A stretch of 46,089 bases of DNA, taken from an uncultured Flavobacteriales bacterium (GTDB lineage Bacteria > Bacteroidota > Bacteroidia > Flavobacteriales_G > Salibacteraceae). Where the stretch lies: NCBI GenBank assembly GCA_937899835.1, contig CALCCE010000261.1, forward strand, positions 1 through 46,089. Reading direction: 5' to 3'. How positions within the stretch are numbered: the stretch's first letter is position 1; each line of letters opens with the position of its first letter. Shown here piece by piece: positions 1 to 46,089 of the stretch. A model generated the notes under the pieces. That model was given only the letters and a program-made list of their open reading frames with translations, made no database searches and was not told the origin of the DNA. Position numbers and translations under genes: made by a program.

Positions 1-198
1 GCTAAAAAACAGGCACCCGTGATTTGAGAGAAGTGTTTTTAATAAACTTGAATGGGATTGTGAGTAAGGAAGTAGTGGGGATTTACAGAACAAGAAACTT
101 CCTTAAGGATTTTCCAAAAGGGTCAACATCTGACTTAGAAGCAAATGGGATAGCAGAAAAATTAGCAGTCGCACTCCTGATTGTGAATGCTTTTTTGT
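1..198. other. Left edge, no supportable gene
   Basis: AT-rich stretch after the stop of the GspF/PilC gene. On the minus strand, where the operon would continue, the only ATG gives eight codons and a stop, so no next pilus gene starts here. A plus-strand reading frame of 66 codons crosses the end of the pilus gene, but nothing supports it as coding. I see no convincing terminator hairpin. Confidence 0.5.
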
Positions 199-1344
199 TT
201 ATCCAATCGTATCGCCCAATTTGAAAAGGGGCAAATACATCGCGATAAGTATGATGCCTACAAACAGACCAATGGTAATGATGAGTATAGGCTCCAACAC
301 ACTACTAATCAATGAGGTGCGATGCTCTACCTCCCCTTGGTATTGTTCGGCCATTTTGCCAAAGATCAAATCGAGCTGATTCACTTCTTCGGCAACTTTT
401 ACCAACGACACCAGCCGCTTAGGAAAAATAAGGTAGCGTGCCATGCACTCATGCAACGCATCACCTTTCATGATTTGTTCGCGAATGTGGAGCAATGCCA
501 CTTCTAAAGGGTAGAACCGCACCATTTTGCCCACCAATTCCAAGGCTTCTACCAAGGGCAGCCCTGCCCCGATAAGCAGGTTGAGCGACTGGCAGGTACG
601 CGCCAGAAAAACCCTCCGCATGATGGGTCCCAATAACGGAATGCGCAATACCAAGGTGCTGGACAAGCTTCGGTACCACACTGCTTTTCGTTGAAAAATA
701 GAGATGGCCACAACCGAAGTAAGGACCAGTAAAAAGGGCAACCCAAGCTTGCCTGCACCATTAGAGAGGTTGATAATAAGTTGGGTTAAGGCAGGCAAAT
801 CACCACCAAAACGCTGGAAAATATCTTCGAACATGGGCACGATTACCCGAAGCATGAACACTATGGCGCCCACTGCAGTGAGCAACACAATGATCGGATA
901 AGACAGTGCATTAACCACCTGCCGCCTTTGTGCCAACTTTTTGTTGTAGTAACGGGCAAGGTCTTGCAGCACTTCCGGTAGGCGCCCACTTTCTTCACCA
1001 ATGCGCAAATTGAAATACTCGTAATCCGAAAAACTACCCGAAGATCGAATGGCTTCTGATAAGCTTTCCCCAGACATTACCGATTGTCCAATGGCTTGAA
1101 AAAGCTTTTTGTCGCGGTCTTTACGCTGCTCCTCCTCTACCAATTCCAGAGCCGACTTAATGTCGACCCCAGCTGAAAACAACACGCTCAATTCGGAATA
1201 AAAGGCTTCTTTTTTGCGATCGCCAAGCCCACTACCAAACAACTGGATGTCCTTCTCATACCACTTTTCAGCATTCGCATCCTTCTTGCCAGCATTTTTA
1301 CCAGCGAGTGACGATGATTCTATTTGATCGAGGTTGATGCTCAT
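199..1344 (-). CDS. Type II secretion system F / PilC family inner-membrane protein
   Basis: Polytopic inner-membrane platform protein of a type II secretion or type IV pilus-like machine, of the class that couples the assembly ATPase to pseudopilus growth. The 381-residue protein has the duplicated T2SSF architecture: the segment LFSAGVDIKSALELV near residue 55 is echoed by LIGAGLPLVEALELV near residue 258. Hydrophobic segments lie near residues 148-172, 200-220 and 350-375, as expected for the family. Its ATG overlaps the stop of the upstream pseudopilin gene by 4 nt, so the two are translationally coupled. It is the last gene of the operon in the window; ATPase, secretin and major pilin genes are not here. 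Family call firm; the exact machine (secretion, adhesion or DNA uptake) is open. Confidence 0.9.
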   Translation of the reverse strand: MSINLDQIESSSLAGKNAGKKDANAEKWYEKDIQLFGSGLGDRKKEAFYSELSVLFSAGVDIKSALELVEEEQRKDRDKKLFQAIGQSVMSGESLSEAIRSSGSFSDYEYFNLRIGEESGRLPEVLQDLARYYNKKLAQRRQVVNALSYPIIVLLTAVGAIVFMLRVIVPMFEDIFQRFGGDLPALTQLIINLSNGAGKLGLPFLLVLTSVVAISIFQRKAVWYRSLSSTLVLRIPLLGPIMRRVFLARTCQSLNLLIGAGLPLVEALELVGKMVRFYPLEVALLHIREQIMKGDALHECMARYLIFPKRLVSLVKVAEEVNQLDLIFGKMAEQYQGEVEHRTSLISSVLEPILIITIGLFVGIILIAMYLPLFKLGDTIG

Positions 1345-1826
1345 GGCTGTTCTTCGGCTAAACGGGTTTTGGCCCCGGAAGCTTTGCGCGCTGCTAAGGT
1401 GAGGCTTTGTCCTGCAAATAACAATTGCAAGCGCACTTCATCCACCATTTGCCCCGGAAGTAATATAGGCTTGCCCTGCCAAAAGGTTTCCACATCCAAT
1501 AGGTTGAGAAAAAAAGTATCGCTCCTACCGGCCTGCTGTCGGTAGATACCGCCATCGTCGTAGCTCCAACCGATGGAGGCCTGACCCAAGCGTTGGATCA
1601 ACCAACCTTGGTTGCGCTGAATCACGGTATGCGCCTGGGCGATATCCCTTACCAGCAAGGCCTGAGCATCACTCACCACCAGATCGCGGTTCACCCGATC
1701 GCGGTAATTGCCCGACTCCTGCCCCACCCGCTCATAAACCATCCAGGCCAAACTAATGACCAAACCGGTAATGATCATTACCACCGAGGTTTCCAAGAGT
1801 GTGAATGCGGACAGCTTAGTTTTCAT
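1341..1826 (-). CDS. Pseudopilin-like protein with prepilin N-terminus
   Basis: Minor pseudopilin candidate of 161 residues. The N-terminus carries a type III prepilin signal: a short basic leader, Ala7 before FTLLE, Glu12 at the +5 position, then a hydrophobic helix of about 20 residues (SVVMIITGLVISLAWMVY). The rest is a small soluble domain with no motif I recognise. The gene overlaps its upstream neighbour by 11 nt and its downstream neighbour by 4 nt, so all are made from one transcript. Processing would need a prepilin peptidase encoded elsewhere. By position and size it could be a PulG/H/I/J-type minor pseudopilin, but I cannot assign which. Confidence 0.75.
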   Translation of the reverse strand: MKTKLSAFTLLETSVVMIITGLVISLAWMVYERVGQESGNYRDRVNRDLVVSDAQALLVRDIAQAHTVIQRNQGWLIQRLGQASIGWSYDDGGIYRQQAGRSDTFFLNLLDVETFWQGKPILLPGQMVDEVRLQLLFAGQSLTLAARKASGAKTRLAEEQP

Positions 1827-2178
1827 CGGGTTGATAAATGAGTTGATCTCGCCGGCCCAGCAAAAAGCCGTTGGAGGCGTAGGTCTCTATATGCACGTGC
1901 TGTAAGTCGGGTTGGGCATTGCCCATGGACCTTACCACCACCACCATGCGCCATTGATCGGTTTCATATTCTTCGTCCAACCAACGTTGGTTTTGCTCCA
2001 TATCCAGAAGCTTGCGCTGCATTTCAGCTTGTGCCTGCACCTTTAGGGCACTGCGCTGCGAAGCTCCAATGCGCACAAACAGTGTCATCGCAAGGCCAAA
2101 AACTAGCATCACCACCATCATGGCCATCATCACCTCCAGCAAGGTAGATGCCTTTACCTGTGTTTTTATTCTAGCCAT
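1816..2178 (-). CDS. Small pseudopilin-like protein
   Basis: A 120-residue protein with a second prepilin-like N-terminus: basic leader, Ala10 before STLLE, Glu15 at +5, then a Met/Val-rich hydrophobic helix. Ser replaces the usual Phe at position +1 of the mature protein, which prepilin peptidases tolerate in some minor pilins. The remaining 80 residues are polar and unrecognised. It overlaps the upstream gene by 13 nt and the downstream one by 11 nt. Probably a minor subunit at the tip or base of the pseudopilus encoded by this operon. Confidence 0.7.
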   Translation of the reverse strand: MARIKTQVKASTLLEVMMAMMVVMLVFGLAMTLFVRIGASQRSALKVQAQAEMQRKLLDMEQNQRWLDEEYETDQWRMVVVVRSMGNAQPDLQHVHIETYASNGFLLGRRDQLIYQPDEN

Positions 2179-3416
2179 TGGGCAATCTTAAATTTTTCGG
2201 TGGCAGACTTCAGGCTAATGCCCACAAAGCTGGGTGATAGTTTCGAACGATCAACGGTAGCATTCAAAAGATGATTCCCGTAGACCGATGCCGGAGTTTT
2301 GAGGTAGAGCTGCCGGGCCCAAACAGTACCCAATACGGAGCCCTTCAGTTCGAGCAGATGCCCGGCATACACCTGACCGACTATCTCTGCTTCGGGACCA
2401 ATTGCCAACAACCAATTGCTACGTGGCAATACTCCCGGTACTTGCAGCACAACGCATCCGGCCACACGAGCTTGCTCGGCGATGGTAATGCCGCCTACAC
2501 CACTGCCGTCTTTTGCTTCCACCACCAGGGCAGAAGGATAGTTGAGCAGTACTCCTTCTTCTACAGCAATTGAATCACTGGCAAAAATTTGGAGATTGCC
2601 TTCAAATCCAGCCTCAACGGTTACACGCGGTGCGGTTACAATTACATTATCCAAGCGGGCTTGCCGCCCTATGAATACCGAATTACGTGATACGATGCGC
2701 AGGTTTCCCGATAATCGTTGCCGGGTGAGCGCAATGGACTGATCACTGTAAAGCAAAACCGTTTTACGGCGAAAGCTGTGGCTGAGACTATCGACCGTAA
2801 GGTTGTCCCATTTCAACAAGCTTTCTTCTAATGATTGGCGCCCATTGATATAATCCAACTCGGCAAAATGTTGAATGGCCAAAGCAGGCACTTGCCTTTG
2901 ACTCGTGGTTACCGAACCATAAATGAGGCGATCGCCTACGTAGTTTTGCCCTTCGATGTAGGCCCGTTTAGGCCCCGCTTTGGGCAATTGACAACGGCCT
3001 TTCACAACCGTTCGCCCACACAACGACAAGGGCTGATTTTGATCTGCCAGGTAAAGTGCTACTCCTCCTTCGGGCTCTACTCCTTGCCCGGCCAAAGCGA
3101 CTTGACTAAAACGGTTGTTGCGCCAAAGCGCTGTGGCGGTCAATTTTTGAAAAACACCCCAGGGGGCCGCCTGCAAAACCACGGTATCGGTAGCATTGCC
3201 ATAAAGGTCCTGAACCCGACGAGTTGCGCCAGCTTGTGCCCCTTCAGACAACAACCATTGAATGCCAGAAGCTGCATTGTCCGTAAGCCGTAACGTTTGT
3301 TGATTGTAGTCCAGTGAAAGCTGCGCGTGAAACGCATAAAACACCAAGCCACTGCTCAGTAAGCCAACAATCACGGCTACCGCCAATGAATAGATCAAAG
3401 CTCCGGCCCGAAGCAT
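2166..3416 (-). CDS. Membrane-anchored beta-repeat protein of the pilus operon
   Basis: A 416-residue protein with one N-terminal hydrophobic helix (about residues 5-30) like that of PilX/GspK-type proteins, but without the FTLLE processing motif. Residues of about 230-390 show short repeating beta-strand units with alternating small hydrophobic residues and Gly/Asn turns (for example NLRIVSRNSVFIG and NLQIFASDSIAVEEG), which suggests a right-handed beta-helix like bactofilins or polymer-forming proteins. It starts 6 nt after the upstream stop and overlaps the next gene by 13 nt. I do not recognise an established family. A structural partner of the pseudopilus is an inference from the operon. 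Confidence 0.6.
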   Translation of the reverse strand: MLRAGALIYSLAVAVIVGLLSSGLVFYAFHAQLSLDYNQQTLRLTDNAASGIQWLLSEGAQAGATRRVQDLYGNATDTVVLQAAPWGVFQKLTATALWRNNRFSQVALAGQGVEPEGGVALYLADQNQPLSLCGRTVVKGRCQLPKAGPKRAYIEGQNYVGDRLIYGSVTTSQRQVPALAIQHFAELDYINGRQSLEESLLKWDNLTVDSLSHSFRRKTVLLYSDQSIALTRQRLSGNLRIVSRNSVFIGRQARLDNVIVTAPRVTVEAGFEGNLQIFASDSIAVEEGVLLNYPSALVVEAKDGSGVGGITIAEQARVAGCVVLQVPGVLPRSNWLLAIGPEAEIVGQVYAGHLLELKGSVLGTVWARQLYLKTPASVYGNHLLNATVDRSKLSPSFVGISLKSATEKFKIAQWLE

Positions 3417-3422
3417 GAGGAG

Positions 3423-4190
3423 TTAATCGTTGGAAGGTTCGGTGGTGGATGCTTCGGTCTTGTTTTTGCGGGTAAAGGGCCACCAACGCCATTTTTTCTC
3501 CTTGGCGGCAGTAGCCTCCTTTTCGCCATCGGTAGAAGTAGATTCCGACTCTTTAGGTTCCAATTTATTTTTTTTGGATTCCCGCAGCCAAAAGCGCAGC
3601 TTTTTACGCTCTTTTTTAGCTTGTTCGGCCTCTCCCTTATCTTCAGCAGCTACTATTCTTTCTACCCCACGTTTGTATTTACTCTCCTTGAGCAACTTGC
3701 CTCCTTGAAAACTTCGCGTAGTTCCGTGTAGCAAACCGTTTTTGTAATGAGATAACAATTGGGTACGGCCTTGCTCGTCGAACTGTTCAAAGCTACCGTG
3801 GAGCCGACCGGCTTTAAAATGTTTGATTTCCTTGAGTTGCCCATCGGGATACCAAGTCCGCCATTCGCCCTCTCGCAACCCTTTGATGAAAACTCCTTTT
3901 ACCTTCAGGTTCTTATTGCGAAAAAATTCGGCGTATTCGCCGTGCAACAGGCGCCCATCAAAACTTCCCTGGGTTTGCAACACTTCGTTGCTGCGATACC
4001 AGAAATAAGTACGGTCGTTGCTGGTGCGCACCTTTACATCGTTGTCGTCTAAAGCACCAAACCGCAGGGTTACCTCGGGTTGATTGACTGTAAAATGTTG
4101 AATATTGAGGCGCTTGTAGGTGTCTATTTGAGCACTTAGCGGAAGCCCAAGCGCTGATACCAGAAAAATAAATAGTAGAAATCGGGGCAT
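3423..4190 (-). CDS. Exported MORN-repeat (YwqK-like) protein
   Basis: A 255-residue protein with a signal peptide (residues 1-20, cleavage after LSA) and four or five MORN-type units between about residues 75 and 170, each of the form (F/H)xxGxLxGxxxxF with G-x-x-x-G-x-W-x-x-W/Y-x-x-x-G-x-L, as in the so-called toxin-antitoxin system YwqK family. The last 70 residues are highly charged (Lys/Glu-rich) and low in complexity, broken by WRWWPF, and may bind a partner. It is the first gene of the pilus-like operon. MORN proteins are often scaffolds, so a structural role with the envelope machine is possible; that link is inference. Confidence 0.7.
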   Translation of the reverse strand: MPRFLLFIFLVSALGLPLSAQIDTYKRLNIQHFTVNQPEVTLRFGALDDNDVKVRTSNDRTYFWYRSNEVLQTQGSFDGRLLHGEYAEFFRNKNLKVKGVFIKGLREGEWRTWYPDGQLKEIKHFKAGRLHGSFEQFDEQGRTQLLSHYKNGLLHGTTRSFQGGKLLKESKYKRGVERIVAAEDKGEAEQAKKERKKLRFWLRESKKNKLEPKESESTSTDGEKEATAAKEKKWRWWPFTRKNKTEASTTEPSND

Positions 4191-4287
4191 GATAAAAGTC
4201 TGTTAATCAAAAATAAGGAATCTGAACTACTTGGCTGGGAATTCCATTTTACTTCCCGAAACGCTTTCAGCAGGAACTTTCGTGTGG

Positions 4288-4326
4288 GTATAAAAAAAGC
4301 GATTCGCAGGTTATGTGAATCGCTTT
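4288..4326 (-). terminator. Strong intrinsic terminator with no gene in front
   Basis: Read on the minus strand, a 10-bp stem (AAAGCGATTC paired with GAATCGCTTT, arms 4296-4305 and 4317-4326, 11-nt loop) runs straight into seven T residues. It lies about 100 bp before the start of the pilus operon and about 270 bp after the terminator of the T9SS gene. It therefore ends either an unannotated minus-strand RNA or a leader of the pilus operon (attenuator). Confidence 0.7.
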
Positions 4327-4590
4327 GAGCTTGGGTGAGAGAAAACCTGTGTCAATCGAAATAATGAGAATAATCGATTTGGTCGGTTTTTGGGTGAATT
4401 GGGAACTACAATGTCGAAGATTCAAAGCCATTTGTCAAGCGTAGAAATACGGTATACATATTGGAAGCTACCCCAAGGCCCAATTCAACGGGATTCACTA
4501 CTGCTTGTTAACATTTAGTTAACATGAAAATCGTCACTGACACCCTCGAGTGCTACCTCAATGAGCATTACAATTTCAATGACCCATACC

Positions 4591-4628
4591 AATAAAAAAG
4601 GCGGCTTCCCTTGCCGAAGCCGCCTTTT
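4591..4628 (-). terminator. Intrinsic terminator of the 4654-6381 T9SS gene
   Basis: A perfect 13-bp stem (AAAAGGCGGCTTC at 4596-4608, its complement at 4616-4628) with a 7-nt loop, followed on the minus strand by a T-rich tail. It sits 26 bp after the stop codon of the T9SS cargo gene. The plus strand also ends in TTTT, so it may act in both directions. Confidence 0.9.
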
Positions 4629-4653
4629 CATTAAGCTAAATAACAGATGATGC

Positions 4654-6381
4654 TTAGTGGCGGATTACCCGCGCCTGATAAAGGACTTCTCCATCAGCGC
4701 TTACCGTAACGAGGTTGAGTCCTGAAGAAAGTAAAGCCGTTTCCAGTTCTACAACTTGAGTACCAGAAGCTAGATTGATCTGCCGTAGAGCCGTTTGTTG
4801 CCCCAATGCATTAAAGATCGCTACCTGCACGGTTCTCGCATTCCACAAGTTGGCAGAGAGTTTTAGGCTTTCATCGTTTGGCCCTATGGGATTGGGATAG
4901 AAGTGAAAGCTTTCACCAGCTGGCACTAGCTCCGTTCCTTCGCTTGCAGCCAATCGGAAAGAATAGCCACCCGTTCCGTCACATTGCTCGGCTTTGCCAA
5001 ATACCTGATCCTTGTCAACCTTGCGAATTTTCACTGTGCCATAGGCGTACTCCGTGTAGGTCCGCTTGGCCACTCCAGGCTTTTGTTCCTTTACCTCTAT
5101 TTTTTCTTCTTCAAAACACAAGGACTTTCCATTATTGGCCAAACCGGCTAAAAGAAAACCATTTTCGCCCTCACGGTGCAAGGCTTTTGCAACGTAGCCC
5201 TTCCGAGTTTGTACCATGGCGGTAGCAAAACGGTTGTTTTGATTTTGTTGCTTGTTGTATTTGAGGAAGTAATTCAACGACCCATCGCTAATTTCAACGT
5301 TGAGGAAACCGGGGTTATAGGTATCCTTAAAGGTATTGGTATACACGTCCAACAGCTTTTCGTTTTCACGACTCTGGTAGATGGCCAGCCCTTGGTTGAT
5401 GCGGTGTTCTTTTTGCCAGTAGTAGTTGACCCACTTGGGTTCCCGATCGTCGTTGAGCAACATCACGGTAATGGCTTGTGACACTCCGGTTTCAACACCA
5501 GGGTTGGAAGTAGTGAAGGCCAACCCATAGGCTTGCGTATTGTTGAATTTTAGCTCATCGATGGCCGCACCAAAATGCCGGTCACCGTCCACCCCATAAA
5601 ACAAGTATTTGTCGGAAACCAACCCACTCGTAGGGTCAATACCCATGGTGAAGATTCGGTTGGGTTGCCCCGATTCAAAACGAGTGCCCGCAACGATGAA
5701 CTTGTTGAAACTGTTTTTCACCATCGTTAGTCCAAAATCAGTAACCGGAGTACTCGGGAATACTTCATCATAGCGGTTGAGATACTGGAAATTTCCGTTT
5801 TCGAAGATTGCACCGGCATAAAGGATACTCTTTTGCGTATTGGAAGAAGTGCTACCTACCATAAAATAGGTGGGGGCCAGTGGTGTGATGACACCAAAGG
5901 TTTTTTCTACCATTCTCCACTCTTCGCGGGTACCTGGCACACCATACTGAGTAGACCAAAGCACATTACCGGTGCTGATTTCTACCCGCATGGCAAAGGC
6001 ATTCCAATCGGTAGGATTGTCTTTGTCCTGGGCAGTTCCGACTACAATGATGTCTTTGCCACTGTAGGAAACTTCCAGGCCAAAAGCCCGCTCGTCGAGG
6101 TTTTTCTGACCGTAGCGTAACGCCCAGATCACCCCGCCACTTTCGGCTTTGGTTTTTACGATCACAATGTCGTTGCGCAAATTATTGAGCGGTTCGCGGG
6201 CATAGCCCACAGTAATGGTTTCGTCCGAATTCACCTGCTTGGTGGCCTTCACAGTGGAAAGGTCGGAGTAGTTGGGCAGGGTATTGGAACTGAAAAAATA
6301 ATTGTTGTTGTAAATCTGACTCTGAAGGCTGCCAATAAAGCATACCAAGGCCAGAGAGACTGCGAATACAGTTCTTTTCAT
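4654..6381 (-). CDS. T9SS-secreted protein with type A sorting domain
   Basis: A 575-residue exported protein. Residues 1-21 are a Sec signal peptide (cleavage near SLQS). The C-terminal 80 residues form a T9SS type A sorting domain: FHFYPNPIGP, then VQVAIFNALGQQ and a final strand before the C-terminus. The body has repeated units of the kind xxGxDxxVxKxDxxTGxVxWxxxYG (for example IVIVKTKAESGGVIWALRYG and FAMRVEISTGNVLWSTQYG), which predict a beta-propeller-like repeat domain. The same units occur in the larger cargo protein at 22-25 kb, so the two are relatives. Monocistronic, with its own terminator. The ligand or enzymatic activity, if any, is unknown. Confidence 0.85.
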   Translation of the reverse strand: MKRTVFAVSLALVCFIGSLQSQIYNNNYFFSSNTLPNYSDLSTVKATKQVNSDETITVGYAREPLNNLRNDIVIVKTKAESGGVIWALRYGQKNLDERAFGLEVSYSGKDIIVVGTAQDKDNPTDWNAFAMRVEISTGNVLWSTQYGVPGTREEWRMVEKTFGVITPLAPTYFMVGSTSSNTQKSILYAGAIFENGNFQYLNRYDEVFPSTPVTDFGLTMVKNSFNKFIVAGTRFESGQPNRIFTMGIDPTSGLVSDKYLFYGVDGDRHFGAAIDELKFNNTQAYGLAFTTSNPGVETGVSQAITVMLLNDDREPKWVNYYWQKEHRINQGLAIYQSRENEKLLDVYTNTFKDTYNPGFLNVEISDGSLNYFLKYNKQQNQNNRFATAMVQTRKGYVAKALHREGENGFLLAGLANNGKSLCFEEEKIEVKEQKPGVAKRTYTEYAYGTVKIRKVDKDQVFGKAEQCDGTGGYSFRLAASEGTELVPAGESFHFYPNPIGPNDESLKLSANLWNARTVQVAIFNALGQQTALRQINLASGTQVVELETALLSSGLNLVTVSADGEVLYQARVIRH

Positions 6382-6701
6382 GATGGATTTGGGTTTGGTT
6401 TAATACGGTGCTTTCACCTTAGTAAGGGAGGCCGTAGATTTTAGTGATACATATTTTGCACGCAAGGTGGGACAGGTGAGATAAGCTGCGCACGCATCAG
6501 TTTATCTAAGGTAACAATTCCGGTCAGCCCGTGCTCATTCCCCGACTTAAATTCTGTCAAATGCCTTTAAATTCAGCAAATTCCGTAGAAATACCTGCCC
6601 TAAAACCCGTGATGGATTTGGTCATTTAGTAGCGGATCGCTCCTCACATCTATCAGGTAGTCGCACCACACCATCCTAACAATCTTGCTAAATTTGACGA
6701 G
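6382..6701. other. Divergent intergenic region before map
   Basis: This 320-bp gap separates the T9SS gene (minus) from map (plus). The only promoter element I see is a perfect -7 box TAAATTTG at 6689-6696, 5 nt before the map start codon. I found no convincing -7 box for the T9SS gene, and no hairpin or repeat of note. Confidence 0.4.
6689..6696 (+). promoter_or_regulatory. Bacteroidota -7 element for a leaderless map transcript
   Basis: TAAATTTG matches the Bacteroidota consensus TAnnTTTG exactly. It ends 5 nt before the ATG at 6702, so transcription would begin at or next to the start codon. No TTG is present 19 nt upstream, so the -33 element is weak or absent. Confidence 0.45.
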
Positions 6702-7460
6702 ATGTCCATTCGATCTAAAGAAGACCTAAAAGGAATGCGCGCTGCATCACAGGCAGTAGCGGTTGCCTTGCGAGAAATGTGCGCCTATGCCCGACCCGGA
6801 ATCTCGACCTTGGAATTGGACGAATACGGCAACGGAATTCTGGAAAAATTTGGCGCCCGATCGGCTCCTCAAAAAGAATACAACTTTCCGGGTTACAATT
6901 GCATTAGTGTGAACCTCGAATGTGCTCATGGCATTCCTTCCGCCAAAGTGATTTTGCAAGAAGGCGATTTGGGCAACATTGATGTATCAGCCGAACTCAA
7001 CGGATATTTTGGAGACAATGGCTATTCGTTCGTGCTTGGGCAAGACCATCAACAGCTCTCTCCCCTAGTGGAGGCTTCGAAAGAGATTTTACGAGCAGCC
7101 ATCGGACGCATAAAAGGAGGAGTGAAAATCGCAGCTGTTGGAGGATTCATAGAGAGCGAAGCCAAGAAAAGGGGATTTACCACCATCAAAAACCTCGTGG
7201 GCCACGGCATTGGCAAGTCCTTGCACGAAGCCCCTAAAGAGCTTCCCAACTTTTATGATCGCTTCAACCGACAGCGGTTCAAAACCAACACAGTAGTCGC
7301 TTTGGAAACTTTTATTTCTACCAAGGCCCGCTACGTGGAAACCATGCGCGATGGCTGGACTTTAAAGGCGACAGACGGCAGTTTTATCGCGCAACACGAG
7401 CACACGCTGTTGGTGACCGATGGCGCTCCAGAGATCTTAACCGTGGAAAACGGGATTTGA
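6702..7460 (+). CDS. map: Type I methionine aminopeptidase
   Basis: Cytosolic metalloprotease that removes N-terminal Met from nascent proteins. At 252 residues it has the usual length for type I enzymes. Expected active-site residues are all visible: His76 (AHGIP), Asp94 (NIDV), Asp105 (GDNGYS), His168 (GHGIG), His175, Glu202 (LETF) and Glu233 (EHT). The sequence around them is divergent: NIDVSAELNGYFGDNG replaces the common NIDVTxxxDGxxGD, and ALETF replaces IEP. This may therefore be a second, specialised paralogue rather than the housekeeping copy beside rpmJ/infA in many genomes. It stands alone; its 3' end abuts the remnant of a HAD gene on the other strand. Confidence 0.9.
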   Translation: MSIRSKEDLKGMRAASQAVAVALREMCAYARPGISTLELDEYGNGILEKFGARSAPQKEYNFPGYNCISVNLECAHGIPSAKVILQEGDLGNIDVSAELNGYFGDNGYSFVLGQDHQQLSPLVEASKEILRAAIGRIKGGVKIAAVGGFIESEAKKRGFTTIKNLVGHGIGKSLHEAPKELPNFYDRFNRQRFKTNTVVALETFISTKARYVETMRDGWTLKATDGSFIAQHEHTLLVTDGAPEILTVENGI

Positions 7461-7520
7461 TTTCCAGCTTGGGGTAGTGATCAGCACTCCATCCAAATCA
7501 AGAATAACTGCATTCTTCAT
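7437..7520 (-). pseudogene. N-terminal stump of a HAD-family hydrolase gene
   Basis: Minus-strand frame of 27 codons beginning MKNAVILDLDGVLITTPSW. This is the motif I of HAD phosphatases: a hydrophobic strand followed by DxDGVL, with the nucleophile Asp and the acid Asp. Reading then continues as SNPVFHG into a stop that lies inside the antisense of the map 3' end. The gene body (lid, motifs II-IV) is absent. It starts 5 nt after the PIN toxin stop, so it was once the third gene of that operon. The break at about 7460 marks a deletion or insertion joint. The short length alone makes this uncertain; the motif is what convinces me. Confidence 0.6.
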
Positions 7521-7525
7521 TACAA

Positions 7526-8084
7526 CTAAGCCTGAATAAAATCTGCTGATTCTTTTAATCCCCACTTTCGGAGCCTTTTAAGCACCTCGTATTCATCCAT
7601 TTTAGGATTTCTTCTATTCAAAACCATTGCCCTAAACGCATCAGCTGCTATACTGGGATTTAAATCGATCGTATCGGTGATAAAGTCGTCGGCCTTTTTG
7701 GCTTTAAGCCCAAATTTTAAAAGATAATCGTTGGGAAAGTCTTTTAGGTTGTTGGTAACAATTACATTGGCATTCGTTTTTATAGCTGCTGCAAGTACAT
7801 GCTTGTCCTCTTCATCTGGTAGTTTCAAGGTCTCTATCAATGACTCGTAATTTTCAACCAATGCATTAGGAAAAGCGAGATTAGCCTTTCCTATTCTTTT
7901 GTTGGCCTCCTGTTCATTTATCCCTTTTCTCAGCATCACCGCTTTCCAATCGTCAAAAAATGTGCTTACTCCATTTTGGAGTAAACCAATCGTAAGAAGC
8001 TAACCAAAACAACAGGTCTCTGGTCTCCAACGGGTAAACTACATTGGTGTCTAAAACACAAGTAAAGCGAACGCTATGAATCAT
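7526..8084 (-). pseudogene. PIN-domain toxin (VapC-like), frameshifted
   Basis: Predicted ribonuclease toxin of the PIN_3 type. The intact frame from 7526 to 7939 lacks the N-terminus, but an ATG at 8084 opens a frame encoding MIHSVRFTCVLDTNVVYP, with the first active-site Asp (Asp12), that runs to a stop in a six-A/T run at 7955-7960. Removing one base joins the two frames into a 185-residue protein: ...KHIF-DDWKAVMLRKG..., then LPDEEDKHVLAAAI and IVTNNLKDFP, the other conserved acidic motifs. The restored start overlaps the antitoxin stop by 11 nt, as is typical of toxin-antitoxin pairs. Either the toxin is truly inactivated (or phase-variable) or the run was misread in sequencing. Confidence 0.8.
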
Positions 8085-8529
8085 ATAGATTTGATGCTTC
8101 GTCTTCTTTCATAATTTCAGCCAACAGTTTTCTTTGCGCAGCCTTTTGCTGTTTTTTGTACGTCATTACGTCCTCATATTTTATCCTGCGCTGTCGGCCA
8201 ACCTTAGTGAATTCAATTTCACCTCGCTCCAACAACTTGACCAAATGTGGACGAGAGCATCCAATCATTTCTGCCGCAGCTTGAGTCGTCATTTCTGTGG
8301 CAACGGGCACAATGGAAATAGGGTTCCCTTGGCTGGTTTCTTTGAGAATTTTCGCCAAAAGTCGCAAAGCATTGATGGGCACCTTGATTCGTTCTTGCGT
8401 TTCTTCAATCTCAATTTCAGGATAATCAGAATTGATTTCTTCTAGTAGGGCCACAAGAGCCGGATAAGATTCCATAGCAGCTTTTTGCTGTTCTTTGGTG
8501 GGTCGCTTTGTTTCTTGTATGGAAGGCAT
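8074..8529 (-). CDS. HTH (excisionase-type) antitoxin
   Basis: A 151-residue DNA-binding protein and likely partner of the PIN toxin. Residues of about 83-130 (MTTQAAAEMIGCSRPHLVKLLERGEIEFTKVGRQRRIKYEDVMTY) are an excisionase/MerR-type winged helix-turn-helix. The N-terminal half is acidic and helical, and the C-terminal Lys/Gln-rich helix may bind the toxin. Antitoxins with this domain next to PIN_3 toxins are common. It is first in the operon and the toxin overlaps its end. A long inverted repeat upstream is a plausible self-regulatory operator. Confidence 0.8.
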   Translation of the reverse strand: MPSIQETKRPTKEQQKAAMESYPALVALLEEINSDYPEIEIEETQERIKVPINALRLLAKILKETSQGNPISIVPVATEMTTQAAAEMIGCSRPHLVKLLERGEIEFTKVGRQRRIKYEDVMTYKKQQKAAQRKLLAEIMKEDEASNLYDS

Positions 8530-8555
8530 GGGGGAAAGGTATTGAGTACTTGTCC

Positions 8556-8606
8556 CAAAGATACCCTAATTAAACGAAATAAACGAAACACATTTCGATT
8601 ATTTCG
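8556..8606 (-). promoter_or_regulatory. Toxin-antitoxin promoter with inverted-repeat operator
   Basis: The minus-strand -7 box TATCTTTG (8556-8563) matches the Bacteroidota consensus and lies 26 nt before the antitoxin ATG. Upstream is an inverted repeat with 14-bp arms, CGAAATAAACGAAA (8575-8588) and TTTCGATTATTTCG (8593-8606), 13 of 14 bases complementary, with a 4-nt spacer. It covers the -33 region, where a bound antitoxin would block RNA polymerase. Confidence 0.6.
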
Positions 8607-8645
8607 CAAAATGTGACTTCCCCCACTTTTTTTATATTCTCATAC

Positions 8646-8685
8646 AACGTTTTGTCGGGTTGGGGTGACTTTACCCACAAACACT
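8646..8685 (+). promoter_or_regulatory. Putative ECF-type promoter and conserved leader of sigma operon 1
   Basis: AAC (8646-8648), a 17-nt spacer and TGAC (8666-8669) resemble an ECF sigma -35/-10 pair. They are followed by CTTTACCCACAAACACT (8669-8685), 10 nt before the GTG start. The same arrangement occurs before the second ECF gene (37516-37554), with 16 of 17 leader bases identical. This suggests autoregulation by a shared or cross-acting sigma factor. Confidence 0.5.
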
Positions 8686-8695
8686 AATCAACACC

Positions 8696-9253
8696 GTGGG
8701 AATTTTAAGACAACTGGCCTATCAACCTGCTTCGAGCGAAAGCCGCCTGGTGAAAGCTTGTAGAGCAGGTAACCGGCGGGCACAGCGAACGCTTTACGAT
8801 CAATACAAGGTGGCCATGTTTACCCTGGCCATGCGTTTGCTCAACCATCGGGAAGAGGCCGAAGATGCCCTCCAGGAGGGGTTTGTTAAGGTGTTTAAAA
8901 GCATCGACTCTTTTCGGGAAGAAAGCAGTCTGGGCGCATGGATCAAGACCATTGTTACCCGAACCTGCATCAGCCGCTTGAAAAAACGGCTGCGCCTTCA
9001 GGAACAAACAATGGAGGGTATAGAGGTTTCCGTCAATTGGGACGCCAACCTCACCGGCGAAGTGCTTCAACGTGCCATCGCAGCCCTACCCGATGGCTAC
9101 CGTACCGTCTTTGTAATGGTGGAGATCGAAGGCTACAGCCATCAGGAGGTAGCCGATCTGTTGGAGGTATCGGTGGTGACCTCCCGTTCTCAATTGTTTC
9201 ACGCCAAGCGCAAGCTACAACAAGCATTGCGTGGTTATTACTACTCCTCATGA
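8696..9253 (+). CDS. ECF (sigma-70 family) RNA polymerase sigma factor, operon 1
   Basis: A 185-residue extracytoplasmic-function sigma factor. Region 2 spans about residues 20-95 (LYDQYKVAMFTLAMRLLNHREEAEDALQEGFVKVF, then SLGAWIKTIVTRTCISRLKKR), and region 4 about 120-178 (ALPDGYRTVFVMVEIEGYSHQEVADLLEVS, then the recognition helix SRSQLFHAKRKLQ). The start is GTG; no in-frame ATG precedes region 2. It shares the 4-nt ATGA overlap with the anti-sigma-like gene. Downstream genes encode envelope proteins, so the trigger is probably an envelope signal. A paralogue with the same gene context lies at 37.5 kb. Confidence 0.9.
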   Translation: MGILRQLAYQPASSESRLVKACRAGNRRAQRTLYDQYKVAMFTLAMRLLNHREEAEDALQEGFVKVFKSIDSFREESSLGAWIKTIVTRTCISRLKKRLRLQEQTMEGIEVSVNWDANLTGEVLQRAIAALPDGYRTVFVMVEIEGYSHQEVADLLEVSVVTSRSQLFHAKRKLQQALRGYYYSS

Positions 9254-9843
9254 AGGTTTCAGATTCCAATTGGCAACGTGCGCTCCGGCAACTTCCAGAG
9301 CAACTTCCCAGCGATAAGGTCTGGGAGGCCATCGAACAAGAACTGGACGAACAAGCCGTAAACGATCAATCATCGTACGAAACAGTACTGGCCGACCTGC
9401 CGGAATGGGAGCCCTCCGAAAAGACTTGGAGCAACATTACTACCGAATTGCCCAAGCGCCCTGGAACCTTTTGGTGGCGATCGGCAGCAGCTATTGCCCT
9501 GATTTGCGCCACAGCAGCCAGTGCGTGGTGGTGGCAAGGGCCCCAGGAAGCAGCTACCCTCTCCTATTCACATGAAGACACCCAGGTAGCTCCGATGGTA
9601 ATGAATGACCAGCCGATGCTCGATCCATTGGTGGCCGAAAGCCTCAACAACGAGCACTTACTCAAAGATCGGCCGGAACTGGCCAGCCTGAAAATACAAC
9701 TTCAAGAATTGGATGCCGCCATGGCAGAACTCAACAACAGTCCCTTTGCACTGCAAGACCCACAAATTCAGTTGCAGCAAGCCCGAATCCAACGCCTGAA
9801 GGCGGAGGTTATCAAAAAAATGGTTCAACTCTTACTCGCATAA
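9250..9843 (+). CDS. Single-pass anti-sigma-like membrane protein
   Basis: A 197-residue protein starting at the ATG that overlaps the sigma stop. The cytoplasmic N-terminal part (residues 1-75) has two related segments, LRQLPEQLPSDKVWEAIEQEL and LADLPEWEPSEKTWSNITTEL, which form an internal duplication. Residues 76-95 are a Trp-flanked transmembrane helix (FWWRSAAAIALICATAASAWWW). The periplasmic remainder is helical and Gln/Leu-rich, probably a coiled coil. No zinc-binding HxxxCxxC motif is seen, so it is not a classic ZAS anti-sigma factor. The coupling to the sigma gene and the topology suggest it sequesters the sigma factor. Confidence 0.7.
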   Translation: MKVSDSNWQRALRQLPEQLPSDKVWEAIEQELDEQAVNDQSSYETVLADLPEWEPSEKTWSNITTELPKRPGTFWWRSAAAIALICATAASAWWWQGPQEAATLSYSHEDTQVAPMVMNDQPMLDPLVAESLNNEHLLKDRPELASLKIQLQELDAAMAELNNSPFALQDPQIQLQQARIQRLKAEVIKKMVQLLLA

Positions 9844-9846
9844 ATC

Positions 9847-10725
9847 ATGACCCGAATAGCTTTATTTATCGGAATGTGCCTGTTGGTTAGTCCACTTTAC
9901 CTTTCGGCCCAAAGTCCCAATGCGGCCCGCCTGGAGGTGGTTACTAAAACCATTAAGCGCGAATACCCATCGGCGGGCAAAATCACCATCAAAGGGGAAA
10001 AAGCCAACATCGATGTGCAGGGTTGGGACCAACCGACCATACAGGTACAGGTGCGCCTCATTGCTAAACACCAACAACGTGCAGTAGCCGAAAAAGAGTT
10101 GGATTACCTCCGCTTTTTTGGCGAACGCAAAGGCTCCCGGGAGGTGTATCTACACAACTACTTCGCAGTGCCCAAAAACCTGAAATCGGTAGAATCCATT
10201 TTTTTGACCGAATACATTGTTCGGGTACCGCACCAAATTCACATTCGCATTGACAATTATGTGGGCAACAGCAAGATAAGCGCGGTAGATGGAACGTTGC
10301 AGATCGACCTGAAATACGGCGACCTGGAATTGCAAAACGTGGCCGGAACGGGCACGGTTCAGCTCAACCTGGGCGACATGCGCGGCTCCAATGTCAACGG
10401 CGATTTTGTCCTGATCTCCCACCACGCTTCGCTTTCCCTTCAAAACCTGGAGGGCACTTTGAAAGTGGAAGGCGCCAACTCCAAGCTGGAAGTACGGCCT
10501 GAGAACGAAAGTTTTGCCTTGCAAGTGAAGGGCCGAAACATGGACGTGACAGTTTACACCGGACCCGAACCTGAAAATTATGATTACCAACTGGCCACGA
10601 CCCTGGGGAGCATTGAATACCCTAATCGAGCAACGGTGCACAACAACCAGTTGGGCATCAACAACCAACGTTCAGGTCGCCTAATGGACATTCAGGTGGC
10701 GATTGGTAACATCATTATTCGCTGA
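9847..10725 (+). CDS. Exported DUF4097-like beta-solenoid protein
   Basis: A 292-residue protein with signal peptide (residues 1-21, ending LSAQ). The mature part is rich in short beta-strands with repeated patterns such as GKITIKGEKANIDVQGWDQPTIQVQV, GTLQIDLKYGDLELQNVAGTGTVQLNLGDM and GTLKVEGANSKLEVRPE. These are typical of DUF4097 putative adhesins, which wind as a beta-solenoid. It lies 3 nt after the anti-sigma-like gene. The related protein at 38.7 kb occupies the same place in operon 2. The function of this family is not established; periplasmic or surface localisation is inferred from the signal peptide. Confidence 0.75.
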   Translation: MTRIALFIGMCLLVSPLYLSAQSPNAARLEVVTKTIKREYPSAGKITIKGEKANIDVQGWDQPTIQVQVRLIAKHQQRAVAEKELDYLRFFGERKGSREVYLHNYFAVPKNLKSVESIFLTEYIVRVPHQIHIRIDNYVGNSKISAVDGTLQIDLKYGDLELQNVAGTGTVQLNLGDMRGSNVNGDFVLISHHASLSLQNLEGTLKVEGANSKLEVRPENESFALQVKGRNMDVTVYTGPEPENYDYQLATTLGSIEYPNRATVHNNQLGINNQRSGRLMDIQVAIGNIIIR

Positions 10726-10727
10726 TC

Positions 10728-11366
10728 ATGCACACACCTTTCAAACACCAACTGTTGGTTGGAGTGCTGCTGCTGCTTTGGTTATCCGGTTTTAGCCAAA
10801 GCAACGCCCCCCAACCTTACAGCGTTTTGCGCAGAGCTCAGGTAGAAGAAAAAGGCCTGCTCAAACTTGGACTGGACGGTTTAGGTAGCTCGACTTCGAG
10901 TACTCAGTTTGAGTCAAAGACCAGATTGAATTATTCGCTTGGATTGATTTATGAATTTAAAATTGATACTGCCTGGTCGCTTTATGCTGGTTTTTCAATG
11001 GGCCGGCAGGGTGCATTCGTCCGGTATAGCCAATACAGTAGCTTGCTGGGAGTCCGTTACTATCCGCGCATGAAATCCAATGTCCGAAATGGCCGCCAGG
11101 CCAATAACCTTCACGGGGGCTATTTGGCAACACAGCTAAATTATGTGTTATGGAATCCACGTTTAGGAGCCGACTTCTTTGGAGAGCAAAGACGATTTTT
11201 TGACATCTCGATGTTAGCTGGCAAACAGGTGCATCTTGGTCGCCGTTGGTTCGTCGACATCAATTTCGGAATTATGGCCTCCAGAACCACTGCTATTGGC
11301 TCCCTTATATACAGAGGCTTTGAGCTACAACCTACAGGAAATTTTGGGCTAGGTTTTAGATGGTAA
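10728..11366 (+). CDS. Outer-membrane barrel-like protein, paralogue 1
   Basis: A 212-residue exported protein (signal peptide 1-24, ending FSQS) of alternating aromatic/hydrophobic strands and a C-terminal phenylalanine-containing strand ending FGLGFRW, as in small eight-stranded outer-membrane barrels. The segment AQVEEKGLLKLGLDGL after the signal peptide recurs in paralogue 3 as AQLEENRLLKLRLQDF, and another common block is GVRYYPR / GGRYYYR before a basic loop. It begins 2 nt after the DUF4097-like gene. No family name can be given. Confidence 0.6.
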   Translation: MHTPFKHQLLVGVLLLLWLSGFSQSNAPQPYSVLRRAQVEEKGLLKLGLDGLGSSTSSTQFESKTRLNYSLGLIYEFKIDTAWSLYAGFSMGRQGAFVRYSQYSSLLGVRYYPRMKSNVRNGRQANNLHGGYLATQLNYVLWNPRLGADFFGEQRRFFDISMLAGKQVHLGRRWFVDINFGIMASRTTAIGSLIYRGFELQPTGNFGLGFRW

Positions 11367-11396
11367 TCGTTTTTCAACCCTGATAATATCTTGCAA

Positions 11397-12074
11397 ATGT
11401 TTTTTCGCTTTGCCTTTTTCCAGCTTGGGCTGACGGTCTTGTTGGCGGTGCTTTTGGTGAGTCCTTTCACTGGTCTGGCACAAGTGGCTACCGAGCAGGT
11501 AGAAACGGCTAAAGCAATTACCCGAAAATCGAACCCGGTTTTCGAAAAGCACTTGCTTAAGTTTTCGCCTCGTGGCATCGATTATTCCATCAGTGATAGC
11601 CGGCTACAGATGGAGCGCTTCGGGTTTCAACTTTCCTACGAATGGAAGCCAGGTATTGCCTGGTCGGGACAATTGGGGCTCAACTTTAGCTATAGCAATC
11701 CAAATAGTTTCTTTACCGGTCAAGAAAGCATTGGCGTACAAGTATTGGCCCGACACTACTATCGCAAACGACACAACCTCAGCCAAGGCATGCGAAGAAG
11801 CAACTTGATGGGCAGCTACTTTGCTACAGGGCTTCAATTCAATCAGATATGGACGACCCGTTTGTTCAATACTACTGAAGGTAGACTGGTCACTCATGCA
11901 AGCATTTACACCTTGAGGTGGGGACGCCAATTTCAACTGAACTCCAGGTTTTTCCTTGATTTTAACTATGGAATTGACCTTCTCGCGCGGCATGGAAGCC
12001 GATTCGGAGCATTGAACCGGTGGAGGTACTCCGCATCTCCTTCTACACATTTAACTCTTGGATACCTGCTTTAA
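11397..12074 (+). CDS. Outer-membrane barrel-like protein, paralogue 2
   Basis: A 225-residue exported protein counted from the ATG at 11397; a TTG two codons earlier is less likely. The signal peptide runs to about residue 25 (ending GLAQ). It shares the layout of its neighbours: FEKHLLKFSPRGIDY after the signal peptide, a SYEWKPGIAWSGQLGLNFSYS strand, ARHYYRKRHNLSQGMRRSNLMGSYFATGLQF, WGRQFQLNSRFFLDFNYGIDLL, and a last strand THLTLGYLL. It is the most divergent of the three tandem paralogues and is spaced by 30 nt from the first. Confidence 0.6.
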   Translation: MFFRFAFFQLGLTVLLAVLLVSPFTGLAQVATEQVETAKAITRKSNPVFEKHLLKFSPRGIDYSISDSRLQMERFGFQLSYEWKPGIAWSGQLGLNFSYSNPNSFFTGQESIGVQVLARHYYRKRHNLSQGMRRSNLMGSYFATGLQFNQIWTTRLFNTTEGRLVTHASIYTLRWGRQFQLNSRFFLDFNYGIDLLARHGSRFGALNRWRYSASPSTHLTLGYLL

Positions 12075-12088
12075 TCACGTACCGAACC

Positions 12089-12742
12089 ATGCTGCATTTA
12101 AAATTACGGCCATTCATCCTCTGCCTCCTCGGAACATGGTGGAGTTTGAACTTATCGGGACAATCCGGCCTTTTACCCGATTATGACATCACTCAAAATG
12201 CGCAATTGGAGGAAAACCGCCTACTTAAACTCCGTTTGCAGGATTTTCAATTTTCTTCAAATGAGGAAGCCCCTATATCCTTCATCTCCTACTCTTTTAT
12301 GGCCGGTGTAGAGCAAAAGATGGATACGGCATGGTCATTACAAGCCTCCATCGTTTACGCTGGTTTTTTCAACAATAACCTTTATCGCGCCCAAGGAATT
12401 GGGCTTGAGCTGGGTGGCCGGTATTATTACCGCCTTCGCAAACGCATCCGTTCAGGCAAAGCTGTCAATAATTTTTGCGACTATTATTTCGGTTCTAACT
12501 TAAAGTGGGGCTTCAGCCGATATGCCTTTACCAGCAGCAATACTCCTTTTGAAGACACTCAATTCAGTGTACAATCTTACTCCCTTTCTGCAAATTGGGG
12601 CCGTCAGTTCTACCTCGATCGAAAATGGCTGCTCGATTTAGGCCTTGGGATAGATATCCCATTATATCGATCCAACCAAAGCCTGATGTATCCCAATTGG
12701 ATCATTCCCTCCTTTCAATTCGGGTTTAGCTACCGGATTTAG
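12089..12742 (+). CDS. Outer-membrane barrel-like protein, paralogue 3
   Basis: A 217-residue exported protein. I place the start at 12089 (MLHLKLRPFILCLLGTWWSLNLSGQ), which gives a proper signal peptide; a longer frame from 12020 would overlap paralogue 2. Shared blocks with paralogues 1 and 2 include NAQLEENRLLKLRLQDF, GGRYYYRLRKRIRSGKAVNNFCDYYFGSNL, WGRQFYLDRKWLLDLGLGIDI and a C-terminal strand FQFGFSYRI. It is last in sigma operon 1. A tandem array of three such barrels suggests gene amplification under selection for surface variation or dosage; that is inference. Confidence 0.6.
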   Translation: MLHLKLRPFILCLLGTWWSLNLSGQSGLLPDYDITQNAQLEENRLLKLRLQDFQFSSNEEAPISFISYSFMAGVEQKMDTAWSLQASIVYAGFFNNNLYRAQGIGLELGGRYYYRLRKRIRSGKAVNNFCDYYFGSNLKWGFSRYAFTSSNTPFEDTQFSVQSYSLSANWGRQFYLDRKWLLDLGLGIDIPLYRSNQSLMYPNWIIPSFQFGFSYRI

Positions 12743-12949
12743 AGCATAAAGTCCCCTTGGCTTATAAGGCCCCTTAAAATCGAAAATGGATTGAACTTTC
12801 CGTTCTGTCAATTTTCAAAATCCGGCTACCTTTAACCAAAATATCCTATTCGTAGTTGGCATTTTAGAACCGGTCTTTCAACCTTAACACCAAAAAATCA
12901 CCCGTTTTTTTCCAACCGTTTGGTAAACCGAGTAAGATATTCAGCGGCA

Positions 12950-13228
12950 ATGGTAGAACCTGAGAAAAAACCAGTAAAGCCTCCGAGGGAAGAAGCCACC
13001 ATTAAAGAGCAAAGGCTGAGGAATAAGAGTGGCAAGATTGCCGGTATTGTGATGATTTTCGGCGGAGTGGCCTGGATTGTTGGAGACTTCATCTTTCAGC
13101 AGTTTTTCATCTACCCCATTTTTTTGATCGTTGTTGGCATCATTGCTTTCGTAAAAAGTGGCCAACCACCTAAGTCGAGGAGAATAAAGAAGATCACCCA
13201 CAACGTTTTAGACGAGGACGAACTGTAA
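12950..13228 (+). CDS. Small two-helix membrane protein
   Basis: A 92-residue protein counted from the ATG at 12950; a longer frame starts at 12920. Residues 1-30 are basic and Pro/Lys-rich. Two hydrophobic segments follow (about 36-53 IAGIVMIFGGVAWIVGDF and 58-74 FIYPIFLIVVGIIAFV), then a basic/acidic tail ending DEDEL. Common in size and pattern to uncharacterised Bacteroidota membrane proteins. No partner is evident in its neighbourhood. Confidence 0.55.
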   Translation: MVEPEKKPVKPPREEATIKEQRLRNKSGKIAGIVMIFGGVAWIVGDFIFQQFFIYPIFLIVVGIIAFVKSGQPPKSRRIKKITHNVLDEDEL

Positions 13229-13279
13229 TCAATTGCTTATCAACTGATTAACTGATAGCCACGCTATTCCAGCCACACA

Positions 13280-13311
13280 TGGAATGATTATTCCAATCTT
13301 TTCTAATTTTG
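13280..13311 (+). promoter_or_regulatory. TetR self-operator and -7 element
   Basis: The inverted repeat TGGAAT-N4-ATTCCA (13280-13295) lies just upstream of a consensus -7 box TAATTTTG (13304-13311), which ends 4 nt before the tetR ATG. A near copy stands before the SDR gene at 13915, so this is probably the regulator's own operator. The promoter would give an almost leaderless mRNA. Confidence 0.55.
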
Positions 13312-13315
13312 CAGC

Positions 13316-13873
13316 ATGAGCAAACGCGACCAGATTATGGACGCTGCCCTGAAACTGTTCGTGCAACAGGGCTTGCAAGCTACCCCCATGTCACAAGTGG
13401 CCCGGGAGGGCAAAACGGGTATGGGAACCATCTACAACCTATTTCCCAGCAAAGAAGCCCTGGTCAATGCCATTTATGTACGGTTAAAAGAGGAAGAAGC
13501 CATTTTTGTTTTCGAAAATTTCCCCGAATCGGCTTCAGTTCGAGAACGCTTCGAGTTTTGTTTTGGTAGGCTTACCCGTTATTTCTTAGAAAACCCACTT
13601 GAATTCCAATTCATCGACCGTTTTGCACTTTCTCCGGTCATTACCGAAACCAGCCGGGAAGTGGGTAGCCGGCTGTTTGAGCCAGTAATTCAAATGCTGG
13701 CAGAGGGTCAATCGCAGCGCATTATCAAGGAAGTGCCCATCCGCCAACTGGCCTATTTTGCAATGACGGGTTGCTCCTCCCTCATTCGACTTCACCTTGC
13801 TGATCCTGAACTCGAATTGGAGGCGGCCATACAAGCTCAGTTGGGCCTCGCCTGGGATGCCATAAAAAGTTAA
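13316..13873 (+). CDS. TetR family transcriptional regulator
   Basis: A 185-residue repressor. The N-terminal HTH (residues 3-50) has the standard layout: RDQIMDAALKLFVQQGLQATPMSQVAREGKTGMGTIYNLFPSKEALVNAIY. The C-terminal ligand/dimer domain is helical and not assignable to a subfamily by eye. It lies 72 nt before an SDR gene on the same strand. Similar dyads stand before both genes, which suggests it represses itself and the dehydrogenase until a ligand releases it. Confidence 0.9.
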   Translation: MSKRDQIMDAALKLFVQQGLQATPMSQVAREGKTGMGTIYNLFPSKEALVNAIYVRLKEEEAIFVFENFPESASVRERFEFCFGRLTRYFLENPLEFQFIDRFALSPVITETSREVGSRLFEPVIQMLAEGQSQRIIKEVPIRQLAYFAMTGCSSLIRLHLADPELELEAAIQAQLGLAWDAIKS

Positions 13874-13914
13874 ACCTACTTACAATATTCTCTCTTGCCA
13901 TCCGACACCTCTTT

Positions 13915-13930
13915 TGGAATGAACATTCAC
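13915..13930 (+). promoter_or_regulatory. Second TetR operator, before the SDR gene
   Basis: TGGAATGAACATTCAC matches the dyad before tetR (TGGAATGATTATTCCA) at 12 of 16 positions and keeps its own symmetry (GAATG-AA-CATTC). It sits 15 nt before the ATG at 13946, which argues for that start rather than upstream frames. Confidence 0.55.
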
Positions 13931-13945
13931 TCAATAAATACACAC

Positions 13946-14773
13946 ATGTCTAAAACGATTTTAATCACCGGTAGTTCTACCGGAATTGGCCGGGCCACCG
14001 CCACTTATTTTGCCAACCACGGCTGGAAGGTAGCCGCCACCATGCGTACGCCTGAAAAGGAAAGCGAACTGCAAACCCACGAAAACATTGAGGTTTTTCG
14101 CCTTGACGTTACCGATCAGCACAGCATAGATGCGGCTATAGCAAGCACCATCGAAGCCTTTGGGAAAATTGATGTGGTGCTCAACAATGCCGGATATGGC
14201 ACCGCAGGACCATTTGAGGCCGCTACCAAAGATCAGGTAAAACGACAATTCGATACCAACCTATTCGGTTTGTTTGATGTGACCCGTGCTGCCCTTCCCC
14301 ACTTTAGGGAACGGAAAAGTGGCTTGTTCATCAATATTTCCTCCATTGGTGGCTTGGTTACCCTGCCTACGTTTTCGCTTTACCACAGTACCAAGTGGGC
14401 AGTAGAGGGCTTTTCGGAAAGCCTGGCCTATGAATTGCGCCCCCTGGGCATCCACGTGAAATTGGTTGAGCCCGGTGGAGTGAGTACCGATTTTGCAGGT
14501 CGCTCATTGGATTTCCTTCAAAAAGAAGGGCTGACAGATTACGATCCCACCATTCAAAAAATCACAGCGCTCTTCAGCGACCCGGAAAGAAGTCTCTCGT
14601 ATTCCTCCGGGGAGCAGATTGCCGAGGTCATTTTTGAAGCTGCCACTGACGGCAAAACGCAATTGCGTTACCTGGCCGGTGACGATGCCAAAGAGTTTTG
14701 GGCGGGACGCCAACAGTTGGGTGACGATGCTTTCCACGGTATGATTACCGAACGCTTCCTTGGTGAGGGCTAA
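13946..14773 (+). CDS. SDR family NAD(P)-dependent oxidoreductase
   Basis: A 275-residue classical short-chain dehydrogenase. Cofactor motif TGSSTGIG at residues 8-15, NNAG at 80-83, catalytic Ser132/133 and Tyr146-x-x-x-Lys150 (YHSTK), followed by VEPGGVSTDF where family members have PGxxxT. A longer frame begins at 13895, but the operator at 13915-13930 and the tight Rossmann start MSKTILITG favour 13946. Substrate unknown; SDRs next to TetR regulators often act on lipophilic or toxic carbonyls. It ends before a good intrinsic terminator. Confidence 0.9.
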   Translation: MSKTILITGSSTGIGRATATYFANHGWKVAATMRTPEKESELQTHENIEVFRLDVTDQHSIDAAIASTIEAFGKIDVVLNNAGYGTAGPFEAATKDQVKRQFDTNLFGLFDVTRAALPHFRERKSGLFINISSIGGLVTLPTFSLYHSTKWAVEGFSESLAYELRPLGIHVKLVEPGGVSTDFAGRSLDFLQKEGLTDYDPTIQKITALFSDPERSLSYSSGEQIAEVIFEAATDGKTQLRYLAGDDAKEFWAGRQQLGDDAFHGMITERFLGEG

Positions 14774-14796
14774 AGGCGTTCAAAAAATAAGGTGGA

Positions 14797-14842
14797 GAAA
14801 GCCGGAAATTCCTTCAATGGGTTTCCGGTTTTCTATTTTTTA
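14797..14842 (+). terminator. Intrinsic terminator after the SDR gene
   Basis: A 12-bp stem (GAAAGCCGGAAA at 14797-14808, TTTCCGGTTTTC at 14822-14833, one G-T pair) with a 13-nt loop, followed by TATTTTTT. It lies 24 bp after the SDR stop on the plus strand. Confidence 0.85.
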
Positions 14843-14958
14843 AAAGAAATGACTATCCAAAAGGTATTTTCACCCGCCAACCTCTTTGCTAAACAATTTA
14901 GCTTCAGGTAAACCTTTTAAGATATTGATAAAGTGATTTTTATAAACTTGGATTAGCA

Positions 14959-15594
14959 TCAGCATGACTCACGATACAACTCTACATAAGCCCGAATTTT
15001 AGAGGTTGCCTCAGGCTTAAAGTCCTCCTCCAAATCCTCGTTTGCGAACACCTCGCTACAGGTTAACCAGATACCGCACCAATCCTTTTGGTCGAGCAAT
15101 ACCTGCGACAACACCAGCGCCAACACCGTATGTACAGCCCTACTCTTGGGCGCCTTGTCGCGGGCCATTTCAAGAATGGGAATTGCCTGCGAAGGATTGA
15201 AATAATCGTCCATGGCCATGAGGTAGCCCAAACACAACAACTCACTGGCGGTCAACCCATCGAGGTAGAGGCGCCCTTCTTGCAATCCATATTTCTGGCG
15301 CAACCGGGTCACAAAAGGAGTGGTATTCGCTTTTCCTTCGGTAGACCAGCCCAAAGCATTGATCAAGGCCACCTTGCTCCCATTCCCCATTTCGGGATTC
15401 ATCAAAAAGTCGATCAACTCCTCGTTGATCAATCCCAACTCCCGGGCTTTTTGAATTTCAGGAAACCCTGCATATTCCTCGTAAAACACGGTGGAGGTCA
15501 ATGGTGAGTCGGCCAACAAATGACTCCACGACAGGAGGATGCAAAGCACCGCCATCGCCAAGGGTTTCTTCCACAACTTGAAATTGATTCTCAT
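14959..15594 (-). CDS. Exported helical-repeat protein of unknown function
   Basis: A 211-residue protein with a signal peptide (1-28, ending LLAD). The mature part is wholly helical: an N-terminal half with INALGWSTEGKANTTPFVTRLRQKYG, then TPR-like helices (LTASELLCLGYLMAMDDYFNPSQAIPILEMARDKAPKSRAVHTVLALVLSQVL), with Cys residues near the end. I do not recognise a family. It is divergent from the RND transporter gene, with 84 bp between starts, so the two could share control. Confidence 0.55.
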   Translation of the reverse strand: MRINFKLWKKPLAMAVLCILLSWSHLLADSPLTSTVFYEEYAGFPEIQKARELGLINEELIDFLMNPEMGNGSKVALINALGWSTEGKANTTPFVTRLRQKYGLQEGRLYLDGLTASELLCLGYLMAMDDYFNPSQAIPILEMARDKAPKSRAVHTVLALVLSQVLLDQKDWCGIWLTCSEVFANEDLEEDFKPEATSKIRAYVELYRESC

Positions 15595-15678
15595 TCTGAG
15601 CTAAAGGTAGCAGGAAAGCAGGAAAACAAGGGCCTGAATGCACTATAATTAGTAATATTGAGCTCTTTGTTGGACCCC

Positions 15679-17979
15679 ATGATCACCACCCTTTTTCGAT
15701 TCCAGAAAGTACTCATCGGGTTGTTTTTCCTGCTTTTAGTGTTATGCGGCTGGCGCATCCTCCACCTGGAGTTCGAACATGTGCACCACGACTTTATTCC
15801 ATCCGGCAATACCGAATTTGAATTCTTAGAGCAGTTCACCACTGAAATTGAAGAAGACGACATCGGCCTTTTTGTGGCCATTGATCATCAAAAAAGCATT
15901 TTCGACACGGCCTTCCTGCACAAGTTTGATGCCTTCACCCAGGCTTGCTCCCAAATTCCACACCTGGCTTCCACCAACAGCATCACCACCTTAACCGATT
16001 TCGTAAAAGGGCCATTTGGATTCATTGAAACGCCATTTATCCACCCCAATGATCCAGGAAAATTCTCCAAAGACAGTTTGCGACTTTCACGCGATAGTCG
16101 GGTCTTAGGTTCCTTTGTTTCCGATGATTTTCAGGCCTTGACGGTGATTATGAAAACCGTACCCGGGGCTACCCAACCCCAGGCCGATGAAGTGGTGGCG
16201 GCCTTGGACAGCATCCTACAAGTGTTTGACTTTCCCAAAGTGCACATTGCTGGGAAAGTCAACATGCAGTCCACTTTTGTGCGTATCGCCAAACAAGAGG
16301 TGATATTTTATCTAGTGTTGTTTTCCGCTCTCATCATGTTGATGCTGGGTATATTCTACCGCACGGTTTGGGGCGTCATTATTCCATTGATAGCCGTCAA
16401 CGGTGGATTTCTGTTCTTTTTGGGCTACCTACAGGTTACAGGACAGAAATTGGACATCATGTCCACCATGTTTCCAACCCTGATGCTGATCTTCGGCATG
16501 GCCGACATCATTCACCTGCAAACCAAGTTTATTGACTTGATGGAGGAGGGCCTCGACCGTTTTGCCGCCATGCGCATTGCGTTGCAAGAAATCGGTCTTG
16601 CCCTGTTTTTAACCTCGCTCACCACCGCTATTGGCTTCGCCACCTTGCTCACCTCTCAGATTCGAGCCATCAAATTTTTTGGGCTCAATGCCGCCATGGG
16701 CGTACTCATCGCCTATTTATGTGTGGTTTTGTTTGCCTCCATGGGGCTCATGCTGTTCAACAAAAAGCAAATGAGCCGGGTGCGCGCCCAATACCAGTTT
16801 TGGGAACGCTTGTTGGAAAGGGTTTACTATACCAACCAACGAAAACAATGGCACATTCTCGCCATCGCGTTGGCAACGCTTGGAGTGGCACTCTTCGGCA
16901 TTTCACGCATTTCCACCAACTCCTTCCTTGCGGGAGACTTTCCCCGAAAAAGTGAACTCCGAAGCGACTATTACTTCTTTGAACAAAAATTCAACGGGAG
17001 CCGTTCTTTGGAGATCGCCGTAATGCCCAAACAGGACCTGAGAGCAACCGACCCCATCATCTTAGGGCAAATTGACCAATTGGAGCGCTACCTGATCGAC
17101 TCTATTGGTCTACGCGCCACCTACTCTCCCACCACCCTTTACAAAAGCTTAAATAAGGCTTATTCGAATGGCAAGCTGAGCGCCTATACCCTGCCTAAAA
17201 ACCCGGAAACGCTGGAACGCTACCGGAAACAAATCGACAAAATTCGCAACTTCCAGGAGCAACGCGTGATGAACGATTCGGGTACCATGGCGCGAATCAC
17301 TGGCCAAATTCCTGACCTGGGATCCAATGGCATTGCCGCGCAAAACGCCCAAATTCAGCAATGGATGGAGAGCAACCTCAATTTGGAGTTGGTAGACTAC
17401 CGATTTACTGGCATCAGCCTGTTGATTGACCGCAACAACAGCTACACCATTCGGAGTCTTGGCTTTGGCTTGCTGCTGGCTATTTTTATTGTAGGTATTT
17501 TGTTTGCTTTCATTTTCAGAGACATCAAAATGGTGCTGGTCAGCTTGGTCCCAAACGTGCTCCCACTTCTTATTTCTGGTGGCGCAATGGGGTTTTTAGG
17601 CATTGAATTGAAAGCAGTTACATCAGTTATCTTTACTGTTTCTTTTGGCATTGCAGTAGATGATACCATCCATTTTCTCACCCGGTTTAAGCTGGAACGC
17701 AAAAAGGGACTGGACGTGGATACTGCCTTGCGCAACACGTTCCAAATCAGTGGCAAAGCCATTATGCTTACCACCTTTATTTTGCTGCTGGGCTTTTTGA
17801 GTCTCATTTTTTCAGATTTCAGCGGTACCTACTACATTGGCTTACTGGTTTCGGTCACATTGGTGAGTGCCATGATTGCTGACTTGTACCTTATTCCTCA
17901 ATTGATCTATTGGATCAATCCGGGCAGCCGAAAAACCATTGCTGCTCCACATGAAGGTCAATCAGAGGCAGTTCAGTAA
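15679..17979 (+). CDS. RND/MMPL-type exporter
   Basis: A 766-residue inner-membrane transporter of the RND superfamily. It has the duplicated plan: one helix (about 10-32), a large periplasmic loop, then a bundle of five helices (about 210-370), repeated in the second half (helix near 400, loop, bundle from about 595 to the end). The second bundle contains FGIAVDDTIHFLTRF, the position of the proton-relay Asp pair in RND helix 4. At this length it resembles bacterial MMPL/hopanoid- or lipid-exporting RND proteins, not tripartite AcrB pumps. The start at ATG 15679 is preferred to an upstream TTG. It lies 9 nt before fdhD; a functional link to it is not evident. Confidence 0.85.
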   Translation: MITTLFRFQKVLIGLFFLLLVLCGWRILHLEFEHVHHDFIPSGNTEFEFLEQFTTEIEEDDIGLFVAIDHQKSIFDTAFLHKFDAFTQACSQIPHLASTNSITTLTDFVKGPFGFIETPFIHPNDPGKFSKDSLRLSRDSRVLGSFVSDDFQALTVIMKTVPGATQPQADEVVAALDSILQVFDFPKVHIAGKVNMQSTFVRIAKQEVIFYLVLFSALIMLMLGIFYRTVWGVIIPLIAVNGGFLFFLGYLQVTGQKLDIMSTMFPTLMLIFGMADIIHLQTKFIDLMEEGLDRFAAMRIALQEIGLALFLTSLTTAIGFATLLTSQIRAIKFFGLNAAMGVLIAYLCVVLFASMGLMLFNKKQMSRVRAQYQFWERLLERVYYTNQRKQWHILAIALATLGVALFGISRISTNSFLAGDFPRKSELRSDYYFFEQKFNGSRSLEIAVMPKQDLRATDPIILGQIDQLERYLIDSIGLRATYSPTTLYKSLNKAYSNGKLSAYTLPKNPETLERYRKQIDKIRNFQEQRVMNDSGTMARITGQIPDLGSNGIAAQNAQIQQWMESNLNLELVDYRFTGISLLIDRNNSYTIRSLGFGLLLAIFIVGILFAFIFRDIKMVLVSLVPNVLPLLISGGAMGFLGIELKAVTSVIFTVSFGIAVDDTIHFLTRFKLERKKGLDVDTALRNTFQISGKAIMLTTFILLLGFLSLIFSDFSGTYYIGLLVSVTLVSAMIADLYLIPQLIYWINPGSRKTIAAPHEGQSEAVQ

Positions 17980-17988
17980 ATTTGATCT

Positions 17989-18852
17989 ATGCCTGCTTCC
18001 TCCGTTGCCGCTGCTTCTCCCATTAAAGTGCAAGGTATGGGCCACAACACCAGTCCTGACTTGCTTGCCGTGGAAGAACCCCTTGAAATTCGTTTGGGCT
18101 TTGGTCCTCCTGAAGCGCGCGAACAACGCAGCTTGTCCGTCACAATGCGCACCCCCGGGCACGATCACGAATTGGTTTTAGGCTTTTTACTCACAGAGGG
18201 CATCATTCGTTCCAGGCAAGAGTTTACCCATTTGGAATATTGCCAGGATGTGCGCAAACCTGAAGAAGCCGGCAATGTGATTCGTGTTGAACTCGTTCCC
18301 GAAGCCCATCCCGATTGGGACAAGTTGGCCCGACATTTCTACACCGGATCAAGTTGTGGCGTTTGCGGCAAATCCAGCATTGAAGCAGTGCACCAACAGG
18401 CTTGCGCTCCTCTACCCTTGGCCACTCCCGCAGTTTCGGCGACTTTGATTCACGAATTGCCGAAAAAGCTACGGGCGGCACAAAACGTATTTGAGCACAC
18501 CGGCGGTTTGCATGCTACCGCCATTTTCAACACAGCAGGAGAGCTTTTGCTGCTGCGTGAAGACATTGGTCGCCACAACGCCCTCGACAAAGCCATTGGA
18601 GCCCTACAGAACAACCCGGAACTATCTCCCGGGAACTGCATTGCCTTGGTAAGTGGCCGCGCTGGTTTTGAATTGGTTCAAAAATGCGTGGTAGCGGGTC
18701 TACCGATTTTAGCTGCAGTAGGAGCCCCAAGCAGCCTTGCGGTTTCCCTCGCTCAAGAATCGGGACTTAGTTTGCTGGGATTTGTACGGCAGCAGCGTTT
18801 CAACATTTACACCGGAAAACAACGCATTAATTTTTCGCCTCATGAAGCTTAG
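17989..18852 (+). CDS. fdhD: Formate dehydrogenase accessory sulfurtransferase FdhD
   Basis: A 287-residue protein that carries sulfur from a cysteine desulfurase to the bis-MGD molybdenum cofactor, which formate dehydrogenase-type enzymes require. The catalytic loop SSCGVCGKSS is present with Cys123 and Cys126. Other family blocks are RTPGHDHELVLGFLLTEGII, HTGGLHATAIF and REDIGRHNALDKAIG (cofactor-binding). It overlaps the next small gene by 11 nt and belongs with the molybdoenzyme at 19260. Confidence 0.95.
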   Translation: MPASSVAAASPIKVQGMGHNTSPDLLAVEEPLEIRLGFGPPEAREQRSLSVTMRTPGHDHELVLGFLLTEGIIRSRQEFTHLEYCQDVRKPEEAGNVIRVELVPEAHPDWDKLARHFYTGSSCGVCGKSSIEAVHQQACAPLPLATPAVSATLIHELPKKLRAAQNVFEHTGGLHATAIFNTAGELLLLREDIGRHNALDKAIGALQNNPELSPGNCIALVSGRAGFELVQKCVVAGLPILAAVGAPSSLAVSLAQESGLSLLGFVRQQRFNIYTGKQRINFSPHEA

Positions 18853-19222
18853 AATCAAAGACGACTCCATTCGAATGCGCCTCACACAATCGGAAATTCA
18901 GCAGCTGGATGCTTCCGGAAAGGTAACAGCCCGTATCAATTTCTCATCAATACACCACCTCAACTACAGCTTGATAAAAAACAACACAATCAACTGGATA
19001 GAAGCAAATTATAAATCAAATTCAGTCGAAATAAACCTTCCTGCCAATTTGGCACAAACCTGGATTTCAACCGATCAGGTAGGCTTAGAGCACCAACAGG
19101 ATTTGGGAAACGGAAAGCACTTGCAGATTTTGGTTGAAAAAGATTTTCACTGCCTCATAAAGCGACCCAACGAAGACGAAAGCGATCACTTTCCAAACCC
19201 GCTGGCGGCCTCCGGTTCGTGA
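18842..19222 (+). CDS. Small conserved protein between fdhD and the molybdoenzyme
   Basis: A 126-residue protein starting MKLRIKDDSIRMRLTQSEIQQL, at the ATG that overlaps the fdhD stop. It is all-beta in pattern, with no signal peptide or metal motif. I believe it matches a small family of unknown function seen beside fdhD and FdhF/YdeP genes (DUF7009, from memory). Its coupling to fdhD suggests a maturation or cofactor-insertion factor for the enzyme; this is inference. Confidence 0.65.
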   Translation: MKLRIKDDSIRMRLTQSEIQQLDASGKVTARINFSSIHHLNYSLIKNNTINWIEANYKSNSVEINLPANLAQTWISTDQVGLEHQQDLGNGKHLQILVEKDFHCLIKRPNEDESDHFPNPLAASGS

Positions 19223-19259
19223 ATCTTTGTTAATTTCTGCCACTCAAGACATCCCAACA

Positions 19260-21563
19260 ATGGCCGAATCCAATCAAAAGGCAATTCAAAACGCACAAAC
19301 TTCCGAGGAGCTTACCGGAATGAAGGTAGGCGCTCCTTCTACTGTTGCTGCCGGTTTACCTGCCGTGGTGAGCAGCATGAAGCATCTTATTGGAGAAGTG
19401 GGTGCGCTGAGGAGCGCTCAAGTCATGTTCAAACTCAACCAGGTTGGTGGCACCGATTGCCCTGGGTGTGCATGGCCCGATCCTGATGATGAGCGAAGCG
19501 GCTTAGGCGAATATTGCGAGAATGGTGCAAAGGCCATTGCCGAAGAGGCTACCACCAAAACCATCAATGCAGATTTTTTCCGGCGGCATTCGATTGACGA
19601 ATTGGCCACCTGGTCTGATTATAAAATTGGAAAAGCAGGTCGCTTGTTGCAGCCCATGGTGTTGCGCCCGGGAAGTCGCCACTACGAACCCATTGCCTGG
19701 CAAGATGCTTTCAATTTGGCGGCTAAACACTTCAACGATCTGCATTCGCCGAACGAAGCCATCTTCTATACTTCGGGACGCACGTCTAACGAAGCCGCTT
19801 TTCTCTATCAGCTCATGGTGCGAGAGTTTGGCACCAACAACTTGCCCGATTGTAGCAACATGTGCCACGAATCCAGCGGGGTAGCGCTTTCTAAAACCGT
19901 TGGGATTGGCAAAGGCTCGGTGAAGCTCGAAGACTTCTATGAGGCCGATCTTATTTTGGTCATTGGCCAAAACCCTGGAACGAACCACCCCAGGATGTTG
20001 TCGGCCATGCAAAAGGCCAAGAGAAATGGAGCAAAAATTATTTCAATCAACCCATTGCCCGAATCTGGGCTCATCCGCTTTAAGCATCCGCAACACATCG
20101 GTGAGTTTTTTGGTCAGGGTACTCCCCTATCCGACTTGTTTTTGCAGGTGAAGATCAATGGAGACGTTGCCTTGATGAAAGCCATCATGAAACGGCTGTT
20201 GGAGATAGAGACCAGCAAAGGAGGCGTATTTGATCACGACTTTATCCAAAAGAAGACCGAAGGTTACGAGGCCTTTCTAAGCGATTTGGAAAAGCAAGAT
20301 GTGCAACGCTTATCCGAAGAATGCGGTATCTCTTTGGAAGAAATCGAGAAGGCAGTGGCCATGATTGAAAGTTCTCCAAAAATGATCTGCTGCTGGGCCA
20401 TGGGCCTCACGCAACACAAAAATGGAGTGGCCAACATTCAGGAAGTGGTGAATTTACTGCTGCTGCGTGGAAGCATTGGCAAGCCGGGTGCAGGTACTTG
20501 CCCGGTACGCGGCCATAGCAACGTTCAAGGTGATCGTACGATGGGCATTTGGGAAAAACCCAAACCAGCCTTTTTAGATGCTTTAGATAAGGAATTTGGC
20601 ATTAAAACCCCACGCCACCACGGCTACGATACGGTAGAAGCAATTAAAGCCATGTACGAAGGCAAAGCCCGGGTATTTTTTGGCATGGGCGGTAATTTCC
20701 TCTCTGCCACTCCCGATACCAACTATACCGCCGAGGCACTGAGTAATTGTAGCCTCACCGTGCATGTATCTACAAAACTCAACCGCAGCCACCTGGTAAC
20801 CGGTGAAACAGCCCTTATTTTTCCTTGCCTGGGTCGTACTGAGTTGGACACACAAGCTCAAGGAGATCAATTTGTTACGGTAGAGAACTCTATGGGCGTG
20901 GTTCATCAAAGCCTTGGCAACCTGGCTCCCCTGAGCCAGAAACTGAAAAGTGAACCTGCCATCGTTACAGGATTGGCCCAAGCATTGTTTCCCAATAGCG
21001 TGATCCCATGGGCAAGCTTTTCGCAGAACTACGACCGGGTGCGCGACCGCATCGAAAAAGTTATTCCCGGGTTTGATCGCTACAATGAACGGGTGCGCCA
21101 ACCCGGCGGCTTTTACCTGCCCAATGGTGCGCGGGACGGCAACTTCACTACCCCTGATGGCAAAGCTCATTTTACGGTAAACGAGGTGCCACACCACACC
21201 TTGGCAGCAAACGAATACCTGATGATGACCGTGCGGAGCCACGATCAGTTCAACACCACCATTTATGGCCTTGATGACCGCTACCGTGGAGTGAGCAGCG
21301 AACGCCGGGTGATTTTCATGAACCGCGATGATATTCACGAGCGCGGATGGCATGGAGGAGATATCGTGGACATCGTGAGCCATTTTGAAGGAGAAGAACG
21401 CAGGGCTAACCGGTTTCTGCTGGTTCCTTTTAGTATTCCTCGCCAATGTTTGGCTTCTTATTTCCCGGAAACCAACGTGCTGGTGCCCATCAACAGCTTT
21501 GCCGACAAAAGCCAAACCCCCACCTCTAAGCTCATTCGGGTAACCCTGGAAAAGCAAGACTAA
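19260..21563 (+). CDS. FdhF/YdeP family molybdopterin oxidoreductase
   Basis: A 767-residue molybdenum enzyme of the YdeP branch. Near the N-terminus it has GGTDCPGCAWPDPDDERSG and GEYCENGAKA (Cys67, Cys70, Cys86), the YdeP-type replacement for the 4Fe-4S motif. Cofactor-binding blocks follow: YTSGRTSNEAAFLYQLMVREFGTNN, MCHESSG, LILVIGQNPGTNHPRML, a mid-domain and a C-terminal molydop-binding domain (EYLMMTVRSHDQFNTTIYG). The start at ATG 19260 is favoured over a TTG 11 codons earlier. No separate electron-transfer or membrane subunits are encoded nearby, so it probably acts as a soluble single-subunit oxidoreductase. Substrate unproven (formate or another small compound). Confidence 0.9.
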   Translation: MAESNQKAIQNAQTSEELTGMKVGAPSTVAAGLPAVVSSMKHLIGEVGALRSAQVMFKLNQVGGTDCPGCAWPDPDDERSGLGEYCENGAKAIAEEATTKTINADFFRRHSIDELATWSDYKIGKAGRLLQPMVLRPGSRHYEPIAWQDAFNLAAKHFNDLHSPNEAIFYTSGRTSNEAAFLYQLMVREFGTNNLPDCSNMCHESSGVALSKTVGIGKGSVKLEDFYEADLILVIGQNPGTNHPRMLSAMQKAKRNGAKIISINPLPESGLIRFKHPQHIGEFFGQGTPLSDLFLQVKINGDVALMKAIMKRLLEIETSKGGVFDHDFIQKKTEGYEAFLSDLEKQDVQRLSEECGISLEEIEKAVAMIESSPKMICCWAMGLTQHKNGVANIQEVVNLLLLRGSIGKPGAGTCPVRGHSNVQGDRTMGIWEKPKPAFLDALDKEFGIKTPRHHGYDTVEAIKAMYEGKARVFFGMGGNFLSATPDTNYTAEALSNCSLTVHVSTKLNRSHLVTGETALIFPCLGRTELDTQAQGDQFVTVENSMGVVHQSLGNLAPLSQKLKSEPAIVTGLAQALFPNSVIPWASFSQNYDRVRDRIEKVIPGFDRYNERVRQPGGFYLPNGARDGNFTTPDGKAHFTVNEVPHHTLAANEYLMMTVRSHDQFNTTIYGLDDRYRGVSSERRVIFMNRDDIHERGWHGGDIVDIVSHFEGEERRANRFLLVPFSIPRQCLASYFPETNVLVPINSFADKSQTPTSKLIRVTLEKQD

Positions 21564-21620
21564 CGGCAACTGCCAAAAGCTACTGCGGCATGCGCCTGGC
21601 ACAGGTGTAGGCTCATCGTA

Positions 21621-21915
21621 CACACTTATACATGCTACGCACACACTTATCAAATGGTGCTTGCCCAGTTCGCAAGCTCCGGGTAGTTTGCACGTATGCT
21701 GATTGATCTGATTAGAAACCGCTATTCCCAAAAGCCTTAACGCCCGATAAAACAGCTGCCCCCATAAAAAGCCGTGCCCCGAAATTTTCTTTCCGGGTGC
21801 GGCTTTGCTTTATCCGCATTTAGAAGATTTTCCTCGCTTTCCAACAACCTATCGGTTACCTGCACACACTTATGGCGTTGGGCAACACACTTGCCAATTC
21901 AATCCCCACACTTAT
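21621..21915. repeat. CACACTTAT direct repeats at exact 21-bp period
   Basis: Copies start at 21621, 21642, 21865, 21886 (CACACTTGC) and 21907. Within each cluster (two copies, then three) the period is exactly 21 bp, which is two helical turns: 9-bp elements separated by 12 bp. That geometry is known for LytTR-type response regulators. The complement ATAAGTGTG only partly resembles LytTR consensus sites. The three-copy cluster ends 97 bp before the T9SS gene. Confidence 0.75.
21768..21806 (+). terminator. Probable terminator after the molybdoenzyme gene
   Basis: A 12-bp stem (AAAGCCGTGCCC at 21768-21779, GGGTGCGGCTTT at 21795-21806, two G-T pairs) with a 15-nt loop. The tail is only modestly T-rich (GCTTTATCC). 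It is 200 bp after the molybdoenzyme stop and lies between the two repeat clusters. Confidence 0.5.
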
Positions 21916-22011
21916 CAAAGGCGGCTTCATTAAGCCTGATTCGCCGGGTAACTTCATCCTTGCAAGGCCCTGCAACTCTTTTTCTTATTCACCCTTTAAC
22001 CATCAACTAAA

Positions 22012-25000
22012 ATGAAAAAATCCACCCGTAATATTTCGTTTCCTGCTAAAGCATGGCTGGCGGGAGCTGCCTGTATGTGTGGCACTTTGCTTTCCACTCC
22101 GCTGGAAGCTCAAACCTTTCAGACCTACTACGGTACGGAGGAAAATGACCAATGCCACGACATTGCCATTGCTGCCGACAGTGGCTACGTAATGGTGGGG
22201 CAAACCACCAATCCTGGATTTGACGAAGATGCTTTAGTGATCAAAACCGACATCGATGGCAACCTGCAATGGGACATTCATTTCGGTGGCACTGGCGACC
22301 AGATCGCGCGATCGGTAAAAACCCTAAATACCGGAGAGTACATCGTTTTTGGAGAAACAGAAAATGGCTCTCGCGGTGGTTTCGACTGGTTTTTGAGTTT
22401 GGTAGATCCGAGTGGTTCTATTATTTGGACACATTCCTACGGCTATACCTATGATGAGTATGCACAGCAAGTATACCAAACCAGCGATGATGGCTTCTTG
22501 CTGGTTGGTTCTACTGAAAGCTTTACCACGAGTACTCCGAACGGTACCATCAGTGCTGCCTATGTCGTCAAAACCGATCCTTTGGGCCAGGTACAATGGG
22601 CCCGCTGGATTGGTGGCGATGCCAGCGCAGGAGCCGGCATTGATGTGGGCCTGGCCGGCATTGAAGCCTCTAACGGGGAATTTTACATCACCGGCCGTAT
22701 GAGCTCTTACGGCAATCCGGCTCCGGTTTCCGACGATGTTTTCCTGGCTCGCATCAACCCTACCGGAGGTTTAGTATCCTTACATACCTACGGCCACCCT
22801 AACCTGAACAACGATGAAGGGGCCGACATTATGCAAGGCAGCAATGGTAATTTGTTTATTGGTAGTACCATACGGCTCAACCCTACCCCAGATGGTAAGC
22901 CGGCAATTATTGAAGTCGACTTACTCGGTAACCTGGTCGCTTCCGATGCTTTTACCGGCAACAACGACCAAACGGGTACCATACACAGCATTCAATTTGG
23001 CAATTCCACCGGCTCGGTGATGCTGGGTGGGCGCACTACCGATTACGGAAATGGCAATTACGAGTATTTTTTAGTCGAGGCTGACGCTTCCAAAACCACG
23101 GTGCTCCTCAACAAATCTTATGGCAATACGGAAGAAGAGCTGTTTAGCCATATGGAATGGACGCCCAACGGCAACATCGTGCATGCCGGTCACAGCAAAA
23201 GCTATCCTAATCCACGTCCCGACTGGGAGGTTTACCTGGTAAAAACCGACGACCAGGGCGACCAGGACGACCAGTGTCCCACCGAAGACGCTTTCGACAT
23301 GCTTTTCAATTTTACCATGGACACGGCTTTGGTTTGGAGCCCGGGCAGTGGCACGGACGATACGAACCAATTCACGCATCACCTTCCCAACGATGTGTTG
23401 ATGGCATACGATACTATATGTGGTTTTCCAGCCCCTCCGGCAGATACCGGCATGGGTTACCAGCTCGCCTATAAAAGCAGCCTCAATTTTTTTCCAGAAG
23501 ACATTTGTTCTACTCCTTCGGGCTACGCCATTACCGGGTATATCAACGCTACTTCTGGCGATGAAGAGGTATTCATCCTGAATGCAGACCCGAATGGCAA
23601 TACCATTTGGAGCCGTAGCTACGGTAAAAATTATCCTGGAGGCGCTCCGTGTACAGACGATCACGGCCGCTCAAATTTGCCAACCACCGACAATGGATTT
23701 GTGGTATTTGGAGAATCGCAATCCTCATTGGGAACCAACATCGATTGGTTTTTGATGAAGGTAGACCCTATGGGCCACCCACAATGGACGCAGCGTTATT
23801 TAGGTGGCGCTAATGCCAATGAAGTGGCACGCAAAGTGGTGCCAATTGCCAACGGTTATTTGCTCGTAGGCTCATCCCGCTCTTTTACCAGTGGTGAAGG
23901 CATTTATGTAATGGCGGTAGACTTCAATGGCAATACCATCTGGTCCTCGGTTATCTCTCCCCGAACCAGTAGTAACATAGATGTGGCTAATGATGCGGTG
24001 CAAGATGCCAACGGCGATATTTACATAACGGGGCGAAACAACAGTTATGGAGCGGGCAAGGAAGATATTTTCATTGCTAAATACAGCAGTGGTGGAATAC
24101 TTCAATGGTTGAAAACCTATGGTTATTCTAAAGCCGATGCTGGTTTGTCGATTGAGATGGTGAACGGTGAATTGGTGGTAGGCGCAGTTTCCCGGCCTTC
24201 TGGCACCGACCGCGACCCTACCATTCTCATCACCAACCTGAGTGGTGTGGTGCAGCACCAAAAGTCTTTTCCCGGCGTGCCCGATTTGGCCGATCGTGGG
24301 GTAAGCGTTGTGCCGGTAGACGGCGGCACCAACCTTCTCTTTTCAGGTTGGAACACCAGTTTCGGCGGTGGCGACCGGGATGCCTTTCTCTACAAAACCG
24401 ACATTAACTTGTCCAGCTATTCCTGGGCTTATGTCTATGATTTGTCACACACCGATATAGTGCGCAGCATGATCGTAGATCCAGGTAGCCAGGAACCTCA
24501 CATTTTGTGTGCCTCTCAAACTCCGAGCAGCGGTGTGAAGTACGATGTGTTGGTGCACTCGCCCGATGCCAACGGCCTTATGAAAGGCAGCTGCGAAGTG
24601 CCAGTGAGTCCCGGCTTTTATTCCTGGGCCATGAGTGTATATACCCACACCTTGGGCGATGCCCCTGGCGGAAACAACCTGCAAGATTCGCTTTCGCCGG
24701 ATACCTTGCTGCTTTCTGAGGACACCCTTTGCGGTATTTCGCCTCGCCTGGCTACCACTGGTGCCCGGGATACTGACGAAAGTGAAGAATTGCTGCAGGA
24801 TGCAGCTGTATTCCCCAATCCATTTAACCGCCAATTAACCTTCACCTGGCAGCAAAGCCAGGAAGAACTGGTTCGACTCCAAATTGTCAACCTACAAGGG
24901 CAAGTATTGTGGAACAAGGAACAACAGTTCGGTGCCGGTGAGCATACCTTGCCAATTGGCTTGGAAGAATTGCCAGAAGGCATCTACCTCTACTCCATCA

Positions 25001-25047
25001 CCTTGGACGGAATAACCCACCGAGGCAAAGTGATGAAGACCAACTAA
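22012..25047 (+). CDS. Large T9SS-secreted repeat protein with type A sorting domain
   Basis: A 1011-residue exported protein. Signal peptide about 1-34 (ending LEAQT). The C-terminal 80 residues are a type A sorting domain: AAVFPNPFNRQLTF, then VRLQIVNLQGQVL and GIYLYSITLDGITHRGKVMK. The body has about a dozen units such as GYVMVGQTTNPGFDEDALVIKTD, GNLQWDIHFGG and GFLLVGSTES. These are beta-propeller blades of the kind in the 575-residue protein at 4.65 kb, arranged in two halves separated near residue 480 by a Cys/Pro-rich linker. Monocistronic, with repeats upstream and a terminator downstream. The role on the surface or outside the cell is unknown. Confidence 0.85.
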   Translation: MKKSTRNISFPAKAWLAGAACMCGTLLSTPLEAQTFQTYYGTEENDQCHDIAIAADSGYVMVGQTTNPGFDEDALVIKTDIDGNLQWDIHFGGTGDQIARSVKTLNTGEYIVFGETENGSRGGFDWFLSLVDPSGSIIWTHSYGYTYDEYAQQVYQTSDDGFLLVGSTESFTTSTPNGTISAAYVVKTDPLGQVQWARWIGGDASAGAGIDVGLAGIEASNGEFYITGRMSSYGNPAPVSDDVFLARINPTGGLVSLHTYGHPNLNNDEGADIMQGSNGNLFIGSTIRLNPTPDGKPAIIEVDLLGNLVASDAFTGNNDQTGTIHSIQFGNSTGSVMLGGRTTDYGNGNYEYFLVEADASKTTVLLNKSYGNTEEELFSHMEWTPNGNIVHAGHSKSYPNPRPDWEVYLVKTDDQGDQDDQCPTEDAFDMLFNFTMDTALVWSPGSGTDDTNQFTHHLPNDVLMAYDTICGFPAPPADTGMGYQLAYKSSLNFFPEDICSTPSGYAITGYINATSGDEEVFILNADPNGNTIWSRSYGKNYPGGAPCTDDHGRSNLPTTDNGFVVFGESQSSLGTNIDWFLMKVDPMGHPQWTQRYLGGANANEVARKVVPIANGYLLVGSSRSFTSGEGIYVMAVDFNGNTIWSSVISPRTSSNIDVANDAVQDANGDIYITGRNNSYGAGKEDIFIAKYSSGGILQWLKTYGYSKADAGLSIEMVNGELVVGAVSRPSGTDRDPTILITNLSGVVQHQKSFPGVPDLADRGVSVVPVDGGTNLLFSGWNTSFGGGDRDAFLYKTDINLSSYSWAYVYDLSHTDIVRSMIVDPGSQEPHILCASQTPSSGVKYDVLVHSPDANGLMKGSCEVPVSPGFYSWAMSVYTHTLGDAPGGNNLQDSLSPDTLLLSEDTLCGISPRLATTGARDTDESEELLQDAAVFPNPFNRQLTFTWQQSQEELVRLQIVNLQGQVLWNKEQQFGAGEHTLPIGLEELPEGIYLYSITLDGITHRGKVMKTN

Positions 25048-25083
25048 AACCTTTTGAATTTGGGTAGCTTGCCGATGGCAAGC

Positions 25084-25126
25084 GAAACGGGCGGGGTACT
25101 GAATGGGGCTCGCCCGTTTCTTTTTT
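25084..25126 (+). terminator. Intrinsic terminator of the large T9SS gene
   Basis: Stem GAAACGGGCG (25084-25093) with CGCCCGTTTC (25111-25120), extendable by two pairs, 13-nt loop, followed by six T residues. Placed 36 bp after the stop codon. Confidence 0.9.
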
Positions 25127-25161
25127 ACTTCAAAGCGGGCAAAATGGCAGCAGTTTTTTCC

Positions 25162-25533
25162 TTACATCAAAAACAGACGAATACCCACAACGAGCACTAA
25201 TACAAACAATAGGGTGAACAAACCATTAATGACCAAGCCAAAATAGCGGGCCAGAAAGGGCTCTTTTTGAACCACCGCTAAATAGCCATTGATGGTTCCC
25301 CAAATGGAAAAGGTGAGGTAGCCGGTAAGTGACAGTACACAGATGAAAACGTTGTGCATCATCCATTCAGCGGCATTGAGCACCGATGTCAAGAAAGACC
25401 AAAACAAAACGAGGCAAAAAATTGTGAGGGGTATCTTGCGGATACTCCTGTCCGAGTGCGACCCGCGGTAGCGCAGTTTGTTTTTCACCGGTTCTGCCTC
25501 AAAATCATCCAGTATTTCGGGTGTGGAACTCAT
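25162..25533 (-). CDS. Small membrane protein of tandem family, member 4
   Basis: A 123-residue protein with an acidic/basic N-terminus (1-32) and about four transmembrane helices. The motif VVQKEPFLARYFGLVINGLFTLLFVLVL near the end parallels LLKREPFLIKYLPFVVNLIFIGFLTFG in member 2 and ISAKETFRSKYLGLVLSVLSLLIYILA in member 1. It is the last of four consecutive paralogues, 79 bp from the previous one. I do not recognise the family. Confidence 0.6.
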   Translation of the reverse strand: MSSTPEILDDFEAEPVKNKLRYRGSHSDRSIRKIPLTIFCLVLFWSFLTSVLNAAEWMMHNVFICVLSLTGYLTFSIWGTINGYLAVVQKEPFLARYFGLVINGLFTLLFVLVLVVGIRLFLM

Positions 25534-25612
25534 AGGGGTGCTTGGTGCAGCATGGAACGATAATTCAAGTTACCGATTCTTTTCGCAACTGACCGATCGC
25601 AATTGAAAGGTC

Positions 25613-25948
25613 TCAATCGAATGCTATAAACAACAGGTAGAGTCCTAAAAAGAAAAAGACGGGCGCCTGCACAATCAACAACATACTGTTTTCGATAATA
25701 AATGGCTCTTTCTTTCGGATGGAGCGCAAGGCCTCTAAAGCCCCATATCCACTTGAAAGTAACACGCCTAAGAGAAAAATGAAGAGCAATTGGGTGCGCA
25801 AACTTTCAACTAAAGAAAAAGAGGAATGAATTTCGGCAATTCCAAGCATTCCTGCATACGCCAAAATGCAACCCATCAAGGCTATAAAACTGTTCTTGAC
25901 CTTGGAATTTTTGTACCGACCGAAAAATTGGTTTTTGCCCATGGCCAT
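25613..25948 (-). CDS. Small membrane protein of tandem family, member 3
   Basis: A 111-residue protein with about four hydrophobic helices and the family signature RSIRKKEPFIIENSMLLIVQAPVFFFLGLYL before the last helix. The N-terminal soluble part is shorter than in the others. It begins 4 nt after member 2 ends, so the two are cotranscribed. No function assigned. Confidence 0.6.
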   Translation of the reverse strand: MAMGKNQFFGRYKNSKVKNSFIALMGCILAYAGMLGIAEIHSSFSLVESLRTQLLFIFLLGVLLSSGYGALEALRSIRKKEPFIIENSMLLIVQAPVFFFLGLYLLFIAFD

Positions 25949-25952
25949 GGAT

Positions 25953-26318
25953 TTATAAGGCCCGATTGAATTCTTGAATATTCACCCAAATACCAAAGGT
26001 TAAAAAACCGATAAAAATCAAGTTGACCACGAAGGGCAAGTACTTGATGAGAAAAGGTTCTCGTTTCAACAGTGCTCCAACAGATATGAAAAAACCGGTG
26101 ACCGAGGTAAGCACCCAAAGGAGACCTACAAGCCCTAAAATGCCCAAAAAAGTTTGGTTTTGTTCCGATTCGGTAGAAACCCCAACGATGAACATTCCCA
26201 CCATGGTTCCAAACAACATCCCGGAAAAGATGAGCAAACGAACAGCTTTACGGGTCAAGGACCTGCGGTAAGGGTTATGCTCCTGAATCAGATGGTCGTC
26301 GAGGCTTTCGTGCATCAC
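25953..26318 (-). CDS. Small membrane protein of tandem family, member 2
   Basis: A 121-residue protein: a charged N-terminus (MMHESLDDHLIQEHNPYRRSLTRK), then about four helices, with signature LLKREPFLIKY before the last. The N-terminus parallels MENSLDEAFIEHTKSAYRQSKARK of member 1, which shows these two are the closest pair. It follows member 1 by 15 nt. No function assigned. Confidence 0.6.
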   Translation of the reverse strand: MMHESLDDHLIQEHNPYRRSLTRKAVRLLIFSGMLFGTMVGMFIVGVSTESEQNQTFLGILGLVGLLWVLTSVTGFFISVGALLKREPFLIKYLPFVVNLIFIGFLTFGIWVNIQEFNRAL

Positions 26319-26333
26319 GTAGTATTTTAAGAT

Positions 26334-26690
26334 TCAAGCGAGGCCCCTGCCTACCAGGTAGGCCAAAATGTAAATGAGTAGACTCAAGACACTCAGCACC
26401 AATCCGAGGTATTTACTGCGGAAAGTCTCTTTGGCCGAGATCGCCTGGATGCTGAAAAGCAGTCCTAAAATCACAAAAACGAAACTTGCCAGCATGATCA
26501 AAACAGCCACGATCATCCATCCGGATTGAGCAACTTCAAAACCAAAAGCACCGGCAAAAATTCCAAGGATCGCTGAAAAGAGAAATCCAGCATAACTGAG
26601 AGCTCCCCACAATACGCCTTTTCTTGCTTTCGATTGGCGATAAGCAGATTTTGTGTGTTCAATAAAAGCTTCGTCTAAGCTATTTTCCAT
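26334..26690 (-). CDS. Small membrane protein of tandem family, member 1
   Basis: A 118-residue protein and first of the four tandem paralogues. Charged N-terminus (1-24), about four helices (26-48, 55-80 and the C-terminal pair), and signature ISAKETFRSKYLGLVL. The conserved (K/R)E(P/T)F segment in a loop between helices 3 and 4 occurs in all four. Their context gives no clue to the job; possible roles are envelope sensing or a small-molecule channel, but there is no direct evidence. Confidence 0.6.
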   Translation of the reverse strand: MENSLDEAFIEHTKSAYRQSKARKGVLWGALSYAGFLFSAILGIFAGAFGFEVAQSGWMIVAVLIMLASFVFVILGLLFSIQAISAKETFRSKYLGLVLSVLSLLIYILAYLVGRGLA

Positions 26691-26750
26691 GATATCCAGC
26701 TATCAACCATCAAAATAAGCACTTTATCCGAATCCAACTTTAGAGCATAT

Positions 26751-26782
26751 AAAAGGGGCGAACTCCAATTGGAGATCGCCCC
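26751..26782 (-). terminator. Intrinsic terminator of the YceI gene
   Basis: On the minus strand, stem GGGGCGA / TCGCCCC (26755-26761 with 26776-26782) encloses an inner stem CTCCAATTGGAG and is followed by TTTT then AT-rich DNA. It lies 28 bp after the YceI stop. Confidence 0.8.
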
Positions 26783-26810
26783 GATTCACTTGTTAGTTAG
26801 GCGAAGTGAA

Positions 26811-27479
26811 TTATTTGGCGGCTACAAGGTTGAGTTTGTAGCTAATGTCGTCGTTGATTACGTTGTCACCCAAGTTGTCGAAGAAAGAACCTGAACCGTA
26901 TTTTACACCCCAATCGGTGCGGTTGATGGTAAACATGGCGGAAGCCATAATCTTGGAATCTTCCATGGTTACGTTGGCCGGAATTTTAATCTCTTTGGCC
27001 ACACCCATAATGGTGAGGTTGCCACTTACATGGTGGGTTACACCTTCTTCACCGGTAACGGCTTCAACTCCGGTGATGGCAAAAGAAGAGGTTGGATGTT
27101 CTTCTACGTTGAAGAAATCGGTGCCACTCAAGTGCCCTACCAATTTGGCATTGCCTTGATCTTCGGCGAGATCGGTATTAGCCATGGAGGTCATATCGAT
27201 TACAAAATCACCAGCAATCAAATTTCCACCTTCAGAGGTTAAAGAACCACTTTTTAGGGCAACAGTGCCCGTGTGTTCGTCACCAGTAATTTTACCACCC
27301 GTCCATTCCAAGGAGGAGGCAGCTACATCTACGTTGTATACAACGGATTCTACTTTTTCTTCTACTTTGGCAACTTCACCGGCGTCTTTGGCTTCGGTTG
27401 CTTCGGGTTTTTCTGCACCACCACAAGAAGCTAAAATAAGGGCTCCGGCAGCGATCATTGAGTAAGTGGCTTTTTTCAT
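26811..27479 (-). CDS. YceI family lipoprotein
   Basis: A 222-residue lipoprotein: signal peptide with lipobox LASC, lipidated Cys19, then a Glu/Ala/Lys-rich linker. From about residue 48 it is a YceI-like domain (YNVDVAASSLEWTGGKITGDEHTGTVALKSGSLT, then FVIDMTSMANTDL, HPTSSFAITGV, GNLTIMGVAKEIKIPANV and INRTDWGVKYGSGSF). YceI proteins form a lipocalin-like beta-barrel that binds isoprenoid-type lipids. The absence of Asp at +2 suggests it may not stay in the inner membrane. Monocistronic, with an 18-bp palindrome across its promoter. Confidence 0.9.
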   Translation of the reverse strand: MKKATYSMIAAGALILASCGGAEKPEATEAKDAGEVAKVEEKVESVVYNVDVAASSLEWTGGKITGDEHTGTVALKSGSLTSEGGNLIAGDFVIDMTSMANTDLAEDQGNAKLVGHLSGTDFFNVEEHPTSSFAITGVEAVTGEEGVTHHVSGNLTIMGVAKEIKIPANVTMEDSKIMASAMFTINRTDWGVKYGSGSFFDNLGDNVINDDISYKLNLVAAK

Positions 27480-27527
27480 GATGTTGGTTTTTGGCTAATC
27501 GTATTTGAAACTGTTAAGCGAGTGCCG

Positions 27528-27547
27528 CAAATGTAATTTATTACATT
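27528..27547 (-). promoter_or_regulatory. YceI promoter -7 box overlapped by 18-bp palindrome
   Basis: Minus-strand TACATTTG (27528-27535) fits the Bacteroidota -7 consensus. AATGTAATTTATTACATT at 27530-27547 is a perfect palindrome (8-bp arms, 2-nt spacer) covering this box. A protein bound here would block the YceI promoter and could also act on the divergent small gene at 27567. Confidence 0.55.
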
Positions 27548-27566
27548 AAGTGTTGCGACATATATT

Positions 27567-27900
27567 ATGAAAAATCTTGTAAGAATCTCGTATTCAGTAG
27601 GTTTAAATCTGATTTATCGGAAAGCTGTTGCTTATGACCTGGAAAGTGGAATAACAAGCTACCACCAAAATTGTTTTTTCTACCAAGGCAATTCCTAATG
27701 AAACTCCCTTCCGCCTACCCGATCTATGGGAGAAAAACCTTTCCATAAAACGACCTGAACCAGAAGAACTTAAGTGTATACTACTCCACCATTTCCGAAT
27801 GATAGTCGCCAACAGTATTCCACCACAAATTTCATCCGGTTATCTAAGACTATATTTAGGATTACAACATAATGGATACCGATTATTAGAAGCACAATAA
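27567..27900 (+). pseudogene. Possible frameshifted small gene
   Basis: ATG at 27567 opens a frame of 43 codons (MKNLVRISYSVGLNLIYRKAVAYDLESGITSYHQNC...) that stops at 27696. In the next frame, protein-like sequence continues without ATG: NETPFRLPDLWEKNLSIKRPEPEELKCILLHHFRM, then SSGYLRLYLGLQHNGYRLLEAQ, stop at 27898. Removing one T from the six-T run at 27673-27678 would join them into about 110 residues. I recognise no family. The composition of both parts is plausible for a small cytosolic protein, but coding status is only suggested. Confidence 0.35.
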
Positions 27901-28011
27901 TGGGCTGTTAGCCATTAAAACATGCTACTTAAATCCACGCTTTGAGAAGCCCAATGTTGAGAGCGATAGATCTGCTAAAGACAAAAAACAAAAAAGGGGT
28001 AGTCAAAATCT

Positions 28012-28158
28012 TCAGGCAGAGCGCGTCTGATTGCGGTTTCTGCGGCAGCGTTCGCTGCAATATTTTACATCTTCCCAGCAATCGCGCCATTTTTTGCGCC
28101 AATTGAAAGGCCTGTCGCAAACCACGCAAATTTTACTCGGCAAATGGGTCTTTTTCAT
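28012..28158 (-). CDS. DUF2256 family zinc-finger-like mini-protein
   Basis: A 48-residue protein read on the minus strand: [24 protein letters not shown], then [20 protein letters not shown]. Four cysteines in CxxC and CxxxC pairs plus FxWRKKWxxCW are diagnostic of DUF2256, a tiny widespread family often found near photolyase/cryptochrome genes; none is seen here. Probably binds zinc. Function unknown. It has no obvious operon partner and no hairpin follows it. Confidence 0.8.
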
Positions 28159-28382
28159 TCAGTACTACAACAGTTGTGGCGGCAAACGGTTTACAAAATT
28201 CCAGTTGGTGTTTCCTGGGTTATTTATTGGTGTTTCGGATTAACGCCACCCTTCCTTTTTAAACACTTGAATGCCTCCTGGCGGTAATGCATGTGACGCC
28301 TGCCTTCTGCGGACGTAAGAGAAAACCCTAAATTGCTCCTTCAAATCCAATAGCAAAGCTTTCCAAGCCAAGATTTGAGTCC

Positions 28383-29711
28383 ATGCATCAATATGCCACA
28401 TCCTTCATGTGCTACACCCTACGGTTAGTTGCCCATTGTTTGTTGCCGGTGCTTTTGTTGGGTATTTGGGCATCGCCATCGATGGGCCAAATGGAATACC
28501 GGGCTCAGCTTACTGCTAAAAAAGTAGGCACTTGGAAAAATGCTTCGGCCAATGCCTTGCCCTTGCCCATGCCTTTCGCAAAAGCCAGGTGGTTAGAAAA
28601 AGTGGACCAAGATTCCATCGCCGACCTCCTTCTTTTAAAGGTAGAACTGGTCTATACTCGTTATCAGGAATCCGATGCTTTTTCGCAATCACAGCTCAAC
28701 CGGCAACGTCTGCGAGCTTTCCAGAAGACCTTGCCCACCCAATGGGCCAATCCTTTGGTAGAATGGGCCATGGTAGAACAAACCGGGGCTACCGACAAAG
28801 CCACTGCCCAAGGGCTGTTTCACGGGTTTGTATTGCATTTTCGGGCGCCTCACAGTGCAGCTTCTACCACCAGTGAATTGGCATTTTTAAGGGCTTTTCG
28901 AGACGATTTACTGAAGTATTCTTCGGAAACGCCTCCCGATCTTTCGGTGGTTGGTGGTACCCGCATGTACAACGACACCAACATTTCGGGTATCAAGCAA
29001 CGCTGGGACGACCGCGTAGGCTACGTATACGACACGGTGTATACGGTACGCAAAATGGCCTACAAACCCCAGGTCAAGCGAACGGCTGCGGACTCTGGAC
29101 TGTACGTAGCCTTGAGTGAAGCAGTGACTTGGAAAAACAATGCCGTGGTTTGTGATGTCACCGGAAGTATGTCCCGATACACCGCTCAAATGTTGGAATG
29201 GGTGCGGTATACCGGCAAACAAGCCAAAGTGGATTACTACTTGTTTTTTAATGATGGCAACAACAAGCCAACGGTTCGAAAAAAGTTGGGCAGCACTGGT
29301 GGACTTTATGGCACCAAAGTTACCGACTTCAACACCATCTTCGAAACCATAGCCAAAGCGATGAAGCGCGGCAACGGTGGCGATGGGCCAGAAAACGACA
29401 TGGAAGCCCTGCTCGAAGCCCAAACTGTTTGTACCTCCTGCCAACATTTGATTCTTATTGCCGACAACGATGCACCAGTGCGCGACCTCGAACTCTTACC
29501 ACAACTGCGGCTTCCAGTACACGTGTTTGCTTGTGGCAATCGTAAAGGCATCAATCCGGAATACCTGGATATCGTGCGCAAAACCGGAGGTTCACTTCAT
29601 GCTGGCAATGAAATCATTGAAAACCTGCACGAGCTTACTAATGGCGATGAAATCAAGGTGGGCGATTGGCGCTTTCAAGTTGTAGCTGGCCACTTTCAAC
29701 GCCAGTATTAA
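28383..29711 (+). CDS. Exported von Willebrand factor A-like protein
   Basis: A 442-residue protein with a signal peptide (about 1-36, ending MGQ; a second Met at residue 9 could be the start). Residues of about 250-415 form a VWA-like domain: AVVCDVTGSMSRYTAQML carries the metal-site motif as Asp258-x-Thr260-x-Ser262. GNGGDGPENDMEALLEA (near 330) and HLILIADNDAPVRDLELL complete the Rossmann-like fold. The N-terminal 240 residues are unrecognised. VWA proteins in this phylum often mediate envelope assembly or adhesion. It is followed 61 bp later by another exported protein, possibly a partner. Confidence 0.7.
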   Translation: MHQYATSFMCYTLRLVAHCLLPVLLLGIWASPSMGQMEYRAQLTAKKVGTWKNASANALPLPMPFAKARWLEKVDQDSIADLLLLKVELVYTRYQESDAFSQSQLNRQRLRAFQKTLPTQWANPLVEWAMVEQTGATDKATAQGLFHGFVLHFRAPHSAASTTSELAFLRAFRDDLLKYSSETPPDLSVVGGTRMYNDTNISGIKQRWDDRVGYVYDTVYTVRKMAYKPQVKRTAADSGLYVALSEAVTWKNNAVVCDVTGSMSRYTAQMLEWVRYTGKQAKVDYYLFFNDGNNKPTVRKKLGSTGGLYGTKVTDFNTIFETIAKAMKRGNGGDGPENDMEALLEAQTVCTSCQHLILIADNDAPVRDLELLPQLRLPVHVFACGNRKGINPEYLDIVRKTGGSLHAGNEIIENLHELTNGDEIKVGDWRFQVVAGHFQRQY

Positions 29712-29772
29712 GTTGGCGGTTTCTGGTGGATGTGCTAACTTCCCCTTCCTTTGAAAAATTGGTCTCCAGCTA

Positions 29773-30405
29773 ATGCACAAACACCTTTTGTCCTTCCTCA
29801 TTTTTCTGGCCAGTGTTCCGATTGTGGCCCAGGTACCCGATACCAGTGACTTGAAGCTGGTAGGCTTTGAGCAGTTGATGGAGTATTCAAAATTCAGCTA
29901 TCAGTTACAGTTTCAACACCGCAATCGCAAAAAGCGGCACACCGTTCGAGAAAATGCCATTGTGAGGATTCAGTTTCGGGATGGCTCTGAACTCCCCGTC
30001 GGACGCTTGAAACTGGTGAGCCCTAAAGGTATTTACGTAGCCACTTACGGCATCTTGAATCAAAAAGAGCAGCGCTGGGAAGACTACCCAGATTTGGTGT
30101 ATACCTCTGTTGGCACCGATTCAATAGCTTACTTTCCGCTGGCAGCCATCAAAACTTTGTATTATCGCAATGCTTGGGAAAGGCAGAGCGATTGGTCCAA
30201 AGGCATTTACATTGGAGGCTTTTTTGTTGGCCTGGTGCCTTCCAGTACCGAAGCTTTAATCAATGGCGAGTTGCGTAATAGCACCTGGGGCCTGGTTGGT
30301 GCCGGGTTGGTGATGGCTACCGTGGGTTATCTCTGGAACCGAAAAATGGGACATTTGCGCGACCATTCCGAAAGTGAATGGAAGCTCAGCATTGCCCTTC
30401 GCTAA
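29773..30405 (+). CDS. Exported protein of unknown function
   Basis: A 210-residue protein with signal peptide (1-19, ending IVAQ), a central beta-rich part (about 30-135; ENAIVRIQFRDGSELPVGRLKLVSPKGIYVATYG) and two weakly hydrophobic Gly-rich segments near 140-160 and 172-190. No family recognised. It shares the strand with the VWA protein before it and the nitrilase after it (21-nt gap), so it may be cotranscribed with one or both. Confidence 0.55.
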   Translation: MHKHLLSFLIFLASVPIVAQVPDTSDLKLVGFEQLMEYSKFSYQLQFQHRNRKKRHTVRENAIVRIQFRDGSELPVGRLKLVSPKGIYVATYGILNQKEQRWEDYPDLVYTSVGTDSIAYFPLAAIKTLYYRNAWERQSDWSKGIYIGGFFVGLVPSSTEALINGELRNSTWGLVGAGLVMATVGYLWNRKMGHLRDHSESEWKLSIALR

Positions 30406-30426
30406 CTTTTACATCAATTCATAACG

Positions 30427-31389
30427 ATGAAGTCCGGCCTTAAAATTGGAATGGTGCAGGACAAGCCTGCCTTGCTGCACTTGGAAAAGAGCCTTGAACA
30501 CCTCCAAACGCGTGTTCAAGAAGCTGCCGCTGAAAAAGTAGACCTGTTGGTTTTTGGCGAGACGTTTTTAACCGGCTATCCGGCATGGCTTGATCATGGC
30601 CGTGAAGTTGCCCACTGGAGCCACCCTGCCGTTAAACGCATGTACAGCCAAATGATGCAACAGGGCATCACCGTTCCCGGACCAGAAACCGAACTCATTG
30701 CCCAGCTGGCAGCTCAACACCAAATGGTTATTGCTATTGGCATTCATGAGCGCGTGACCAAAGGCCCTGGTAATGGCACCTTGTTTAACGGTTTGCTGCT
30801 ATTTGATGCCGATGGTTCACTGCTTTTGCACCATCGAAAGTTGGTACCCACCTACACCGAACGATTGGTACACGGCCCTGGTGATGGTTTTGGTTTGCAG
30901 GCCGTAGATACCGCCATTGGCCGCATTGGTGGCTTGATATGTTGGGAACATTGGATGCCACTTTCGCGCCAGGCCCTGCACGATTCTGGCGAAGACATTC
31001 ATTTAGCGCTTTGGCCTTCGGTGCACGAAATGCATCAAATTGCCAGTCGGCACTATGCCTTCGAGGGCCGGTGTTTTGTGGTAGCTGTGGGGCAATTGTT
31101 GCAAGCAAAGGAACTGCCGGGCGACCTCTCTTATACTGAACCACCTGAGCTTTTACCCGAAAGCTGGGTAATGAACGGCCAAAGCTGTGTGATTGGCCCT
31201 GATGGGCAATTCATTCGTCAACCTGAGTTGCATACCGCAGGCATTTTAACCTGTACGTTGCCCGGAGAGGAAGCGCTTTTTGCCGAGCGCATGACCCTCG
31301 ATGTCAGTGGCCATTACCAACGCCGGGATGTATTTCATTTTTCTGTCAATCGAAAACGCCTCACCGATGACGGGGAAGTTACCCCTTGA
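30427..31389 (+). CDS. Nitrilase / carbon-nitrogen hydrolase
   Basis: A 320-residue cytosolic enzyme of the nitrilase superfamily, branch of true nitrilases by its motifs. The catalytic Glu45 (LLVFGETFLTGYP), Lys138 (HHRKLVPTYTERLVHGPGDG) and Cys172 (GGLICWEHWMP) are all present. The CWEHxxP form around the Cys is the one of nitrilases and cyanide hydratases, whereas amidase branches differ. It would turn a nitrile into a carboxylic acid and ammonia. The last 23 bases overlap the glycosylase gene, so the pair is transcribed together. Substrate not predictable. Confidence 0.9.
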   Translation: MKSGLKIGMVQDKPALLHLEKSLEHLQTRVQEAAAEKVDLLVFGETFLTGYPAWLDHGREVAHWSHPAVKRMYSQMMQQGITVPGPETELIAQLAAQHQMVIAIGIHERVTKGPGNGTLFNGLLLFDADGSLLLHHRKLVPTYTERLVHGPGDGFGLQAVDTAIGRIGGLICWEHWMPLSRQALHDSGEDIHLALWPSVHEMHQIASRHYAFEGRCFVVAVGQLLQAKELPGDLSYTEPPELLPESWVMNGQSCVIGPDGQFIRQPELHTAGILTCTLPGEEALFAERMTLDVSGHYQRRDVFHFSVNRKRLTDDGEVTP

Positions 31390-31939
31390 GTTTTACCAGC
31401 GCGCAGATGTGGTGCAAGTAGCCCGTGATTTGCTCGGCAAAGCACTGGTCACCTGCATTGATGGAGTAGTTACCTCAGGCATCATTACCGAAACGGAGGC
31501 CTATGCAGGAGTTGACGACCGTGCCAGCCATGCCTTTGGAGCACGCCGAACCCAACGCACCGAGGTGATGTACCTACCAGGAGGCTTTGCTTATGTATAC
31601 CTTATATATGGCCTCCACCACCTGTTCAATGTTGTGACCAATGTAGAGGACATACCACATGCTGTTTTGGTGAGGGCCATACGACCGGAGCATGGCATAG
31701 ACACGATGTTGCAACGAAGAAAACTGCCCCAACTAAATGCCCGGTTTTCGGGTGGTCCAGGCACTTTGTCTCAGGCTTTAGGCATTACGACAGTCCTTAC
31801 CGGAACGTCCTTGTTAGAGGATGTTGTTTGGCTGGAAGAGCGACCGGATCACGGCCAGGAAATTACCGTTGGGCCGCGTATTGGTATCGATTACGCCGGA
31901 GAAGATGCGTTGCTTCCCTACCGCTTTCGTATTCAATAA
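31367..31939 (+). CDS. DNA-3-methyladenine glycosylase (AAG/MPG type)
   Basis: A 190-residue base-excision repair enzyme that removes alkylated purines. I set the start at 31367 (MTGKLPLEFYQRADVVQVARDLLGKALV), inside the end of the nitrilase gene; a longer frame from 31301 adds residues unlike the family. Typical blocks are ITETEAYAG, DRASHAFGARRTQRTEVMYLPGGFAYVYLIYGLHHLFNVV and LVRAIRP, with the catalytic Glu in ETEAY. The frame ends 13 bp before a convergent gene, with no clear terminator between. Confidence 0.9.
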   Translation: MTGKLPLEFYQRADVVQVARDLLGKALVTCIDGVVTSGIITETEAYAGVDDRASHAFGARRTQRTEVMYLPGGFAYVYLIYGLHHLFNVVTNVEDIPHAVLVRAIRPEHGIDTMLQRRKLPQLNARFSGGPGTLSQALGITTVLTGTSLLEDVVWLEERPDHGQEITVGPRIGIDYAGEDALLPYRFRIQ

Positions 31940-31952
31940 ATGGGTGGCAAAC

Positions 31953-32513
31953 TTAGTTGCGGACGTAAATCCAAATGCCATCGGGTTTGCCCCAGGCATA
32001 CGATAGCTTCTTGCCCACATAAGAGCCTTTATGGCCTTTCATAAAAAAGCTGGCCGAGTTGGGGCATTTCAAGCCACCCCAGCTTCCCGAGCCTTCTTGT
32101 TCACCTGCCATAATAATGGCCACGTTGCCTATGCCCTCCTGATCGCTCACCGCAATGGCGGCTTTGCCATCGTTGGCGTATTGTTGCGCCTGGTCCAGTG
32201 CCGACTGATCGTTGGCCGGACCCAATTTTTCCCAACTGCCGGATGCCTCTACAGTAGCCATGATATTTTCGATGGCTACATAACCGCCATCGGCCTTTTT
32301 ATCTGCAAAATCCGCAATTCCGAAATACCCGTTGATAGCCTTACCGGTGTATTCTTTGCAATCGAATTTTTCGGTGGAGTAATTCTTGCACTCCATGAAT
32401 TCTTCATACACATCGTTGATGTCCATCTTCACGGCATTGGATTCACTGCCGCAGGAAGCGAGGCACAGGGCCATTGAAACAATAAAGGCTAAAGCAGGTA
32501 TTGGGGGTCGCAT
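31953..32513 (-). CDS. Lipoprotein with amidase-like fold (tentative)
   Basis: A 186-residue protein read from the ATG at 32513, giving a lipoprotein signal peptide with lipobox LASC and Cys21; a frame from 32651 is longer but unlikely. The mature part has Cys42 and Cys52 (ECKNYSTEKFDCKEYTGKAINGYFG), then QYANDGKAAIAVSDQEGIGNVAIIMAGE and WGGLKCPNSASFFMKG...SYVGKKLSYAWGK. This order of a Cys-containing helix followed by a strand resembles NlpC/P60 and T6SS amidase-effector (Tae-like) proteins, but the expected His after GxG is Asn here (GIGNVAII). It may be an inactive relative or an unrelated fold. Confidence 0.5.
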   Translation of the reverse strand: MRPPIPALAFIVSMALCLASCGSESNAVKMDINDVYEEFMECKNYSTEKFDCKEYTGKAINGYFGIADFADKKADGGYVAIENIMATVEASGSWEKLGPANDQSALDQAQQYANDGKAAIAVSDQEGIGNVAIIMAGEQEGSGSWGGLKCPNSASFFMKGHKGSYVGKKLSYAWGKPDGIWIYVRN

Positions 32514-32630
32514 AATGGTTTTGTTGATTGGGAACAAACATAGAAAACACGACTCAAATGTCCATTCACCATCGCATTGAGTTTGCCTTTGAAGCAAGCA
32601 TTGTGCAGTTTTGCGAAAAGCAAGTAACGG

Positions 32631-33608
32631 ATGAGCGCAACCGATCCCCAAGCATTAAGAATAGTTTTTTTAGGCACTCCTGAGTTTGCAGTAGCCAGCC
32701 TGAGGGCTTTAATAGAGGCCAACTTGCAGGTAGTGGCGGTAGTGACTGCTCCCGACAAACCTGCGGGTCGTAAAAAGGCGCTAAAAGTCTCGGCCGTGAA
32801 ACAGTTTGCTCGGGAAAATGATTTACCGGTTTTACAACCCACCAACCTAAAAGCTCCGGAATTTGCAGCGGAACTGGCTGCCTACAAAGCCGACCTACAA
32901 ATCGTAGTGGCTTTCCGCATGATGCCCGAAGTGATTTGGAATCAACCGCCCATGGGCACCTTTAATCTTCACGCTTCGCTGCTGCCTCAATACCGGGGAG
33001 CTGCTCCTATCAACCGTGCGGTGATGAATGGCGAGGCCGAAACCGGTGTTTCTACCTTTCAACTACAACACGCTATTGACACCGGAGAAGTGTTGCTACA
33101 GAAAAAAATAGACATTGGACCCAATGAAAACGCCGGTTTGGTGCACGATCGGTTGATGGACATTGGCGCACAACTGGTGGTAGCAACCGTGGTGGGCCTG
33201 GCAAGCGGCAATTTGCGAGGTACACCCCAATCGGCAATAGCAACTATGAGCAGTTTAAAAGAGGCTCCTAAAATTTTCAGGGAAGATTGCCGCATTCAAT
33301 GGCATCAACCAGCAAAAGTCATTCACAACCATGTGCGCGGCCTGAGCCCCTACCCCGCTGCCTGGACCCACCTTATTAGTCCTAATGGCGAAAAACTCTT
33401 ATGTAAGGTTGGGGAAACTGCCTTAACCACCGAGGTTGCTACTCAAGCTCCTGGATCGATCCTGACGGATGGCAAGACTTATATAAAGGTAGCTACTGAG
33501 GAAGGCTTGGTAGCATTGCAACAAATTCAACCGGCTGGCAGGCGCAGTTTAGACATCAAAGCCTTTCTCAACGGCTACGCTCTCTCCTCACAGTGGCGAT
33601 TCGAATAA
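32631..33608 (+). CDS. fmt: Methionyl-tRNA formyltransferase
   Basis: A 325-residue enzyme that formylates initiator Met-tRNA using 10-formyl-tetrahydrofolate. The N-terminal domain has RIVFLGTPEFAVASLRAL and the active-site motif FNLHASLLPQYRGAAPI (Asn112, His114), with Asp150 in HAIDTGEVL. The C-terminal OB-like domain begins near residue 215. Length is standard. It stands alone, divergent from the lipoprotein gene (117 bp between starts) and 12 bp before a cupin gene. Confidence 0.95.
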   Translation: MSATDPQALRIVFLGTPEFAVASLRALIEANLQVVAVVTAPDKPAGRKKALKVSAVKQFARENDLPVLQPTNLKAPEFAAELAAYKADLQIVVAFRMMPEVIWNQPPMGTFNLHASLLPQYRGAAPINRAVMNGEAETGVSTFQLQHAIDTGEVLLQKKIDIGPNENAGLVHDRLMDIGAQLVVATVVGLASGNLRGTPQSAIATMSSLKEAPKIFREDCRIQWHQPAKVIHNHVRGLSPYPAAWTHLISPNGEKLLCKVGETALTTEVATQAPGSILTDGKTYIKVATEEGLVALQQIQPAGRRSLDIKAFLNGYALSSQWRFE

Positions 33609-33620
33609 CACATTTTACGC

Positions 33621-34019
33621 ATGCGATACCTGATACTTACTTTTACTTTGTGCTTCTCTCTTTCTGCTTGGGCGCAAACAGTAACTCCAATGGGCAATAT
33701 TCAGCCCGAAGGGGATTATGAAAACGTTTCGGTTAAAAAGCTCACTTCCGATGCCCGTTCTACTTCCTTTGTGATCTGGGTAAAACAGGGTGTGAAAGCG
33801 CACTATCACGAAGAACACAGTGAAACGATTTACGTGATCGAAGGCACGGCCGAAATGACTATGGGAGACCAAACCTTTACCATAAAGGCAGGAGATTACA
33901 TTCACATCCCCAAAGGCACGGTACAATCCGTGAAAGTAACTTCCCCTACTCCGATCAAAGTTTTGTCAGTTCAGGCTCCGGAATTCTTAGGGAAAGACCG
34001 AATTTTCGTAAATCAATAG
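33621..34019 (+). CDS. Exported cupin-domain protein
   Basis: A 132-residue protein with a signal peptide (1-18, ending AWAQ) and one cupin barrel. Motif 1 is GVKAHYHEEHSETIYVIEGTAEMTMG (His61, His65 and the Glu at the end of HSETIYV as metal ligands) and motif 2 is GDYIHIPKGTVQSVK, with the His ligand in the usual position replaced by Gln/Val context. A periplasmic cupin of unknown substrate. Starts 12 bp after fmt and ends before a weak hairpin. Confidence 0.8.
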   Translation: MRYLILTFTLCFSLSAWAQTVTPMGNIQPEGDYENVSVKKLTSDARSTSFVIWVKQGVKAHYHEEHSETIYVIEGTAEMTMGDQTFTIKAGDYIHIPKGTVQSVKVTSPTPIKVLSVQAPEFLGKDRIFVNQ

Positions 34020-34047
34020 GGTAAAAAACGCCGTAAATCCTTTATTT

Positions 34048-34090
34048 AAGCCGGTTTTGGTTTCAGTTATTAACAAAAAACCGCTTTTAT
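34048..34090 (+). terminator. Weak hairpin after the cupin gene
   Basis: AAGCCGGTTTT (34048-34058) can pair with AAAACCGCTT (34077-34086), with one bulged base and a long loop, followed by TTAT. Position is right for a terminator, but the stem is imperfect. Confidence 0.35.
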
Positions 34091-34121
34091 CAACAAAAAA
34101 GGGGATTTGGGTCAGCAATCC

Positions 34122-34151
34122 TTGGCTCACAGGTGAATTCGGCTAAATTTG
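34122..34151 (+). promoter_or_regulatory. Consensus Bacteroidota promoter of hup
   Basis: TTG (34122-34124), a 19-nt spacer and TAAATTTG (34144-34151) reproduce the primary-sigma consensus TTG-N19-TAnnTTTG without a mismatch. Transcription would start near 34157, leaving a leader of about 48 nt. Confidence 0.85.
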
Positions 34152-34204
34152 TCCGCGTCCTGAGGGACTTCTTTATGATTGTTTAACCTAAATTTCATTT
34201 TAAG

Positions 34205-34477
34205 ATGAACAAAGCCGAGCTCATCGAAGCCATCGCTACTAAAGCTGAATTGTCGAAGGCTGATGCGAAAAAAGCCGTAGAAGCTTTTGTAGAAACTACC
34301 ACTGGTGCACTGAAATCCGGTGACCGTGTTGCCCTGGTTGGTTTCGGTTCTTTCTCCACTTCTCAACGTGCTGCCCGTACCGGCCGTAATCCACAAACTG
34401 GTGCCAGCATCGAAATCAGTGCTCGCAACGTTGTAAAATTCAAGCCTGGTGCTGAACTGAACCAAGCCGTTCAATAG
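34205..34477 (+). CDS. hup: HU family DNA-binding protein
   Basis: A 90-residue nucleoid protein of normal HU length. The N-terminal helices (MNKAELIEAIATKAELSKADAKKAVEAFVETTTGAL) are followed by the DNA-binding beta-arm with GFGSFSTSQRAARTGRNPQTGASIEISARNVVKFKPG, including the conserved GRNPxTG loop. As a homodimer it bends and compacts DNA. Strong consensus promoter, high-quality terminator and the absence of operon partners fit a highly expressed single gene. Confidence 0.97.
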   Translation: MNKAELIEAIATKAELSKADAKKAVEAFVETTTGALKSGDRVALVGFGSFSTSQRAARTGRNPQTGASIEISARNVVKFKPGAELNQAVQ

Positions 34478-34500
34478 GCATTGCTTGTATTGAAGATATT

Positions 34501-34538
34501 GAAAGGGCTGTTCCATACCGAACAGCCCTTTTTGTTTT
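34501..34538 (+). terminator. Intrinsic terminator of hup
   Basis: Perfect 12-bp stem (AAAGGGCTGTTC at 34502-34513, complement at 34520-34531), 6-nt loop, then TTGTTTT. It is 24 bp after the hup stop. Confidence 0.92.
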
Positions 34539-34614
34539 CCCACTTTTTGGGTCTTAAACCTTATAAGTCTTTTATTTCTTTTCGCTCACTTTACCTGACC
34601 TTATTGCTACCACC

Positions 34615-35307
34615 ATGTCGAGCCCAACTGACCAGCAGCAAGTCGCCCTCTTAGCGCATTTGTTGAGCTACGTTTCGGAAAACCGGAGGGCGCGTTTTGA
34701 CGCCATTATTCCCCACCGCACCCGACACCTTACCGTGGTATTGGAAAACATTTACCAGCCTCACAACGCCAGTGCAGTCATTCGAACGGCCGATTGTTTG
34801 GGCATTCAGGATGTACACGTAGTGGAAAACAGCAATGAATACACGCTTAATCCCGGTGTATCGTTGGGCGCTTCCAATTGGGTCGATCTGCACCGTTATA
34901 ACGAAGGTGAGGACAATACCAGAACCTGCCTAACAGAACTCAAAAACCAAGGCTATCGCATTTTGGCTACTTCACCCCACAAAAACAGTGTGGCGCCTGA
35001 AGACCTGGACCTGGACACTAAAACCGCCTTGGTGTTTGGAAAAGAGAAAGAAGGACTTTCCGATTTGGCCTTTGACTTAGCAGACGGATATTTAGCTATA
35101 CCCATGTATGGTTTTACGGAGAGCTACAACATTTCTGTTTCAGCGGCCATTTGCCTCTACACACTGGTGCAGCGTTTGCACCGCTCGGAGGTACATTGGG
35201 AGTTAACGCCACAGGAGCAAACCGAAATAATGTTGAATTGGGCGAGGGGTTCAGTACGCCTTTCCGCTGAAATTGAAGCGGCTTTCTGGGAAGCCAACTC
35301 CAATTAA
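34615..35307 (+). CDS. trmH: TrmH-type tRNA (guanosine-2'-O)-methyltransferase
   Basis: A 230-residue SpoU/TrmH methyltransferase with a trefoil-knot fold. Motif 1 is ENIYQPHNASAVIRTADCLGI (catalytic Arg in IRT), motif 2 TALVFGKEKEGLSDLA, motif 3 LAIPMYGFTESYNISVSAAICLY. The C-terminal helical extension is typical of TrmH, which methylates G18 of tRNA, so that subfamily fits best, though RlmB-like enzymes share the core. Its TAA shares the bases TTAA with the convergent histidine kinase stop (4-nt overlap). Confidence 0.88.
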   Translation: MSSPTDQQQVALLAHLLSYVSENRRARFDAIIPHRTRHLTVVLENIYQPHNASAVIRTADCLGIQDVHVVENSNEYTLNPGVSLGASNWVDLHRYNEGEDNTRTCLTELKNQGYRILATSPHKNSVAPEDLDLDTKTALVFGKEKEGLSDLAFDLADGYLAIPMYGFTESYNISVSAAICLYTLVQRLHRSEVHWELTPQEQTEIMLNWARGSVRLSAEIEAAFWEANSN

Positions 35308-36974
35308 ACCGCTACTGGAATACGTGGTTTTCTGGCCTCTACACGTGGAAAACGCATGTGAAGGCTGGTTCCTACCCCGGCGGTGCTCTCCAGTTTTACA
35401 CTGCCATTGAGTTTCTTCACCGCCTCCTGCACCATAAACAATCCCATCCCGGTACCTCCAGAACGATTATTGCCCCTGAAGAACAGTTCGAAAACATGAT
35501 CAATCATGTCGGGAGCAATGCCTACTCCATTGTCTTTGGCAATCACCACCAGTGATTCATCATCATCAAAAACCCTGAATTCAAAGTGACTGGCTCCGAC
35601 TTGTTTCTGGTACTGGATCGCATTGGTCACAATGGCCTTGAAAATCGTGCACAAAAGCTCTTGATCGGAGTAAAACTCGGTGCTACAATCGATCTCAGTA
35701 TGCAAGTTGATGGTTTCAAAACCAGGTACCGTTTGGCAAAAGGCAAAAATCTCTTCGGTGATTTTTTGAAAATCAACCGCTTCAATACTGGGTTGATCTT
35801 GCCGAATGCGTGCAATGTCTATGAGGCTCAATAAAATGGTATCCAATTGAGAAGCAGCATTGCATACCAATCCAAAGTACTCTTTGGCCTTGGGGTCGTT
35901 TACTTCTAACTGGGCCACATTGATCAGCCCTTGAATGGAGGAAACCGGCCCCTTGAGGTCGTGGGAAGTGCGGTATAGAAAGTGGTTAAGCTCCTGATTG
36001 ATTTCGCGTAACTGCCGCTCTTTGGCCTTCCGCTCGTCTACCTCATCGCGCAGGTGATTGTTGCTTTCGGCCAATTCGAGGGTACGCTCCTGCACCTTAC
36101 GCTCCAAACGTTCATTGTGGTTTTTCAACTTATTTTCCGCACGGTTGAGCGACCTCAGCATTTGCTGCATAGAATCGAGCAGTTCTCCTGACTCGTCATC
36201 GGTAAACTTTCGAATGTTTACCGATCGGTCGCCCTCTGCAATTCTTCGGGCTACGCCTACCGCGTGTTTTAAGGAACGTACAATGCGGCCAGAAGTATAC
36301 CAACTCACCCAAACACCAACAAAAAGAGAGAAACCGAAAATTCCAACCAACCAAATCAGAATTCTATCTTGTCGCGCTTCTGCCGCTTCCAAGGTGTTTT
36401 GTCCAAAACTGGATTGTTGTTCCACCAACTCGTCGATGCCTTTTTTCATGCGTTCCTCATCGGCCCACACGATTTCTGCCCGCTCTTTGGCAGAGGGCAC
36501 ATCTCCAAGTTGGATGTAGTCAAAAACTGCCTGAGTATGCGGCATGCATACTTCATGCTCTTCGTGCATGGCCACCAACTCATCGCGCAACATTTTAAAG
36601 TTGCTCAAAAACTCTTTGGGCAATGCATCGGATTGGCAAAGACTGTCCAACCGTTTCAGGCTGGCAAATACTTTGGTATCAAATTCTCCGCAGGTCGCCC
36701 TAAACTCCTTTACTGATGCATTAAACTCTTCCAACCCTTCCATAGCTTGCACCTCTCGTTCCCCTACTCCTACAGTGGTGGAAAATTTCAAATTGTGGTC
36801 GTGGTGATAACGGTTGATGTCGATAATACTGCGACATACCGTCATACTCTCTTCCACCAGCAATCGAGATTCGTTTTGCTGTTGACGAAGGCTGTACATG
36901 GCTACACAGCCTGCCAAAATATTGACCAATACGATACTGCCGGTGAGGCCTGTGATCTTGGTACTTATTTTCAC
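35304..36974 (-). CDS. Membrane sensor histidine kinase
   Basis: A 556-residue kinase. Helix 1 spans residues 8-28. A helical periplasmic sensor (29-204; likely a four-helix bundle) is followed by helix 2 (205-226), HAMP (227-280) and a coiled coil (280-330). Then comes the H-box FLYRTSHDLKGP with phospho-accepting His338, followed by the N-box (Asn452, IVTNAIQ), DNGVGI at 481-486, VFELFFRG and the lid GTGMGL at 507-512. No receiver domain is attached and no response regulator lies beside it, so it is an orphan kinase. The sensed signal is unknown. Confidence 0.93.
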   Translation of the reverse strand: MKISTKITGLTGSIVLVNILAGCVAMYSLRQQQNESRLLVEESMTVCRSIIDINRYHHDHNLKFSTTVGVGEREVQAMEGLEEFNASVKEFRATCGEFDTKVFASLKRLDSLCQSDALPKEFLSNFKMLRDELVAMHEEHEVCMPHTQAVFDYIQLGDVPSAKERAEIVWADEERMKKGIDELVEQQSSFGQNTLEAAEARQDRILIWLVGIFGFSLFVGVWVSWYTSGRIVRSLKHAVGVARRIAEGDRSVNIRKFTDDESGELLDSMQQMLRSLNRAENKLKNHNERLERKVQERTLELAESNNHLRDEVDERKAKERQLREINQELNHFLYRTSHDLKGPVSSIQGLINVAQLEVNDPKAKEYFGLVCNAASQLDTILLSLIDIARIRQDQPSIEAVDFQKITEEIFAFCQTVPGFETINLHTEIDCSTEFYSDQELLCTIFKAIVTNAIQYQKQVGASHFEFRVFDDDESLVVIAKDNGVGIAPDMIDHVFELFFRGNNRSGGTGMGLFMVQEAVKKLNGSVKLESTAGVGTSLHMRFPRVEARKPRIPVAV

Positions 36975-37515
36975 GATTTCGAGATATGGATAATGCTATT
37001 ATTTAGCAATGTGCATATTACGCGATTAAACCACGTTTTAGTGTCAGCCCATTGACAAAAAGTTTTTCTTTGGGCTTTCCGCACGCGGATTGGTGAAACC
37101 TTTTTGATGTAATGTCGTTTAAAGCGCCCTTTTCTTGTGTTTAAGGCTGCACTTTTCAGTTGAAGGCCGTTTCTGTAACAATGGAGATCACGGTATCCTT
37201 ACATACCCATATTCTTTTAAAATTTTTGAAGCTGATCGATACAGGCAGACCTTATATAAAAGCACACTTACTGACACGCATTTCATCTCTTGGTTTAGTG
37301 CCCCTGGCAAACATCGGAACCGACTCTTCCAGCCACCTTTTCACTGTAAAAAAACCACAGGTAGCGGCACCACGAAATCCATCGACTTATCTTTTTAAAA
37401 GGTTCAGCGTTAATTTTATTGACCTCAACCTGCCCTTATTCGTCATCAAAGCACATTTACACCGATAGTGCCATCCAATTTCGCGGGTTAATTGGGAATT
37501 CAACTTTCTTTGTGC
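36975..37515. other. Long intergenic region before sigma operon 2
   Basis: About 540 bp between the histidine kinase start and the ECF promoter. Two plus-strand frames of 87 and 102 codons overlap here in different phases and look non-coding. I found no consensus primary promoter, strong hairpin or repeat. Confidence 0.45.
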
Positions 37516-37554
37516 AACCCTCCGGCAACGGGGCTGTCTTTACTCACAAACACT
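37516..37554 (+). promoter_or_regulatory. Putative ECF-type promoter and conserved leader of sigma operon 2
   Basis: AAC (37516-37518), a 16-nt spacer, TGTC (37535-37538) and CTTTACTCACAAACACT (37538-37554), 9 nt before the TTG start. The leader block differs by one base from that of operon 1, and the -35/-10-like words are the same but for one base. Flanking DNA is unrelated, so conservation implies function. Confidence 0.5.
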
Positions 37555-37563
37555 GGATAAGAT

Positions 37564-38106
37564 TTGGCAGTCGAAACGATCAGCATTCACCGTGAGATCG
37601 TAGAAAGATGTAAGCGTGGCGACCGGCTGGCGCAATATCAACTTTACGAGTTGTATTCCAAGGCCATGCTCAACACTTGCTATCGGATGATGAACAGCCG
37701 CGAGGAAGCGGAAGACATGCTTCAGGAGGCTTTTGTTTCTGCTTTTCGCCGATTGGATTCGTTTCGCTTTGAATCCACCTTCGGAGCATGGCTAAAGCGC
37801 ATTGTCATCAACCACTGCATCAACGAGTTGAAACGGAGGAAGCTGGAATTGGAGTTGGTGGAGGATTTGCATCGCTTCGAAACTCCCTCGGAAACATCAG
37901 AATCCAGTGAAGGCAAATGGACGGTGGATATGATTCGCCAAGCAGTGATGCAACTGCCCAATGGATATCGGGTAGTGTTCAGTTTGTATGCCCTCGAAGG
38001 GTACGATCACCAAGAGATTGCACAAATACTGAACGTGACCGAATCTACCTCCAAATCGCAGTATTTGCGTGCCAAAAGAAAACTGAAAGAACTAATTAAT
38101 CGCTAA
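37564..38106 (+). CDS. ECF (sigma-70 family) RNA polymerase sigma factor, operon 2
   Basis: A 180-residue ECF sigma factor, paralogue of the one at 8696. Region 2 is at about 20-90 (LYELYSKAMLNTCYRMMNSREEAEDMLQEAFVSAFRRLDSF, then TFGAWLKRIVINHCINELKRR) and region 4 at about 120-178 (LPNGYRVVFSLYALEGYDHQEIAQILNVTESTSKSQYLRAKRKLK). No in-frame ATG precedes region 2; the start is TTG at 37564, which also lies correctly behind the conserved leader. A non-ATG start in both sigma genes suggests low synthesis. It is followed 4 nt later by the anti-sigma-like gene. Confidence 0.88.
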   Translation: MAVETISIHREIVERCKRGDRLAQYQLYELYSKAMLNTCYRMMNSREEAEDMLQEAFVSAFRRLDSFRFESTFGAWLKRIVINHCINELKRRKLELELVEDLHRFETPSETSESSEGKWTVDMIRQAVMQLPNGYRVVFSLYALEGYDHQEIAQILNVTESTSKSQYLRAKRKLKELINR

Positions 38107-38110
38107 TAAA

Positions 38111-38731
38111 ATGTCTCAACAAAACCAACCGGATGAACTGGAATCGTTTATCCAAGCCAACCGAGAGGCGTTTGATCACTTAGAACCGTCACCCGACCTT
38201 TGGAAAACAGTGGTGGACGAAAGCTCGGTCAGCGAAGCAGCTCCTTCGGCTACTCCCTGGACCACCTACCTCTGGCGGGCGGCAACCGTTGCTGCGCTAA
38301 TCGTTGGTACGCTGGCCATTTGGCGTTCAAGTCCTACAGAGACGGACCAACTGGCCCAGGCCGATTCGCTTCCTGCCCTGATTGAATTGATGACCAGTAG
38401 TATTCCAGACAGTGCGCTACCCGAAGAATTACTGGAAGCTGAAGCCTTCTATACTAGCCAATTGCAAGCCATGAAGGTGGAACTGGCGCTCTATTCCAAA
38501 ACCTATCCAGATTTGCAAGAAGAGGCGACCTTTGACCTTGCCGAACTTGACAGTGCCTATGCCGATTTGAAGCAAGACCTGAAAGACGACCTGGCCAATG
38601 AGGAAGTAGTTAGCGCCCTTATTCAGAATTATCGTCTCAAACTCCAAGTGTTGGAAACCATTCTGGAGCAGATCAAAAAAATTGAAAACAGTCCGCAAAA
38701 AGATGAAGACAATAACCTTTCCTACATGTAA
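38111..38731 (+). CDS. Anti-sigma-like membrane protein, operon 2
   Basis: A 206-residue protein with the same plan as the one at 9250: a cytoplasmic N-terminus (1-50; FDHLEPSPDLWKTVVDE resembles LPSDKVWEAIEQEL), one transmembrane helix (about 52-69, LWRAATVAALIVGTLAIW) and a helical, acidic periplasmic domain (80-200) with coiled-coil character. No zinc motif is seen. Its last 29 nt overlap the next gene. Role as sigma-sequestering protein is inferred from the position and topology. Confidence 0.68.
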   Translation: MSQQNQPDELESFIQANREAFDHLEPSPDLWKTVVDESSVSEAAPSATPWTTYLWRAATVAALIVGTLAIWRSSPTETDQLAQADSLPALIELMTSSIPDSALPEELLEAEAFYTSQLQAMKVELALYSKTYPDLQEEATFDLAELDSAYADLKQDLKDDLANEEVVSALIQNYRLKLQVLETILEQIKKIENSPQKDEDNNLSYM

Positions 38732-39806
38732 GGCCTTGGTGCTCCTCCTGGCCTCTTGGTGTTTGTTAGCTTCGGCCCAAGCACAAATGTTGGAGGAGAG
38801 CCGAAGTTTTACCCGCACTTACCGCGTAGACCGTAATGTTACGGTGGACGTGAGCAACAAATACGGTAAAATCCATTTCATTAATTGGAATAAAGATTCG
38901 GTGAAGGTAGAAGTGGATGTGACGATCAGTGCCCGACACCTCGAAAAGTTGGAACGGCTCAAGGGAAGCATCGATTTTGATTTTACCCAATCGACCAGCT
39001 ATGTGACCCTGCATACCCTCATCAAAGACACCAAAAACCCTTTTATTTCAGATTTGGAGAGCATTTTCTCTCAGGGCACATCGGTTGAGATCAACTATCG
39101 AATTTACTTACCGGGCATGGCCAACTTACAAGTTGAAAATAAGTATGGCGATGTTTTTTGCGATAAGGTTTCGGGAGATGCCTACATCAACCTCGCTCAT
39201 GGCGACCTAAGGGCCTCTGATTTTGACGGTCGGGATACCCGACTACAGATTCGTTTTGGAAACGCAAGGATCAATCACCTGCGCAACGGTCGACTGGACC
39301 TGCAATATGTTGAGAACTTCAACCTTAAAAAAGCTGGTGAGTTGAACATTACCAGCAAATCAAGCAATGTGTATATTGATCAGGCCGACGAATTGCGTTT
39401 GAATTCGAAACGCGATGAATACCACTTGCAAAAGGTAGAAAAGATCAAGGGTGATTGTGGTGCCTCTAACATCATGATTGAAGAGGTAGAGAAAGAAATT
39501 GTTTTGGAAATGAAATACGGCCTCCTGGAAGTAGAGGGGTTTGCCAACAACTTCTTTTACCTGAACCTTGATACCCGATATACCGATCTTAACTTCAGGT
39601 TGGGGAATGACTTTTCTTACCAATTGGATTTAACCCACAAAAATGTGTCTCTGGATTACCCGCAAACCTTGGGCAATCTGGATACCAAAACGGCAGCTGA
39701 CGATCGTACTCAGAATTCAATCGGTGTGATCGGGGTCAACAAATCGACCAGTCGAAAATTTCGGATTACCGCCGAAAGTTGCGATGTGCGATTCATTCAC
39801 CTTTAA
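38703..39806 (+). CDS. Exported DUF4097-like beta-solenoid protein, operon 2
   Basis: A 367-residue protein from the ATG at 38703 (signal peptide MKTITFPTCKALVLLLASWCLLASAQAQ). Beta-solenoid repeats fill the rest: VTVDVSNKYGKIHFINWNKDSVKVEVDV, LQVENKYGDVFCDKVSGDAYINLAHGDL, LQIRFGNARINHL and LEMKYGLLEVEGF. KYG turns mark each coil. It corresponds to the 292-residue protein of operon 1 and is longer by about two coils. Likely periplasmic or surface-attached; ligand unknown. Confidence 0.75.
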   Translation: MKTITFPTCKALVLLLASWCLLASAQAQMLEESRSFTRTYRVDRNVTVDVSNKYGKIHFINWNKDSVKVEVDVTISARHLEKLERLKGSIDFDFTQSTSYVTLHTLIKDTKNPFISDLESIFSQGTSVEINYRIYLPGMANLQVENKYGDVFCDKVSGDAYINLAHGDLRASDFDGRDTRLQIRFGNARINHLRNGRLDLQYVENFNLKKAGELNITSKSSNVYIDQADELRLNSKRDEYHLQKVEKIKGDCGASNIMIEEVEKEIVLEMKYGLLEVEGFANNFFYLNLDTRYTDLNFRLGNDFSYQLDLTHKNVSLDYPQTLGNLDTKTAADDRTQNSIGVIGVNKSTSRKFRITAESCDVRFIHL

Positions 39807-39866
39807 GCGCTGGCAGCAAGCTTTTTTAATCAACTTATCCCACTATCTTTTTTAAAAGCACCATTT

Positions 39867-40607
39867 ATGTTAAAAAAAGCCTTCTTGTCAATTTTGGCAC
39901 TACCGGGGCTGCTTTGGTTAAGCGGCTGCAGCGTTGGCATCAACCTCGACGATTGCGTTACCGGAGATGGCTCTACCATAACCGAAGCCCGAAACCTCAA
40001 CGCTTTTTTCGCGGTGAGTTCTTTCGGCGATTTCGACATCATCCTCCGCCACAGCACCAACAACGATTACCGGGTGGAACTTTCAGGAGAAAAGAACATC
40101 CTGGACGAGATCGTTACCCTGGTAGAACGCAATACTTTATTGGTCCGTTTTGCTGAGGCCAATTGTTTTCAATTTTCTGAAGACATTACCATCACCATCT
40201 TCTATCCTCCGGGAGAGCTGGAGGCCGTTAACCTGGGTGGCAGTGGCAGTATGCGAGGCGACAGCCTCACTGGCGATTTCATCAATCTTTACCTTACCGG
40301 CTCTGGCGAGATCGACTTTCCGGTAGTGGCCAACCGCATGAAAACGACGATTTCAGGCAGTGGTAGCATTGACCTCAAGGGCAACGTAAACGCTGGAAAT
40401 TTCCGAATCGATGGCTCTGGAGAAATCAACGGCCTTAGCATGATTTGCAAGGAAGCCAATGTGGATATTTTTGGCTCCGGAAACGCTTACCTTTTTGTGG
40501 AAAACCAATTAAATGCAGAAGTTGGCGGCAGTGGATCGGTATTTTACCTTGGTAACCCTACGGTAGATTCCAATGTGAGTGGGTCAGGAAAAGTGACCCG
40601 ATATTAA
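39867..40607 (+). CDS. DUF2807 (GIN domain) lipoprotein
   Basis: A 246-residue lipoprotein: signal peptide with lipobox LSGC and Cys21, then ARNLNAFFAVSSFGDFDIILRHS and a beta-helix with Gly-Ser turns (NLGGSGSMRGDSLTGDFINLYLTGSGEIDF, ISGSGSIDLKG, IDGSGEINGL, IFGSGNAYLF and VGGSGSVFYLG). The GSG(S/E) repeats are the mark of the DUF2807 'head GIN' domain, a putative auto-transporter adhesin head. It lies 60 bp after the DUF4097-like gene in sigma operon 2, and an intervening promoter cannot be excluded. Confidence 0.85.
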   Translation: MLKKAFLSILALPGLLWLSGCSVGINLDDCVTGDGSTITEARNLNAFFAVSSFGDFDIILRHSTNNDYRVELSGEKNILDEIVTLVERNTLLVRFAEANCFQFSEDITITIFYPPGELEAVNLGGSGSMRGDSLTGDFINLYLTGSGEIDFPVVANRMKTTISGSGSIDLKGNVNAGNFRIDGSGEINGLSMICKEANVDIFGSGNAYLFVENQLNAEVGGSGSVFYLGNPTVDSNVSGSGKVTRY

Positions 40608-40658
40608 TTCAATTCAGACCATTCTTTACAAAGACCTTTTCATATATATCTTTTTGCC

Positions 40659-41345
40659 ATGAACCGATATATCATATACCTCCTAACCTCGCTGCTTCTT
40701 CTTACTGGTGGCCCTTTGATGGCCCAGGAAGATGAAGGATGGAAAAGGACCTCTAAAACCCCCGAAGGTGAAAAAGATCCTTACCAAATGAAAACCTTGT
40801 TGGGCAATCGGAAAATTCGCCACGGAGTATACCTCGCTTACCACATGATGGGCACCCGGTTTGACAGTGAAGATGGCTTGTTGATCGGCGGCCGCGTAGC
40901 TTGGATCATTAACCACCGGTTGGCTATTGGTGGCGCTGGCTATGGTTTGGCCAATAACCTCAACCTGCAAAGCCAGGAGTTCAACGCCCGCCTCTACGAT
41001 TTCAATTTTGGATACGGCGGCCTGCTGGTGGAACCTATTGTGGGTTCCAGCAAACCGATTCATGTGTCTTTTCCTACTCTGCTGGGAGCAGGTGGAGCTA
41101 ATTTTGAAAACAGTCTGCTTTTCTATGATCGGGATGCCGAATCCTGGACAGATCTCAGTCGGGAAAGCGATAGCTTTTTTGTGTTGGAACCTGGAGTGGA
41201 ACTCGAATTGAATCTTTTGCGCTACTTCCGACTTAGTACCGGTATTTCCTACCGCTACCTCATGGGCTTAGATCTCGGTGATGTAGACGACGATAAATTG
41301 GATGGCTTGTCTATTGGACTTGCGCTAAAATTTGGCTTTTTCTAA
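40659..41345 (+). CDS. Exported outer-membrane barrel-like protein, operon 2
   Basis: A 228-residue protein with a signal peptide (1-22, ending LMAQ) and barrel-like strands: HGVYLAYHMMGTRF, LIGGRVAWIINHRLAIGGAGYGLA, YDFNFGYGGLLVEPIV and a final strand GLSIGLALKFGFF with C-terminal Phe. It lies where operon 1 carries its three barrel paralogues, though sequence similarity is low. It ends the operon before a strong bidirectional terminator. Confidence 0.65.
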   Translation: MNRYIIYLLTSLLLLTGGPLMAQEDEGWKRTSKTPEGEKDPYQMKTLLGNRKIRHGVYLAYHMMGTRFDSEDGLLIGGRVAWIINHRLAIGGAGYGLANNLNLQSQEFNARLYDFNFGYGGLLVEPIVGSSKPIHVSFPTLLGAGGANFENSLLFYDRDAESWTDLSRESDSFFVLEPGVELELNLLRYFRLSTGISYRYLMGLDLGDVDDDKLDGLSIGLALKFGFF

Positions 41346-41380
41346 GCTAAAAATTTTCTAAAACTTATTCTACTGGTTGT

Positions 41381-41420
41381 AAAAAGGGTCGGCTCTCGTG
41401 GCAGGAGCAGACCCTTTTTT
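41381..41420 (+). terminator. Intrinsic terminator of sigma operon 2
   Basis: Stem AAAAAGGGTC (41381-41390) with GACCCTTTTT (41410-41419), enclosing an inner GCTC/GAGC stem, followed by T residues. It may also stop the convergent TPR gene, as the minus-strand tail is T-rich. Confidence 0.88.
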
Positions 41421-41476
41421 CGTTATTAGCCAGCAGGAAGGAAATATGGCTTCTATTGGGGTTGGAGAGAATGTGA

Positions 41477-42430
41477 TTATTGAATGCCCAGTTGACGAAT
41501 GTCTGTGAACAGGTTGCACAACACATTTTCAGCTTGTGGGTGCCCCAGTGAACGGGCCAACATTAAGTCTTGCTCAGCCGCCTGGCGATCGTCGAAAATT
41601 TCAACTCGCATGAGGGCAATTTCATACAGGGCTTCCGGATTAAATGGATTGAGGCGAAGAATTTTGCGGTAGGTTTTAAAAGCATTCACCTGGTGGTTTA
41701 CGGATTTATAGTAGCGGGCCCAGTAGAAGTAATGGCTTTCATTATTGGGGTCTATTTGAATGGCTTTCCGTAGATCAGCAATTGCTGCCTCAAAGTTACC
41801 TTCGGTCCGTAGCAAATCGCCTCTCCGAGCAAATGCTTCCGCACATTGAGGATCCAAACGCACCACCATATTCAAGTCATCCATGGCACGACCATCGAGA
41901 TCCATGGCCGAATATAAGTTGGCTCGGTGGAGGTACACCTGTGCATTTTCTGGCTGCAGCTCTAAGGCTTTGCGAAAACCGGTGAGTGCTTCACGAAAAC
42001 GATTTTGAGCTTGAAAGCTAACGGCTTGGTGGAACAAGCCCTCGACGTAATCGGGATCCACCTTTAAGGCCAGGTTGTAGTAGAGCATGGCACGTTGGTG
42101 ATTGTGTTGAGCCGCCAACTCGCGCCCCTGCCCTACTACTCCTTTTAGCCATTCGCGGGTGTGTTTATTTTGAACCCAATCGATTTGGGCTTCATCGTTT
42201 ACAATCAGCCGCCCCTCTTCGTCTACCAACATTAGGTAGAACTCTTTGCAGGGAATTTCAATGCGTCCGTGCCAGGTGCGACCCTGAAGGTGATTTTCCC
42301 AAATCTGATAGGCGGTTCCTTTCAATTCGCGCCAGTGATTGATATTATAGGTTCGTGGACGGGTAAACGAATCGATGTGCTTTTTTACGTCTTTGAGTTC
42401 CATGGTGAAGTGTTTTTCCGTGTGGCTCAT
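41477..42430 (-). CDS. Tetratricopeptide-repeat protein
   Basis: A 317-residue cytosolic protein. Residues 1-100 are an unrecognised N-terminal domain (MELKDVKKHIDSFTRPRTYNINHWRELKG, then WHGRIEIPCKEFYLMLVDEEGRL). From about 105 there are at least five TPRs with the W/L-G-Y-A-F-A-P pattern (RAMLYYNLALKVDPDYVEGLFHQA, REALTGFRKALELQPENAQVYLHRA, AIADLRKAIQIDPNNESHYFYWA). Its promoter has the same palindrome at the same spacing as the small gene before it, so both probably answer to one regulator. Confidence 0.82.
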   Translation of the reverse strand: MSHTEKHFTMELKDVKKHIDSFTRPRTYNINHWRELKGTAYQIWENHLQGRTWHGRIEIPCKEFYLMLVDEEGRLIVNDEAQIDWVQNKHTREWLKGVVGQGRELAAQHNHQRAMLYYNLALKVDPDYVEGLFHQAVSFQAQNRFREALTGFRKALELQPENAQVYLHRANLYSAMDLDGRAMDDLNMVVRLDPQCAEAFARRGDLLRTEGNFEAAIADLRKAIQIDPNNESHYFYWARYYKSVNHQVNAFKTYRKILRLNPFNPEALYEIALMRVEIFDDRQAAEQDLMLARSLGHPQAENVLCNLFTDIRQLGIQ

Positions 42431-42444
42431 TGTTGAATCTTTAG

Positions 42445-42483
42445 CAAACCTACCTGGGCAGACCGTAATCTATTTACGGTCTG
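42445..42483 (-). promoter_or_regulatory. Promoter of the TPR gene with CAGACCGTAA palindrome
   Basis: Minus-strand -7 box TAGGTTTG (42445-42452) and, 7 nt upstream of it on that strand, a perfect palindrome CAGACCGTAA-N5-TTACGGTCTG (42459-42483). The palindrome occupies the place of the missing -33 element, as an activator site would. It also contains the stop codon of the upstream gene. Confidence 0.65.
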
Positions 42484-42898
42484 ATTTTGGAGTTGATTTT
42501 TTCTTAAAAATCGCTACTGAGAGTTGCTGAGGCGGTAAATACTTTTGCCTACGGATCGAATGAATGTAGGCCCTGCCACCTTCTTCGTTACGGTTTAAAT
42601 GATCTGTTGTCTCTTGATCTATACCGGTGAGCCAGCCTAATTGATAATGTCGAAAGAACACACCCATTCGCCATTGTTGGGTGGCAGGATCTTTTAAGGT
42701 GCGCAACGCTACTTCGGTTCCTTCAGATAGGTGATGGTAGATGTAGATGAGATCGTAATCGTAAAGCTGTATTACCCGGGCCAATTTTGGTTCTGAAGGG
42801 TGAGATTGGGCTTCGTGCATCCACCGGCGTACGGTATGCATCCACCGGCTGGGAGCCGCAGTATGAGAAGTGTTGGAACGAAAGGTGACAGTTTCCAT
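42470..42898 (-). CDS. Small uncharacterised protein co-regulated with TPR gene
   Basis: A 142-residue protein without signal peptide or membrane helices. The duplicated segment PSRWMHTVRRWMHEAQSH is unusual. Then LARVIQLYDYDLIYIYHHLSEGTEVALRTLKDPATQQWRMGVFFRHYQLGWLTGIDQET has a mixed beta/alpha pattern, and the C-terminus is basic (AIFKKKSTPKSDRK). No family recognised. Its end lies inside the operator of the next gene. Being under the same operator as the TPR gene suggests a joint function, perhaps in a stress or nucleic-acid-related process; this is inference. Confidence 0.55.
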   Translation of the reverse strand: METVTFRSNTSHTAAPSRWMHTVRRWMHEAQSHPSEPKLARVIQLYDYDLIYIYHHLSEGTEVALRTLKDPATQQWRMGVFFRHYQLGWLTGIDQETTDHLNRNEEGGRAYIHSIRRQKYLPPQQLSVAIFKKKSTPKSDRK

Positions 42899-42925
42899 CT
42901 TGCTGTGTTTTAAAGTTTACAGCAA

Positions 42926-42964
42926 CAAGGATACCAGAGCAGACCGTAACCAATTTACGTTCTA
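42926..42964 (-). promoter_or_regulatory. Promoter of the small gene with second CAGACCGTAA dyad
   Basis: Near-consensus minus-strand -7 box TATCCTTG (42926-42933), then 7 nt, then CAGACCGTAA-N5-TTACGTTCTA (42940-42964). It matches the dyad at 42459-42483 at 18 of 20 arm positions, with the same 5-nt spacer and the same distance to the -7 box. Confidence 0.6.
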
Positions 42965-43134
42965 CAAATGAAGAGCCCAAAACCCTGAAATAGCAGTTCG
43001 CCTTAGACAGAATTGAAAAAAAATCACACTCATCTAAAAATTTAATACACTTACAAACTTGTTATAAATCAAGCGTTTAGGAAATCATTTCTTCTAAAAA
43101 AGCAAGGGAAATGAAAAAAATTTCTGTTAAGAAT

Positions 43135-43164
43135 TTGCCAATGCAAAAGAGTTCCCTAAATTTG
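43135..43164 (+). promoter_or_regulatory. Consensus promoter with no protein gene downstream
   Basis: TTG (43135-43137), 19-nt spacer and TAAATTTG (43157-43164): the same perfect consensus as the hup promoter. No plus-strand protein gene follows; the neighbouring WYL gene is antisense. A dyad TGAC-GAATTT-GTCA (43166-43179) covers the expected start site. Confidence 0.7.
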
Positions 43165-43165
43165 G

Positions 43166-43345
43166 TGACGAATTTGTCATTGGTCTAATGACTGAAATCC
43201 CAAGTAGGTCAGATCAAGGATAAACAGATGGTGGATTTACTGCCTGCGGGCAGGCCGGCCCCCCAAAGTTTGAATACGAGGGTTTTGCATATTTTACCTT
43301 GGTTCTAACTGGTCGGCCAGCCCGCAGGCGGTTTTGTTTTATATC
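43166..43345 (+). ncRNA. Candidate non-coding RNA, about 170 nt
   Basis: Predicted from a consensus promoter to a large hairpin plus T-rich tail. Near the 5' end is a hairpin GTCATT-ggtct-AATGAC (43176-43192), extendable by ATTT/AAAT. The 3' half is a long inverted repeat (43242-43260 with 43311-43329) with a 50-nt loop, followed by GGTTTTGTTTTA. The loop contains TGGTTCTAAC, which is also present in the second RNA candidate at 44.6 kb. There is no plausible reading frame. The 3' end abuts or slightly overlaps the WYL gene stop (43339) on the other strand. Confidence 0.5.
43242..43329. repeat. 19-bp GC-rich inverted repeat (REP-like)
   Basis: The arm at 43242-43260 (GCCTGCGGGCAGGCCGGCC) and the complementary arm at 43311-43329 differ at two positions. 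They enclose 50 nt of AT-rich DNA. GC-rich palindromes of this composition occur as dispersed REP-like elements in several Bacteroidota. It ends 9 bp past the WYL stop, so it might also stop that gene's transcript. Confidence 0.7.
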
Positions 43346-44367
43346 GACTGGTCGTATTGTCTCAGCGACTTTTTCAATCTTTTCAACACCTCTTTTTTTA
43401 ACGACTCTGGTTGTATAACCTGCGCTTCCGTTCCCATGCCAAGAATTTGCATAATGAGTTCATAGGTGATGAGCACGTGCATTTCGATTTTGAACTCAGT
43501 ATCGGTATCGACCAGTATTTTTTGGGAATGGTGCAAGGGTTGCGTTTTCAGGTACTTGCCCTGTAAGGGTGTACACGCCAAGATAACCTCCTCTGGTTCT
43601 CCAGAATGTGCAGTGATACCAATGCTGTATTTAAAATAACGGTCAGCATCGAAGTCTTTTGGTAATTCAAATCGGTGATCGACGGTATCTACCCGATGCA
43701 TCCGATCCAAACCAAAGGTGAGTATCATCTCCCGTTCGTGGTGGAAACCAATGAGGTACCACCGGTTTCGGTACTCCTTTAGGAGGTAAGGGTCGATACG
43801 ATAGGACTTTATTTCGGTTCGGGAGAATGAGCCATAGTCTACTTCAAGCTGTTGGCGCTCTTTGATGGCATGCAACAAAGTGCCCAAGAACTGATTGCCT
43901 TCTACCTGCCCTACCGTTTCGAATTGAACAAACTTTTCGATGGCTTCATCTTCAACATTAGAAGTAATGTTCAGCCGATCGAAAATCTTTTCGATCGCAA
44001 AGCCAAATTGACGAAACACCTCTACATCCTTAAACTGAAACAAGGTGGTAGCGGCAAAACGAATGGCCTCAACATCGTCATCATTGAGCGGAATTCGATC
44101 GATGCTGTAATCTTCGTCCAAATAGTAATACCCTTTATCGCGCTTGCTGAACCGGATTGGGGCCTCAAACCCCAGTTCTGATTCATACCGCATGGCCCAC
44201 AGGTCTTTTTCGATCGTAGAATCTGAAATTCGGTCTCCCAGGCTTCCATAAAGCGCCTCTTCACAGGCTTGCCGCAATTCCTCTTTGGAGGGATAAGGCT
44301 TGTATTTGTTCCGAATGCATTTATCAATAATACGGTAGCGCAACAACGCATACTTATTCGCAGGCAT
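43339..44367 (-). CDS. WYL-domain transcriptional regulator
   Basis: A 342-residue regulator. Residues of about 1-90 contain an HTH-like helical part (NKYALLRYRIIDKCIRNKYKPYPSKEELRQACEEALYG, then SDSTIEKDLWAMRYE); the WYL domain is at about 160-240 (IKERQQLEVDYGSFSRTEIKSYRIDPYLLKEYRNRWYLIGFHHE and ILTFGLDRMHRVD), followed by a C-terminal WCX-like extension. WYL domains bind nucleic acid or nucleotides as effectors. Flanked on both sides by candidate RNAs and close to the two genes with the CAGACCGTAA palindrome, it is the best candidate for the factor that reads that palindrome. Confidence 0.88.
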   Translation of the reverse strand: MPANKYALLRYRIIDKCIRNKYKPYPSKEELRQACEEALYGSLGDRISDSTIEKDLWAMRYESELGFEAPIRFSKRDKGYYYLDEDYSIDRIPLNDDDVEAIRFAATTLFQFKDVEVFRQFGFAIEKIFDRLNITSNVEDEAIEKFVQFETVGQVEGNQFLGTLLHAIKERQQLEVDYGSFSRTEIKSYRIDPYLLKEYRNRWYLIGFHHEREMILTFGLDRMHRVDTVDHRFELPKDFDADRYFKYSIGITAHSGEPEEVILACTPLQGKYLKTQPLHHSQKILVDTDTEFKIEMHVLITYELIMQILGMGTEAQVIQPESLKKEVLKRLKKSLRQYDQSI

Positions 44368-44594
44368 AGGGTCGAGAGTTGAGGGTGACTAAAATAAGGA
44401 ATTCCCTACGGGCCTCTTCTTCTTCAGACTGTTCCTACTTTGAGTAACACACGGGAAATCGGCAAAAAAATCAAAAAATGAGTAGCCCTATACAATGGTC
44501 CATTAATACTCTGTTTACTAATCATTTACATAAAAATGACACTTTATTTAGTGATAAATTGATCTCATTATTCGGAAAAATTTCTGGAAAGGGT

Positions 44595-44624
44595 TTGGAG
44601 ATATGGAAAAAGGGCGTATCTTTG
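44595..44624 (+). promoter_or_regulatory. Consensus promoter of the 85-nt RNA candidate
   Basis: TTG (44595-44597), 19-nt spacer, TATCTTTG (44617-44624): a perfect match to TTG-N19-TAnnTTTG. The predicted start near 44629-44630 coincides with the foot of the first hairpin of the RNA. Confidence 0.75.
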
Positions 44625-44628
44625 ATTC

Positions 44629-44715
44629 ACTTTTATTGGGGTTAATAGTAAAAGTCTCTGGTTCTAACAGACCAGAAAAGAGGGTCCGCACTTCCTACGC
44701 GGACCCTTTTCTATT
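44629..44715 (+). ncRNA. Candidate small RNA of three hairpins, about 85 nt
   Basis: Three consecutive hairpins fill the interval between the promoter and the T-tail. Hairpin 1: ACTTTTATT (44629-44637) with AGTAAAAGT (44647-44655). Hairpin 2: TCTGGTT (44657-44663) with GACCAGA (44670-44676). Hairpin 3, an intrinsic terminator: a 12-bp stem around GGGTCCGC/GCGGACCC (44678-44689 with 44699-44710), then CTATTTTATA. A plus-strand frame of 74 codons runs through the terminator and is not credible. The downstream SiaB-like gene has its own promoter at 44784, so this is more likely a free RNA than a leader. Confidence 0.6.
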
Positions 44716-44783
44716 TTATAAACTTTGGTTTCCTCAGTTCCTCCGAAAAGCGCCACTCATGGCCTTCATTAGCAACATTCAGT

Positions 44784-44812
44784 TTGCATTTTCCAAAATA
44801 TCCTTATCTTTT
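44784..44812 (+). promoter_or_regulatory. Near-consensus promoter of the SiaB-like gene
   Basis: TTG (44784-44786), 18-nt spacer and TATCTTTT (44805-44812), one base from the -7 consensus. It gives a leader of about 45 nt before the ATG at 44864. Confidence 0.5.
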
Positions 44813-44863
44813 CTTCGCGATTGCTAACGGGTCATCGGGAGAGGTCCGAACTTGCACTTCTTC

Positions 44864-45958
44864 ATGGATATTGAGTCCACCTTACGCTTCTACAAACAGC
44901 TCGAAGGAGATGACCTGAGTTTTATTTACCAGGGAAACTTCAACGATGACATTACCAATCGAGTAATCGATCTGAGTGAACGTAATATGGATAGCCAGGG
45001 TCAACATACCCGCATTATCCATCGCGTTTCCTTTCTCTTGGCAGAGTGCTTCCAGAACATTGTTCGTTACGGAGAAGAAGGTCATCAGGATCTGGACAAC
45101 GATACCAACGGTATATTTCTCACGCGACACGTTGGGTCCAAGTACTACATCATCTCCGGTAACCTCATTCTTCACGAAAAGGTAGATGAGCTGACTAAGC
45201 GTCTGGACGACATCAATACCATGGGCAAAGACGAGCTTAAAAAGCTTTATCTACAGGTATTGTCTGGTGGTGTTTTCTCCGATAAAGGCGGTGCAGGGTT
45301 GGGTCTAATCGAAATGGCGCGAAAGTCAGGTGAGAAGCTGCTTTATGATTTCGAGCGGATCAATGATACCTACGCTTTCTTCTACCTGCAAATCAGCTTA
45401 AAGTCGGACGATGCTCCTTCTCACAAAGCTGTATCGGTAGCCAACTCTCGTGATATTCGAAAGCAAGTTGTGGGTGAGAATATCCTGATGATACATCGGG
45501 GCGATTTCAACCAGGATACTTTTATTCCAGTTTTGCGCATGATCGAAAATAACATGCGCGATAAGTTGGATAAATACAGTTTAAAGCGAATGGTTTATCA
45601 CGTGATGGTAGAATTGTTGCAGAACATTTACCACCACGGCAAAGTAATCGACGATCGTCGAGATGGTATTTTCATCGTTAGTGCGGCTGATTCCCACTAC
45701 CTTATTCAAGCGGGTAATTTCATAGATAACTCTGAAATCGAAGACTTCCAACGACAATTAGAAATAGTGAACCGTTTGGGACGAGATGAACTAAAAGAGC
45801 TCTACAAAAAAACACTGGCAGAAGGAAAAGTAGATGAAGTGAATGGTGCAGGTCTTGGTCTTATTGACATTCGTAGGGACACTACAAATCCATTGGAATT
45901 TACTTTTCTCCCAATTGATGATTCTACCTCCTTCTTTTCTGTTTCGGTTCGTGTTTAG
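44864..45958 (+). CDS. Tandem SiaB-like (DUF6272) ATPase-fold protein
   Basis: A 364-residue cytosolic protein made of two similar halves (about 1-180 and 190-364). Each has a helix like an N-box (AECFQNIVRYG with Glu61 and Asn64; VELLQNIYHHG with Glu250 and Asn254), a strand GIFLTRHVGSKYYIISGN / GIFIVSAADSHYLIQAGN, and a lid-like glycine motif (GGAGLGL 142-148; NGAGLGL 327-333). This is the layout of SiaB-family kinases, which phosphorylate a SiaC-like partner in biofilm signalling. Single-domain SiaB proteins are about half this length. Start at ATG 44864; a TTG four codons earlier is less likely. No phosphatase or partner gene is visible in the remaining 130 bp. Confidence 0.72.
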   Translation: MDIESTLRFYKQLEGDDLSFIYQGNFNDDITNRVIDLSERNMDSQGQHTRIIHRVSFLLAECFQNIVRYGEEGHQDLDNDTNGIFLTRHVGSKYYIISGNLILHEKVDELTKRLDDINTMGKDELKKLYLQVLSGGVFSDKGGAGLGLIEMARKSGEKLLYDFERINDTYAFFYLQISLKSDDAPSHKAVSVANSRDIRKQVVGENILMIHRGDFNQDTFIPVLRMIENNMRDKLDKYSLKRMVYHVMVELLQNIYHHGKVIDDRRDGIFIVSAADSHYLIQAGNFIDNSEIEDFQRQLEIVNRLGRDELKELYKKTLAEGKVDEVNGAGLGLIDIRRDTTNPLEFTFLPIDDSTSFFSVSVRV

Positions 45959-46089
45959 CTAATTCACTCAGCCCCTTTCAATCGTAAACTTTGCCATTTA
46001 AGCATTAGTGCAACATTAATTAACGTTGCCGACCTCCCCTATTCCTACAATCTTCGGCCCACCTGGATGAACTTAGGTCCCGTACCTTA
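45959..46089. other. Right edge, possible start of next gene
   Basis: 131 bp after the SiaB-like stop. No terminator hairpin. An ATG at 46067 opens a plus-strand frame (MNLGPVP...) that runs out of the window, so it may or may not be the next gene. Confidence 0.3.

Follow-up and report, generated by a model that had tools for sequence, protein, structure and literature searches.

What is transcribed from the 484-base gap that lies between a WYL/WCX-domain regulator gene and a DUF6272 gene, and does the gap hold a gene of its own? The window (the whole stretch of DNA analysed here, 46,089 nucleotides) is contig C261 of a 6.9-Mb source genome in 307 contigs. A sequence-only reading had proposed an unannotated RNA gene in this gap, divergent from the WYL regulator, with a mismatch-free promoter, three back-to-back hairpins at the expected start site and a 12-bp intrinsic terminator. 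The features that we recovered are collected in Table 1, and the domain matches of the WYL/WCX protein bear out the divergent arrangement. On balance, we hold with moderate confidence that the unit is a real RNA gene, i.e., a free-standing small RNA gene under the housekeeping sigma factor.

Table 1. Features in and around the WYL/WCX–DUF6272 gap (positions are those of the window).
Feature	Position	Strand	Evidence or remark
WYL/WCX-domain regulator gene, divergent	43339–44367	−	WYL 1.6e-17, WCX 7.3e-10
Sigma-A type promoter: TTG 44595–44597, N19, TATCTTTG 44617–44624 (about −12 to −5)	44595–44624	+	strict match
Predicted sRNA, about 86 nt	44629–44715	+	deduced from promoter and terminator positions
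Hairpin 1: 10 bp, 7-nt loop GGGGTTA, first base at predicted +1	44629–44655	+	fold; z −3.6, 1/300 shuffles as good
Hairpin 2: 7 bp, 6-nt loop	44657–44676	+	fold; z −3.1, 1/300 shuffles as good
Hairpin 3, predicted intrinsic terminator: 12 bp (one G-T), 9-nt loop	44678–44710	+	z −6.1, 0/300 shuffles
Candidate own promoter of the DUF6272 gene, TTG-N18-TATCTTTT	44784–44812	+	one mismatch
DUF6272 gene, downstream	44852–45958	+	DUF6272 8.2e-73; start TTG 44852 or, more likely, ATG 44864

The promoter matches the Bacteroidota sigma-A consensus TTG-N19-TATCTTTG strictly, as had been claimed. In Flavobacterium psychrophilum the TAnnTTTG box is described at −12 to −5 (PMC9723704), and the same spacing puts the predicted +1 at 44629, which is 4 nt beyond the end of the TATCTTTG box and coincides with the first base of hairpin 1; the hairpins thus begin at the expected start, in accordance with the earlier statement. 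The strict motif occurs four times in the window on both strands together, against 4.1 times in shuffled sequence, so the promoter by itself proves little. Two observations give the site at 44595 more weight. The strict motif marks the stable-RNA genes of this genome, being found 5′ of 9 of 35 tRNA genes (0.2 in shuffles), with TAnnTTTG by itself 5′ of 20 of the 35 (1.7 in shuffles); the set comprises the 36 tRNA genes that ARAGORN gave in the sampled stretches, less one at a contig edge. In addition, among the four strict promoters of the window, the one at 44595 is alone in having a perfect-stem terminator within 250 nt downstream, 54 nt away, in a scan that cannot see imperfect stems such as the hairpin after the promoter at 43135. 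We note that the promoter region itself (44595–44625) spans an imperfect inverted repeat, with 11 pairs including G-U when read as RNA (z −4.4, 0/300 shuffles). Its interpretation as an operator was rejected, because as DNA only 7 of the 11 positions are palindromic by manual count.

Folding reproduces the three hairpins in the back-to-back order proposed earlier, with single nucleotides separating hairpin 1 from hairpin 2 and hairpin 2 from hairpin 3. The body of the predicted RNA (44629–44714) has a minimum free energy (MFE) of −35.1 kcal/mol and a z-score of −5.8, a value that none of 300 dinucleotide shuffles equalled, and hairpins 1 and 2 taken jointly (44626–44677) retain a z-score of −2.9 (4/300 shuffles as good). 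For the larger interval 44595–44730, the plus strand gives −44.0 kcal/mol (z −3.85, 1/200 shuffles as good) and the opposite strand −29.9 (z −2.33, 5/200). These values, together with z-scores of −3 or lower for each hairpin, uphold the claim that the whole interval is structured. Stability alone is not unique to this site, since among 4602 segments of 86 nt sampled from both strands, 11 are no less stably folded than the body. According to the unpaired probabilities, the nucleotides from +1 onward are predicted to be paired within the 10-bp stem of hairpin 1, and folding from the first nucleotide should favour stability.

The stem of hairpin 3 has the properties of the 12-bp intrinsic terminator that had been claimed, with one G-T pair among the 12 and a T-rich tail; it ends in the four bases TTTT, followed by CTATTTTAT. 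It is terminator-like on the minus strand too. A stock terminator scan with loops of 3–8 nt found four sites in the window (2.7 in shuffles) and recovered this stem solely in the minus-strand orientation, the plus-strand hairpin being missed because its 9-nt loop exceeds the limit of 8. A custom perfect-stem scan, with loops of 3–10 nt and a T-rich tail, found six plus-strand and four minus-strand sites in the window, hairpin 3 being among those on the plus strand. No coding gene lies 5′ of hairpin 3 on its strand; a terminator active on the plus strand would therefore serve a transcript begun in the gap.

There is no credible reading frame in 44595–44715. The frames of at least 40 amino acids that cross the candidate interval (55, 74 and 47 amino acids) either share sequence with the promoter or extend across the terminator, and the earlier statement on this point holds. 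A relaxed promoter scan of both strands of 44300–44900 gave a sole further site at 8 or more of 9 positions, the one upstream of the DUF6272 gene. The same scan found no promoter for the WYL gene, and is thus blind to some promoters.

Homologues of the predicted RNA were sought by DNA similarity and by two covariance models, R1 for the whole RNA and R2 without the terminator, each built from a single sequence; the sets of 60, 35, 395 and 297 genomes searched overlap. BLAST found no homologue in 60 genomes: matches with E of 1 or less were present in 41 and, self-matches apart, none exceeded about 38 nt or had an E-value better than 0.026. Among 35 family genomes, R1 matched one, which is the source genome itself, and a second match within this genome (contig C299, E 0.2) is terminator-like only; no paralogue of the candidate RNA was found in its own genome. 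In 395 class genomes, a set sampled from a broader group and scored under tighter filters, R1 gave no homologue and 13 non-self matches with E of 0.2 or less (best 0.0017), such matches being expected given per-genome E-values across 395 genomes. Nine of the 13 were inspected, and every one looks by eye like a strong terminator stem preceded by dissimilar sequence. Genus g84 contributes three of the 13 matches and two of the nine inspected. R2 likewise gave no homologue in 297 genomes, its one further match (E 0.054) having a fold unlike hairpins 1 and 2. A direct search of 38 loci, i.e., 29 from WYL relatives and nine from DUF6272 relatives, returned nothing better than E 0.23. Rfam has no family at gathering threshold in the window, and 10 sub-threshold matches in 44400–44860 are far under their cut-offs and were taken as chance. 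Searches of phages gave only five records, covering 34% of the query at E 0.1, those of plasmids gave none, and viral contigs contain no exact copy of a 20-mer from hairpin 2.

The check for stem conservation that had been suggested was thus run, with single-sequence models, and returned no homologue from genomes that include no other of its genus. The nearest WYL relatives share about 50% protein identity, and with no congener among the genomes searched, the absence of homologues is weak evidence: a lineage-restricted RNA, looked for with single-sequence models among such distant relatives, would look exactly like this.

Three other explanations were weighed. The interval could belong to the DUF6272 mRNA as its 5′ leader, hairpin 3 being an attenuator that lets transcription through in certain circumstances, since the gene starts 142–154 nt past the hairpin-3 terminator on the same strand with no gene between. 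This arrangement would ordinarily call for a mutually exclusive antiterminator fold, and none was found; when the terminator arms are barred from pairing, hairpin 1 persists, hairpin 2 is one pair shorter and no other structure forms in place of the terminator (−14.1 versus −36.0 kcal/mol), so that the usual attenuator design is absent. A factor-driven switch at the terminator, by a protein or peptide instead of an antiterminator fold, would still be compatible with this result. The DUF6272 gene has a promoter candidate of its own, and the 600 nt upstream of its relatives (18 loci, taken from the 48 other genomes that gave a match) contain a perfect-stem terminator in 1/18, a strict promoter in 1/18 and both in 0/18. 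Nor does any Rfam family reach its gathering score, Thr_leader on this strand scoring 16.6 bits against a cut-off of 55. We regard a leader as improbable, and a free-standing sRNA as likelier because of the separate promoter candidate for DUF6272 and the lack of an antiterminator fold. Alternatively, hairpin 3 might serve as a terminator-like stem in both directions, keeping the two divergent genes insulated from each other, next to a chance promoter match that yields at most a useless short transcript. The chance frequency of the promoter motif in the window, the terminator-like character of the stem on both strands and the conservation not found in the genomes searched all fit such a non-functional element. 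However, hairpins 1 and 2 each beat nearly all of their shuffles, hairpin 1 begins exactly at the predicted +1, and neither divergent gene transcribes into the stem, so there is no evident need for insulation; we consider this account unlikely, if somewhat less so than the leader.

The same slot in relatives suggests a further origin. WYL relatives are present in 51 of 80 genomes, and the best 30 loci were compared, that of the window plus 29 from as many other genomes, which we take as orthologues, each being its genome's best match. In 12 of these 29 (L058, L060, L066, L068, L069, L073–L078 and L080, comprising all 11 compared g10 loci and one of g4), a tRNA-Arg(acg) gene is divergent from the WYL relative, and in all 12 it has a TAnnTTTG box shortly upstream and a terminator shortly downstream. 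Seven of the 12 carry a tRNA-Arg(tcg) further on. The candidate could accordingly be a relic of such a unit, with the promoter and terminator kept and the tRNA body decayed or lost, an idea in keeping with the location of this genome's own tRNA-Arg(acg) elsewhere (contig C151) and with the best R1 match among the WYL loci, which covers part of tRNA-Arg(tcg) and its terminator in L073. That match, at E 0.23, is at chance level, however, and the best local score of the body against tRNAs is 17, where shuffles average 17.2 with a 95th percentile of 20 (the comparison set being the ARAGORN tRNAs from 30 stretches of this genome and the tRNA-Arg of two relatives). Neither ARAGORN nor the Rfam tRNA model finds a cloverleaf in the candidate; the body is well folded and not decayed, and the other 17 of the 29 loci have no tRNA at the slot, which is therefore not stable. 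A relic is in our estimation very improbable. Synteny is all that is claimed for the tRNA-Arg(acg) at this slot; a replacement of one unit by the other would need closer genomes to be recognised.

The free-standing small RNA gene thus remains the preferred reading. In favour of independent transcription stand the promoter, the start at hairpin 1, the terminator, the lack of a credible frame and the separate DUF6272 promoter candidate; conserved stems in relatives, which the original proposal had named as a test, were not found in the genomes searched. The candidate is probably a lineage-restricted orphan sRNA. RNA polymerase would start at about 44629 and make an RNA of about 86 nt, folded from the first nucleotide onward into three hairpins, before stopping at the intrinsic terminator near 44710–44717. 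The 5′ stem may guard the RNA from decay, and the exposed loops of 7, 6 and 9 nt might let it act in trans, by loop-to-mRNA pairing or by protein binding; we put forward pairing of the loops with mRNAs only tentatively. Naive duplex energies single out no target among 31 start regions (30 genes of the window, DUF6272 with two starts): by whole RNA the order is the gene at 8938–9843, DUF6272 (ATG start) and WYL, with 7, 26 and 31 of 200 shuffles as good, uncorrected for 31 tests, and by loop energy WYL is tied for third. If a chaperone is needed, the candidate would be the one RRM_1 protein found in this genome, since a search for Hfq gave no match there.

A second candidate RNA unit lies near the 3′ end of the WYL gene (43135–43341, plus strand) and is present in a single copy in the genome. 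It has a strict promoter, TTG-N19-TAAATTTG (43135–43164, plus strand), and a long imperfect hairpin (43239–43332) followed by the T-rich tail TTTGTTTT, and its fold over 43160–43340 has a z-score of −4.9 (0/200 shuffles as good). Both candidates contain the 10-mer TGGTTCTAAC on the plus strand, at 43300–43309 and 44659–44668, a match noticed after the fact; a shared word of that length turns up in only 29 of 2000 shuffled pairs. The genome holds 12 copies of TGGTTCTAAC (20 of the reversed control word), and a genome-wide seed family was rejected, because nine of the ten other copies are inside stop-free frames of at least 100 codons; no TAnnTTTG box lies within 250 nt upstream of the tenth. 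We give little credence to the idea that the WYL gene, flanked by two opposite-strand RNA units sharing TGGTTCTAAC, forms one circuit with them, e.g., through RNA ligands or a shared DNA site. In the literature on WYL proteins and sRNAs, the titles and abstract openings among the matches listed report no direct link.

For B. thetaiotaomicron, 27 of 49 high-confidence intergenic sRNAs are given as strain-specific (PMC7366714), and the present candidate therefore changes no general view by itself. If real, it would be one more orphan, lineage-restricted sRNA beside the few described in Bacteroidota, and the slot adjacent to the regulator would be occupied by a tRNA gene in one lineage and by another kind of small RNA in a second. 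We regard the candidate as plausible and rather ordinary.

The architecture of the candidate can be compared with several known systems. Like the tRNA-Arg(ACG) unit beside WYL in relatives, it has the same position, orientation, kind of promoter box and a terminator, but it contains no tRNA and has no similarity to the tRNAs compared. The RNA I type antisense RNAs of ColE1 plasmids are short and have three stem-loops with small loops; the likeness to the candidate is one of shape only, no antisense partner transcript or replication origin having been identified here. The independent RNAs of F. psychrophilum, including Rfp18, are described as short independent transcripts of a bacterium whose main promoter box is TAnnTTTG (PMC9723704), the box that the candidate has. 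Rfp18 has several stem-loops, the third being the predicted pairing region, and it is reported as genus-conserved with measured effects on proteases, whereas the candidate is known from its sequence alone and is likened to it by description (PMC9723704). GibS and FopS of Bacteroides thetaiotaomicron (PMC7366714, PMC11697453) are likewise intergenic, with their own promoter and an intrinsic terminator, in a host that has an RRM-1 protein and lacks an obvious Hfq; RRM_1 is the domain of RbpB, described as a global RNA binder of Bacteroides (PMC11697453). GibS of B. thetaiotaomicron is reported to pair with mRNAs, in an account that notes no obvious Hfq or ProQ (PMC7366714). By description, GibS is about 145 nt long with a long, single-stranded, conserved 5′ seed (PMC7366714), whereas the candidate is about 86 nt and folded from base 1; a single-stranded 5′ seed of the GibS/FopS type is absent, the bases from +1 onward lying in the predicted 10-bp stem. 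In the same account, a high-confidence intergenic sRNA is one with a start site and an intrinsic terminator (PMC7366714), and the candidate, whose start is a predicted one, shares with that class a sigma-A promoter (by sequence match only), a terminator and an intergenic, non-coding location.
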